A stretch of DNA of 48,683 bases from Treponema sp. (GTDB taxonomy: Bacteria; Spirochaetota; Spirochaetia; Treponematales; Treponemataceae): NCBI GenBank assembly GCA_012838745.1, contig DUOS01000101.1, forward strand, positions 1 to 48,683, in the 5' to 3' direction. Under the pieces are notes generated by a model that had not been told where the DNA came from, ran no database searches, and was given only the letters and a program-made list of their open reading frames with translations. Positions within the stretch are counted from its first letter, which is position 1. Each line of letters starts with the position of its first letter. The position numbers and the translations under genes are program-made. Shown here piece by piece: positions 1 to 48,683 of this stretch.

Positions 1-587
1 AGTTCTTCTGGTTCAATTTGGACTAGATCAATATGGTCAGAGTCTTCTGTTTCCAATTCTATTGGTGCGAGAGCCTCTATGTCGTCTATGTCGTCTATGT
101 CGTCTAGGTCGTCTATGTCGTTAATGTCGTTAATGTCGTTAATGTCGTCTATGTCCTCTATGTCGTCTATGTCATCTATGTCGTCTATATTGAAATCAGG
201 AGTTTCGTCTAGTGATTTCTCGATTGTATCGCTAGTGTCGTCTTCCATATCAAAATCTTCTAAATTTATAACGGTATCTTCATTATTTTGAGAATCGGAT
301 TCTTGGTTAGGAGAGGCTTCAAAGGTTACTAGTTCAAGATCATCTTCCATATCCTGAATATCAGGAAGATCTCCGAAGTCGGAAATATCAGGAACATCTT
401 CAAAATCTGGCAATACGTTGTCATCTTGTATATAAGTATCTACATCTTCTACTTCTTCATAGGGTGAGGATACATCGCGAGGACCGCTCTTTACCCAAAC
501 ACCATACATATCCAATGCTTCTTTTTCATCATTGAAGTCATTAGGGAAAGAAGAGTCTCGTATTTCGTCATTATCAAAGTCCGGCAT
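1..587 (-). CDS. Acidic Asp-rich repeat protein, C-terminus cut by window edge
   Basis: The minus-strand frame is open from an ATG at 587 to the window edge, so the gene is partial and 195 residues are visible. The protein is very acidic, begins MPDFDNDEIRDSS and has no signal peptide or membrane segment. Residues about 134-169 are a tandem tripeptide repeat of the type Asp-Asp-Ile, with Asn, Glu or Leu variants. The ATG at 587 is preferred because GGGAG lies 8 nt upstream; an in-frame ATG at 593 sits only 2 nt after that element. A strong promoter lies upstream at 653-681. I recognise no family. Low-complexity acidic proteins can be flexible linkers or scaffolds, but that is inference and no function is claimed. 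Confidence 0.75.
   Translation of the reverse strand, partial: MPDFDNDEIRDSSFPNDFNDEKEALDMYGVWVKSGPRDVSSPYEEVEDVDTYIQDDNVLPDFEDVPDISDFGDLPDIQDMEDDLELVTFEASPNQESDSQNNEDTVINLEDFDMEDDTSDTIEKSLDETPDFNIDDIDDIDDIEDIDDINDINDINDIDDLDDIDDIDDIEALAPIELETEDSDHIDLVQIEPEE
79..186. repeat. 12-copy 9-bp tandem repeat inside a coding region
   Basis: Twelve consecutive 9-bp units, consensus atgtcgtct on the plus strand, run from 79 to 186. Variants are aggtcgtct, atgtcgtta (three in a row), atgtcctct and atgtcatct. The period is a multiple of three, so gain or loss of a unit keeps the minus-strand frame and changes only the number of Asp-Asp-Ile units. Near-identical neighbouring units suggest slippage or recent duplication. 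Confidence 0.95.
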
Positions 588-652
588 TATCATCGCTCCC
601 GAAATAAATGGTTTTCTACTTAACTTATCGGCAGGTGGAAGCTAATTATTTA

Positions 653-681
653 ACTGTATATTACCACCAGCGCCCTGTCAA
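653..681 (-). promoter_or_regulatory. Sigma-70 promoter for the acidic repeat gene
   Basis: On the minus strand TTGACA (681-676) is followed after exactly 17 nt by TACAGT (658-653). The predicted transcript start near 646 gives a leader of about 59 nt ending in a GGGAG Shine-Dalgarno before the ATG at 587. It lies in the divergent gap shared with the DivIC-like gene. Confidence 0.7.
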
Positions 682-724
682 TAATATTCAAGGTTTTCAT
701 CTTGTGTGCCGTTATTGTTATTGT

Positions 725-1177
725 ATGAAGTATTTAAGAATTGTGCTACCGCTCTTTTTGGGCACACTGATTTATTCATTACTCAGTTTCTCTGCTGGTC
801 CTAAAGGGTTTTGGCCTTTTTCGCAGTTAGAAGTTGAATATACGCGCATTAACCAAAATCTTGAAACTCTACAGAATATTAATGGGTCTCTTGAAGCAAG
901 ATTAGCCAATCTTACCTCAGATTCCGACACTATTTCTGTATATGCCCATGAACTTGGTTATATTCACGAAGGTGAAAAATTAATTAAACTCGCTGGTTTT
1001 ACCGGTGGAATTGATCGAACCTTGTATTCTGGGTCTGCACTTGAGTCGAGAATCCCCCAATACGTTCCAGAATGGATATGCAAAATCACAGGAATTCTTT
1101 TCGGATTACTTTCTTTTTTTGTAATGGATCTTTTTAAAAGGAAATATACTCATGATAATAAAAAAAGAAGATGCTGA
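725..1177 (+). CDS. DivIC/FtsB-like septum formation initiator protein
   Basis: This 150-aa protein has a short cytoplasmic start, one N-terminal membrane segment (about residues 5-22) and then a coiled-coil-like stretch rich in Leu, Asn and Glu. It ends in the family-typical block with YAHELGYIHEGEKLIKL, where YARELGY-like text is usual for DivIC/FtsB. A second hydrophobic segment near residues 116-136 and a basic tail follow, which is unusual for the short FtsB family. Members sit with FtsL and FtsQ in the division complex. The frame extends upstream to 608, but the ATG at 725 puts the membrane anchor at the N-terminus as expected. No clear Shine-Dalgarno precedes it, so the start is uncertain. 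The 3' end overlaps the next gene by 26 nt. Confidence 0.7.
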   Translation: MKYLRIVLPLFLGTLIYSLLSFSAGPKGFWPFSQLEVEYTRINQNLETLQNINGSLEARLANLTSDSDTISVYAHELGYIHEGEKLIKLAGFTGGIDRTLYSGSALESRIPQYVPEWICKITGILFGLLSFFVMDLFKRKYTHDNKKRRC

Positions 1178-1718
1178 TTCTATAGACAGAGTATCCAGAT
1201 GTTTAAAAAAAAACGCACTTGTAGTACTTCCAACTGATACTATATATGGGTTTTCTGCCATCGCACCACAAGGCGCAAGCAAAATTTTGCATGTTAAGGG
1301 TCGCGACGAAGGTAAATCATTTATACAACTACTTGCACAACCGGAAGACCTATATACCTACCTAGTGGGAAAATTTAATCCGGCACTTCTTTCTTTATGG
1401 CCAGGAGCGGTAACTTATATAGTAAAAACGAAACATAATACAACCACGGCATTTCGTTGTCCGGGTGATTCGTGGTTGCGCTCTGTAATAGAAAAAACCG
1501 GAAGTCCGTTATATTCAACAAGCGTAAATCGCACGGGTGAACATCCATTTAACAACATAGAAAAAATAATTAGAGAATTTGGAACAATCGCGGAATGTAT
1601 TGTAGACGCGGGAACCTTGCCGTTCAGCTCAGCATCAACTATTGTTGATACAATAAAGGGTAGCGTAATTCGTCAGGGTGGGGTTGTCGTACCAGAAGAA
1701 TATTTCAAAATACTATAA
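1152..1718 (+). CDS. tsaC: YrdC/Sua5-family threonylcarbamoyl-AMP synthase
   Basis: At 188 aa this is a single YrdC domain without the C-terminal Sua5 domain. The PTDTIYGFSA segment near residue 27, the KGRDEGKS nucleotide-binding segment near residue 49 (KxRxxxK in the family) and the SSASTIVDT segment near the C-terminus all match YrdC proteins. The enzyme makes threonylcarbamoyl-AMP from threonine, bicarbonate and ATP for the t6A37 modification of ANN-decoding tRNAs. It overlaps the DivIC-like gene by 26 nt and is probably translated from the same message. A YciO-type paralogue with another role cannot be excluded, but the KxR motif favours TsaC. It converges with the next minus-strand gene with no spacer. 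Confidence 0.8.
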   Translation: MIIKKEDADSIDRVSRCLKKNALVVLPTDTIYGFSAIAPQGASKILHVKGRDEGKSFIQLLAQPEDLYTYLVGKFNPALLSLWPGAVTYIVKTKHNTTTAFRCPGDSWLRSVIEKTGSPLYSTSVNRTGEHPFNNIEKIIREFGTIAECIVDAGTLPFSSASTIVDTIKGSVIRQGGVVVPEEYFKIL

Positions 1719-2630
1719 CTAATCTCGAACCCACGATACCGGTCGCTCGTCATTTTCCATTTTCAAAATATTTTTTCCGTCATTTTTTATAATAACTGTT
1801 TTCTTTGTTCCAGAAAGAGTTTTTTGATCCTTTGATATTAAAAACCTCCATTCTAAAGGCGGTGCCACATTGACTGCTTGTTTTGCTACCGGATCGGGAA
1901 GGTTATCAAACTGACGAGGATTGGAACTTCCTTTTTGACGAACAATGAGGTCTCCATTAGAAACAATTACTTCTAGAGAGAGCGATACACCACTTGAAAG
2001 AACAGCTACTCCGCGGCCACCTCGTAACAGCATAATCTTTTCTATGCCGTCTTCACCACGCCATGAGCCTGCTAGAGAATCTATATTAGTTACCGAAACA
2101 AGTGCCTTTTCTTCCAGAGTGGAAGTATCAGTTACAATAGGTTTTTCCTGCCTATTACGAACAAACACTGGTTCGTCTGGGTCAGGCAAACGAATTGATT
2201 GATCAAACAAGTCTCGAACAAGAATACGAGACTCAAGTAATATTCGATTAGAATTTTCATAAACACGCGAAATAAGGCGGGTTACACCGAAAGGGCCACC
2301 TTTAAGAACTAATTCTAACTTAATTCCATCAGGTTGACTGGTCATAGTTCCAAAAAATGCATAATCAGTACCATCTGGCACACCAAAATCAAGTGGAGGG
2401 GAATCGGAACGCATATCCACAATTCGATACGTTCGTAGTTCCCGAATAAAAGAATACACTAGATCATCAACAGTCATAGAAATATTGTCGTTAAGATCGT
2501 TTGAAAATAGAGAAAAAACAGCTACCGAAGGGAGAGACTGTGCATAAACAATTGAAGATAAAAAGAAAAACATGCAGAATATGACGAGGATACGTTGTAC
2601 TTGGTTCACGTCTCTCTTATTTTTATCCAT
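1719..2630 (-). CDS. Exported protein of unknown function, TolB/LpoB N-domain-like
   Basis: This 303-aa protein starts with basic residues and a hydrophobic stretch (about residues 12-30) ending VYAQS, a good signal peptidase I site, so it is probably periplasmic. The next segment, with VAVFSLFSND and a later YRIVDMR, resembles the helix-strand layout of TolB-N/LpoB-type domains, in which exported proteins form a small alpha/beta fold; this is a weak similarity by eye. The C-terminal third contains LAGSWRGEDGIEKIML, which looks like a small beta-barrel. The ATG at 2630 is chosen over upstream in-frame starts because AAGGA precedes it and it gives a clean signal peptide. It overlaps the smpB stop by 8 nt, suggesting translational coupling. 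I do not recognise a named gene. Confidence 0.65.
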   Translation of the reverse strand: MDKNKRDVNQVQRILVIFCMFFFLSSIVYAQSLPSVAVFSLFSNDLNDNISMTVDDLVYSFIRELRTYRIVDMRSDSPPLDFGVPDGTDYAFFGTMTSQPDGIKLELVLKGGPFGVTRLISRVYENSNRILLESRILVRDLFDQSIRLPDPDEPVFVRNRQEKPIVTDTSTLEEKALVSVTNIDSLAGSWRGEDGIEKIMLLRGGRGVAVLSSGVSLSLEVIVSNGDLIVRQKGSSNPRQFDNLPDPVAKQAVNVAPPLEWRFLISKDQKTLSGTKKTVIIKNDGKNILKMENDERPVSWVRD

Positions 2631-3093
2631 TGTTCCTTGTGCGGATTTCCCGCTGAAGATCCCTTTTGACATCACGATCACGGATATCCGATCGTTTGTC
2701 AAACAGTTTTTTACCTCGGCAAATACCAAGGTTTACCTTTATTATACTGTTTTTTAGATAAAAATCGAGGGGTACGAGGGTAAAGCCTTTTTCATCTACT
2801 TTTCTTGCCAAGCGTTTTATTTCATCGCGATGAAGCAATAACTTTTTAGGACGATATGGATCATGATTAAAAACAGACGAATATACATAGGGAGTAATGT
2901 GTAATCCCATAAGCCATACTTCACCATTACGAATTTCGGCAAAAGAATCAGGAAAAGACATGTTTCCAGCTCGGATAGACTTTACCTCTGTTCCTTGGAG
3001 AACAATTCCACATTCGATAGATTCTTCAATAGCATAATTAAAACGGGCCTTACGGTTTTTTGCCAATATTTTAACCGGTGTTGTATTACTCAT
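2623..3093 (-). CDS. smpB: SsrA-binding protein SmpB
   Basis: SmpB binds tmRNA and brings it to stalled ribosomes in trans-translation. The 156-aa protein has the usual length. It shows the N-terminal ILAKNRKARFNY, the central GIVLQGTEVKSIR and NMSFPDSFAEI blocks of the OB-fold, VPLDFYLKN, and the basic tail GICRGKKLFDKR followed by an Arg/Lys-rich end that folds on the ribosome. The frame continues upstream to a GTG at 3123, but family alignment and the promoter favour the ATG at 3093. That ATG lies 7 nt after a TATAAT box and has no Shine-Dalgarno, so the mRNA is predicted to be leaderless. No ssrA gene is in this window. Confidence 0.95.
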   Translation of the reverse strand: MSNTTPVKILAKNRKARFNYAIEESIECGIVLQGTEVKSIRAGNMSFPDSFAEIRNGEVWLMGLHITPYVYSSVFNHDPYRPKKLLLHRDEIKRLARKVDEKGFTLVPLDFYLKNSIIKVNLGICRGKKLFDKRSDIRDRDVKRDLQREIRTRNNG

Positions 3094-3100
3094 TACAGGA

Positions 3101-3130
3101 ATTATATGAATTAGCTTACACACTTGTCAA
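3101..3130 (-). promoter_or_regulatory. Consensus promoter, predicted leaderless start of smpB
   Basis: TTGACA (3130-3125), an 18-nt spacer and TATAAT (3106-3101) are read on the minus strand, both boxes matching the sigma-70 consensus exactly. Only TCCTGTA separates the -10 box from the smpB ATG at 3093, so transcription should begin at or one base before the start codon. The -35 box overlaps the plus-strand -35 box of the divergent gene. Confidence 0.8.
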
Positions 3131-3152
3131 CGATGCAAGACAATGGTAAAAT
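3124..3152 (+). promoter_or_regulatory. Promoter of the signal peptidase homologue and hemW
   Basis: TTGTCA (3124-3129), a 17-nt spacer and TAAAAT (3147-3152) each match the sigma-70 consensus at 5 of 6 positions. The -35 box overlaps the smpB -35 on the other strand because TTGTCAA is nearly self-complementary. A second TATAAT at 3161-3166 with AAGACA 18 nt before it is an alternative. Either way a leader with AGAGG precedes the ATG at 3189. Confidence 0.6.
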
Positions 3153-3188
3153 TCTATTTCTATAATTACAACAAAAAAGAGGTTGCAC

Positions 3189-3926
3189 ATGCCCGCCAAA
3201 TGGCACAAATATTCGTACACAGCACAACGAGATGAACGGCGAACCTTTATTGCTATTATCGTCTTTTTAGTTTTTTCGCTCGTTTTGTTTACGCTCATAC
3301 ACAATTACGCAGTTACTATGTATAAACTTCAAGCCAAAACCATGGAGCCTACGCTCTATAGTGAAGAAAGAATAATTTCTTCACCACTGTATTCCGCACA
3401 TCCAGGAGAAAAAACGGGGTTTTCCTTGTTTTTTTCTTCAGAAAGAGGGGATATCGTCGTTATATCACCAATTAACACCGATAGCCAGGGAACACTCAAG
3501 ACGGCATTCCGTTCTATTGTCTCGTTTATTACCTTTCAAAAGTTCAGGCCTTTCTCGTCTGAAGATACTCCGGGAAAAAAACCGGTTATACGTCGGCTTT
3601 TAGGGTACCCTGGAGATAGTCTCTACATGGATAATTTTATACTGCATATTAAACCTGCAGACTCGTCTCATTATTTAACTGAATTTGAATTAGTATCCAA
3701 TCCCTATGAATTGCGTATTGATCCACTTCCTGATGGTTGGAACACAAACATGCCTTTTTCAAACTCTTTTGAAGAAATTACCCTTGGGACTAATGAATAT
3801 TTTGTTCTTTGTGATAATCGCTCTATGGCAAGCGACTGTCGTATTTGGGGTCCTATTACCCGAGAGCGCATAGTAGGAAAGGTTTTGTTTCGTTACTGGC
3901 CATTTAAACGGTTTGAAAAGTTTTGA
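3189..3926 (+). CDS. S26-family signal peptidase I homologue with substituted catalytic dyad
   Basis: Type I signal peptidases cleave exported preproteins with a Ser-Lys dyad. This 245-aa protein has one N-terminal membrane anchor (about residues 19-39). It then has the family boxes: box B (KTMEPTL, residues 50-56), box D (IRRLLGYPGD, with Arg at 135) and box E (CDNRSMASDCRIWGP) followed by an IVGK segment. The catalytic Ser before Met-x-Pro-Thr is Thr51 here, and the dyad Lys that normally starts KR in box D is Arg135. It may therefore be inactive or altered. AGAGG lies 6 nt before the ATG at 3189; an in-frame TTG at 3183 abuts that element and is less likely. The hemW frame follows almost directly. 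Confidence 0.8.
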   Translation: MPAKWHKYSYTAQRDERRTFIAIIVFLVFSLVLFTLIHNYAVTMYKLQAKTMEPTLYSEERIISSPLYSAHPGEKTGFSLFFSSERGDIVVISPINTDSQGTLKTAFRSIVSFITFQKFRPFSSEDTPGKKPVIRRLLGYPGDSLYMDNFILHIKPADSSHYLTEFELVSNPYELRIDPLPDGWNTNMPFSNSFEEITLGTNEYFVLCDNRSMASDCRIWGPITRERIVGKVLFRYWPFKRFEKF

Positions 3927-3937
3927 ACGAAGACGCA

Positions 3938-5080
3938 ATGCCTTCACTGTATATTCATGTTCCTGTTTGCAAAAAGAAGTGTGATTACTGTGATTTTTAT
4001 TCTATACCGCTTTCAACACTTTCCCAATCACCTGAATCCATAACTACAAGCATTACGGATTCATTAATTGAGGAAATAGAAACTCGTAGCGGTACATTGG
4101 GAGTTTCTCAATGGAATACTGTATTTATTGGGGGAGGGACCCCGAGTTTGCTTCCACCGCGGGATCTTCTTCGTTTGGGCGCAGCCTTTACTGCTAAAAG
4201 CGAAGTAACAATAGAAGCAAATCCAGAAAGTATTACTGATCTGTGGTTAGATGTCTGCGCAGAAGCCGGTATTACCCGTATTTCAGTGGGTATACAAACG
4301 TTGCACACACCTCTTTTGGATGCAGTGGGTAGGCGTGGCAGCGCTCAAGGAAACCGAGATGCCCTTGCCCGAATTTCTCGCCGCTGGAAAGGATCCTTTT
4401 CAGTGGATTTGATGTGCGGTTTACCTGGTCAAACTAAAAAGATGCTCCTTGAGGATATTGAAGAAGTAAGCAAATATCCGGTTAACCATGTATCTTTATA
4501 TTCATTAATCATTGAACCTACTACTCCGCTAGCACAACGCATAGCACACTCACCTGAGCCTCTGTTACCCCCAGATGAAGAAGTTCTATGGTTTAGCGCT
4601 CGGCAAACACTAGAAGAGCGGGGCTTTAGGCAATATGAAATATCTAACTTTGCCCAACCGGGTGGAGAGTCCGCACATAATCTAATTTACTGGCATATGG
4701 GTTCATATATAGGAGTTGGCCCTTCTGCTGTAGGCACCATTCAAAACGGCGACAAATCCATACGGTATACCAATAAAAGAGACCTTGCCGCATGGCTTAA
4801 AAACCCTATTGAGCAGCAAATAGTTGAAGAAATTTCACGAACCGACACTATTATAGAAGTATTGCTCATGGGTTTTCGACTCAGAGATGGAATTGCCCGA
4901 AAATCATTTAAGGATCGTTTTGGAAAAGATATACTGGACTATATTGGTATAACCGCTCGCAATTGGCAAAAGAAAGCCCTCTTCTTCGTTACAGAAGAAA
5001 CAGTAGGTCTTACCCGAGAAGGGTTACCTATACTGGATCGCTTTCTTTCAGATTGCCTAGAAGAAATAAATCCAGACTGA
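3938..5080 (+). CDS. hemW: HemW-like radical SAM protein (CPO-related)
   Basis: The protein is 380 aa, typical of HemW. It begins MPSLYIHVPVC and carries the radical SAM CxxxCxxC cluster site at Cys11, Cys15 and Cys18, followed by Asp-Phe as in HemW rather than the extra Cys of HemN. The GGGTPS box, the ISVGIQTL segment and the FRQYEISNFAQPG segment are family signatures, and a HemN C-terminal domain follows. HemW is regarded as a heme chaperone and not a coproporphyrinogen oxidase, so annotation as HemN would be wrong. An in-frame TTG at 3923 overlaps the upstream stop, but the ATG at 3938 matches family N-termini. It converges with the helicase gene with a 2-nt gap. Confidence 0.88.
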   Translation: MPSLYIHVPVCKKKCDYCDFYSIPLSTLSQSPESITTSITDSLIEEIETRSGTLGVSQWNTVFIGGGTPSLLPPRDLLRLGAAFTAKSEVTIEANPESITDLWLDVCAEAGITRISVGIQTLHTPLLDAVGRRGSAQGNRDALARISRRWKGSFSVDLMCGLPGQTKKMLLEDIEEVSKYPVNHVSLYSLIIEPTTPLAQRIAHSPEPLLPPDEEVLWFSARQTLEERGFRQYEISNFAQPGGESAHNLIYWHMGSYIGVGPSAVGTIQNGDKSIRYTNKRDLAAWLKNPIEQQIVEEISRTDTIIEVLLMGFRLRDGIARKSFKDRFGKDILDYIGITARNWQKKALFFVTEETVGLTREGLPILDRFLSDCLEEINPD

Positions 5081-5082
5081 AA

Positions 5083-7608
5083 TCATTTAAAAAATGTATT
5101 TAGCTTTGCGTATAATCGTCCAATAGTATCCTTAGCATTGCGATCAATAGAATCTTCGGATTCACCAATGAGGGTTTCAAGACTCGAAATTGATTCATTA
5201 AGCGCAGTATGGAAACCACGAGAACACTTGTACCAGTATCTACCATCACCGTCAGTAAAAAGGCAGAGAAAGCCAAGTTCGCGGCTCTTTTCTTTAGCAA
5301 CCGTTACCCGAAACACCCAAGAGAGGCTTGCAATCAGTTCGGCAAAGTCTTCGGAAAAAACATAGTTCCTTTTTCTTGGCCACGCATCTTTTTGTACTGG
5401 ACGCAGATCAAATGAACTTGCGATTCGGATAATCAAGTCAAGTTTTTCTCCAACAAGTAATTCATATTTTCCAATGATAATTTTCCCACGCAATCCTGCA
5501 AGCTGGTGCATATAGGATCCCGATCTCTCCATTGAAGAAAGAGCGGCGTTAAGGGGTTCTAACGAAAGATTGACTTGTTTTTTACCCTTAATTTTTACAA
5601 TGGGAAATGAGTGCCCACCAATTACTAAGGTTGAATCGTCTCTTTTAGCATCTCGAACTGTAGTAGGTTTGTCAGTTTTTCGAGCAGTACGTTCCTTCCC
5701 ACCTTTTTTTCCTCGAGGAAGCAAACTATCAGCGAGATCTGGGTTAATTTTTGCAAGGATTTCCCTAGTGAGGGGAGAAACAGACATTGCATACATGCGA
5801 CTTGTTCGAACAATTTCGCCGGCAACAATAAACTGTGGGCTTTCTCTAAACATGCAGGATCCGGGGTGTATTTGTATACGTTCTGCTGTTAAGCTGCGAA
5901 AAGAATCACGACCATCTCGAACACACACAAACTGAATCATTCCTGTAGCGACGCAGGCGAGATAATCTTCTATAGCACCACCAGAGGATATGGGTACACC
6001 CATATCTGAAACAATAAGCTCTAGTTGTTCTTTTATATTAGAAATTTCTGCCATTACTCGTTCATCAAGAAAGCTAATTTCGCAAAATTTGACCGGATTC
6101 TTTGCTCGATTGTACATCCGAAATATTCTCAAGAAAGAAACATAATCGCCAGTTGGTTCCCTAAATCCCTGATGTGCTTTGCGAGCATCCATTTCTTTTC
6201 CTGGCGGTAAGACAAACGGATTCTTCGCCGAAAGAAAGGCTGCTGCTATGAGCACCTCTTCCACAACAGCGGGGTATTTAAGAATAGCTTCAACAATAAT
6301 TCTAGACTGCCGGGGTTGGAGTGGGAACTGACACATCATTTGACCAATTTTAGAAAGAGAATTGTCTGTTTCAATGGCTTGCAAAAGGGTGAGAGTGTCC
6401 TTTGCACCAAGCATACCTTCGCGAGATGGTGGAGAAATAAATGAAAACGTATCAAAGTCTGTTATTCCGAGCTCAGACATCCTCAGCACAACTTCTGATA
6501 AATCAGTTCGATATATTTCCTCAGTAGTATATAAGGGTCTAGATTCAAAATCTTTTCGTTCAAAAAGCCGGTAACAGGATCCTTCACGTGTGCGCCCTGC
6601 ACGACCACGCCGTTGATTGCAAGACGCCCGAGATACGGGTACTTCAACCAAGCTCGATGTGTAGGTATGGGGGTTATAAAAGTTTAGCTTTGCTAAGCCT
6701 GAATCAATAACCGAGGTAATACCATCTATAGTTATAGAAGTTTCCGCAATATTAGTAGAAATAACTACCTTAGTTTTTCCAAATGGCGGATCATGAAAGA
6801 CGCGTTCCTGTTCTTCCTTAGGCAATCTTCCATAAAGAGGTAGTACGTGAAGTTTAGAATACCAATGCTCTTGGGATATACGTTCAACACAGGTTTTTAT
6901 AGCTCTTTGTCCCGGTAGGAAAATCAGTATGTCACCATCACGATCCTCATCCATAATGCGTGATATTATAGAAGTAATTTTTTCCATGAGGGCTGCTTCG
7001 GCTTCAAAAAAACCACCGGTAACGGGAACTTCTGGAGCGTCATAAACAATAGTAACGGGGTAGGTGATTGCGTCAATTTTTACAACAGGGCAATCATCAA
7101 AATAGGTTGAAAACATTTCTGTATTGATGGTTGCTGATGAAACAACGACCTTAAAATCGTGGCGTTCGGCCATAACCCGTTTGAGCAAACCCAGAATAAA
7201 GTCAATATTGAGGCTTCGTTCATGTGCCTCGTCTACTATTATCATTGAGTACTTGCTGAGCCAGGGATCAAGTTTCATTTCTTGAAGCAAGATTCCATCA
7301 GTCATAACCTTAATACGAGTAGTTAGGTCTGTCATATCTTCAAAACGCATCTTGTACCCAACCAAACCGGGCAGGGGAGTTTCAAGCTGTTTTGCAATAA
7401 ATTCGCTTACGGAAAGGGCAGCAATCCTACGCGGTTGTGTAACACCAACGATGCCGCTCGACGTATAACCCGCCTCATGAAAAATTATAGGAAGCTGGGT
7501 TGTCTTTCCTGAACCAGTTGGGCTTTCAATAACAAGAACCTGGTTGTGCGATAACATATCCAGAATTCGTTGTTTTTGCAGATATACAGGTAGTTCGTGT
7601 GGTTTCAT
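5083..7608 (-). CDS. DEAH-box RNA helicase, HrpA/HrpB-like
   Basis: This 841-aa superfamily 2 helicase shows Walker A (SPTGSGKTTQLP, about residues 30-41), the DEAH box (VDEAHERSLNIDFILG) and motif III Ser-Ala-Thr. Motifs V and VI include STNIAETSITIDG and QRRGRAGR. A helicase-associated (HA2) domain follows, and the last 200 residues have no motif I recognise. It lacks the long C-terminal region of E. coli HrpA (about 1300 aa) and is closer in length to HrpB, so no symbol is assigned. Family members act on RNA in ribosome or mRNA metabolism. The ATG at 7608 stands 7 nt after a TATACT box without a well-placed Shine-Dalgarno. The upstream CapA-like gene ends 27 nt before it. Confidence 0.88.
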   Translation of the reverse strand: MKPHELPVYLQKQRILDMLSHNQVLVIESPTGSGKTTQLPIIFHEAGYTSSGIVGVTQPRRIAALSVSEFIAKQLETPLPGLVGYKMRFEDMTDLTTRIKVMTDGILLQEMKLDPWLSKYSMIIVDEAHERSLNIDFILGLLKRVMAERHDFKVVVSSATINTEMFSTYFDDCPVVKIDAITYPVTIVYDAPEVPVTGGFFEAEAALMEKITSIISRIMDEDRDGDILIFLPGQRAIKTCVERISQEHWYSKLHVLPLYGRLPKEEQERVFHDPPFGKTKVVISTNIAETSITIDGITSVIDSGLAKLNFYNPHTYTSSLVEVPVSRASCNQRRGRAGRTREGSCYRLFERKDFESRPLYTTEEIYRTDLSEVVLRMSELGITDFDTFSFISPPSREGMLGAKDTLTLLQAIETDNSLSKIGQMMCQFPLQPRQSRIIVEAILKYPAVVEEVLIAAAFLSAKNPFVLPPGKEMDARKAHQGFREPTGDYVSFLRIFRMYNRAKNPVKFCEISFLDERVMAEISNIKEQLELIVSDMGVPISSGGAIEDYLACVATGMIQFVCVRDGRDSFRSLTAERIQIHPGSCMFRESPQFIVAGEIVRTSRMYAMSVSPLTREILAKINPDLADSLLPRGKKGGKERTARKTDKPTTVRDAKRDDSTLVIGGHSFPIVKIKGKKQVNLSLEPLNAALSSMERSGSYMHQLAGLRGKIIIGKYELLVGEKLDLIIRIASSFDLRPVQKDAWPRKRNYVFSEDFAELIASLSWVFRVTVAKEKSRELGFLCLFTDGDGRYWYKCSRGFHTALNESISSLETLIGESEDSIDRNAKDTIGRLYAKLNTFFK

Positions 7609-7615
7609 ACTAATA

Positions 7616-7644
7616 AGTATAGTCCTTCATGTCGTTCAGGGCAA
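7616..7644 (-). promoter_or_regulatory. Promoter predicted to give a leaderless helicase mRNA
   Basis: TTGCCC (7644-7639), a 17-nt spacer and TATACT (7621-7616) on the minus strand are followed by TATTAGT and then the helicase ATG at 7608. The -35 match is only 3 of 6 and it overlaps the last two sense codons of the upstream CapA-like gene. An AAGGA sits 14 nt before the ATG, too far to be convincing. Confidence 0.55.
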
Positions 7645-8775
7645 TATCGGTAAATATTCTTCCATAAGTTCAAGGCGTTTATAGTAATAATTTCGTAATT
7701 TTTTCGGCAGGGATTCAATAAATGTATCTGTATGAAGCTTAACTACCATACCATGGTCGGGATCTCTATAATTTGTAATGGGAATCGGCGTAACAACGAA
7801 GGTGTCGAGTGTTCCCGTGTTTGGAGCCTTTTCCACCTGTACACGCAGCAGTACTGCATCCCCAGTATACTCACGGTCTGCTTCTGGGTTTTCAATATTA
7901 GCCGTATATCTTTGCCCAGAAATAAAATTACCCATGGAGTACATAAAAAGACGATTTTTTCCTGCTACCTCACAAACTTCCCAAGACTGCATAACATGGG
8001 GATGATGCGCCCAAACAACGTCTACTCCAGAGTGAGCAAGGCGAATACACCACTCACGTTTTGAATTACTAACAGTTCGAACATATTCAGGTTCATTAGT
8101 ATGAAGGGCAAGAACAAAGAAGGCATTTGGATACTCAGCTGTAATTTCTTCAATGCGTTGTATTAAAGCATTTCTACCGGAAGTAGTTGGCGGTGAGTAA
8201 TATACGAGCTGTGCAGAGGGATCATGGGAGTTCAATATTTCAGTAATTGCGAGAAATACTATTGTCCAGCCTTTCTTTTTAATAACAACCGGTGTTATGG
8301 AGTCTTCTACTTTAATACGCAGGCCATTGGCATATATGTAGCTTGGTAACGAATTTATAGCATTGAGGGTTCCGTAAATTCCAGCATTGTCTTGATCATT
8401 TGAATGATTATTTGCGAGAGAAAAAACATCGAAGCCACCATCTATAGCTGCGTGTAGATATGAATGATGTACATTAAAGCGGGGGTAGGTAGAACAAGGA
8501 AGGATATCTGTAATAGGTGTTTCTAAATTTCCAAATGTTAGATCATCAGAATGAAGAAATGTACCGACGTCGGAATAAATACGATTATAATCCTTCATAG
8601 TAAAATTGACAGAATGAGCCATGATATCACCTGCGAAGGTCATAATCAGTTGTTGAAAACTAGCTTCATCTCGTGAGTCTTTTTCCGATGACACGGATGC
8701 ACACGAACTAGCTAACAGGATTAGTGCAAAAAACAGGGAGTATAAAAGGTGTCTAGTAGTAATACAATTAGTCAC
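7636..8775 (-). CDS. CapA-family lipoprotein (PGA_cap metallophosphatase fold)
   Basis: The N-terminus has basic residues, a hydrophobic stretch and the lipobox LLASSC, so this 379-aa protein is predicted to be a lipoprotein. The mature part follows the CapA/PgsA family: TFAGDIMAH near the start, FGNLETPI, SLANNHSNDQ, LHTNEPEYV and VWAHHPHVMQ supply the Asp, Asn and His residues expected for a calcineurin-like metal site. In Bacillus such proteins help poly-gamma-glutamate synthesis or attachment, but no polyglutamate ligase is nearby, so the substrate is unknown. The start is taken as the GTG at 8775, directly downstream of a good promoter. The frame is open to a TTG at 8811, which lies in the -35 region and cannot be transcribed from that promoter. 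Confidence 0.8.
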   Translation of the reverse strand: MTNCITTRHLLYSLFFALILLASSCASVSSEKDSRDEASFQQLIMTFAGDIMAHSVNFTMKDYNRIYSDVGTFLHSDDLTFGNLETPITDILPCSTYPRFNVHHSYLHAAIDGGFDVFSLANNHSNDQDNAGIYGTLNAINSLPSYIYANGLRIKVEDSITPVVIKKKGWTIVFLAITEILNSHDPSAQLVYYSPPTTSGRNALIQRIEEITAEYPNAFFVLALHTNEPEYVRTVSNSKREWCIRLAHSGVDVVWAHHPHVMQSWEVCEVAGKNRLFMYSMGNFISGQRYTANIENPEADREYTGDAVLLRVQVEKAPNTGTLDTFVVTPIPITNYRDPDHGMVVKLHTDTFIESLPKKLRNYYYKRLELMEEYLPILP

Positions 8776-8782
8776 GAAATGT

Positions 8783-8811
8783 AGTATACATTGACAGCAC
8801 GGGGTACTCAA
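8783..8811 (-). promoter_or_regulatory. Promoter predicted to give a leaderless GTG-start capA-like mRNA
   Basis: TTGAGT (8811-8806), a 17-nt spacer and TATACT (8788-8783) on the minus strand are followed by ACATTTC and the GTG at 8775. There is no Shine-Dalgarno. The promoter is interleaved with the divergent ppdK promoter, whose -35 lies inside this spacer. Confidence 0.65.
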
Positions 8812-8819
8812 GCTACAAT
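8791..8819 (+). promoter_or_regulatory. Promoter of ppdK and the ABC importer genes
   Basis: TTGACA (8791-8796), 17 nt and TACAAT (8814-8819) form a near-consensus plus-strand promoter. The transcript should start near 8826 and carries AGGAGG before the ppdK ATG at 8868. The ATG at 8823 lies upstream of the predicted transcript start and is not a usable start. Confidence 0.8.
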
Positions 8820-8867
8820 TCTATGTATTTTTCGGACGAAACTATCCAGGAGGAAAAGAAAACATCT

Positions 8868-11591
8868 ATGGCAAAAAACAAAATGGTCTATTTCTTCGGT
8901 AATAAAACCGCAGAAGGTGACTCAACGATGAAAGAATTACTTGGCGGTAAGGGTGCAGGCCTTGCTGAAATGACAAAAATTGGACTTCCCGTTCCCGGTG
9001 GGTTTACCATCACAACGGAAGTTTGTGATTTGTTTTACAAAAATAATAAAAAATACCCAGCCGGACTAAAAGAAGAAGTCTCAAAAAACATTAAAATGCT
9101 GGAAAAAGCAACGGGGAAAAAACTGGGCGATTCTTCAGACCCGCTTCTTGTTTCAGTTCGGTCGGGAGCTTCCGTTTCCATGCCTGGAATGATGGAAACA
9201 ATACTTAATCTTGGTATTAATGACTCATCTGTTCAAGGTATAGCTAATAAAACGGGAAATCTTCGTTTTGCTCTTGATGCCTATCGCCGGTTAATCATGA
9301 TGTACGGTTCAACCGCCATGGGGATTCCTCGGGAAAAATTTGATGCATTATTTGATAAAATCAAACAAACCGTAACGCGCAAGCGACTAAAAATTACTGC
9401 TGGCACTCAGGTCCTCGATACTGATGTAAATGAGAAAGAACTTGAATTGCTTATAGTACAGTTTAAGGCTCTTTATAAAAAAGAAATAAAACAAGACTTT
9501 CCCCAGGATCCAGAAGAACAACTTTGGGGTTCAATTGGAGCAGTTTTTGGATCTTGGATGGCAGATAAGGCTATTACCTATCGCAAGGTAGAAAAACTCT
9601 TCGGCGTAGTAGGAACCGCAGTTAACATTCAACAGATGGTATACGGCAATAAGGGCAGCACTTCCGGTACCGGTGTTTGTTTTACCCGTGATCCTAATAA
9701 TGGTAAAAACATTTTTTATGGAGACTACTTGGTTGATGCCCAGGGAGAAGACGTAGTTGCCGGAATTCGTACTCCCATCAAACTTTCTGATTTTGAAAAA
9801 AAAGACCCCAAGGCTTACAAGCAACTATGCGAAGTGCGCCTAATACTTGAAAAACACTACAAGGATATGCAAGATCTTGAGTTTACCGTAGAAGAAGGCA
9901 AGCTATATATGCTCCAATGCCGTACGGGAAAAAGATCCCCGGCAGCAGCCTTTAATATTGCCGTAGACTTAGTTTCTGAAAAATTGATCTCCAAGGAAAC
10001 CGCAGTTTCCCGTATTAAGACAAGCGATATAGAAGGTATATTTTATCCAGCTATCGATAAATCCCACCCTCAGATTCTAAAAGACGCATTCATTGTAAAT
10101 GGAATCGACGCAGTACCAGGTGCAGCAGCAGGAAAGGTATGCTTTAGTGCTGAAGGCGCCGAAGCTATGGCAGAAAAAGGTGAATCGGTAATACTGGTAC
10201 GTAAAGAAACCAGCCCTGAAGATATTGGCGGTATGCATGCAGCCCAAGGAATCCTAACTGCAACAGGCGGCAAAACAAGCCATGCAGCAGTAGTTGCTCG
10301 TGGTTGGGGTAAATGCTGTATTGTTGGATGCGAAGAGCTCAATATTGATTATGTAAAGAAACAATTTTCAGTTGGAAAAATTATAGTAAAAGAAGGCGAC
10401 TTTATAACCCTTGACGGATCTCTCGGTAATGTTTACCTCGGAGAACTCAAATTAGTTCCACCAAAACTCCCTGCTTCCTATGAAACTCTTATGAAATGGG
10501 CTGACGATCTGAGAACTATAAAGGTTCGTACAAATGCAGATACTCCCAAAGATGCCACCCATGCACGTAAGCTTGGCGCAGAAGGTATTGGCTTGTGCCG
10601 AACGGAACATATGTTCTTTAGTACAGAAGATCGTATTCTTGCAATCCGCGAAATGATTATTGCAGAAGATGCTCAATCAAGGAAAAAAGCACTTGCTAAA
10701 CTCTTGCCAATACAAACAAAGGACTTCCAAGGTATTTTCAAAGCTATGGACGGTCTAGGCGTAACCATCCGTCTTATAGATCCACCTCTACATGAATTTG
10801 TTCCTCATGACGATGCTGGCCAAAAAGCACTTGCAAAATCTTTAGGCTTGCCTTTTGCTACAGTTAAACAACGAATAGAAAGACTTCATGAATCAAACCC
10901 CATGCTCGGGCATAGAGGATGCCGACTTGCAATTACCTATCCTGAAATTCTTGAAATGCAAGTTACTGCTATTGTAACGGCAGCATGCCGCGAGAGTAAG
11001 AAGGGAGTAAAGGTTTTTCCGGAAATCATGATACCCCTTGTAATCGACGCAACTGAACTTTCCATTCTTGAAAAACTCACAAGAAAAACAGCTGATGCTG
11101 TTATTGAAAAAACCGGTATTAAGGTAAAATACCAGGTTGGAACTATGATAGAAACACCACGTGCAGCTCTTCTTGCTGATAAGATTGCTTGTTCTGCTGA
11201 TTTCTTCTCATTCGGTACCAATGATCTTACTCAAATGACGCTCGGTATAAGCCGTGACGACGCGGGTAAGTTCCTTATTGATTATGTTGATGAAAACAAA
11301 ACTGGTATTTTCCGTGCAGATCCTTTCCAAAGCCTTGATTTGGAAGGAGTTGGTTTACTTGTTACTACTGGAATTGAAAAGGGACGCTCCGTAAAACCCA
11401 AGCTTAAGATCGGTATTTGCGGCGAGCACGGTGGCGATTCTGATTCAGTAAAGTTTTGCTGCCGAGCAGGCATGGACTATGTATCCGCCTCTCCGTTCCG
11501 CGTTCCCGTTGCCCGCCTAGCCGCGGCACAGGCTGCGATCGAAGATAAAGCGGAGAAGGCTGCTGCGAAAAAAGCAGTAGCTAAAAAATAA
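8868..11591 (+). CDS. ppdK: Pyruvate, phosphate dikinase
   Basis: This 907-aa enzyme interconverts pyruvate, ATP and phosphate with phosphoenolpyruvate, AMP and pyrophosphate. The N-terminal nucleotide domain starts with GGKGAGLAEMTKIGLPVPGG. The swivelling phosphohistidine domain has GGKTSHAAVVARGWG with catalytic His472, and the C-terminal PEP domain has GICGEHGGD with Cys851. Length is normal for the family, and a short Lys/Ala tail ends the protein. In fermenting anaerobes it often serves glycolysis or PEP supply with pyrophosphate. The ATG at 8868 begins the family match; AGGAGG is 14 nt upstream, a long spacing. The ABC importer genes follow 4 nt later, so read-through is likely although the functional link is unclear. 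Confidence 0.96.
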   Translation: MAKNKMVYFFGNKTAEGDSTMKELLGGKGAGLAEMTKIGLPVPGGFTITTEVCDLFYKNNKKYPAGLKEEVSKNIKMLEKATGKKLGDSSDPLLVSVRSGASVSMPGMMETILNLGINDSSVQGIANKTGNLRFALDAYRRLIMMYGSTAMGIPREKFDALFDKIKQTVTRKRLKITAGTQVLDTDVNEKELELLIVQFKALYKKEIKQDFPQDPEEQLWGSIGAVFGSWMADKAITYRKVEKLFGVVGTAVNIQQMVYGNKGSTSGTGVCFTRDPNNGKNIFYGDYLVDAQGEDVVAGIRTPIKLSDFEKKDPKAYKQLCEVRLILEKHYKDMQDLEFTVEEGKLYMLQCRTGKRSPAAAFNIAVDLVSEKLISKETAVSRIKTSDIEGIFYPAIDKSHPQILKDAFIVNGIDAVPGAAAGKVCFSAEGAEAMAEKGESVILVRKETSPEDIGGMHAAQGILTATGGKTSHAAVVARGWGKCCIVGCEELNIDYVKKQFSVGKIIVKEGDFITLDGSLGNVYLGELKLVPPKLPASYETLMKWADDLRTIKVRTNADTPKDATHARKLGAEGIGLCRTEHMFFSTEDRILAIREMIIAEDAQSRKKALAKLLPIQTKDFQGIFKAMDGLGVTIRLIDPPLHEFVPHDDAGQKALAKSLGLPFATVKQRIERLHESNPMLGHRGCRLAITYPEILEMQVTAIVTAACRESKKGVKVFPEIMIPLVIDATELSILEKLTRKTADAVIEKTGIKVKYQVGTMIETPRAALLADKIACSADFFSFGTNDLTQMTLGISRDDAGKFLIDYVDENKTGIFRADPFQSLDLEGVGLLVTTGIEKGRSVKPKLKIGICGEHGGDSDSVKFCCRAGMDYVSASPFRVPVARLAAAQAAIEDKAEKAAAKKAVAKK

Positions 11592-11595
11592 TTAT

Positions 11596-12576
11596 ATGAA
11601 ACCGATTCTGCCGTCAGTACTATTTCTCGCTTTTTTGCTTTCCCCAATTATTGGGGCGGGAAGGCCAGATAATGCTGACAGCAGAAAGCCGGTTCGTGTT
11701 GCGGCCTTGGCGGGGCCTTCTGGCCTTTCCATGGCTCGCTTTTTTTGCGAACCTCCCCGCATTGGTACCCATTCTTTTGATTTTCAAACAGCAGGATCAG
11801 TTGATATTCTTGTACCCAAGCTGATAACCGGAGATGTAGATATTGGAATACTACCGGTAAATGTTGCAGCAAAACTGTATACGACGAATCCCAAAACAAT
11901 AATAATTGGTGCAGTAACCGGTACCGGTATGCTTTCCTTAGTAACAAGGGATAAAACAATTTCCCAGATTAGCGACCTCAAAGGTAAGCGAGTTTATGTA
12001 GCAGGACAGGGATCAACTCCAGAATATGTTCTTCGTTCTCTTATAGCCGCACCAGGAAATCAAGCAAAATCAGTAATTCTTGATTTCTCCTTGCCAACAA
12101 TAGAAATAGCAACGGCACTTGCGGCCGACCGGATTTCTTATGCTCTTATTCCTGAACCCTTTACCACACTCGCCTTAAAAAATTCTTCCAAAAAGAATCC
12201 GCTTTTTCGTGCAATTAATCTTTCTAAGGTGTGGAAATTCTCTGGTTATGGAGATGATTTCCCCATGACGGTATGCGTTATCCGCAGTAGTTTTGCAAAA
12301 AAAAATCCAGCGTTAGTGAGAGAGTTCCTTGAAGCCTACCGCGAAACTATTTTCTGGACAATTCAAAATCCAGATAAGGCAGCCCAATGTGCGGAACAAG
12401 CAAACCTTGGTTTACTAGCCTCCGTAGCAGAAGCGGCCATACCGCATTGCGGATTTACCTTTCTTTCTGCCGAGGATGCAAAACCACTAATTGAATCCCT
12501 TCTTTCCGTCTTTTTAGATTATGCACCATCTTCAATTGGTGGTTCTCTCCCTGATGACGGGTTTTATTTTAAGTGA
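11596..12576 (+). CDS. NitT/TauT-type ABC transporter substrate-binding protein
   Basis: This 326-aa protein has an N-terminal hydrophobic export signal ending near IIGAGRP. An NMT1/SsuA-like periplasmic binding fold follows, with VRVAALAGPSG, LITGDVDIGILPVNVAAKL, ISDLKGKRVYVAGQGSTPEYVLR and YALIPEPFTTLAL. Such proteins deliver sulfonates, nitrate, thiamine-pyrimidine precursors or similar small molecules, and the substrate cannot be told from sequence alone. It starts 4 nt after ppdK without an evident Shine-Dalgarno, so coupled translation is likely. It overlaps the permease gene by 4 nt, and together with the next two genes makes a complete importer. Confidence 0.85.
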   Translation: MKPILPSVLFLAFLLSPIIGAGRPDNADSRKPVRVAALAGPSGLSMARFFCEPPRIGTHSFDFQTAGSVDILVPKLITGDVDIGILPVNVAAKLYTTNPKTIIIGAVTGTGMLSLVTRDKTISQISDLKGKRVYVAGQGSTPEYVLRSLIAAPGNQAKSVILDFSLPTIEIATALAADRISYALIPEPFTTLALKNSSKKNPLFRAINLSKVWKFSGYGDDFPMTVCVIRSSFAKKNPALVREFLEAYRETIFWTIQNPDKAAQCAEQANLGLLASVAEAAIPHCGFTFLSAEDAKPLIESLLSVFLDYAPSSIGGSLPDDGFYFK

Positions 12577-13328
12577 AACGCCTGTCTTTTTTTGGAGTTA
12601 TTTCCACCATTGTATTAATTGGACTATGGCATGTAGCTGCTACTATTATAGATTCTAGCTTTATTATTCCCTATCCCCGAGCTGTTCTTTTTGACCTTTG
12701 GTCTCTCCTTGCCAACAAGGATTTTTTTCCAATGTTGTACGCAACCTTCGCAAGAGGAATCACAGCCTTTGCAGTATCGGCAATTCTTTCATTTGTAATC
12801 GGTGTACCTGCAGGTCTTTTCCCCGGATTTGAAGCAAGCACACGACCATGGATGGCTGTAATTCGAGCAACTCCGGTTGTCTCACTCATACTCATTGCTC
12901 TGTTTTGGTTTGGTTCATCGATCGTTCCTATTTTTGTAGCTATACTTATGACTATGCCAATAATGACGGATTCTATTGTTCAGGGAATAAAAAATACAGA
13001 TACAAACCTTCTTGTTATGGCTCGAGTATATCGTTTTAGTTTTAAAAATATTTTATTCTATATTCGCTTACCATCATTGTTACCGTATTTTATTGGTGGG
13101 GCAGGGGCTTCGCTCGGTATTAGTTGGAAGGTTGTTGTAGCTGGAGAAATTCTCGCGTTTCCCCGTTTTGGCATTGGAACCGCAATGCAAACAGCACGAG
13201 TTCATCTTGAAACCGGAAGAGTTTTCTCACTCACTATAATTGCTGTTATCTTATGTCTTATAACCGAAAAAGTTTTTGCGCTTATAACAAGAAAATTAGC
13301 AAAACGTATTTCACGGGTAAAAGCATGA
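12573..13328 (+). CDS. NitT/TauT-type ABC transporter permease
   Basis: This 251-aa membrane protein of the binding-protein-dependent inner-membrane family has about six hydrophobic segments. It contains the SsuC/TauC-like EAA region with ASLGISWKVVVAGEILA, which docks on the ATPase. Translation starts at a GTG that overlaps the upstream stop (GTGA), and the end overlaps the ATPase gene by ATGA, so the three importer subunits are coupled. Confidence 0.88.
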   Translation: MKRLSFFGVISTIVLIGLWHVAATIIDSSFIIPYPRAVLFDLWSLLANKDFFPMLYATFARGITAFAVSAILSFVIGVPAGLFPGFEASTRPWMAVIRATPVVSLILIALFWFGSSIVPIFVAILMTMPIMTDSIVQGIKNTDTNLLVMARVYRFSFKNILFYIRLPSLLPYFIGGAGASLGISWKVVVAGEILAFPRFGIGTAMQTARVHLETGRVFSLTIIAVILCLITEKVFALITRKLAKRISRVKA

Positions 13329-13978
13329 CAATAGATTCTATAACTGTTCACTATGAAAATCGTAGTGTCTTTGAGAACTTTTCAATCTCGGTTACTGATG
13401 GATCAGTTACTGCAATACTGGGTCCCTCAGGATGTGGAAAAACAACGCTTCTTTTTGCTATAGCAAATGCTTTACAAAAAAATATTAAAGTATCTTTTGT
13501 ATTTCAAGAACCACGGCTGATTCCCTGGTGTACACTTCAAAAAAACCTCGAGTTAACGATGAGTGGATCAACTTCGGAAAAACGAGATAGGTCTCGTGAG
13601 TATTTAGATAAAGTACATTTGGGCTCAAGTGCTCGTAAACTCCCTACGGAAATTTCAGGCGGTGAACGCCAGAGAGTTTCAATAGCACGAGCTTTTTCGT
13701 GCCGGGCACCAGTTCTCCTTATGGATGAGCCATTTCAGTCTCAAGATACCGGTCTTAAAGATCGCCTGATGGAAACTTTTTTGCAGTTACAAGAAATTGA
13801 AAAACGCACCGTTATTGCAGTAACTCACGACGTGCATGAAGCTAAAACCATAGCTAATCACATAAAAATACTTGGAGGAAAACCCGCCCAGTTAGTATTT
13901 GAAAGTCCTGTTTTAGACGTTTCAACCGATGCGCTAGCATCGATTATTTCAGAACAATCACGTCTTTTTTCCCTTTAA
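13325..13978 (+). CDS. NitT/TauT-type ABC transporter ATPase
   Basis: This 217-aa nucleotide-binding subunit has Walker A GPSGCGKT (residues 33-40), a Q-loop in FVFQEPRLIPW, the signature ISGGERQRVSIARA, Walker B VLLMDEPFQSQD and the H-loop in AVTHDVHEA. It is a little shorter than typical SsuB/TauB ATPases (about 240-260 aa). The ATG at 13325 overlaps the permease stop by ATGA; the frame extends back to 13253 but that part is permease coding. The 124-nt convergent gap after the stop holds no clear terminator. Confidence 0.92.
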   Translation: MTIDSITVHYENRSVFENFSISVTDGSVTAILGPSGCGKTTLLFAIANALQKNIKVSFVFQEPRLIPWCTLQKNLELTMSGSTSEKRDRSREYLDKVHLGSSARKLPTEISGGERQRVSIARAFSCRAPVLLMDEPFQSQDTGLKDRLMETFLQLQEIEKRTVIAVTHDVHEAKTIANHIKILGGKPAQLVFESPVLDVSTDALASIISEQSRLFSL

Positions 13979-14102
13979 TCACAGGGTAGTTGGCTTGTTC
14001 TAGTGCATATTTCAGTATTTAACACCTGTTTAACTGCGTATAATGTATGTTCTGTCTACCAGTTCATATTATGGATGGTTTGTTATATTAGTTTGTACAG
14101 GC

Positions 14103-16640
14103 CTAGGACGATTCTTTTGCGTTTAAGTTTTCTTGAGCAATTGAGCTATAGACTGTGAAAAAATCATTGGCTTCTGGCAGTCTTGGATTGTGGGCTATGC
14201 TCCGTAGCTTAGTGATTGCAGTATACTCATGCCAAGGTTTTCCTGTAACTTCCATCATGAGGTCTCGAAACTTTCTATCTGCTGCAAAGGGTATTGTTAA
14301 AACAATACTCGTATCTGTTTTATCTTCGAACTCCATCCCCTCTGTTTCCTGTATAAATGCTTTGATACGTTCGTCCTCTAATACTGTTGTACACCAGTCG
14401 GAAGACAAAAATTTATATGAGAACTTATTACCCCACAAGAATACTGAAAGGGATTTTCGCTTTACTTTATTCGACAAAAAATATACTAACACTCGCTGTA
14501 CTCTGAGTGATTCTGGTAATGAATCATTTAAGAGATTCATTATTGCTTCTTCACTATCTGGTTTTTTGAACAACATAAAAGAAGCGACTTCATCTTCTGA
14601 GGCAATTCCCAACGACATACTCTCGGCAAGTTCTAAACGAGGTATTGGGTTAAAGCCCTCTGAATATACCACTGGTAACCCCGAACGAGAAAATGCTTTA
14701 TACCAGATTTCAAGCAATGCAAGATGCGGTATGTACGGAGCAGCATCATGTTTTGCAAAGGATAAAATTACTCGATATCGTTCATCTGAGTCTTCCTGTA
14801 AAATTTCGCTTTGTTCAAGATTTTCTGGTGTCATTTTATCTATTTTACCTGTTTGAAATACAGAAACATCTCGATTACATACACCACAAGGATCTGGGCA
14901 ATCAGGAGAACAAGGGTCTGTTCGTATTTCAAGACGAGACCTCTCACGTTCGCGAGCTAAAAAAATTTTGGTGGGTCCAAGGCTTACTCCATCCCAGGGC
15001 AAAGGTTCATCAATTTTTCGTTCTCGTATAGTTTCTGCCTCAACATCCCAGTCTGCTTCTGCGAATACTTCTTTCCATATTTCGGGTTTAGCCCAGTCGT
15101 CCCAAGCATCTAGCCGGCAACCACGTTGGTAAGCTTTAAGCACAAGCTCCCCTACCCGTTCATCTCCTCGAGAAAGAACGGCTTCTAAAAACGAGCCAAA
15201 CGGATTGTGGGTACTCACCTTAAATTTAGCCCTTGGTAAATTCTGATATATGTAATCTAGTTTTCGTTTTGATTCTTCCATCGAAAGCTGAGCTTCCCAC
15301 TGGTACGGAGTATGTGGCTTTGGTATAAAGGTTCCAACATTCACAATACACTGTATACGAGTTTTTGCTTGAACATCTAAAAGAAATTCAACGATAGCAG
15401 CTTCTTCTGATTGTTCTGTTTCGTCGATGGGTAATCCCACCATAAAATAAAACTTTGCTTTATTCCAACCCCGTTTTTTTGCTTCAAATAGTATATCCAG
15501 TATTTGTTGGCGATATACATCTTTATTAACTGATCTCTGCCAACCATCAACCGGTGTTTCAACCGCAAATGTTAAGCCGCTTTTTCTAACTCGAGCAAGT
15601 TTTTCAAGAATGGGCAAGGTAAACGTATTTACTTTTAGAGAAGGTAATTGAAAAGAAACATTTTGTTTTGAGTAACGAGATATGAGGGTTTCAAGGAGTG
15701 AATCAATTTCACCATAGTCACCAGAAGAAAGGGATAAAAGACTAATCTCTCGATAGCCTCCTCGATTAACAAGATAGTCAACGTCCTCAAGAATACGTGC
15801 AGGATCTTTACTTCTTTGTGGACGGTAATACATACCAGCATGGCAAAAGCGACAGCCATTGGGGCAACCACGCATTATTTCTACAGCACCATGATCTTGA
15901 ACAATTCGAAGATTAGGAACAGGAAAACAAACCTGACGATCAGCTCCATCTAGAGAGCCAAAGTTAGAAAGAACAGCTCTTCGTGTGCATACCTGATTAT
16001 TTTTACGCAAACTGTTTTTTTCTGAAGTCCAAATTGCTGGATGATCGGCAATAATAGAAAGCAAATCGGAGCGGGTTGCTCCTGCTTTTTTTCTTTCCCC
16101 GAGAAGCTCAACAAGGTCATAAAGACCTGCTTCAGATTCCCCAATAAAAAATGCGTCTATAAAACGTGAAAAAGGCAAGGGATTAGTAACACCACAGCCT
16201 CCAGCAATAACAATGGGATCACCTTCTTTGCGATCTTTAGTTTCTAAAGGAACTCCACCAGTATCTAAAATAGAAAGCAATCCGTTAATACCGGGTTCAT
16301 ACCCAATACTTACACCAACAATATCAGTGTTAACAATTGGGATACCGCTTTCTAAAGTATACAAGGGAATTGCGTTGCTGCGCAGCAAGGCTTCAAAGTC
16401 TGGAGCTGGGGCAAATACCCTCTCGCAACGGATGCCAGAGAGCCGATTTAAGCCGTCATACAGAACCTTTACCGCAAGATTACTCATAGCTATTTCATAT
16501 AAATCAGGAAAAGCGAGGGCAAAAATAAGATCTCCTGATTCCTTTTTAATTTGCCCGTACTCACCGCCAAGATAGCGAGCAGGATTTTGCACCGAGCCAA
16601 GTTTTCCTGCCAAGTCTGTAAGAGGATTAACGGTTTTCAT
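14103..16640 (-). CDS. B12-binding-domain radical SAM protein fused to a DUF2344 domain (TIGR03960/TIGR03936 type)
   Basis: The first 600 residues of this 845-aa protein match TIGR03960-type proteins. A B12-binding-like part with IVGVSIGYEPGINGLLSILD comes first, then a radical SAM core with the cluster site RGCPNGCRFCHAG (CxxxCxxC) and the strand text YREISLLSLSSGDYG. The last 230 residues resemble the TIGR03936 (DUF2344) module beginning RYRVILSFAKHDAAPYIPHL. The fused form is known from the family and the reaction is not established. GGAG lies 7 nt before the ATG. It is the last gene of the mreB-rodA train, 19 nt after rodA, matching the frequent neighbourhood of this family near rod-shape and ribosome genes. 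Confidence 0.88.
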   Translation of the reverse strand: MKTVNPLTDLAGKLGSVQNPARYLGGEYGQIKKESGDLIFALAFPDLYEIAMSNLAVKVLYDGLNRLSGIRCERVFAPAPDFEALLRSNAIPLYTLESGIPIVNTDIVGVSIGYEPGINGLLSILDTGGVPLETKDRKEGDPIVIAGGCGVTNPLPFSRFIDAFFIGESEAGLYDLVELLGERKKAGATRSDLLSIIADHPAIWTSEKNSLRKNNQVCTRRAVLSNFGSLDGADRQVCFPVPNLRIVQDHGAVEIMRGCPNGCRFCHAGMYYRPQRSKDPARILEDVDYLVNRGGYREISLLSLSSGDYGEIDSLLETLISRYSKQNVSFQLPSLKVNTFTLPILEKLARVRKSGLTFAVETPVDGWQRSVNKDVYRQQILDILFEAKKRGWNKAKFYFMVGLPIDETEQSEEAAIVEFLLDVQAKTRIQCIVNVGTFIPKPHTPYQWEAQLSMEESKRKLDYIYQNLPRAKFKVSTHNPFGSFLEAVLSRGDERVGELVLKAYQRGCRLDAWDDWAKPEIWKEVFAEADWDVEAETIRERKIDEPLPWDGVSLGPTKIFLARERERSRLEIRTDPCSPDCPDPCGVCNRDVSVFQTGKIDKMTPENLEQSEILQEDSDERYRVILSFAKHDAAPYIPHLALLEIWYKAFSRSGLPVVYSEGFNPIPRLELAESMSLGIASEDEVASFMLFKKPDSEEAIMNLLNDSLPESLRVQRVLVYFLSNKVKRKSLSVFLWGNKFSYKFLSSDWCTTVLEDERIKAFIQETEGMEFEDKTDTSIVLTIPFAADRKFRDLMMEVTGKPWHEYTAITKLRSIAHNPRLPEANDFFTVYSSIAQENLNAKESS

Positions 16641-16659
16641 GAAGTAACTCCAATACTAA

Positions 16660-17970
16660 TCAATGGTCGAGTCGGCGCATATTAATTGATATCAATAAGC
16701 CGGTTGCCATGAAGGCGGTCCAAAGAGACGACCCGCCATAGGAAAGAAAAAGTAAAGGAATACCAGTGATAGGCATTGCACCCATTACCATTCCCACATT
16801 AACAAGAAAATGGAATAAGAACATCGAAATAATACCGGTTGCAATAAGAGATCCAAAGGAACTTTCAGTTTTTTTAATAATAATAATTCCACGAATCATT
16901 ATTATTGCATAGAGAAAAAACACCGTCATACCACCAATAAAACCCCATTCTTCTGAAAGTATACTAAAAATAAAGTCTGTACTTTGTTGGGGTAAAAACC
17001 GGTAATGACTCTGAGTTCCCTGAAGAAACCCAAGCCCAGAAAAACCACCTGAACCAATCGCGGTTATAGACTGAATGATATTCCATCCTGAACCGAGTGG
17101 ATCTACTGCAGGATCAAGAAATACAATAAGTCGCATAATTTGATAATCTTTTAAAAATCTTGAAGCACCAATGGATCCAATAAGAGCAAACATTATCAAA
17201 GAAGTGCCATAGGTAATCCAATAGTAGTATTTATTTTTAAATAATAAGCGACCCGTTATCGATAACACTGTAATAATTGACAAGGTTACTAATGCTATTA
17301 GGGTGAGGCGAATATCGGTCAAAATCCGAATAGCTGGTACTGAATGTTGAAATATATTTGATTCCCATAAGGGTAATACTGTAAAAATAATTGTGAAACC
17401 GCCACCTATAAATACTATTCCCAGATATCTAAGAGGCACACCTGCCATAAAGCACATTGCTAAAAAAATGGGAACGTATACCATTGAAGTCCCAAGATCT
17501 GGTTGAGTTAAAATAAGCATAACTGGCAAAATCATAATAACAAGGGCTTTTAAAAAGCGATTAAAGGAAGAGTTAGATTTCTCTGAACGGTCAAGAAAAT
17601 ACGCAAGATATACAATATATATTAGCTTTGTAAATTCAGAAGGTTGAATACCCAGCTCTCCAATGCCAATCCAACTTTTAGCACCATTAACATATCGACC
17701 AAAATAACGGGTGTAAACTAAAACAAGAAGGCTTACTACAAAAACAATAAAAGTCCGGTCGGCATAACGACGGTAATCAGTAAAGGCGATTAAACCCATA
17801 ATGAATAAACCAGAAACTGCCCATACAATTTGCTTAATATATTCTTTGGATACGAGAATTCCATCTGAATTTATTCCTGAAGAATAAATAAATAAGATGC
17901 CAATAACCGTTAATATCATCACAGAAAGAAATAACAAATAATCGAAATATGTAAAGTTTTTGAAGTTCAT
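16660..17970 (-). CDS. rodA: RodA, SEDS peptidoglycan glycosyltransferase
   Basis: This 436-aa polytopic SEDS protein has about ten membrane segments. The motif IGIGELGIQPSEFTKL marks the conserved catalytic-side loop. LTQPDLGTSMVY and LPQQSTDFIFSILSEEWGFIGG, including the acidic residue needed in SEDS polymerases, and GIPLLFLSYGGSSL near the C-terminus are all present. RodA polymerises lipid II glycans during elongation with PBP2. It is larger than E. coli RodA (370 aa) through an insertion around residues 200-240. The start overlaps the mrdA stop by 4 nt, so the partner proteins are translationally coupled. Confidence 0.94.
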   Translation of the reverse strand: MNFKNFTYFDYLLFLSVMILTVIGILFIYSSGINSDGILVSKEYIKQIVWAVSGLFIMGLIAFTDYRRYADRTFIVFVVSLLVLVYTRYFGRYVNGAKSWIGIGELGIQPSEFTKLIYIVYLAYFLDRSEKSNSSFNRFLKALVIMILPVMLILTQPDLGTSMVYVPIFLAMCFMAGVPLRYLGIVFIGGGFTIIFTVLPLWESNIFQHSVPAIRILTDIRLTLIALVTLSIITVLSITGRLLFKNKYYYWITYGTSLIMFALIGSIGASRFLKDYQIMRLIVFLDPAVDPLGSGWNIIQSITAIGSGGFSGLGFLQGTQSHYRFLPQQSTDFIFSILSEEWGFIGGMTVFFLYAIIMIRGIIIIKKTESSFGSLIATGIISMFLFHFLVNVGMVMGAMPITGIPLLFLSYGGSSLWTAFMATGLLISINMRRLDH

Positions 17971-19817
17971 TCGCGCCTTCCCCGAGGTTGTACAAGATAA
18001 CGGAACCCAAGCGAATCTATTGATTCTTCATATGTTTCATCAGCAAATATTCCTTGGAATATAATATTAGTAGCATACGGTGCCCACCATTCCCAAGGGT
18101 TTGTGGCTTCAACCATCACCACAACGACTACAGCGTCTTCGGCTGGTGCATCATAAGGCCCATAGGCAACCATCCAAGAATGCCATCGGTCATTAAGCCC
18201 CACTTCTGCAGTTCCCGTTTTACCAGCTGTTTTAACAACATGATTTTTCATTGGAAAACGCGCAGTTCCGTTTGCAATAACATTTCGCATATCGTCGCGC
18301 ACACGAGAAAAAACTTCGGGTCGTATTGTACTGGTAAACAGTGGCTCAGGACGGGCCACCGATAATACTGCACCTGTAACGGAATCATGAACTTCCTTTA
18401 GAAGATGCGGGCGATAAATCACTCCATCGTTTACAATCATAGAAACAACATTTGCCATCTGCAACGGAGAAGTTAGAGTAAAGCCCTGCCCTATAGACAT
18501 ATTCATAGTATCACCACCGAGCCATCGTTCATGAAAACGGCGTTCCTTCCACTGCGGTGTTGGAATAAAGCCTTCTGTTTGGCTGGGCAAATCAATGCGT
18601 GCAGATTTTCCTAAACCAAACTCATGGCAATACGAAGCAATTCTATCCACACCTAAAACATCTCGTCCCACTGTCCAGTAATACACATCACAGGATTGGG
18701 CTAGTGCCTCGGTAAGATTAACGAGGCCGTGACCAGGACGCCGTATGTGACATCGAAATATACGATCGCCATATTCAATTTCACCTTTGCAGTCAATTTC
18801 TTTATCAGGAGGAATAAGGTCTTCTTCTAGTAATGCAGTAGAAAGAATAATTTTAAAAGTTGAGGCTGGCGGATAACTTGCATTTATAACGCGGTTCAAC
18901 AAGGGATTATTGGGATCATCTAATAAACGTTTGTAGGCATCTCCGGATCGTTCCCCACTGAATATATTTGGATCGTAAAAAGGATATGAAACCATCGCAA
19001 GAACTTCACCGGTAGCAGGCTTTAAAACTACTGCAGAACCAATACGGTCGCCAAGAGCTTTTTCAGCAAGATATTGAATTTCACGGTCAATGCTCAAAAT
19101 AATATTTTTACCCATTTCTGGTTGTCTCGTCCATGTGCTATTTTCAATGTACTTACCTTTTACGTCTACAGTGCGGTACTCAAATCCATCTTTTCCCTGT
19201 AAGGTTTCGTTATAATATTTTTCTATTCCTGCCTTACCGATAACACTGTTCTTTGTGTATCCTTTGTTGTATAAAACCTTTAGTTCTTCACGAGTAATAT
19301 CGCCTACATATCCGATTACATGAGACATGGATCCTGTTTCTACATAGTTTCTAATAGGTTTAGAATGCCAATAAACACCAGGTAGTTCGTCTATCCGTTC
19401 TGCAATTGCAGTTATTGTTTTAAAAGATACATTCGCTTTTACTTCGACTGTTTGGAATGACCGACGAATTGTTGGAGATACTTTTTGACGAATTGTATTC
19501 GCAGGAACAGAAAGAATAGTTGATAAACGAGAAAAAACAGTTTCAAACTGGTCGCTGGGAATTTCACCAGGAACTATGTCTACCGCAAAAGAATCAATAT
19601 TGAGAACCATAGGAACAGTTCCGTTTCTGTCAAATATTTCTCCTCTCTGTGCAGAAATACGTTTTGTTCTCTGAGAAATCGATTTTGACTGCTTGCGGTA
19701 TACATCTCCTTGAACTATTTGCAGATGAAAAAGTTTAATTGCGTAAACAAAAAAAATAGATAGAATTATGAAAGACAAAACAGAAATTCGAAATGCTCTA
19801 TTGCCTTTCAAACTCAT
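17967..19817 (-). CDS. mrdA: Penicillin-binding protein 2 (elongation transpeptidase)
   Basis: This 616-aa class B PBP has a short cytoplasmic N-terminus, one membrane anchor (about residues 10-30), a pedestal domain starting QRTKRISAQRGEIFDRNG and a transpeptidase domain. The domain carries the catalytic SxxK motif in YPPASTFKI, an SxN-equivalent Ser-Cys-Asp in AQSCDVYYW and the KTG motif in AGKTGTAEVG. It cross-links peptidoglycan with RodA. The Ser-Cys-Asp form in place of SxN is also common in PBP2 proteins. It overlaps mreD by 1 nt and rodA by 4 nt. Confidence 0.95.
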   Translation of the reverse strand: MSLKGNRAFRISVLSFIILSIFFVYAIKLFHLQIVQGDVYRKQSKSISQRTKRISAQRGEIFDRNGTVPMVLNIDSFAVDIVPGEIPSDQFETVFSRLSTILSVPANTIRQKVSPTIRRSFQTVEVKANVSFKTITAIAERIDELPGVYWHSKPIRNYVETGSMSHVIGYVGDITREELKVLYNKGYTKNSVIGKAGIEKYYNETLQGKDGFEYRTVDVKGKYIENSTWTRQPEMGKNIILSIDREIQYLAEKALGDRIGSAVVLKPATGEVLAMVSYPFYDPNIFSGERSGDAYKRLLDDPNNPLLNRVINASYPPASTFKIILSTALLEEDLIPPDKEIDCKGEIEYGDRIFRCHIRRPGHGLVNLTEALAQSCDVYYWTVGRDVLGVDRIASYCHEFGLGKSARIDLPSQTEGFIPTPQWKERRFHERWLGGDTMNMSIGQGFTLTSPLQMANVVSMIVNDGVIYRPHLLKEVHDSVTGAVLSVARPEPLFTSTIRPEVFSRVRDDMRNVIANGTARFPMKNHVVKTAGKTGTAEVGLNDRWHSWMVAYGPYDAPAEDAVVVVVMVEATNPWEWWAPYATNIIFQGIFADETYEESIDSLGFRYLVQPRGRRE

Positions 19818-20320
19818 TATCGTTCGCCTTTAATTAAAAAGAGTGACGGAAACAGACCCAATAAAGAAAAAATCACTGGAGCACAAAGTCCATTAAAAAG
19901 TACCTCAAGCCAAAAAATACTTTCAGTGAATCGGAAAACAACAATAGATTTTCCAAAAAACCAAGAGAGAACTACTATAGTAAGCGCCTTAAGTATGGTT
20001 GCAACAACACCCATAAGGAAGGGAATAAAAAACCTATCAAGGTTATACACACCCGATAGTTTACCCCCAATATAACCTGTAAGAGTTTTAGTAAATGCAT
20101 TAAGACCTATGGGAGCGGCAGAAAGAAAATCGAGCAAAAATCCAGAGATAAAACCTATAGTACAACCGAGAACCGCATTGTTCATAAATGAAATATAGAT
20201 AACGAGAAGCAGAACTAAATCAGGTACAACGGGAAGAACAGTGATATTAGACAAAACGGTTGCTGAAAGCAAAGAAAAAAAGATTGATGCAAAACAAGAC
20301 CAAAATATAACTCTACCCAT
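19817..20320 (-). CDS. mreD: Rod shape-determining protein MreD
   Basis: This 167-aa, almost wholly hydrophobic protein has about five membrane segments. The segment VVPDLVLLLVIYISFMNNAVLGCTIG region and the loop SAAPIGLNAFTKTL match the MreD family. It sits between mreC and mrdA with 1-nt overlaps on both sides. Recognition rests on topology and position more than on strong motifs, as is usual for MreD. Confidence 0.88.
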   Translation of the reverse strand: MGRVIFWSCFASIFFSLLSATVLSNITVLPVVPDLVLLLVIYISFMNNAVLGCTIGFISGFLLDFLSAAPIGLNAFTKTLTGYIGGKLSGVYNLDRFFIPFLMGVVATILKALTIVVLSWFFGKSIVVFRFTESIFWLEVLFNGLCAPVIFSLLGLFPSLFLIKGER

Positions 20321-21183
20321 CAGTCTACCTCCTCTGCTAAAGTAGCAATATCGAGTACAAAAACATTCTCTAATCGTGAAAAATCAATAATTGGTTCAAT
20401 ATCAAGCTCAATAGATGTTTCATAATCGAGCGCCCGTATTCCCGAAACAAAACCGATTAGCATATTCTTAGGGTAGTTATAGTTTTCTCCAGATGCCACA
20501 ACCTTATCACCCATTCGAATTTCATCACGAGCGCGTTTTTTTAAGTACTTCATAACAAGGGTTGCCTCTGGTGTACCTCTACCATTAATTAAACCCATAT
20601 ACCGCGATGTTTCGAGCCGAGCTGATACAAAGCATTGATAGTCGTAAATTGGCATAATCATACTTGTATTGCGACCAACCTGTACAATTTTTCCTACAAG
20701 ACCAATATTGCTACCTTGAAACGATATTACCGGCATGTTTTTCTTGATACCATGCTTAATGCCACGATTAATTGTTATTCCTGAATAAAGGTTGTTGGGA
20801 TCTCGGCCAATAATTTCTGCTGGAATATTTTTTAAAGAAAGGGATTCAGAAAACCCGAGCAATGATTTTAAACGTTCGTTTTCTAGAATTATATTGGCAT
20901 TTGTTCTTTGCAATAACTCATAATCTTTTAACTGAGTTTCTAAAACATCATAGCGTTGTTTAAGTTCCGAAAGTTCATTAATTGCAGTAATTGTTCCTGA
21001 AAAAAAGGTAGTTAGGGTATTAATACCACGTTGTGTTCCAGACATAAGGTTAAAACCGAGTGCACGAAAATTTACAACCATACCGCCAGAAGAAAACGCG
21101 AGTAACACCCCAGATATAATGAGATATACTGTTAATAAAAACGCGTTCAGGTGAAACCTGAACGCAACCTTTTTATTACTCAT
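20320..21183 (-). CDS. mreC: Rod shape-determining protein MreC
   Basis: This 287-aa bitopic protein has an N-terminal membrane segment (about residues 12-34) and a coiled coil around residues 65-105 with repeated Leu/Glu/Asn. A periplasmic beta domain follows, with AEIIGRDPNNLYSGITINRG and a GLVGKIVQVG segment, the standard MreC layout. It links the cytoplasmic MreB filament to the wall enzymes. It overlaps mreB and mreD by 1 nt each. Confidence 0.94.
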   Translation of the reverse strand: MSNKKVAFRFHLNAFLLTVYLIISGVLLAFSSGGMVVNFRALGFNLMSGTQRGINTLTTFFSGTITAINELSELKQRYDVLETQLKDYELLQRTNANIILENERLKSLLGFSESLSLKNIPAEIIGRDPNNLYSGITINRGIKHGIKKNMPVISFQGSNIGLVGKIVQVGRNTSMIMPIYDYQCFVSARLETSRYMGLINGRGTPEATLVMKYLKKRARDEIRMGDKVVASGENYNYPKNMLIGFVSGIRALDYETSIELDIEPIIDFSRLENVFVLDIATLAEEVD

Positions 21184-22217
21184 CAGCCGTTCAGATTATC
21201 GTAAACGCTACGGTCGATCGACATATCCTTGAAAATTTCATAATACTGTCCAGCGCCAATAGCAACACAGTTCATGGGATTTTCTGCAAGAATAACCGGC
21301 ACACCGGTTTCTTTTGATATGAGTTTAGGTAAACCCTTTAGGAGGGCACCACCACCAGTCATAACTATACCGCGTTCAACAATATCGGCCGCAAGTTCTG
21401 GTGGGGTTTGCGCAAGAGTACGCTTTATTTCTTCAACAATTTGAGTAATAGGATCTTTGAGTGCTTCACGTACTTCCACAGAGTCAATCTCAAGACGTCG
21501 AGGGAGACCAGTAATGGCATCGCTTCCCTTTATTTCTACTTTTTCTATACTCTTTTCTGGAGAAGCGTTTCCTATTTCAATTTTTAGCCGCTCAGCAGTC
21601 TGCTCACCAATGTTAAGGTTATGTACTGATCGAACATGTTTAATAATTGCCTGATCGAACTCATCACCACCAAGGCGAATCGCGTTAGTTACAACCATAC
21701 CACCTAGGGATATTACAGATACTTCTGTAGTTCCTCCACCGATATCACAAATCATGTGACCCGCTGGTTCGTGTATTGGAATCTGGGCGCCAATCGCGGA
21801 AGCAAGAGATTCTTCAATTACATGCACTTCACGTGCTCCAGCCTTGAAAGCACTTTCCTTTACCGCACGATTTTCAACATCAGTGATACAACTAGGAATA
21901 CCTATAACCATTCGAGGCTTAATAAGCCCATGGCGAGGCATAATTTTGGAAACAAAATAGCGGATCATTTTTTCAGTAGTTTCCATATCAGCAATTACAC
22001 CGTCTTTGAGCGGACGAATAGCAATAATATTGCCGGGTGTTTTCCACAGCATTTGTTTTGCTTCTGCTCCAACCGCTACAACACGTTTTGTGCCTCGCTC
22101 TACTGCTACCACGGATGGTTCATTAACTACGATTCCTTTTCCGTGAATGTATATCAACGTATTGCAGGTACCCAAATCGATACCTATGTCAGTTGAAAGT
22201 CTTTTGAAAAACCCCAT
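21183..22217 (-). CDS. mreB: Rod shape-determining protein MreB
   Basis: This 344-aa bacterial actin has the phosphate 1 motif [12 protein letters not shown] near residue 14, the [14 protein letters not shown] phosphate 2 motif and the C-terminal [13 protein letters not shown] adenosine motif. Length matches the family. It polymerises under the inner membrane to steer lateral wall synthesis. AGGAG lies 9 nt before the ATG, and 34 nt separate it from the TPR gene upstream. Its presence in a helical spirochaete, along with the whole elongasome, suggests normal cylindrical elongation. Confidence 0.97.
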
Positions 22218-22251
22218 ACAAGATGCTCCTCTACCGTATATTCACTGTTGT

Positions 22252-23190
22252 TTATAATGTTAATTTTTTTCGCGCATGTTCATGCATAGGATCCAATCGC
22301 AATGCCCGTCTCCATGCTGCACGTGCCTTTATTAGATCCTCACGAGACTCATATACTACACCAAGTCCATAGTGTGCGTCAGCATAATTCGGGTCTTTTT
22401 GCAGTATTGCCATGAATTCTTTTTCAGCATCTAATTGTTTTCCTTCTAACTCAAGAATCATACCGAGTTCAAAGTGGGACATTAACTCAAGAAGCTCATC
22501 TTCTGTAGTTCTAATAGTTTCTGAAAGATATTGTTTTGCTTTTTCGTTATCTTCAACGGCGCGGTAATTACGCGCGAGAGTAAAGAGCAGCAGATCACTT
22601 GGCTCGTTAGCGAGAGCGGCAGTAAACGCAGAAATTGACAGCTGATGATCGCCGAGTAGTTCGCCAGTCATACCTCTAAACTCATCAATATCGGCGTAGT
22701 CGGCACCGTTCACGCGTGCATAATCAAGATATTTAAGAGCGCTATCAGCATAAAAAGTGCCACGCTGGTAATATGCCTTGCCCAATACATAGGCAATATT
22801 TGTTCGCTCACGAGAAGACACTCGTAACCAAGCTTTTCGTAATGAGATAATTGACTCTACTAAAAAATTTCGTGATTCGGCAGAATCTGTTTGTTCGAGA
22901 CTCAAATAATAAGAAGAAAAACCGTGAAGGGCGAGAATTTCACCGTCTAATGGGCGCTTTTTTAAAATCAGATCAGTTTTTTCATGAAGTGCTGTATAGT
23001 TCTTTTCATCCCAATCTAGATATAAGGCTGATACCGGCGGAAGCATCTCAATATGAGAACGTACCTTAAATGCAACAAAAAATACTAATACAAAAAAGAG
23101 AATTATACTGACAAGGCGAACAAGACTGCTGGTAAAAAAACTGTGTCTGCTGGTAAGCAGGTATTTTTTTTTGGAAGATTGCTGTCTCAT
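22252..23190 (-). CDS. Membrane-anchored TPR-repeat protein
   Basis: This 312-aa protein has a basic N-terminus and one membrane segment (about residues 23-44). The rest is helical with tetratricopeptide repeats, clearest at the C-terminus in DPNYADAHYGLGVVYESRED followed by a degenerate copy. Such proteins are scaffolds, and position between rnpB and mreB suggests an envelope role, which is inference. AAGGA lies 10 nt before the ATG. The start is 35 nt after the rnpB 3' end. Confidence 0.8.
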   Translation of the reverse strand: MRQQSSKKKYLLTSRHSFFTSSLVRLVSIILFFVLVFFVAFKVRSHIEMLPPVSALYLDWDEKNYTALHEKTDLILKKRPLDGEILALHGFSSYYLSLEQTDSAESRNFLVESIISLRKAWLRVSSRERTNIAYVLGKAYYQRGTFYADSALKYLDYARVNGADYADIDEFRGMTGELLGDHQLSISAFTAALANEPSDLLLFTLARNYRAVEDNEKAKQYLSETIRTTEDELLELMSHFELGMILELEGKQLDAEKEFMAILQKDPNYADAHYGLGVVYESREDLIKARAAWRRALRLDPMHEHARKKLTL

Positions 23191-23225
23191 ACTAATAGAT
23201 TCCTTGCCATTAAATATAAAAAAAA

Positions 23226-23617
23226 GCAGAGGGCGAGTAAGCCGGGTTCTGTATTCGTTCCCCGCGAACGGGAAACGACAGGGGTCATCTATCTAGGAAA
23301 ACACGTTACCGTGTATCTCAAGCGGTCTACCCGTAAAGATGGGTCGGAAAACCCTTTACTGTTTGACCTTGCTCCTGATGAGGCTTGCCTTGCCGTTCCG
23401 TTACCGGAATCGCGGTGGGCTCTTACCCCGCCATTTCACCCTCACCGTTCGGATACCGAGGCATCTGAACGGCAGTATACTTTCTGTTGCGCTATCTGTA
23501 AGTAATAGCTTTCGCTATTGCCTCCCGGTTATTAACCGGCACCATTTCCGAAGGAGCCCGGACTTTCCTCTCAGTAATTGCGTTAGCAATTACCAAGCGA
23601 CCCCAACTGCCCTCTGC
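23226..23617 (-). ncRNA. rnpB: RNase P RNA (bacterial type A)
   Basis: The minus strand begins GCAGAGGGC (23617-23609) and ends with the exact complement GCCCTCTGC (23234-23226), forming P1. The 5' part carries the universal GAGGAAAGTCCGGGC block and the 3' part carries ACAGAACCCGGCTTACTC, which pair to build the P4 core region. At 392 nt the size fits type A. Eight T follow the P1 strand at 23225-23218, which may end or weaken transcription. The 5' end lies 1 nt after the stop codon of the zinc-ribbon gene, so rnpB is either processed from the rpoD-region transcript or made from a promoter inside that gene. The short frames across this region are not genes. Confidence 0.96.
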
Positions 23618-23618
23618 T

Positions 23619-24467
23619 TTATTCTTCGTAATCCATTTTTGCCGGTGAAGCTTCTTCTTCCCGATCGTCATCATCTTCGTCTTCTTCAGAAAAATCATCA
23701 AGATCCGCAAGACTACCGGCGTCGTCTTCATCAAAGAAATCGCCCTCACCTTCAACATTTTCCTGATAATAAAGAATACGGCTACAGTAGGGGCAATAAA
23801 GAATTGCATTTCCTATTCTAACCTCATTAGCAAACTGAGCAGGTAGAATCATATGGCAACCGTTACAAACGTTACCTTGAATTGCCACAATACCAATACC
23901 TTGTTTGCTTTTAATAATCCGTTCAAGTTTAAATCGAGTTTCTGGATGTATTCCAGGGATAGTTTTTTCTTCTTTAGTTATTAGCTTTTTAAGTGTTTTG
24001 TTAAGTTCATCAATGTCGTGAGAAATTTTAGATTTCCGTTCTGTAAGTTCGTCTTCTTGCTGCTTAATGAGCGCTTCTTCATTTTTTAATTGTTCGTCAA
24101 GTTCTGCATAAAGACGTTCTTCTTTTTGCATTTCTTTACGGAAGTTCTGTTCGCGTTCACCTGCCTCACGAATTTCTTTATCCAACGCTTCATACTCACG
24201 CTGAGTAGAAATATTATCCATTGCTTTTTCTGAGCTTTCGCGCATAGTTTCTGCTTCAAACAGCTGTGCTTTAAGATGTGTAATCTGTTTTTTTACTAGC
24301 TCATACTGATCATTCTTTTCTATATAACCCTTCTTGAGGCGGGCTAGGAGCTCTTCTTGAGTTGAAAGAATTTTTGGCGCTTCTTCAATTTCTGCCTCGA
24401 CGATGTTTTTTTGCGCCAGAATTTCCTGCAACGCTTTGAGCTTATCCAACACTTCCGTCATTACCAT
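23619..24467 (-). CDS. DUF164-type coiled-coil C4 zinc-ribbon protein
   Basis: This 282-aa protein is a long charged coiled-coil hairpin (about residues 5-175) followed by a zinc ribbon with VCNGCH and YCPYCSR supplying four Cys, the DUF164 (zf-RING_7) layout. A very acidic tail of about 45 residues rich in Asp and Glu ends it. Relatives include the Chlamydia protein CdsZ; a nucleic-acid role has been suggested for the family, but a definite function is not known. AGGGGA lies 7 nt before the ATG at 24467. It sits 24 nt after rpoD and its stop codon abuts rnpB. Confidence 0.88.
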   Translation of the reverse strand: MVMTEVLDKLKALQEILAQKNIVEAEIEEAPKILSTQEELLARLKKGYIEKNDQYELVKKQITHLKAQLFEAETMRESSEKAMDNISTQREYEALDKEIREAGEREQNFRKEMQKEERLYAELDEQLKNEEALIKQQEDELTERKSKISHDIDELNKTLKKLITKEEKTIPGIHPETRFKLERIIKSKQGIGIVAIQGNVCNGCHMILPAQFANEVRIGNAILYCPYCSRILYYQENVEGEGDFFDEDDAGSLADLDDFSEEDEDDDDREEEASPAKMDYEE

Positions 24468-24491
24468 ACTTGAATCCCCTCTTATATCACC

Positions 24492-26237
24492 TTAATTATC
24501 AAGATAATCTTTTAATTTGCGACTTCTCCGCGGATGTCTAAGCCGCCTGAGAGCCTTTGCCTCTATCTGCCGTATACGTTCCCTAGTTACATTAAAATAT
24601 AGTCCCACTTCTTCGAGAGTAAGAGAATATCCATCATCGAGCCCGAAACGCATCTTTAAAACTTCTTGTTCACGTGGCGGCAACGTAGATAGAACAGTTC
24701 GAAGCTGCTCTTGGAGCAAGGTAAATGCCGTCTGATTTGCAGGATTTTCTACATCCTTATCTTCTATAAAATCACCAAGAAGAGAATCTTCTTCTTCTCC
24801 GATTGGTGTTTCAAGCGAAATAGGTTCACGGGCTACATTTTTAACCTGTTTAACCCGAGTTACGTTCCAACCAAGCTGTTCGGCAATTTCTTCGTTAGTG
24901 GGTTCACGACCAAGACGTTGCATAAGTTGCCTAGACTCTCGAACCACCTTGTTTATTTGTTCAATCATGTGAACTGGTACCCGAATGGTACGTGCTTGAT
25001 CAGAAATAGAACGAGTTATCGCTTGGCGTATCCACCATGTGGCATAGGTTGAAAATTTATATCCCTTTCGATATTCAAATTTTTCAACAGCCTTTATTAA
25101 ACCAATATTTCCTTCTTGAACAAGATCAAAGAAATGGAGACCCCGGTTTGTATATTTTTTAGCGATTGAAACAACAAGGCGAAGGTTAGCATTGATAAGG
25201 CGATCTTTAGCGCTCTTCATCATAACTTTACCCCGGTGAATCTCCCGAGCCATAGAAAGAATCTGATCTACAGAGTTTTCAAAATCGTATTCAAGTTTGC
25301 GGATTTTACGGTTTATTACCTGTATATGTGTGTATATTTCTTTTATATCGTTTGCACTTATACCAAGTTCCTGCTCAAGTTTAGCACGTTCGCGAGCAGT
25401 CGCAAGGCGTTTACCAAGCGTTCTCAGTTCACCATAATCGGTAAGGCGTAATTCCTTTTCCTTTTTTTCCTGACGACGGCGATAATCACGTATTTTGCGA
25501 GTAGCTTCGACAAATTTTTCAGAAAAACGGTCGATTTCCTCGGAATGAAACTCTGTTGCTTGTATAAGGGGTAAAATTTTATTACGGAAAACCACTAAAT
25601 CGGGGTCATCAAAAAAGTCTGTAGCCTGATCTCGCTCAAAGAGCCGCTTTTTTAAAAGCATATATTGCTTCATATCGGGCATAACAGCTTTCAGCATTTC
25701 CCCATAGAGAAGCTTCAACCGTCTTTTTTCTGCCATTTCTTCATTTAATTCTTTGCGTGGCTTACTACTTTCCTTTGGATCAAGTTTAGAAAATGCTCTC
25801 TGTGCTATCGCATAGAATTCAGGAATAATCATACCGGAGTTTTTTACAACATCCTTAATGATATTTTCTCCGTCTTCCATTTTTTTAGAAAGTTCTACTT
25901 CTTGTTCGGCGGTGAGTAAGTTTTCTTTGCCAATTTCTCGCAAGTACAACCGAATAGGATCATCAACAGACGATTCTTTATCAGAATATACAAGACGTTT
26001 TCGTCCAGCTGCTTTCTTTTTTTTCTCTTGTGGAGTTGGTTCGTCTTCTACAATAGAATCTTCTTCGAGAAGTTGAATCTTTTTTTGTTCAAGTAAAACA
26101 AGAACCTGATCCATTTTCTCTGTATTGACAATGGTTTCAGGCAATATATCATTTACATCATCCCAACTGATAATTTTTTTTTCTCTGCCATATTCAAGCA
26201 GTTTAACCACAGCGGGATCAAGTGCAAGCTCGGTCAT
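24492..26237 (-). CDS. rpoD: RNA polymerase primary sigma factor RpoD
   Basis: This 581-aa group 1 sigma factor has a region 1.1-like N-terminus and region 1.2 ([20 protein letters not shown]). Region 2 includes the -10 binding text [17 protein letters not shown], and region 3 follows. Region 4 ends with the helix-turn-helix [20 protein letters not shown]. The non-conserved region between 1.2 and 2.1 is present. Canonical regions 2.4 and 4.2 agree with the TTGACA/TATAAT-like promoters seen across this window. It overlaps dnaG by 4 nt. Confidence 0.97.
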
Positions 26238-28024
26238 TCATTCATATCCTTCAATTTAGCAAGTTCTTCATCGATACTCTTCTTCTCTGCCATTAATTCG
26301 TCAATGCTTCTCACATCTTCGAGAGAAGTTCCTGGCGCTACATTCATTCGTGCCATAAGCTTAATACGCTTTTTTTCAAGGCCATTTTTTCTAATACGTA
26401 CAATTCCGTCCTCCATAACCTTTTGGGCATTTTCAGCAAATTCGCCCTGCACAATCGTTTCAGTAATAACTGTACGCATTTGTTCATCTTGACATGCTGC
26501 AAAAATGCTTTCGTGGCTCATGGTTTCGTTACGATAACAGTCTTCAAGTACAATATACAAATTTCTTGCGTCAGCGTCTTCTATATCATCGGAAGTAATT
26601 CGAGATCTCATCACCTGAAAATACTGTGGATTTGCAGCAACAGCAAGAACAGCACGAAGTTCAGCAGTTCGCTTTATGCTACGTTTTTTCTCAGGTTGAT
26701 CTTTCTCTTGTCTTACAACTACTGAATTAGTTTGACGGCGTGCCTTAAAGTCAGCCAACAACGATTTTTCTGTGATTCCAAACGCGGCAGACAGCCGCTG
26801 GATGGTAGACTCCCTTTGTATATCGGATTCCAGAGCCTCCAAGTAAGGAAACAGGGAAGCAACTGCACGAGCTTTTCCTTCCGGATTAGTGGTATCAAAA
26901 TTAGTACCAGCTATCATAATAAGATAATCAAAGTCTAGTATAGAATATTCAAGTAGTTTTTTCAATGCTTCTGGGCCATCATTTTTTAAAATATCTGCTG
27001 GGTCTTTTCCTATTTCAAAATTCAGAACGCGAACATCAAATAGTAATCTTCTACACAGAAGTATTGCTTTATACGTAGAGTTTTGGCCTGCTGTATCCGA
27101 ATCAAAGGAAAAATATACAGTTTCTGCAAAAGAACGAACCATTCTAGCCTGTTGTTCTGTAAATGCAGTACCAAGCGGTGCTACAGCTCTTTGAATCCCA
27201 CTTTGATTCCAAGCAAGCACATCCATACAGCCCTCGCAAAAAATTACAGATTTAGTACTACGGATCTCGGGAAGAGCATGATCAAAACCAAAAAGGGTTT
27301 CACCTTTCTTATACTGAGGCAGATCTCGGGTATTGAGGTATTTTGGTCCAGTTCCTGAAACAAGTCTTCCACTAAACGCTACAACTTCTCCCTTGCGATT
27401 TGAAATAGGAAACATAAGGCGATTAGAAAAAAAAGAAGATTCAGGATAATTTTTAGAAAAGAGACCAGATTCTTGAAGGAATTCACGTGAATACCCTTTT
27501 TTTAATAAAAAAGAGTGAAGCCAATACCGATTACCAGGAGCAAATCCGAGATTGAAGGTTGTGACCATCTCATCGGATACCTCTCGCCCCGCAAGATATT
27601 CCCGAACAGGTTCTCCCTGAGGGGAACTTGTTAAAAAAAAATGAAACGTACCTGCAACGCGAGTATACAGTTCAATGAGTTTTTCTCGGGTATCATCATG
27701 ACGTTGGGGAATCGCACCACCACCACCCTCATATCTTATTTCAACGGAGGCTTTTTTTGCAAGAGATTCAACTGCTTCTACAAAAGTCAGTTTTTCTATC
27801 TCCATAACAAATTTTATAACGCCACCACCTTCTCCACATCCAAAGCAGTAGTACATGTTTCTTTCTGGAATTATATGGAAAGAGGGTGTTTTTTCGTTAT
27901 GAAACGGACAGCACCCCCACCAGTCGGCACCCCGCTGCTCAAGACGGGTATATTCACCAACAACGGCAACAATATTTGTTCGAGAACTTACTTCTTCTAT
28001 AGTTTCATTCGTTATTTTCGCCAT
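26234..28024 (-). CDS. dnaG: DNA primase
   Basis: DnaG makes RNA primers at the fork. This 596-aa protein has the zinc-binding domain with [13 protein letters not shown] and [15 protein letters not shown] (the CHC2 arrangement). The catalytic core with [13 protein letters not shown] as the TOPRIM Glu follows, with SFDSDTAGQ as the Asp-x-Asp motif. A divergent helicase-interaction C-terminus completes it. It shares a base with mltG and overlaps rpoD by ATGA, a compact version of the dnaG-rpoD pairing of macromolecular-synthesis operons. Confidence 0.96.
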
Positions 28025-29052
28025 CAGTTACCCGCCGCCTTCTTTAGGTAAAACTGACGCCCAACGCTCACATGCTCATCGAGCGATTGCGTAAATGAAT
28101 GGGTTCCCTGAGCAGGATCAGTCAAACGAAAATACAAGTAGCGGGTACGAGAAGGATTAAATGCCGCGGAAAGAGCCACTTTCCCTGGATTTGATATAGG
28201 CCCTGGAGGGAGGCCAGCCCAAAGATAGGTATTGTAATCGCTTGGTATTTCTAAATCTGATGAAAGAAGACGCGCAGGATGAGGCTTCCCCTGTATTTCT
28301 GTAATAATATACTCAATAGTTGAACAGGACTGAAGCCCCATTCCAATAGTAAGCCGATTGCTAAAAACACTTGCTATAAGCGGGGCTTCTGCCGCTACTC
28401 GATATTCACGTTCAATTATACTAGCAAGAATTACGCTATCAACGAGTTTTTTATGCGTCTTAGGAACATTGGGTATTTCGTCAATTTTTGTAAAAAAGTT
28501 TTCTATCATAATAGCAGCAACTTTGCTTGGTTGCATTCCATAGGTAAATTTATAAGTATCTGGAAATAAAAATCCCTCAGCGGAAGGTCCGGGGATTGAA
28601 AAACGTTGCAATAACTCTGGGCTTCGACACGCCGAAATAAAATCAGCAGATGAAACAACACCGGCTTTTTCAAGGTGACGAGATGTTTTAGTAAGGCTAA
28701 GCCCCTCTGGAATAGTTACTCGGATAGATTCTTGGCGTCCATCATGGATAACTTTCAATATTGCGTCGGTAGGCATCCGCGGAGAAAGACGGTAGGTACC
28801 AGCCTTAAGCGAATATTCGCAAACTCGTGTTAGTAAAGAAGCAAAAGCCGCAGAGCGAACAATACCTTGATCTTCTAAGCCAACCGCAATTGATAACACG
28901 GTCTGTCCACGGGAAATTGAATACAAAACGGAATCTCCAGCGAGAGATACCGGACGATTTGCATAATAAGCTGCGATGAAAAATGCACAGGCAAGGGCTA
29001 GTAATAAGAAAAATATAAAAACAAATCGAGTTAATACTTTAATGTTCTTCAT
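28024..29052 (-). CDS. mltG: Endolytic murein transglycosylase MltG (YceG-like)
   Basis: This 342-aa protein has one N-terminal membrane segment (about residues 8-30) and a LysM-like N-domain with VTIPEGLSLTKTSRHLE. The YceG catalytic domain carries ILASIIEREY, with the catalytic Glu, and YNTYLWAGLPPGPISNPG. MltG cuts nascent glycan strands at the membrane and is thought to set their length, which fits the wall genes downstream. GGAAG lies 9 nt before the ATG. It overlaps the 62-aa gene by 14 nt. Confidence 0.94.
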   Translation of the reverse strand: MKNIKVLTRFVFIFFLLLALACAFFIAAYYANRPVSLAGDSVLYSISRGQTVLSIAVGLEDQGIVRSAAFASLLTRVCEYSLKAGTYRLSPRMPTDAILKVIHDGRQESIRVTIPEGLSLTKTSRHLEKAGVVSSADFISACRSPELLQRFSIPGPSAEGFLFPDTYKFTYGMQPSKVAAIMIENFFTKIDEIPNVPKTHKKLVDSVILASIIEREYRVAAEAPLIASVFSNRLTIGMGLQSCSTIEYIITEIQGKPHPARLLSSDLEIPSDYNTYLWAGLPPGPISNPGKVALSAAFNPSRTRYLYFRLTDPAQGTHSFTQSLDEHVSVGRQFYLKKAAGN

Positions 29053-29227
29053 TATAAAAATCTTCCGCTTCGGCTATAGTCATTGCTTGATACACGGCAT
29101 TTTCGATAAATAATCGAAAGGCGTCCAGTTTATTGTCCAAAACTGCTTCATGTTTTCGCAGTAATAGCGCGAGACTCTTTATTTCCTGCTCGGTAAAGGA
29201 GTATGGCACGCAAGTTTTAGTACTCAT
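29039..29227 (-). CDS. Small conserved-context protein of unknown function (62 aa)
   Basis: The ATG overlaps the stop of the hydrolase gene by ATGA and the end overlaps mltG by 14 nt, so the frame is wedged into the operon and is likely real. The peptide is soluble, helical in character and charged, with FTEQEIKSLALLLRKHEAVL near the start and an acidic end. It has no Cys pairs, signal peptide or membrane segment. I recognise no family. Confidence 0.65.
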   Translation of the reverse strand: MSTKTCVPYSFTEQEIKSLALLLRKHEAVLDNKLDAFRLFIENAVYQAMTIAEAEDFYNEEH

Positions 29228-30183
29228 AACTCAAACTCCATACCCTCTTGAGCAATTTCTATATCAACAACACCTTTATCACCGTAATTTGAATACCAAG
29301 AAGCAGATTGCTTAAGGGTAAAAAGCTTTTTATCAGAATAATTGGGTTCATGATGAAAGAGTATGAGTTTTTGTACACCCCAGTTCAGGGCAAAATCAAC
29401 AGTAACTGAGAAGGCAGAATGCCCCCATCCTGTTTTCTCAAGCGCTTCCTCCATGGTATATTGTGAATCCATTACTACGGCATCGGCATTAGCAAAAAAA
29501 CGAGAGTTTTCTTCTGTTTTTACAAAATCATCTCGGTTTAGCTCGGTATCAGTTGCATAAATAAAGGTTTTACCCGCGTCTTCAAAACGATACGCCACAC
29601 ATCCCCCTGGATGAGCTACCTCATGCCAGCGTATATAGGTACCACCGATGGTAATTCCATCAGTATCCAACAAATTAATAAATTCAAGTTCAGCATTAAA
29701 CCCCATGGGTCCTTGCATAGGAACAGGAAAATACGGATTTTCCATTTGACGTTCAAGAATGCTTTTTAGATCAGGATTGGTACTATAAAAAATAATTTTA
29801 TTAGCGGGATTAAAAGCTTGAGAAAAAAAAGGTAGTCCTTGAATATGATCCCAGTGAAAATGTGAAAAGAAAATATGAAAAGTTTTGCCTCGTTCGGAAT
29901 CCTTACGCTCACGTAAATTATTCGATAACTCGCGTAATCCACTTCCTGCATCTAGTATAATGCATGCGCCTTCCGTTGTTTCTAATTCAACACAAGAGGT
30001 ATTACCGCCAACAGTACCAAACAGCCAATTTGGAAGTGATGCTAAAAAACGTTCGCGGCTATCGGCGTCCTTCAAATCTTTTTCGCTAATGCGCTGTACA
30101 ACGGCACCAATTCTATTTTGAATCTGGAGTGGAGAAAGTGGTGTTGGTATGGACCCGCGAACACCCCAAAAATGAACTTTCAT
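29224..30183 (-). CDS. Metallo-beta-lactamase-fold hydrolase
   Basis: This 319-aa protein begins MKVHFWGVRGSIPTP, the hallmark of an MBL subgroup related to PhnP and class II phosphodiesterases. The metal motif HFHWDHIQG (HxHxDH) is intact, followed by EVAHPGGCVAYRFE, an Asp in IYATDTE and a late His in LFHHEPN. The substrate is unknown; phosphodiester hydrolysis is likely from the fold. GGGGGA precedes the ATG by 6 nt. It starts 15 nt after the YkgJ-like gene. Confidence 0.88.
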   Translation of the reverse strand: MKVHFWGVRGSIPTPLSPLQIQNRIGAVVQRISEKDLKDADSRERFLASLPNWLFGTVGGNTSCVELETTEGACIILDAGSGLRELSNNLRERKDSERGKTFHIFFSHFHWDHIQGLPFFSQAFNPANKIIFYSTNPDLKSILERQMENPYFPVPMQGPMGFNAELEFINLLDTDGITIGGTYIRWHEVAHPGGCVAYRFEDAGKTFIYATDTELNRDDFVKTEENSRFFANADAVVMDSQYTMEEALEKTGWGHSAFSVTVDFALNWGVQKLILFHHEPNYSDKKLFTLKQSASWYSNYGDKGVVDIEIAQEGMEFEL

Positions 30184-30197
30184 TATTCATCCCCCTA

Positions 30198-30653
30198 TTA
30201 ATTCTCCGCTAAAATCTTTTTTCGAAGGTAAGGTTCAGCTTTGCGCTGGTCAAGAAATGCGGTAATTTCTTCATACGAATATAACCGACCATTGTTCATT
30301 CCTGGACAAGTTTCGGCAGATGCGTTCCACCAATCCTCATCGAGAAGCATAGATGGCCAAAAGGGATATGCAGAACATTGAAGCGGGCGTGATTCATAAG
30401 CAATACACCCATTATCCCACAGAATACAATCATAATTTGTTTTTTCTAGAAGACAAAGATACTCAAACCCGTCTCTTTTGGGAACCCAACGGCAGTATTT
30501 ATTTATAAATTCTTCCTGAGACGTATGAGCCCAAGAGACAAACCGGTCTAAATCAATTTTAGAAAGGTATACAAACCCAGGATCATGGCGACAGCAAGCA
30601 GAGCAACCTTTGCAGGAAAATCGTAAACCATTTTTATAGAACACGTCTTTCAT
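30198..30653 (-). CDS. YkgJ-family cysteine cluster protein
   Basis: This 151-aa protein has the family pattern FSCKGCSACCRHDPG near residue 12, then single Cys residues in KYCRW, EYLCLLE, NYDCIL and NGCIAYESRPLQCSAYPFWP. The RPxxCxxYPF block is diagnostic for the family. It is thought to bind zinc or an iron-sulfur cluster; function is unknown. The frame continues upstream through the tRNA terminator to 30719, but the ATG at 30653 fits the family start and lies outside the terminator. It is the first protein gene of the train running to 14103. Confidence 0.85.
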   Translation of the reverse strand: MKDVFYKNGLRFSCKGCSACCRHDPGFVYLSKIDLDRFVSWAHTSQEEFINKYCRWVPKRDGFEYLCLLEKTNYDCILWDNGCIAYESRPLQCSAYPFWPSMLLDEDWWNASAETCPGMNNGRLYSYEEITAFLDQRKAEPYLRKKILAEN

Positions 30654-30678
30654 ACTCTTTAATTCGGAAACATGGGGT

Positions 30679-30709
30679 AAAAAAAAAGCCTTCCTTAGAG
30701 GAAGGCTTT
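30679..30709 (-). terminator. Intrinsic terminator of the tRNA-Tyr/Thr unit
   Basis: On the minus strand AGCCTTCC (30707-30700) pairs with GGAAGGCT (30694-30687) over a short loop and is followed by a run of T. It begins right at the tRNA-Tyr discriminator base, so the 3' end is formed next to the terminator hairpin. Confidence 0.88.
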
Positions 30710-30790
30710 GGGGAGACAAGGATTTGAACCTTGGAAGGCGTAGCCAACAGATTTACAGTCTGCCCCCTTTGACCGCTCGGGAACCTCCCC
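30709..30790 (-). tRNA. tRNA-Tyr (anticodon GTA)
   Basis: Acceptor GGGGAGG pairs with TCTCCCC (one G-T), discriminator A. The anticodon arm CAGA-CTGTAAA-TCTG gives GTA. A long variable arm makes it a class II tRNA, as expected for bacterial tRNA-Tyr. The T-arm reads CAAGG-TTCAAAT-CCTTG. CCA is not encoded. Confidence 0.95.
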
Positions 30791-30812
30791 CAGTATGCAA
30801 TGAATGAAGCAC

Positions 30813-30886
30813 AGCCAACTCAGGGATTCGAACCCTGGACCCCGAGATTACAAATCACGTGCTCTGGCCAGCTGAGCTAAGTTGGC
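30813..30886 (-). tRNA. tRNA-Thr (anticodon TGT)
   Basis: Acceptor GCCAACT/AGTTGGC is perfect, D-stem GCTC/GAGC, T-arm CAGGG-TTCGAAT-CCCTG. The anticodon loop TTTGTAA gives TGT. The anticodon stem CGTGA/TCTCG contains one T-T mismatch at position 29-41. No CCA is encoded. Confidence 0.94.
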
Positions 30887-30902
30887 ATTGCGAACGAGTA
30901 GA

Positions 30903-30931
30903 AAGATATAATATTGCTAATATAAAGTCAA
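30903..30931 (-). promoter_or_regulatory. Promoter of the tRNA-Thr/tRNA-Tyr unit
   Basis: TTGACT (30931-30926), 17 nt and TATCTT (30908-30903) on the minus strand, with the tRNA-Thr 5' end 17 nt further on. The -35 box overlaps the glgA-like stop codon. Confidence 0.65.
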
Positions 30932-32514
30932 GACTTTACAGGAAATATCGAGTTATAAAAAGGAATGTAGGCATGTTCAACGATAGAGTCCCAATTACAA
31001 TTGGTTAACACATGATTGGCTGCAAAAGTAAGCATACGCTTATATTCTGGATCGGCTGCTGCACCTTGGCCATGTGCTGCAATAATAGGAGAAGCTAGAG
31101 AAGTAAGACGATCGGCTAAAATTGTTGCAGAGTTTCCAGATAAATCTGAATGATACAAGAATCCGTTTTTACCTTCTAAGATTTTCTGAAGCCCTCCAAC
31201 AGCATGGGCCACCGGCAAAGTCGAAAATATTTGTCCAATATAATCTTCTAAACCACAAGGCTCAAACATACTGGGCAATACAATAAAATCAGCTACCGCT
31301 ACAGAAAGCCGAGCAAGCGCTCGTTCATAACCACGTAAATATAAAAAAGTTCCTTGGTGAGATTCAGAAAGGCGGGCTAGCATGTCTTCTAAAAGAGGAT
31401 CGCCCTGCCCCAATACAATAAACCGAGCCTCTGGAAGACGAGCCATAACCTGCTGTGCGGCCTCAGCAAATATGTCTAAGCCTTTTTGCCAGACTATGCG
31501 GCCTTGATAGGTAAAATATACGGCATGTTCTGAGGAATTCAAACTACCATAACAAGTGATACCAGCTTCTTTTGCTAGTAAATGGAAATTATCCATAAAC
31601 CATTCACGGCAAAGGTATTTACCGGCAAAATCTCCGGATATTGGATTATAATCAAAAGGAAGCAAGGATATCTTAGTATCGGAAGGTTCATAGCGATGAT
31701 AATCAATACCATTAACAATACCGGCGATCTGTGTTCCACGGCGCTCAAATTCTGCAGATAGTCCTTCTGTCATGGCACTGTAAACGGAACTAGTAAGCTC
31801 ATCCGCGTACCAAGGAGAGACGGTGGTAAGATGGGCATACTCAGCAGAAAGCAAAAAGGGTTCGAGATTCCCATTAAACATGCCAGACGATAGCACTGCG
31901 GAATTTAGTGCGGTTAATTCAACCGCGCGGTCAATTCCGGGAACAAGTTGCCTATACCCAGGACCGGCGTTATGAATTGTTACCACAAAAGAAGTGTTGG
32001 TAAAAAGATTATTATACCGAGAATCTGTCTGCGCGATAGCCGGCAGTAAGGCCGTATGCGCATCTTGGCAATGTATACTGTCGGGAGCAGTAACAGTTAT
32101 GCGTGCATATTCCAAAACACTACGTTGGTGTACCAAGTTCATACAGTCCATATCATTATGACCGTGCCCTCGTACTGCACCATGAACAATATGAGTCTCA
32201 CGATCTGAATACACGTACACATCGTCTTTTTCAAAAAAAATTGGCGAATCTATCAGAATAAGAGGAACTCCGTGGAGTGTTACTGAAATATAAGACACTG
32301 GATGTTCTACACCCAAAACGGTAACCGTAGAACTAAAAAGATAGGTTCCTTTTTGAGGCACACAACCATAACGGGGAATAAATACCGTTACGGCAATTTT
32401 TTTCCGTAAAAGTGCTTCGGCAAGAGAACATGCTACATTTTTAACACCACCAGCTTCTGCTACTCCTGCATATTCCCGGGTAACGAGCCAAACAGAGGAA
32501 CATGTATTATTCAT
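30928..32514 (-). CDS. glgA: GT5 glycogen/starch synthase-like protein
   Basis: This 528-aa protein is homologous to GT5 ADP-glucose-type glycogen synthases. It keeps the C-terminal donor-site features RIVWQKGLDIF (Arg and Lys) and LPSMFEPCGLEDY (Glu), and a VHQRSVLEYAR region. At the N-terminus the usual KTGGL loop, whose Lys contacts ADP-glucose, reads EAGGV here. It extends alpha-1,4 glucan chains in the known family; whether donor preference is altered is open. It overlaps the chorismate-mutase-like gene by 8 nt and is probably translated with it. E. coli GlgA is 477 aa. Confidence 0.82.
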   Translation of the reverse strand: MNNTCSSVWLVTREYAGVAEAGGVKNVACSLAEALLRKKIAVTVFIPRYGCVPQKGTYLFSSTVTVLGVEHPVSYISVTLHGVPLILIDSPIFFEKDDVYVYSDRETHIVHGAVRGHGHNDMDCMNLVHQRSVLEYARITVTAPDSIHCQDAHTALLPAIAQTDSRYNNLFTNTSFVVTIHNAGPGYRQLVPGIDRAVELTALNSAVLSSGMFNGNLEPFLLSAEYAHLTTVSPWYADELTSSVYSAMTEGLSAEFERRGTQIAGIVNGIDYHRYEPSDTKISLLPFDYNPISGDFAGKYLCREWFMDNFHLLAKEAGITCYGSLNSSEHAVYFTYQGRIVWQKGLDIFAEAAQQVMARLPEARFIVLGQGDPLLEDMLARLSESHQGTFLYLRGYERALARLSVAVADFIVLPSMFEPCGLEDYIGQIFSTLPVAHAVGGLQKILEGKNGFLYHSDLSGNSATILADRLTSLASPIIAAHGQGAAADPEYKRMLTFAANHVLTNCNWDSIVEHAYIPFYNSIFPVKS

Positions 32515-32902
32515 GAGTACTTTTATTCCTTAATGAGCCTTGTAGAATATCTGGGCGCAGCATTTCGGCTCCATACAAATAGACAGGAACTGGAATACTT
32601 GTACCATAATAAGTTATAAGAATTCTAATTATATTTTTTAGATACCCGTCTATATAAGGTTCTGCAGAACAAAACAACGGAACGTCTTGAGCGAGTCCCT
32701 TAATTCTTAAGGCTGTTGCAGGATTCAAGGCAGTAAGCTCAGGATTTACAGAAAACTGTACAGAAACAATGTGTTGGGACTCAATAGTATTATCTTCTGT
32801 TATCTTACGGTACAACTCGGGGACACGCTGAGTAATTGATGCTACCGTATTTTGACAGCATACTGCACCTCTAACTGCATATAAACGTTTGGTAGTTTTC
32901 AT
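32507..32902 (-). CDS. aroH: AroH-type monofunctional chorismate mutase
   Basis: This 131-aa protein aligns with Bacillus AroH-type chorismate mutase, which rearranges chorismate to prephenate. The residues used there are seen here at matching places: Arg11 (YAVRGA), Arg66, Cys78 and Glu81 (LFCSAEP), Arg93 (NIIRIL), Tyr108 and Arg116 (LRPD). SVQFSVNPELTALNPATA matches the family middle region. It is easily missed as hypothetical. The ATG at 32902 has no Shine-Dalgarno and lies 7 nt after a -10 box. The gene overlaps glgA by 8 nt. No other aromatic gene is in the window, so the pathway partner is unseen. Confidence 0.82.
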   Translation of the reverse strand: MKTTKRLYAVRGAVCCQNTVASITQRVPELYRKITEDNTIESQHIVSVQFSVNPELTALNPATALRIKGLAQDVPLFCSAEPYIDGYLKNIIRILITYYGTSIPVPVYLYGAEMLRPDILQGSLRNKSTHE

Positions 32903-32909
32903 TTAAGCC

Positions 32910-32939
32910 ATAGTAGTGTGCAGAATGAATATTTGTCAA
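32910..32939 (-). promoter_or_regulatory. Promoter predicted to give a leaderless aroH-glgA mRNA
   Basis: TTGACA (32939-32934), 18 nt and TACTAT (32915-32910) on the minus strand, then GGCTTAA and the ATG at 32902. The -35 lies just after the stop of the upstream membrane protein gene. Confidence 0.65.
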
Positions 32940-32943
32940 CGAC

Positions 32944-33297
32944 TTACATTCCCCGTGAAAGTATAAGAATAGCTTGCGACATAACCGCAAGAATCAAACT
33001 AATACCCAAACATATAAGACTTATCACAAGAAAATGTACAAACTTTTTACGTCGCTGGGTAATTGCTAGAATAATTTCCGGTATAAGCAAGGGGAGAACC
33101 GCTAGAACGGTCGCACCAGCGGAAAAGGAAAGAATAGTTATAATTAAAATTTGAGTAGAATCAAGGAACTGTTGAATATTTCCAAAAAAGAAAAAAATTG
33201 TAAGCCCCACAGAAAAGACAGTGAGGGATAAAACGGCCCGGTATAAGAATCGGGCGGTAAGAGTTTTACGGTTTTTTCCACTTTCCCTTGGCTTCAA
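32944..33297 (-). CDS. Small membrane protein, three hydrophobic segments
   Basis: This 117-aa frame starts at a TTG and encodes a basic N-terminus then three strongly hydrophobic stretches (about residues 21-42, 49-74, 86-112). A TATACT lies 5 nt before the TTG and GGAG 11 nt before it, so the exact start is uncertain and a later start would remove part of the basic tail. I recognise no family. It stands alone between divergent and downstream promoters. Confidence 0.55.
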   Translation of the reverse strand: MKPRESGKNRKTLTARFLYRAVLSLTVFSVGLTIFFFFGNIQQFLDSTQILIITILSFSAGATVLAVLPLLIPEIILAITQRRKKFVHFLVISLICLGISLILAVMSQAILILSRGM

Positions 33298-33362
33298 AGT
33301 GCAGTATACTCCAATAACTAGTACTATACTAATATTATCGTGCTTGTAACAGAGGTTCCATC

Positions 33363-34199
33363 ATGAAAAAAAGCTTTTTCGTTTTCATAGTACTCTTAGT
33401 TTTTTCTGGAATTATATTTTATTTTGGTTGGATTCAACTTCGCATACCTGCAGGCCAATACGGAGTATTAGTTTCGAAAACCGGTGGAGTTAATGATCAA
33501 ACTATTGTGCCCGGTTCTTTTAGATGGCAATGGGAACTCCTGCTTCCTACAAATGCAGAAGTTATCATCTTTGACCTCATCCCAATCAGTCATACCGAAA
33601 AGGTTTCTGGCATCCTCCCTTCTGCCAGCGTTTACTCGCATATGATAGAAGGAACACCTGATTTTTCCTGGCAATTTACGTGCGATACTAAGGCTCGTGT
33701 TACACCAGATTTCCTTCCAAACCTCGTTGAATCCCATTCAATTCGAAATCAACAGGCTCTTGATTTGTGGACACAAAAAGTCCTTTCAGATCGATCAAAA
33801 TCCCAAATTGAAGCTGTTGTTCAAAAGTCAATTGAATCCCTCGCTTCAAAAGAAGGTTCACAACTACAAGTTGAATTAATCACACAGAATATTGTACATG
33901 AACTACAGATTGCCGGAGAAGGTATTGAAATCACCTCAGTTTTCGTAACCCCTAACCGCTTTCCTGATCTAGAACTATACAGATCTGCAGCCGCAACGTA
34001 CGAAACCTACCAACATGAACGCAGAATATCGTGGACTAAAACCGCCACAGAAAGCTCTTCTGATTCAGTTTCGGATTATCTTTCATTTGAAAGGTATTCC
34101 CGATGGGGAGAATTATTAACCCGCTATCCCATACTCATCGATTTCTTTACATCTGCTGGTGCAGAAAATCACCCGCTAAAGAACATGCAAGGGCGTTAA
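33363..34199 (+). CDS. Membrane-anchored SPFH/band 7-like protein
   Basis: This 278-aa protein has an N-terminal membrane segment (about residues 4-23) followed by IQLRIPAGQYGVLVSKTGG and IVPGSFRWQWELLLPTNAEV, the typical opening of SPFH domains. A middle region rich in Gln and Glu follows. SPFH proteins form membrane scaffolds and HflC/HflK are the known bacterial examples, but this protein lacks the long C-terminal coiled coil. AGAGG precedes the ATG by 8 nt. It converges with thiN with a 4-nt overlap. Similarity is by eye and moderate. Confidence 0.65.
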   Translation: MKKSFFVFIVLLVFSGIIFYFGWIQLRIPAGQYGVLVSKTGGVNDQTIVPGSFRWQWELLLPTNAEVIIFDLIPISHTEKVSGILPSASVYSHMIEGTPDFSWQFTCDTKARVTPDFLPNLVESHSIRNQQALDLWTQKVLSDRSKSQIEAVVQKSIESLASKEGSQLQVELITQNIVHELQIAGEGIEITSVFVTPNRFPDLELYRSAAATYETYQHERRISWTKTATESSSDSVSDYLSFERYSRWGELLTRYPILIDFFTSAGAENHPLKNMQGR

Positions 34200-34873
34200 G
34201 ACAAGGAATAGCCTCCTATAAGCGGTAAAACAACTAAAAAACGTCCTGCTACCGCTTCAATTTTACAAGTTCCGGTAGGAGCCCTATTACTTAAACTAAA
34301 TTGACCGCCATCCCAGAGTAGATTATTTACCGGCCAATAAAGCCCGTCGGCCACACAAATATGCCCGTGGGATAAATCATTGTTTTCTGCTGAGCCAACA
34401 GGAAAAATTGATACAGCAGCCTCGCAATCGAGGTCGGTCACAACTATAGATTCATGGTTTGTTTCTGCTTCTAGGGTAAAAGCAATTGTGTCACTGCCAA
34501 TCCAAATAATTGGCGGTTTTTTGAGAGAAAACATTCTATACAAGGCAAAAAAATGATCCATACGACCACCGTCGCCACCAATAAGTACAATCTCGGAGAT
34601 ATCCTGTTCTCTCATTAAAATGAGTGCCAGTTCTGTATCAGTTAAGTCCTTGTCGCGGGGGGAGCGTATTATCTGTTTGTTATCAAAATTTTCCAATACG
34701 CTAAGATTAGGGATACTATCCATATCACCAACCACATAGTTTACTTCGATCCCAGCCTCCTGAGCACCGAGCAAACCTGAATCAGCCGCATAAACTGCAT
34801 CATATTTACCAAAAAAACGAGTAGCAAGACTCATATCTGGTCGACTACCACCGGTAAACAATAAACCCCTCAT
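34196..34873 (-). CDS. thiN: Thiamine pyrophosphokinase
   Basis: This 225-aa protein matches the family: FTGGSRPD and YAADSGLLGAQEAGI at the N-terminus, VGDMDSI, and SPRDKDLTDTELAL, the Asp-rich site for thiamine and ATP. IGGDGGRMDHFFA is the second signature. It makes thiamine diphosphate from thiamine and ATP, a salvage step. GAGGG precedes the ATG. The cca gene diverges from it after a 49-nt gap. Confidence 0.92.
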   Translation of the reverse strand: MRGLLFTGGSRPDMSLATRFFGKYDAVYAADSGLLGAQEAGIEVNYVVGDMDSIPNLSVLENFDNKQIIRSPRDKDLTDTELALILMREQDISEIVLIGGDGGRMDHFFALYRMFSLKKPPIIWIGSDTIAFTLEAETNHESIVVTDLDCEAAVSIFPVGSAENNDLSHGHICVADGLYWPVNNLLWDGGQFSLSNRAPTGTCKIEAVAGRFLVVLPLIGGYSLS

Positions 34874-34883
34874 AATCCCTCAC

Positions 34884-34913
34884 TTGTACCAATAGGCTTT
34901 TATTCATTATACT
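34884..34913 (+). promoter_or_regulatory. Promoter of cca, predicted near-leaderless
   Basis: TTGTAC (34884-34889), 18 nt and TATACT (34908-34913) are followed by only 9 nt before the ATG at 34923. There is no Shine-Dalgarno. The -35 match is 3 of 6, so the -10 is the stronger evidence. The same AT-rich octamer reads TATAAT on the minus strand and may serve thiN. Confidence 0.45.
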
Positions 34914-34922
34914 GCTCACGTC

Positions 34923-36290
34923 ATGAATACGGTACCCGTACCTCGAGATTTACAAGAATTTTCTCATATTTTTACCCAGAACGGTTTTTCTGTCTATTTA
35001 GTTGGCGGAGCTATAAGAGATATTTTTTTAAAGAAAAAACCAACAGATTGGGATGTTGCCACTAATGCAAGCCCCCAGCAAGTTTCAAAAATTTTCAAGC
35101 GTGTTATACCCACGGGAATTGAACACGGAACTGTTACTATCCCTTTTCGAAGCCACATGATCGAATGCACAACTTTCCGCACAGAACAAGGTTATTCTGA
35201 TGGGCGACATCCCGATAAAATACACTATGCTGCTACTATCGAAGAAGATCTTTCCCGACGTGATTTTACTATGAACGCTATAGCCGTATCCCTTCCCGAC
35301 GGAAAGGTTATTGATCCCTTTAACGGAAGAGCCGATATAAAAAAAAGGATTATTAAAACAGTAGGTTCACCAACCGAACGATTTTCCGAAGATGGATTGC
35401 GCCCACTACGCGCTGTTCGTTTTTCTACATTGACTGGCTTTACCATAGAACCCGAAACTTTTGCTGCCATTCAACCGGCACTAACCGTTACAGGCCGGGT
35501 AGCGGTTGAGCGTGTTCGCGATGAATTAGTTAAACTTATTATGTCTGAGCAACCACTTACCGGCTTAGACTATCTTGAAAAAAGCGGACTCATGGATCTT
35601 TTTTTACCGGAATTAGCTCAATGCAGAGGAATCGAACAAAAAGGACGCCATCAATTTGATGTACTCGATCACCTGTACCGAGCGTGTGCTGCAGCTCCAC
35701 AAAATGAACCCGAAGTACGCATTGCAGCGCTTTTTCACGATATAGGCAAACCTATAGTCAGATCATTAGATGAAAGTGGAAATTTTACTTTTTATCACCA
35801 CGAAACGGTTTCTGCGAAAATGACAAAAAAAATAATGGAACGGCTAAGATTTCCCAATCGTAGTATTGAAATGGTTACTCATCTCATACGCATGCATATG
35901 TTTCATTACGAGCCAGTATGGACAGACGCAGCTGTTCGCCGATTTATTGTTTCAACCGGTGTTGAATATATTGAACCCTTGTTTTTACTGCGCAGGGCAG
36001 ATAGTGCAGCAATTACGGGAACCAGCACCCTACTCCCTGATCTAGTAGAATTCCGTGAGCGTATAAATCATATTTTAGCTCAAAAGCATGTTTTTTCTCT
36101 AAAAGACTTGGCCGTTACGGGTAATGATTTAAAAAAAGCTGGAATAACCCACGGGCCCAGTATTGGAATAGTGTTACGAGAACTACATAATACAGTACTT
36201 GACGATCCATCTTTGAATACGAAAGAACGCCTTATAAAAATTGCTCTAGCATTTTGTAATGAACGAAAAATCCCATTAATTATCTTCTAA
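34923..36290 (+). CDS. cca: CCA-adding tRNA nucleotidyltransferase with HD domain
   Basis: This 455-aa class II nucleotidyltransferase has the head motif LVGGAIRDIFLKKKPTDWDVAT with the catalytic Asp pair. RRDFTMNAIA and the RPLRAVRFSTLTGF neck motif follow, then a downstream HD phosphohydrolase-like part with LFHDIGKP and YHHETVSAKM. Poly(A) polymerase is the main alternative in this superfamily. Since all three tRNAs in this window lack encoded CCA, a CCA-adding role is more likely. The end overlaps rnc by 15 nt in convergent orientation. Confidence 0.88.
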   Translation: MNTVPVPRDLQEFSHIFTQNGFSVYLVGGAIRDIFLKKKPTDWDVATNASPQQVSKIFKRVIPTGIEHGTVTIPFRSHMIECTTFRTEQGYSDGRHPDKIHYAATIEEDLSRRDFTMNAIAVSLPDGKVIDPFNGRADIKKRIIKTVGSPTERFSEDGLRPLRAVRFSTLTGFTIEPETFAAIQPALTVTGRVAVERVRDELVKLIMSEQPLTGLDYLEKSGLMDLFLPELAQCRGIEQKGRHQFDVLDHLYRACAAAPQNEPEVRIAALFHDIGKPIVRSLDESGNFTFYHHETVSAKMTKKIMERLRFPNRSIEMVTHLIRMHMFHYEPVWTDAAVRRFIVSTGVEYIEPLFLLRRADSAAITGTSTLLPDLVEFRERINHILAQKHVFSLKDLAVTGNDLKKAGITHGPSIGIVLRELHNTVLDDPSLNTKERLIKIALAFCNERKIPLIIF

Positions 36291-37010
36291 TAAGCCTAGT
36301 TCCCGGCAGGTTATACCGGCTACCATTTGCTCCGCTTCTTTTTTGTTTTTCCCCTGACCTGGCCCATAAACCGTACCACATACATCTACTGTTACTAAAA
36401 ATGTTCGATCATGATCTGGCCCGGTTTTTTTTACCAGAGAGTACCGTGGAACCATACGATATAATTTCTGCACATGTTCTTGGAGAAGTGTTTTATAATC
36501 GCGTGTATGTCGGTTTTGTAAAACTAGCTGTATCTGCGGATTAATGATAGTGAGAACAAAGGATTGGGCAACTCTATACCCAGAATCAAGATAGAGAGCA
36601 CCAATTATCGCTTCAAGGGCATCGGCAAGGATAGCTTTTTTAAATTTACCGCCAGACATTTTCTCACCCTTTCCTAAAATTAAGTATTCAGAAATACCCA
36701 AGTCTAAAGCAATATGAGAAAGAGTGTCCTCAGAAACTACGACGGACTTAGTCTTAGCAAGATCGCCTTCTGGACTATCCTCCATGCATTCATACAAACG
36801 TGCTGCAACAGCCATACCAAGAACGGCGTCTCCTAGAAATTCTAGGCGTTCGTTATTAACGCGTTTTGATGAGTTTTCATTGGAAAAAGATCGGTGATGG
36901 AAGGCTAAATCAAGCAGGCCGAAATCCCGAAAACGGAACCCAGCCTGCCTTTGGAAGGCAAGAAGTTCCTGCTTCCGTTCGCCCGTCACATTTTGACGAA
37001 ATGCAAACAT
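36276..37010 (-). CDS. rnc: Ribonuclease III
   Basis: RNase III cuts double-stranded RNA in rRNA and mRNA processing. This 244-aa protein carries the catalytic signature NERLEFLGDAVLGM near residue 52 and the second acidic site ADALEAIIGALYLDSG. A dsRNA-binding domain with DYKTLLQEHVQ and KNKKEAEQMVAG follows. Length is normal. It lies 24 nt after acpP in the common rpmF-acpP-rnc order, with plsX and fab genes absent from between. Confidence 0.95.
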   Translation of the reverse strand: MFAFRQNVTGERKQELLAFQRQAGFRFRDFGLLDLAFHHRSFSNENSSKRVNNERLEFLGDAVLGMAVAARLYECMEDSPEGDLAKTKSVVVSEDTLSHIALDLGISEYLILGKGEKMSGGKFKKAILADALEAIIGALYLDSGYRVAQSFVLTIINPQIQLVLQNRHTRDYKTLLQEHVQKLYRMVPRYSLVKKTGPDHDRTFLVTVDVCGTVYGPGQGKNKKEAEQMVAGITCRELGLLEDN

Positions 37011-37033
37011 TGCACACTCCCTGCCAGAAAAGT

Positions 37034-37270
37034 TTATTTAGATTGAGATTTAATGAAATCATACGCATCGCGTACGGTTTCAAATTCATTAGCCTTTTCG
37101 TCCGGAATGCTGATACCCATTTCTTCTTCAATGGCATATACCAATTCGTAGGTGTCAAGGCTATCCGCGCCAAGATCTTGGCGGAATGATGCATCAAGAG
37201 AGATCTTAGATTCTTCAATTTCAAGCTTATCCGCGATCAACTTTTGAATTTTTACAAATAATTCATCCAT
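37034..37270 (-). CDS. acpP: Acyl carrier protein
   Basis: This 78-aa acidic four-helix protein has the phosphopantetheine site DLGADSLDTYEL, the Ser being near residue 36, and FVKIQKLIADKL at the start. It carries acyl chains in fatty acid synthesis. GGAGGAGC precedes the ATG by about 5 nt. It is between rpmF and rnc. Confidence 0.97.
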   Translation of the reverse strand: MDELFVKIQKLIADKLEIEESKISLDASFRQDLGADSLDTYELVYAIEEEMGISIPDEKANEFETVRDAYDFIKSQSK

Positions 37271-37287
37271 TAGTATGCTCCTCCGGT

Positions 37288-37476
37288 TTAACCGTTATTT
37301 TCAGGTGTTATAACCTGGCGTCCGTGATAAAACCCACATTTGGGGCATACACGATGAGTCAGAACAAGATTGCCGCAATTACCACATTCTACTAGGGTCG
37401 GTGCTTTCAAACGCATGTTCAACCCTTGTCGACGTCGGGTTTTGGCTTTTGATGTTTTCGCTCTTGGAACTGCCAT
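37288..37476 (-). CDS. rpmF: Large ribosomal subunit protein bL32
   Basis: This 62-aa protein starts MAVPRAKTSKAKTRRR and has the zinc ribbon Cys pairs CGNCG and CPKCG, so it is the zinc-binding (C+) form of bL32. A GAGGAAG Shine-Dalgarno lies before the ATG. acpP follows 17 nt later. Confidence 0.97.
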   Translation of the reverse strand: MAVPRAKTSKAKTRRRQGLNMRLKAPTLVECGNCGNLVLTHRVCPKCGFYHGRQVITPENNG

Positions 37477-37537
37477 ATTGTCTTCCTCGCATTAAAAAAT
37501 TTCCATATCGTGATTAGCAAATCAAATATTTAAACTG

Positions 37538-37566
37538 ATATTATCGGCTTAGTGAAACTGTGTCAA
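37538..37566 (-). promoter_or_regulatory. Promoter of the rpmF-acpP-rnc operon
   Basis: TTGACA (37566-37561), 17 nt and TAATAT (37543-37538) on the minus strand. The start near 37531 gives a leader of about 55 nt before rpmF with a normal Shine-Dalgarno, in contrast to the leaderless starts nearby. Confidence 0.7.
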
Positions 37567-37574
37567 GCTCTATC

Positions 37575-38084
37575 TTACATTTTCGCGTTTTTTGTCGAAA
37601 TAAAGTCTTTTACTAGTTTTTGATGTAAAAGGTCGGCAACAGAAGCTGGTACCATAGAAGAAACATCACCACCTAATTCAGCAAGTTCCTTTATCGCGCT
37701 TGAACGTAAAACAAAGTACTGAGGATCCGGTGATAAAAAGACTGTCTCTATCTCAGGATTCAATCCGCGGTTCATCATCGCTAGATCAAATTCATAAGAA
37801 AAATCAGTTACATTTCTCACACCTCGTATAAGCACATGTGCAGAAATCTTCTTAGCATATGCAACAATAAGACTATCCCACGCATGTACCGTAACATTAT
37901 CCCACTGCTTAACCATGTCGCGCATGAGTTCGACTCGCTCATTTGCAGAAAAAGTATACCGCTTTTCACGGTTTACCGCTACAACTACATGAATTTCACT
38001 AAAAATAAGTCTCGCTCGTTCAATAATATTGAGATGTCCGTATGTTGGAGGATCAAAAGATCCTGGAAAAACTGCCTTTACCAT
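37575..38084 (-). CDS. coaD: Phosphopantetheine adenylyltransferase
   Basis: CoaD makes dephospho-CoA from 4'-phosphopantetheine and ATP. This 169-aa protein has [17 protein letters not shown] with the nucleotidyltransferase HxGH-like motif (TYGHLN), [11 protein letters not shown] and [19 protein letters not shown]. The frame extends upstream to 38120, but MVKAVFPG is the family start and the promoter overlaps the extra codons. The ATG at 38084 has no Shine-Dalgarno and lies 7 nt after a -10 box. Confidence 0.95.
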
Positions 38085-38091
38085 GAACACT

Positions 38092-38120
38092 ACTTTAATA
38101 CCACAAGCGACGTCAGTCAA
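38092..38120 (-). promoter_or_regulatory. Promoter predicted to give a leaderless coaD mRNA
   Basis: TTGACT (38120-38115), 17 nt and TAAAGT (38097-38092) on the minus strand, then AGTGTTC and the coaD ATG at 38084. The -10 matches at 4 of 6 positions. Confidence 0.6.
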
Positions 38121-38157
38121 CTCTAATAGAAAATTTAAAGGAATAACAAAAAGTTAT

Positions 38158-38186
38158 TTGACGTTATGAGCGTGTCGGGGTACTAT
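38158..38186 (+). promoter_or_regulatory. Promoter predicted to give a leaderless lipoprotein mRNA
   Basis: TTGACG (38158-38163), 17 nt and TACTAT (38181-38186), then GAAATT and the ATG at 38193. The upstream in-frame ATG at 38166 lies inside the promoter spacer and so is not the start. Confidence 0.65.
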
Positions 38187-38192
38187 GAAATT

Positions 38193-38780
38193 ATGAAGAA
38201 AATTCTGTTCTTGGTAATAGTACTACCTCTTATGTTTTTTACCAACTGCGCTTCGGCACCAGATGCGCCAGCACAGGATACCAAAGGACAGCCTCAAAAA
38301 GCGTCCACAGCAACTAATAAACAACCAGTTTCTAAAAATGGGTTGTCTTTTGATAAAATGAAAGATGACGATATTGTAGTACGATTTGATACGGTAACGA
38401 TTACTAAACAAACTTTTATTTCTACAAAATCCGAAATTGAAGTTGTTGTTGAAAATCTAAATAAAATTACTTTAGATCGTGACTTCAATCGCTGGCTTTA
38501 TTATGTTTCTGACGAATATCGGCAAAACTTTTCAGACCGTGATGTGCTTGATGCTGTTTCTGCAAGTCTACCGAACAAGAAGATACGCCTTCGCTCGTTA
38601 CAAGACTATTTTAACCATGTATTTGTGCCATCTCGGCAAAATATGCGGGTAGACGACATACAATTTGTGTCTCCAATCCGTGTTTATGTTATAATGGAAA
38701 TTACACCCTCTTCTCCTGCAGCAATTTACATCCTTGAAAAGATAGGAGATGGATGGAAACTAGTGCCAAAAAACCAGTAA
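38193..38780 (+). CDS. Putative lipoprotein of unknown function
   Basis: This 195-aa protein opens [21 protein letters not shown], a lipoprotein signal with Cys at position 19. A low-complexity Pro/Gln/Thr linker follows. The folded part has DFNRWLYYVSDEYRQNFSD and ends with a beta-rich segment GDGWKLVPKNQ, somewhat like NTF2-type domains, but no family is recognised. The start at 38193 gives a clean lipobox and fits the promoter. The next gene follows 95 nt later with its own Shine-Dalgarno. Confidence 0.75.
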   Translation: MKKILFLVIVLPLMFFTNCASAPDAPAQDTKGQPQKASTATNKQPVSKNGLSFDKMKDDDIVVRFDTVTITKQTFISTKSEIEVVVENLNKITLDRDFNRWLYYVSDEYRQNFSDRDVLDAVSASLPNKKIRLRSLQDYFNHVFVPSRQNMRVDDIQFVSPIRVYVIMEITPSSPAAIYILEKIGDGWKLVPKNQ

Positions 38781-38875
38781 GCACTTATACTTGACTTTGT
38801 GGACAAAATACCGAATTATTAGGTAAGTAATTTTTAGATAATTTTTGAAATACCTGACCAGGGGAGGTCGTTTTT

Positions 38876-39625
38876 ATGCACATAAAACCGTGTATCTTTG
38901 TAGTTCTGCTTTGTGTTTTTGCAACTACAGGGCTTATTGCCCAAGAATCCGGGGGAACCCAGCAAACTGACTCTATAATGACAGTCGAGGAAGCATATCT
39001 TAGCTCAGTCGAAGGCGTCATTATGAAAGAGCTTGCACAGGCAGAGGGGCGTGACAGTAAGCAAGTCGCGCTTCAATACATCGAAAACGCCATTGAGTCT
39101 GGTAGAATCACTGAGGATATGCAAATATCTCTTAATTCCCTCGCAAAAGAAGGAATTGGTTCTGTTGTACGAGAAAACGGTCGTACTATCAATAATTATC
39201 CCGATATCCGTATGAAAGCCTGCGAGCTTCTTGGAAAAATGGGCACAGTAGAAGCAAAAGATACCCTCGTTGCTGTAATGTTCGCGGACAATGAGCCGAG
39301 TGTTATTACCGCTGCTGTACGGTCCCTCGGTGATTTAGGGTATAATGATGGTGATGAAGTTGTAGAAATTATCAACTGGACAACCAGAAAGTTTGACATT
39401 ATTTTGCCAACTAGCTCTCTTGCACTCGAAATACTTAATACTTATGAAAAGATTGCTCCAAATGTTGAAAATAAGTCGGGCATGATCGAAGCTATAGTCC
39501 GTATTGCTGGTAACTACAATTACGTAACACCGGTTAGAAACAGAGCCTACGAAGTACTCAAGTCTGTAAGCGGAAACGGAAACAGTTCTAAAGACAACAA
39601 AAAAGAGTCTAAAGCTTCAAAATAA
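38876..39625 (+). CDS. Exported HEAT-repeat protein
   Basis: This 249-aa protein has a signal peptide ending near TGLIAQES, then helical HEAT/PBS-lyase-like repeats. The clearest are IRMKACELLGKMGTVEAKDTLVAV and EPSVITAAVRSLGDLGYNDGDEVV, read in overlapping windows, followed by a longer repeat. The Lys/Ser-rich C-terminus is probably flexible. Such repeats bind proteins, and no enzymatic site is seen. GGGGAGG lies about 8 nt before the ATG. A bidirectional terminator follows. Confidence 0.75.
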   Translation: MHIKPCIFVVLLCVFATTGLIAQESGGTQQTDSIMTVEEAYLSSVEGVIMKELAQAEGRDSKQVALQYIENAIESGRITEDMQISLNSLAKEGIGSVVRENGRTINNYPDIRMKACELLGKMGTVEAKDTLVAVMFADNEPSVITAAVRSLGDLGYNDGDEVVEIINWTTRKFDIILPTSSLALEILNTYEKIAPNVENKSGMIEAIVRIAGNYNYVTPVRNRAYEVLKSVSGNGNSSKDNKKESKASK

Positions 39626-39644
39626 CTTTTAGACTAGTGTTCAA

Positions 39645-39675
39645 ATAAAAAACCCGGCACAACCGGGTTTTTTAT
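39645..39675. terminator. Bidirectional intrinsic terminator
   Basis: AACCCGG (39651-39657) pairs with CCGGGTT (39663-39669) over a 5-nt loop, with T-rich flanks on both strands. It can end the HEAT-repeat gene transcript rightward and the tRNA-Arg transcript leftward. Confidence 0.88.
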
Positions 39676-39679
39676 TTTA

Positions 39680-39753
39680 TGGAAGATGCGGGATTCGAAC
39701 CCACCGCCTTTGCCTTCGGAGGGCAACGCTCTATCCAAATGAGCTAATCTTCC
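39680..39753 (-). tRNA. tRNA-Arg (anticodon CCG)
   Basis: Acceptor GGAAGAT pairs with the 3' strand ATCTTCC, discriminator A. The anticodon arm TTGCC-CTCCGAA-GGCAA gives CCG. D-stem GCTC/GAGC and the T-arm GTGGG-TTCGAAT-CCCGC are typical. CCA is not encoded. It is flanked by its own promoter and the shared terminator. Confidence 0.95.
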
Positions 39754-39764
39754 AAGACAAACTT

Positions 39765-39793
39765 ATTACACTGTAAATCAACGTTCTTGTCAA
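39765..39793 (-). promoter_or_regulatory. Promoter of tRNA-Arg
   Basis: TTGACA (39793-39788), 17 nt and TGTAAT (39770-39765) on the minus strand. The transcript should start about 4 nt before the mature tRNA 5' end, leaving a very short leader for RNase P. Confidence 0.75.
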
Positions 39794-39812
39794 TAAAATC
39801 TGGGAGGAACAT

Positions 39813-40400
39813 TTGCAACCAATTATACTTGCCTCAACATCTCAGCGACGCCAGGAAATACTACGCTCACTTGCTATACCTTTTACGGTAATGGCACCCA
39901 CATTTGAAGAACCAAAGGTTTCTTCTGGCAATCCAGCAGAAATAACAGAACTAAACTCAATGAAAAAAGTTGAATCGATAATTCGTATGGATCTTGATCT
40001 AAACGTCCCGTGGGTTTTAGGAGCAGACACGCTTATTGTTCAAAACGGGGTCTTGTTTGGCAAACCTTCTAATCGTGAAGAAGCCCGCGACATGATTAAA
40101 TCTTTCTCTAATCAGACCCATTCTGTCGTAACATCAATTAGTTTATTCGCCTCCACCACTAACTTTATAACATCTAAAACCTGTGAAACTAAAGTATCAT
40201 TCGTTGCTCTCGACGATGAAGAAATTGAAACCTATCTTGATACCTCCGAATGGCAAGGCGTAGCTGGAGGGTATCGCATCCAAGGACGAGCTGGGTGTTA
40301 CATCAATCATATCGAGGGCTCTTGGAGCGGGATCGTAGGCTTGCCAATACATGATCTATATGCCATACTGCGCGAGCACGGATACTGTTTTACAGTATAA
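39813..40400 (+). CDS. maf: Maf-like nucleoside triphosphate pyrophosphatase
   Basis: This 195-aa protein matches Maf/YhdE: ILASTSQRRQEILRSL at the N-terminus, GADTLIVQNGVLFGKPSNREEA, HSVVTSISL and the ETYLDTSEWQGVAGGYRIQG segment. Maf proteins hydrolyse canonical and modified NTPs. The start is a TTG at 39813, where GGGAGG lies 5 nt upstream and the family N-terminus follows directly. It precedes rpsB. Confidence 0.9.
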   Translation: MQPIILASTSQRRQEILRSLAIPFTVMAPTFEEPKVSSGNPAEITELNSMKKVESIIRMDLDLNVPWVLGADTLIVQNGVLFGKPSNREEARDMIKSFSNQTHSVVTSISLFASTTNFITSKTCETKVSFVALDDEEIETYLDTSEWQGVAGGYRIQGRAGCYINHIEGSWSGIVGLPIHDLYAILREHGYCFTV

Positions 40401-40489
40401 CCGGCATATTTTCCGGAGCCTTTTTAGGCACCGAGACACAGAGAAGGAGCAGTATCAACCGTAATTGGTGAACTGCAAAGGAGAAACTC

Positions 40490-41398
40490 ATGGCAGTAGT
40501 TACCATGAAAAGTTTGCTTGAATCAGGTGTGCATTTTGGCCACCAAGTCAAGCGCTGGGATCCCCGTATGAAGAAGTTTATCTTCGCGGAACGTAATGGG
40601 ATTCATATTATTGATCTTCAAAAAACGATTCTTTCAATTAAAGAAGCGTACGAAGCCGTACGAAAAACTGTTATTTCTGGCAAAGGTGTACTTTTTGTCG
40701 GAACAAAAAAACAAGCACAGCAAACAATTGCTAAAGAAGCTGAACGATGCGGAATGTTTTACATAAACAATCGCTGGCTCGGCGGCATGCTTACCAACTT
40801 TACAACCATCAAAAAAAGTTTACTTCGTCTCAAAAAAATCGAAAAGATGGAAATTGATGGAACCTTTGAAAGCCTAACGAAAAAAGAAATTGCTTCTCTC
40901 GAAAAACAAAAAGCCAAGCTAGAAAAAAACCTTGGTGGAATTAAGGAAATGAAAGAACTTCCTGGCATTATTTTCGTTATTGATACGCGCAAAGAAACTA
41001 TCGGTGTTGCCGAAGCACGACGCATGGGAATCCCTATTGTTGCTGTTGTAGATACCAACTGTAACCCCGAAGGAATCGACTACCCTATTCCCGGAAATGA
41101 TGACGCAATTCGCGCAATTTCACTGTTCACCCAAATTATTGCTAATGCAGTTATCGAAGCAGACAACGAAAACGGCTTAAAGATTATCGAAAATCTTCAA
41201 GATGATGACGAAGATGAATTCGAAACGACAGAAAAAGAAGCAGTTGTTGAAGAAGAAGAAGCACCTGCCTCCGAAGAAGTCATAGAAGATTTTAAGAACT
41301 ACACTCCTGAAGAAAAGACAGCAGAAGAACCCCAGGAAGCTGAACCCGATGCGGCAGAAGCACTCGTAGACGAAGAAACGCTGTACGAAGATAAATAA
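40490..41398 (+). CDS. rpsB: Small ribosomal subunit protein uS2 with acidic C-terminal tail
   Basis: The first 230 residues of this 302-aa protein are standard uS2: [37 protein letters not shown] and [24 protein letters not shown] tail of about 60 residues rich in Glu and Asp follows. Long tails on S2 occur in some lineages. AAAGGAG lies just upstream of the ATG. The 89-nt leader contains short inverted repeats that might serve autoregulation, but no promoter is strong by eye. Confidence 0.95.
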
Positions 41399-41409
41399 GG
41401 AGATATCTC

Positions 41410-42249
41410 ATGGATATTAAGGCCTCTGATGTAAAAACTCTGCGCGAAAAAACCGGTGCGGGCATGATGGAGTGTAAAAACGCTCTTGTTGCCACTAAAG
41501 GTGATTTTGCAGAAGCAGAGAAAATCCTCAAAGAGAAAGGTCTTGCAGCTGTGGAAAAACGTGTTGGACGTGCCACAACAGAAGGACTTATTCTAGTTAA
41601 AGCGGATAAAGACCGCGCGGTAATTGCGGAAATAACCTGTGAAACAGACTTTGTTTCAAAGAATGTAGATTTTATCGCCCTCGGTGAGAAGGTAATTGAA
41701 ACTGCATTTGAAAAAAAGTATACGGAAATTACAAGCGATCTTAGCGAAATGGTACTTGAACTCGCAACTAAAGTTCGAGAAAACATGTCGTTAACCCGGC
41801 TTGAAGCGGTAACTGCTGGTGATGATGAATATATCTCATATTATATTCATTCAGACAAAAAAACCGGTGCTCTGGTTGTACTCAAGGCAGACAAGGCCTC
41901 TTTGTTCGATAACAAGGATGTACAAGGTTTTGCCTATGATTGCTGTCTACATCTTGCGGCTTTTACCCCTCGGTTTAAAGATGCTGCATGCGTAGAACAA
42001 AAATATATTGAAGAACAGACAGAAATCTTTACCAAGCAGGTTGAAGAACTTGATAAGCCCGAAGCAGTAAAGACTGGAATTATTACAGGCAAGTTAAAAA
42101 AACATCTTGCTGAAATTTGTTTCCTCGAGCAGCCATTTGTTAAAGACGATAAAATGACTGTTGCAAAAAAAATGGAAGCAGTTGGGAAAGCCGCTGGCGG
42201 TACCCTTACTCTGTCAAAAATGGTATTATTCCAGCTTGGTGCTGAATAA
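41410..42249 (+). CDS. tsf: Elongation factor Ts
   Basis: This 279-aa GDP exchange factor for EF-Tu has the N-terminal UBA-like signature LREKTGAGMMECKNAL, the GRATTEGLI segment and TCETDFVSKN in the core. AAGGAG precedes the ATG. It follows rpsB by 11 nt, the conserved order. Confidence 0.96.
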   Translation: MDIKASDVKTLREKTGAGMMECKNALVATKGDFAEAEKILKEKGLAAVEKRVGRATTEGLILVKADKDRAVIAEITCETDFVSKNVDFIALGEKVIETAFEKKYTEITSDLSEMVLELATKVRENMSLTRLEAVTAGDDEYISYYIHSDKKTGALVVLKADKASLFDNKDVQGFAYDCCLHLAAFTPRFKDAACVEQKYIEEQTEIFTKQVEELDKPEAVKTGIITGKLKKHLAEICFLEQPFVKDDKMTVAKKMEAVGKAAGGTLTLSKMVLFQLGAE

Positions 42250-42274
42250 TCGAATATAATTGAATGACAGTACT

Positions 42275-42310
42275 CCGGAAACTGGTAGTCTTACTGGTTT
42301 CCGGTTTTCT
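42275..42310 (+). terminator. Hairpin with short T-tract between tsf and frr
   Basis: CCGGAAAC (42275-42282) pairs with GTTTCCGG (42297-42304) and is followed by TTTTCT. The weak T-tract suggests partial termination or attenuation and not a full stop, as frr starts 22 nt later. Confidence 0.6.
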
Positions 42311-42325
42311 GTGAAGGAGTAACAT

Positions 42326-42880
42326 TTGTCTGATATGATTGAACCACACGCTGAGCGTATGAAAAAGTCTATTGTAGCCCTTAAAGAAGAATTTAACACA
42401 ATACGTACAGGCCGTGCATCCGCCTCCCTTTTCGATAAAATCCGTGTCGATTATTATGGAGAAAAAACTCCTCTCAGCCAGGTAGCCACCGTGTCTATCC
42501 CCGAAGCGCGCTTGGTTGTTATACAGCCTTGGGATAAGGCATTGATTGTTGAAATAGAAAAAGCCATTCACAAATCGGAACTTTCTCTCAATCCGTCTAA
42601 TGACGGCAAGGTTATCCGAATTGCAATACCACCGCTTACCGAAGAACGCCGAAAAGAATTAGCAAAACATGCGAAAGCTATTGCCGAACAAAGTCGAGTA
42701 GCTATAAGAAATATTCGCCGAGACGGTAATGATGAATTTAAAAAGGCTGAAAAAGATAGTTCACTAACTGAAGATCAACTTAAAACTCTTGAAGACGACC
42801 TACAAAAGGTAACGGATTCATCTGTTGCCGAGATCAATGCTATTCTTGAAGAAAAAGAAAACGAGATTTTGGAAGGCTGA
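42326..42880 (+). CDS. frr: Ribosome recycling factor
   Basis: RRF splits post-termination ribosomes with EF-G. This 184-aa protein has the usual length, with FNTIRTGRASASLFDKIRVDYYG, IQPWDKALI and the hinge region PLTEERRKELAKHAK. The start is the TTG at 42326, since GAAGGAG lies 6 nt before it; the ATG at 42335 would be too far. It overlaps uppS by 1 nt. Confidence 0.95.
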   Translation: MSDMIEPHAERMKKSIVALKEEFNTIRTGRASASLFDKIRVDYYGEKTPLSQVATVSIPEARLVVIQPWDKALIVEIEKAIHKSELSLNPSNDGKVIRIAIPPLTEERRKELAKHAKAIAEQSRVAIRNIRRDGNDEFKKAEKDSSLTEDQLKTLEDDLQKVTDSSVAEINAILEEKENEILEG

Positions 42881-43566
42881 TGACAAAGATTCCTGAACAT
42901 ATCGGAATAATTATGGATGGAAACGGACGCTGGGCAAAAAAACGTGGATTACCACGAACCCAGGGGCACCGTGAAGGTCTTGAGGCCGCAAAAAAGGTAG
43001 TACGCAGAGCGTCTGAACTAGGCGTCAAATATGTTACCCTGTACACCTTTTCTACCGAAAACTGGAAGCGGACGACAGAAGAAGTTGGGTTTCTAATGTC
43101 TCTCATAAAAAAGCACTTGAGAAACGAATTAGCCTTTTATGCAGAAAACGGTATACGTGTTCGCCATATTGGGGATATCTCTGCCCTGCCCACCGACATT
43201 GCTTCTGAAATTACCGATATTGCTTTGGAAACTGCCCATTATTCTAAAACTAGCGTTGTTCTTGCTATCAATTATGGCGGTAGAGACGAAATTTTGCGGG
43301 CGATACGCACGATTCCTGCAGAAGAATTATCGACCCTCAATGAAGAGCGCTTTGAAGCCTATCTCGATATACCAGAACTTCCACCGGTTGATCTTTTAAT
43401 CCGAACTGGTGGAGAGCAACGAATAAGTAATTTTCTACTTTGGCAATCTGCATACGCTGAGTTATATTTAGACGATATTTTATGGCCCGACTGGAACGGT
43501 GATTATCTTGATAAGGCTATTGCTGCGTACCAGTTACGAAAAAGACGATTTGGTGGTATAACATGA
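42880..43566 (+). CDS. uppS: Undecaprenyl diphosphate synthase
   Basis: This 228-aa cis-prenyltransferase has HIGIIMDGNGRWAKKRG with the catalytic Asp, TLYTFSTENWKR and PVDLLIRTGGEQRISNFLLW. It makes the C55 lipid carrier used by the wall genes elsewhere in the window. ATG overlaps the frr stop; its end overlaps cdsA by ATGA. Confidence 0.96.
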   Translation: MTKIPEHIGIIMDGNGRWAKKRGLPRTQGHREGLEAAKKVVRRASELGVKYVTLYTFSTENWKRTTEEVGFLMSLIKKHLRNELAFYAENGIRVRHIGDISALPTDIASEITDIALETAHYSKTSVVLAINYGGRDEILRAIRTIPAEELSTLNEERFEAYLDIPELPPVDLLIRTGGEQRISNFLLWQSAYAELYLDDILWPDWNGDYLDKAIAAYQLRKRRFGGIT

Positions 43567-44411
43567 AAAAACTCATTGAAAGACTCCTCCTTTTTTTTGC
43601 GGGATTACCACTACTCATTGCCTCAGTTCTCCTTTTACCTCATTATAATTATCTAGTTTTACATATTGAAGTGCTTATCGTTGCCGTTTTCGCAATTATT
43701 GAAATGCGAGACCTTCTTTCTAAAAAACTACCCGTAGCACCTTTATGGTTTGCTCTCTTTACTGGTCTCATGTTGCCACTCGCAGCATTTTTACATGCAG
43801 TAGTTGGTCTTCCCTACCGTATTATTCCCTTTGCACTTATTTTCTCTTGCCTTTCTATACTTTCCTACGAGTTTTTTGCCTGTTTTTCGGGTAAATTTGA
43901 TCGAGCGGTTGGAAGGCTTTCATCTTCTTTTTCTATTTTACTCTATCCTGGATACCTAATAATGTATTTGGGAATTATGACAATATGGCCTAATGCAGGC
44001 GCTTTTTTAAGCGTCTTTTTTATGATAGTTTTTGGCACTGATTCTCTCGCATGGTTTTTTGGTATGATTTTCGGAAAAAACAACCGAGGGATTATTCCCG
44101 CAAGCCCTAATAAAAGCATCGCTGGCTTTATTGGTGGGTACTTTGGTGCTGTTCTTGCTGCTGTTTTAGGATTTTATATGTTTAACAGTGTTTTTTGTCA
44201 CTGTTTAACGACTCTTATTTTCATTGCTTTAGCTACGGCCACTGCAGCAATTATTGGCGATATTTTCGAATCTGTTTTAAAACGTTCCAGCGGTATTAAG
44301 GATTCCGGATCTGGTATTCCTGGACGTGGCGGAGTTTTGGATAGTATTGATTCAGTATTACTTGCCGCTCCTGTTTTTTATATTCTTGTGGATTTATTTT
44401 TAGGTGCATAA
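43563..44411 (+). CDS. cdsA: Phosphatidate cytidylyltransferase
   Basis: This 282-aa membrane enzyme makes CDP-diacylglycerol from phosphatidate and CTP. It has about seven to eight hydrophobic segments and the family signature GDIFESVLKRSSGIKDSG followed by the LDSIDSVL end. It overlaps uppS by 4 nt and precedes dxr by 2 nt. Confidence 0.95.
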   Translation: MKKLIERLLLFFAGLPLLIASVLLLPHYNYLVLHIEVLIVAVFAIIEMRDLLSKKLPVAPLWFALFTGLMLPLAAFLHAVVGLPYRIIPFALIFSCLSILSYEFFACFSGKFDRAVGRLSSSFSILLYPGYLIMYLGIMTIWPNAGAFLSVFFMIVFGTDSLAWFFGMIFGKNNRGIIPASPNKSIAGFIGGYFGAVLAAVLGFYMFNSVFCHCLTTLIFIALATATAAIIGDIFESVLKRSSGIKDSGSGIPGRGGVLDSIDSVLLAAPVFYILVDLFLGA

Positions 44412-44413
44412 AA

Positions 44414-45529
44414 ATGTCTGACCGTAAACGCGTTATTGTTCTAGGAGCAACCGGATCTATAGGATCCGCCTGTTGCGACATACTCAGAAATAATTCGGAC
44501 CGCTTTACCGTAGTGGCTTTAAGTGCCTATTCAAAAAAAACTGCCCTTGAATCCCTTGCCTCTGAGTTTAACGTCTCGTCTTCAATCCTTGTCTCTCGAG
44601 ATGGAGAGGCAGCCCTGCATCGCATGATTGAAGAAACCGATGCCGACATCCTCGTTAATGGTATTGCAGGCAGCCCAGGTCTTCGTTCATCACAAATAGC
44701 TCTTGAATCAGGAAAAGATCTCGCCCTTGCAAACAAGGAAACCATCGTAATGGCAGGGTCGCTCATAAAAGAAATTGCAAAGAAAAACAAAGCAAATATT
44801 TTACCCGTAGATTCAGAGCACTTTGCTGTTTTTGCTCTTTGCAACGCCCATGGGCAAGATTCTATCGCAGAAATAATACTCACCGCTTCAGGCGGCCCAT
44901 TTAGGGCTTGGGATACCAAGGCTATTTATTCAGCCACTCCTGAACAGGCTCTTAAACATCCAACCTGGTCTATGGGTTCAAAAATAACAATAGACTCGGC
45001 TTCGCTTGCTAATAAAGGGTTAGAAGTTATTGAAGCTGTTCGACTTTTTGATATAGAACCATCCAAGGTTTCAGTGGTTGTTCATCCTCAAAGCATCGTT
45101 CATTCAATGATCCGAACAAAGGACGGTTTACTTTACGCTCAACTTTCACAACCTGATATGCGCTACCCTCTTTTAGCCGCCCTCAATTGGCCGCATACAG
45201 TGACGAATCATTTAGAACCTTTTTCTTTTAACGTATCACAAACGCTCGAGTTCCAACCGCCACGAATGAAGGATTTTCCCTTACTCGCACTTGCCTACCA
45301 AGCAGCATCAAATGCAGGTTCATATACTATTGCCTACAACGCGGCAAATGAATGTGCCGTTGCTGCATTTCTTTCAAGGACTATCCCCTTTGGAGCCCTT
45401 GCCGAGGTTACCGCCGAAGTTCTTAAACACGACTGGTCGTATACCCCAAAATCTATCGACGCTGTTATTGAAGCGGATGCACATGTGCGAACACTTACAG
45501 CTTCTATCCTTAAAGGATGGCATACATGA
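44414..45529 (+). CDS. dxr: 1-deoxy-D-xylulose 5-phosphate reductoisomerase
   Basis: This 371-aa enzyme of the MEP isoprenoid route has the NADPH site LGATGSIGSACCDIL and LALANKETIVMAG. The metal and substrate sites are in VDSEH, LTASGGPFR, HPTWSMGSKITIDSA and NKGLEVIEA. It feeds UppS with isoprenoid precursors. The stop overlaps the rseP start (ATGA). Confidence 0.97.
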   Translation: MSDRKRVIVLGATGSIGSACCDILRNNSDRFTVVALSAYSKKTALESLASEFNVSSSILVSRDGEAALHRMIEETDADILVNGIAGSPGLRSSQIALESGKDLALANKETIVMAGSLIKEIAKKNKANILPVDSEHFAVFALCNAHGQDSIAEIILTASGGPFRAWDTKAIYSATPEQALKHPTWSMGSKITIDSASLANKGLEVIEAVRLFDIEPSKVSVVVHPQSIVHSMIRTKDGLLYAQLSQPDMRYPLLAALNWPHTVTNHLEPFSFNVSQTLEFQPPRMKDFPLLALAYQAASNAGSYTIAYNAANECAVAAFLSRTIPFGALAEVTAEVLKHDWSYTPKSIDAVIEADAHVRTLTASILKGWHT

Positions 45530-46851
45530 TAATGGTTATTATTGGGCTTTTAGCCCTTGGCTTACTCGTTTTTATTCATGAACTAGGACACTTTATTGCA
45601 GCACGCCTCTGTGGTGTTGTTGTAACTGCTTTTTCTGTGGGAATGGGGCCTATTCTCTTTCGTAAAAAAGTAGGTGATACAGAATATCGTATTTCTGCTT
45701 TTCCCATTGGTGGTTATTGCTCAATGAAGGGAGAGCACGATTACCAAGAAGCAATAGATAAAAACCTTGACCGAGTAAGCGGTGGTTCAGACACCTTCTT
45801 TGGTGTGCATCCGCTTAAACGAATCGCAATCGCTTTTTCAGGCCCGTTATTTAACTTACTTTTTGCCGTTTTGGTATTTGCAATTGTAAGTGGTGTGGGG
45901 CATACCTATCAAACTTGGGAAAACCGTATAATACTCGCATCAGAATATACCGATTCAGGAGAGTTGCCGGCAAACATAGCAGGGCTTGAAACTGGCGATC
46001 GTATTATTTCCCTTAATAACACAACTGTTTCCAATTACTCAGAAATCCAACAGTACTTAGCTGATAAAAGCAGCATGAATATTAGCGTTACCTTTGTACG
46101 CAATGGCATGGAACATACCACCGTGGTCACTCCTACGCTGGATAAACAAACGGGTACTGCCAAAATCGGAGTATACCCTCTCGTTCCTCTAACCATAGGA
46201 TCTATTGTCGAAGGTTCTGCTGCAGAATTTTCCGGTCTAAAACCAGGGGATAAAATATTTGAAATAGATGGCTATCCTGTTTCTCATTTTTTGGATTTTC
46301 AAAAAGCGTTAGAACACAAACCTGAAGAAATTATAGTAAGCTTAAACAGAGCAGGAATACACTTGCGTGTTCCTCTTATAATACTTTATCGAGACGACGG
46401 TAGCATAGAAACTGGTATTAGCTGGGAACCAGAAAGCGTAGTCGTTGCAGGCACCGGCCCCTTTATGAGTATAGCTAACGGTGTATTGGATACAGGAAGA
46501 ATTATTACCCTAACCGTAAAAAGCATAGCACTTCTTTTTAAAGGGGTTAATTTAAGCCAAGCAGTATCGGGGCCAGTGAGAATAACACTCATGATCGGCG
46601 AAGTAGCACAACAGAGTCTATTGGGTGTAGCAGAGCTTTTGGGAATAATATGCGTCTCTTTGTTCCTCATGAACCTTTTACCTATACCTGTTTTAGATGG
46701 AGGAACCATCCTTTTTTCAACTATTGAATTAATTTTACGCAAGCCTATACGCCCAAGATTTTTATACTATATTCAGTTTATAGGTATCGCTTTTATTCTA
46801 TTCCTTTTTGTATTCGCACTTTTTAATGATATTAGTTATCTTTTAAAATAA
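45526..46851 (+). CDS. rseP: RseP-like site-2 intramembrane metalloprotease
   Basis: This 441-aa membrane protease has the first segment with zinc motif FIHELGHFIAAR (HExxH) and two PDZ-like stretches (GLETGDRIISLNN and GLKPGDKIFEIDG). The second site is NLLPIPVLDGG in the last helices. RseP cuts membrane-bound anti-sigma factors and signal peptide remnants. The ATG at 45526 overlaps the dxr stop and has AAAGGA upstream, favoured over an in-frame start at 45517 inside dxr. Confidence 0.95.
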   Translation: MIMVIIGLLALGLLVFIHELGHFIAARLCGVVVTAFSVGMGPILFRKKVGDTEYRISAFPIGGYCSMKGEHDYQEAIDKNLDRVSGGSDTFFGVHPLKRIAIAFSGPLFNLLFAVLVFAIVSGVGHTYQTWENRIILASEYTDSGELPANIAGLETGDRIISLNNTTVSNYSEIQQYLADKSSMNISVTFVRNGMEHTTVVTPTLDKQTGTAKIGVYPLVPLTIGSIVEGSAAEFSGLKPGDKIFEIDGYPVSHFLDFQKALEHKPEEIIVSLNRAGIHLRVPLIILYRDDGSIETGISWEPESVVVAGTGPFMSIANGVLDTGRIITLTVKSIALLFKGVNLSQAVSGPVRITLMIGEVAQQSLLGVAELLGIICVSLFLMNLLPIPVLDGGTILFSTIELILRKPIRPRFLYYIQFIGIAFILFLFVFALFNDISYLLK

Positions 46852-46863
46852 TGGAGGCCCCGT

Positions 46864-47484
46864 GTGAGAAAAGTAACCTGCCCATGTGAACAAACTTTCA
46901 GTGTAGAAATACCTGAAAAAATTGATCTTGATCGTAATCCAGAAAACTATGACAAATTGATAGAGGGAAATCTATTATCTTGTGTTTGTCCTACCTGCGA
47001 AGCGGTCCTTAATCTTGATCTAGCTCTAACTGTTTCTTGGCCCTCGAAAAACACAATTATTCATATGATTCCAGAAATTGAACGCCTTGCTCTCGTCTCT
47101 GGAAAACTCTCCGTAAAAAAGAACTCATCTTATGTAGTAGGTTATGCTGAGCTAGTAGACCGAATCATTGTACTTAAAGAAAATCTAGAACCTGTAGTTA
47201 TTGAATCTATAAAATACCACCTGCTCCAAAAAGCAAAAGAATCAAGAACGAAAACAACCCCTATTGTTTTTTTTGAAAAAATTAATGAATCAGGAGAACT
47301 TGAGTTCCATATACACGGGATCCGTGAAAACGAGGTTGCGGTAACCCGCGTTCCAAAACACCTATACAATTCCATAAAAGAAGATTATATAAAAAATCCT
47401 GATAAAGAGGACTATACCGCGTTATGTAACGGCAGCTATTGTTCTGTCCGTAATGTACTTATAGAGGATTCACCGAATGCGTAA
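46864..47484 (+). CDS. CpXC-domain protein
   Basis: This 206-aa cytoplasmic protein has the N-terminal CPCEQTFSVEIPE and a second CVCPTC motif about 45 residues later, the CpXC arrangement of a predicted zinc-binding domain. Function is unknown. It starts at a GTG with GGAGG 6 nt upstream. It overlaps the exported propeller gene by 8 nt. Confidence 0.78.
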   Translation: MRKVTCPCEQTFSVEIPEKIDLDRNPENYDKLIEGNLLSCVCPTCEAVLNLDLALTVSWPSKNTIIHMIPEIERLALVSGKLSVKKNSSYVVGYAELVDRIIVLKENLEPVVIESIKYHLLQKAKESRTKTTPIVFFEKINESGELEFHIHGIRENEVAVTRVPKHLYNSIKEDYIKNPDKEDYTALCNGSYCSVRNVLIEDSPNA

Positions 47485-48683
47485 AATTTATTTTTGTTCA
47501 GCCTTAGTTCTACTCACCCTTTCCACCATGGCTGCACGAGAGTCTTCGCGTATAGAACCTATAGAGGGTTATACGCAGCAGACCACCGTTCCTTTAATTG
47601 AATCCTTAACTCGTAAACATACGGATACAGTAACTACTATTGCCCCAATACCCGGCACTGATAACTTCTTTTCTTCTGGGAAAGACGGGTTTGTTTCCTA
47701 TATTACTTCAGACGGCTTACAACAAATCTGGCAGATTTCTGAAATACCTATAAAAAAACTCGCAGTAGATTCCTCAGGTAAAAGAATTGCTGCCTATGAA
47801 ACAGACGGCTTTAGCATCCACCGAATTTCTGTTTGGGACTGGGAAAAAAGACAGAGGTTATATGCAAAACGATTTAAAGATGCGGTAACGTCTCTTTCTT
47901 GGTCCGCAAAAGGCTCCTTCCTTCTTGTAGGAAATAGTTCACTCGAAGGAATTACTATTCTTGAGGGCAATTCAGGTCGATATAAATCTGTATTTACTCA
48001 GAGCCCAGGGATGGTTACGCTCGCACTTACCGGTGCATCCGAAAACAGTATTATTACCTTTGGACCTTCTGGAAATATACAATACACAGACTTAAATAAC
48101 GGAAAGGAACGCGCATCCTACCTTGCAGAAAGAGACCTTTCTCAACCCATACTTTTAAATAATAACCTCGTAATTGCTGGCTACTACGATGGTGCTATTT
48201 ACACAGTAGATGCAACATCGGGAAAAACGATTCGTACATACGAGGCTAATGATCCTATTTTAAGTGCTCAAAGTTCAGACCGCCAACCGAACTGGTTCGA
48301 AAACACCGAGGATGGCATTGTACTCAAGGTAGGAGAAAACATTCCCGTTCCTATTCTAGCCGGTTCTCAAAAAATAAGTGCTGCCGCTAGTTTAGATACA
48401 CGAATTGTATTTGGTACTGAAACAGGAGAACTGTATTCTATCCCCCGAAATAATAAAAACTCAGAGACTTATAATCCACAACCCTTGGCCAGTAATGATA
48501 TTCAGCACATAGACGATATTACAACTGATGGAACACGTCTATTTATTCTTTCCTCTGGATCGGTGTTTATTACATCTGGATACGGAGCTGCACCTGTCTT
48601 TGCTTTTTCTGGCATGAACGCAAATAAAATCACCCTTGTAGAAGACGGTCTACTTTTTTGGTCCTCAAGTAAAAACTCATCCC
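47477..48683 (+). CDS. Exported beta-propeller-like protein, C-terminus cut by window edge
   Basis: The plus-strand frame is open from the ATG at 47477 to the window end (402 codons seen). It begins MRKIYFCSALVLLTLSTMAA, a signal peptide, so the protein is likely periplasmic. Later segments repeat a strand-rich pattern with Trp/Asp turns, such as ISVWDWEKRQRLYAKR and IYTVDATSGKTIRTYE, typical of WD40 or PQQ-like propellers. No catalytic motif is seen. It overlaps the CpXC gene and so belongs to the same unit. Confidence 0.75.
   Translation, partial: MRKIYFCSALVLLTLSTMAARESSRIEPIEGYTQQTTVPLIESLTRKHTDTVTTIAPIPGTDNFFSSGKDGFVSYITSDGLQQIWQISEIPIKKLAVDSSGKRIAAYETDGFSIHRISVWDWEKRQRLYAKRFKDAVTSLSWSAKGSFLLVGNSSLEGITILEGNSGRYKSVFTQSPGMVTLALTGASENSIITFGPSGNIQYTDLNNGKERASYLAERDLSQPILLNNNLVIAGYYDGAIYTVDATSGKTIRTYEANDPILSAQSSDRQPNWFENTEDGIVLKVGENIPVPILAGSQKISAAASLDTRIVFGTETGELYSIPRNNKNSETYNPQPLASNDIQHIDDITTDGTRLFILSSGSVFITSGYGAAPVFAFSGMNANKITLVEDGLLFWSSSKNSS

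Follow-up and report, generated by a model that had tools for sequence, protein, structure and literature searches.

The gene at positions 3189–3926 (+ strand) of the window, by which we mean the whole 48,683-nucleotide stretch of Treponema sp. DNA that was analysed, encodes a signal peptidase (SPase) homologue that lacks the catalytic dyad, is conserved under purifying selection, has orthologues identified by gene order, and is accompanied by canonical paralogues in the same genome. The explanation that we regard as quite probable is that the gene is the second member (B copy) of an old lepB pair, and that its product, a conserved and probably membrane-anchored pseudo-signal-peptidase, has been kept for a non-cleaving role.

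The open reading frame is intact and encodes 245 amino acids, with a TTG at 3183 as an alternative start. The protein scores above the cut-offs of both Peptidase_S26 (PF10502; 75.2 bits, cut-off 22.9) and signal peptidase I (TIGR02227; 75.6 bits, cut-off 47). Its AF2 model (pLDDT 83.4, pTM 0.78) has the SPase fold, matching E. coli LepB (1t7d_A) with Z 17.1 and an rmsd of 2.2 Å over 152 aligned residues, and SipA (4n31_B) with Z 14.9 and an rmsd of 2.5 over 130. The signal peptidase I domain follows an N-terminal helix of residues 10–40 (3216–3308, +) that appears in the model, contains a hydrophobic stretch and is likely to serve as the membrane anchor. The TIGR02227 cut-off is also exceeded by six dyad-altered relatives from six other genomes. 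Automatic annotation labels such genes signal peptidase I, and counting them as active enzymes misstates the number of treponeme SPases.

Alignments by phmmer to S. aureus SpsB and other solved SPases place Thr51 (codon ACC, 3339–3341, +) at the position of the catalytic Ser of box B and Arg135 (codon CGT, 3591–3593, +) at that of the catalytic Lys of box D, so that both catalytic residues are absent from the protein. Together with the intact frame and the two profile matches, this bears out the original prediction of an SPase homologue with these two replacements. The further claim that all other family boxes are kept holds for Arg136, Asp209, Arg211, Asp216 and Arg218 but not for the residues that hold the Lys: the equivalents of Gly272 and Ser278 (E. 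coli numbering) are both missing, and Cys208 (3810–3812, +) and Ala214 (3828–3830, +) stand in their places. All 47 LepB proteins encoded in tandem with this gene outside the family, which are described below, have Gly and Ser here. In SPases Gly272 leaves room for and packs against the catalytic Lys, and Ser278 stabilises the Lys, according to an excerpt of PMC4049620. No other Ser and Lys in the alignment fits as a dyad. The nearest candidate, Lys131, was rejected as a substitute since only 28 of 80 family orthologues have a Lys there, and most of the remaining conserved polar positions either are common to LepB copies or fall outside the two catalytic boxes. Cys217 of the window protein (3837–3839) corresponds to Ser in 137 of 139 copies of the gene. 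Judged from its sequence, the protein very probably does not cleave, and cleaving activity is unlikely.

The same assembly contains two other S26 genes, both with Ser and Lys, which answers the question whether a canonical lepB exists elsewhere in the genome. One encodes 561 amino acids with the motifs PSESM and VKRVVGLPGE, the other 168 amino acids with GPSM and VIKR. With these two present, the gene at 3189–3926 is not the only S26 gene that could remove signal peptides. In the family the canonical LepB is long (560–617 residues), and its Lys and GDNR boxes are separated by a large insert, as in L002 676–2361 (G000:C157); the motifs IPSESM, VKR and GDNR are present in 11 of 11 long family copies checked. 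In the single-contig genome G020 (1.14 Mb) two S26 genes were found, one of which is a Ser/Arg form of the pseudo-signal-peptidase gene. This leaves one canonical SPase I, a drug target, in that organism.

Matches to the gene were obtained in 192 of 195 family genomes at E ≤ 0.001, although the weaker ones may be the canonical paralogue, and in 183 of 195 at E ≤ 1e-20. The family loci are a subset of these 195 genomes and consist of located matches and 60 extracted regions. L010, L029 and L088, which are broken or split, and exact duplicates were left out of the orthologue set, and L110 (split), L038 (a fragment running to an in-frame stop) and L231 (degenerate, 184 amino acids) were dropped before the dyad was counted. 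None of the 80 usable orthologues has Lys at the former Lys position, which is Arg in 73, Tyr in three, and Ser, Ala, Val and Phe in one each. Across the family the Arg is encoded by all six Arg codons, which means that the residue is maintained in the protein and is not a frozen codon. The former Ser position is looser (Ser 49, Thr 17, Ala 8, Val 3, Asp 2, Asn 1). Combined, the pairs are Ser/Arg (45), Thr/Arg (15), Ala/Arg (8), Val/Arg (3) and Thr/Tyr (2), with Asn/Arg, Asp/Arg, Asp/Tyr, Ser/Ser, Ser/Ala, Ser/Val and Ser/Phe once each. Among ten copies from the window's own genus, Arg is present in all, and the Ser position is Thr in six, Ala in two and Val in two. Thus the Arg of the proposed Thr/Arg pair is conserved and the Thr is not. 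The dyad change is common to a whole family of orthologues and for that reason goes beyond chance.

The original prediction had left a choice between a non-cleaving role and an unusual chemistry. The free conversion of the nucleophile position to Ala or Val favours the former and speaks against a Thr/Arg chemistry. An active peptidase could be imagined in which Thr or Ser acts as nucleophile with Arg as base, or in which Cys208 is a relocated nucleophile. The near-constant Arg with its six codons would agree with the first variant, and the second would agree with the presence of Cys208 in 23 of 31 family copies without Ser51 vs 16 of 49 copies with it. However, Arg is a poor general base, four of the ten genus copies have Ala or Val at the nucleophile position, and the Cys208 position itself varies (Cys 39, Ala 21, Gly 11, Ser 7, Asn 1, Thr 1 among the 80 orthologues), the 21 Ala copies in particular arguing against a nucleophile there. 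When independent pairs are compared, the link between loss of Ser51 and Cys208 falls short of significance (median p 0.25), and Cys208 was rejected as a relocated nucleophile. We consider catalysis by such a route highly improbable for the window protein. The 45 family orthologues with a Ser/Arg pair might, going by their residues, have slow activity.

The preferred reading, a protein retained for something other than cleavage, also has to be weighed against the idea that the gene is in decay and becoming a pseudogene. Damaged copies do occur. In the single-contig genomes G018 (L110, 2347–3062) and G064 (L088, 2515–3052) the orthologue is split across two frames, the G058 copy has an in-frame TAG, and in G329 a degenerate relative of 184 residues (L231, 3371–3922) lies behind a canonical LepB, aligns only partly and seems to be without the dyad region. 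The split copies and the TAG indicate that the gene can be lost or damaged, or that there are sequence errors. Against decay stand the dN/dS values, which range from 0.035 to 0.215 in the 14 close pairs with finite dS (16 pairs, of which two were saturated), the strong matches in 183 of 195 family genomes, and 12 positions that are invariant across 42 rows. The gene is under purifying selection, and that it is on its way to becoming a pseudogene is scarcely credible.

The former catalytic positions are not among the best conserved. Among the 245 positions the former Ser ranks 76th in conservation and the former Lys 72nd, behind structural and copy-specific positions. Arg136, Gly142, Asp143, Glu165, Asp209, Arg211 and Asp216 are retained in 137–139 of 139 copies. 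The segment LTEFE (residues 163–167, 3675–3689, +) is kept, position by position, in 119, 127, 137, 113 and 132 of the 139, and Trp184 (3738–3740, +) in 122, while only 8 of the 47 tandem LepB proteins have Trp there. More characteristic of this gene than of LepB are Ser9-Tyr10, where the long N-terminal helix begins, Pro54, Phe113, Gln117, parts of LTEFE, and Trp184. Such a pattern is as would be expected of a non-cleaving protein with a retained binding surface.

The gene order in the window is smpB (2623–3123, −; PF01668), the pseudo-signal-peptidase gene (+), and a HemN/HemW-like radical SAM gene (3923–5080, +; PF04055 and PF06969) that overlaps its 3′ end. In the loci as cut, 59 of 60 from the family and 50 of 60 from the outgroup have hemW immediately downstream in the same orientation, and 36 of 60 and 27 of 60, respectively, have smpB, which serves as a synteny anchor, as the divergent upstream neighbour. 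The outgroup loci represent 54 of 76 order-level genomes outside the family and six class-level genomes. On the basis of the order smpB – pseudo-signal-peptidase gene – hemW, we regard the copies as orthologous across the class. A Pfam scan of five neighbours in the window identified DivIC, Sua5/YrdC, SmpB, the radical SAM/HemN protein and one protein without a match; sortase and pilin genes were not among these five. A 336-amino-acid frame without a Pfam match (1719–2729, −) adjoins smpB in many family loci.

Outside the family, but within the same order and class, the gene immediately upstream and in the same orientation encodes a canonical LepB of about 330 residues in 47 of the 60 outgroup loci. 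In most of these tandems the second gene has a start codon between −4 and +30 bases from the LepB stop, and the tandem LepB retains the equivalents of Ser, Lys, Gly272 and Ser278 in 47 of 47. The tandem LepB is absent from the locus in the window's family and also from 13 of the 60 outgroup loci. The second gene itself is variable outside the family. In the f3 rows Thr, Ser or Ala is combined with Lys in 28 of 29 and one row is Thr/Arg; in the f2 rows Ser occurs with Lys in 9 of 15; in all nine f40 rows the Lys position is Glu, Gln, Val or Tyr; and the six class-level rows are Val/Leu, Ile/Arg, Glu/Ala, Ser/Arg, Ala/Arg and Ser/Lys. Altogether a Ser/Lys pair is kept in 21 of 139 copies, all outside the window's family, and some of these also retain the Gly272 equivalent. 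From their residues these 21 copies could be active, and because of them the gene need not be inert everywhere. Elsewhere in the phylum, in G208 and G195, a Ser/Lys copy adjoins a LepB-like frame of about 690 residues. Also elsewhere in the phylum, a separate S26 gene in G203 (L235, 1507–2226) has Thr in place of the Ser (SSTMEYT) and Ser in place of Gly272 but retains the Lys.

The simplest history is that an active second copy of a lepB–lepB2 pair lost its dyad several times. On a tree of the 139 copies, a quick tree with SH-aLRT support only that was built without the three site columns and in which the class-level rows are long branches, the former Ser position must have switched between Ser and not-Ser 23 times or more, and the former Lys position between Lys and not-Lys five times or more. 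The tree is unrooted and therefore these counts do not separate gain from loss.

A mechanism can be proposed along these lines. After descent from the second gene of the old pair and loss of the dyad, the protein would have retained the peptide-binding cleft of SPases, with Arg135 filling the site of the general base. Arg135 may lock this site by bonding a main-chain oxygen, by analogy with Arg152 of the phage 186 CI repressor. What the cleft then binds, without cleavage, could be a signal peptide, a client protein that is exported, or active LepB, and at the export site the protein would have the part of a holdase or accessory subunit. The pairing of both genes in the outgroup operon favours LepB as a partner; the pseudo-peptidase is accompanied by an active subunit in the 47 tandem loci, and by canonical genes elsewhere in the genome of the window. 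Since the tandem LepB has gone from the locus in the window's family, any LepB partner there would be the long LepB encoded elsewhere. The tandem pair of locus L174 was modelled as a fusion by AF2, with the stop read as Gly and an alignment of 32 rows, 13 of them paired; a larger alignment of 77 rows (A1) was dropped because it divided many rows that hold just LepB or just the B copy between the two halves. This model, run without a control, had a pTM of 0.49 and a linker below 50 pLDDT and gave no confident LepB interface. The fused-pair result and the absence of the tandem in the window's family do not support a LepB partnership, and direct contact of the window protein with LepB is in our view possible but less likely than not.

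Alternatively, the protein could be a free-standing, SipA-like chaperone that serves a single exported envelope protein or a small number of them, non-cleaving and with no tie to LepB. This is a version of the explanation given above that differs in the partner. The fold and the kind of dyad loss resemble those of SipA as described in an excerpt of PMC4049620, and the gene persists without a tandem LepB in the window's family and in the 13 outgroup loci. However, no conserved client gene adjoins it, the constant neighbours being smpB and hemW, and in the outgroups the pairing is with lepB. We see it as a reasonable possibility, though short of an even chance. The wider proposal is that spirochaetes run a two-subunit signal peptidase, in which an active LepB is joined by a pseudo-peptidase subunit, dedicated to this role and present across the class, whose part is to bind or present signal peptides, and in which Arg-for-Lys is the selected state in the treponeme family. 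This is speculative and probably goes too far. If this is true, spirochaetes would have a bacterial equivalent of the signal peptidases with several subunits that operate in mitochondria and the endoplasmic reticulum. Under the non-cleaving reading in general, a class-wide pseudo-peptidase with drifting catalytic residues amounts to an experiment by nature on the functions of the SPase cleft other than cutting.

Among known systems, mitochondrial Imp1/Imp2 and the eukaryotic signal peptidase complex are precedents for a hetero-oligomeric peptidase with related or accessory subunits, but Imp2 is itself catalytic, unlike the dyad-less window protein. S. aureus SpsA is a dyad-less SPase paralogue beside an active one. 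With LepB and TIGR02227 (S26A) the protein shares the profile match, the fold, the N-terminal helix and the residues Arg136, Asp209, Arg211, Asp216 and Arg218; it differs in the loss of Ser and Lys and in the changed Gly272 and Ser278 equivalents. Among the titles and abstract openings listed by searches of the open-access literature, no account of this gene or its orthologues as a pseudoenzyme was found; the single relevant mention is a table row of PMC3757035 in which BB0031 is called LepB. The phage 186 CI repressor, from the same superfamily, also has Arg at the position of the catalytic base, where Arg152 bonds a main-chain oxygen (excerpt of PMC12984324), but it is a repressor and not a membrane protein of the SPase branch. 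The other parallel is S. pyogenes SipA (PDB 4n31), an S26 fold without catalytic Ser and Lys and with its Gly272 equivalent replaced, whose non-enzymatic role in pilus assembly, as reported in an excerpt of PMC4049620, shows that an SPase fold can act without catalysis. Whereas SipA has Asp/Gly in place of the dyad and serves pilus assembly, the protein described here has Thr/Arg, is encoded beside smpB and hemW, and belongs to a lineage that spans a bacterial class.
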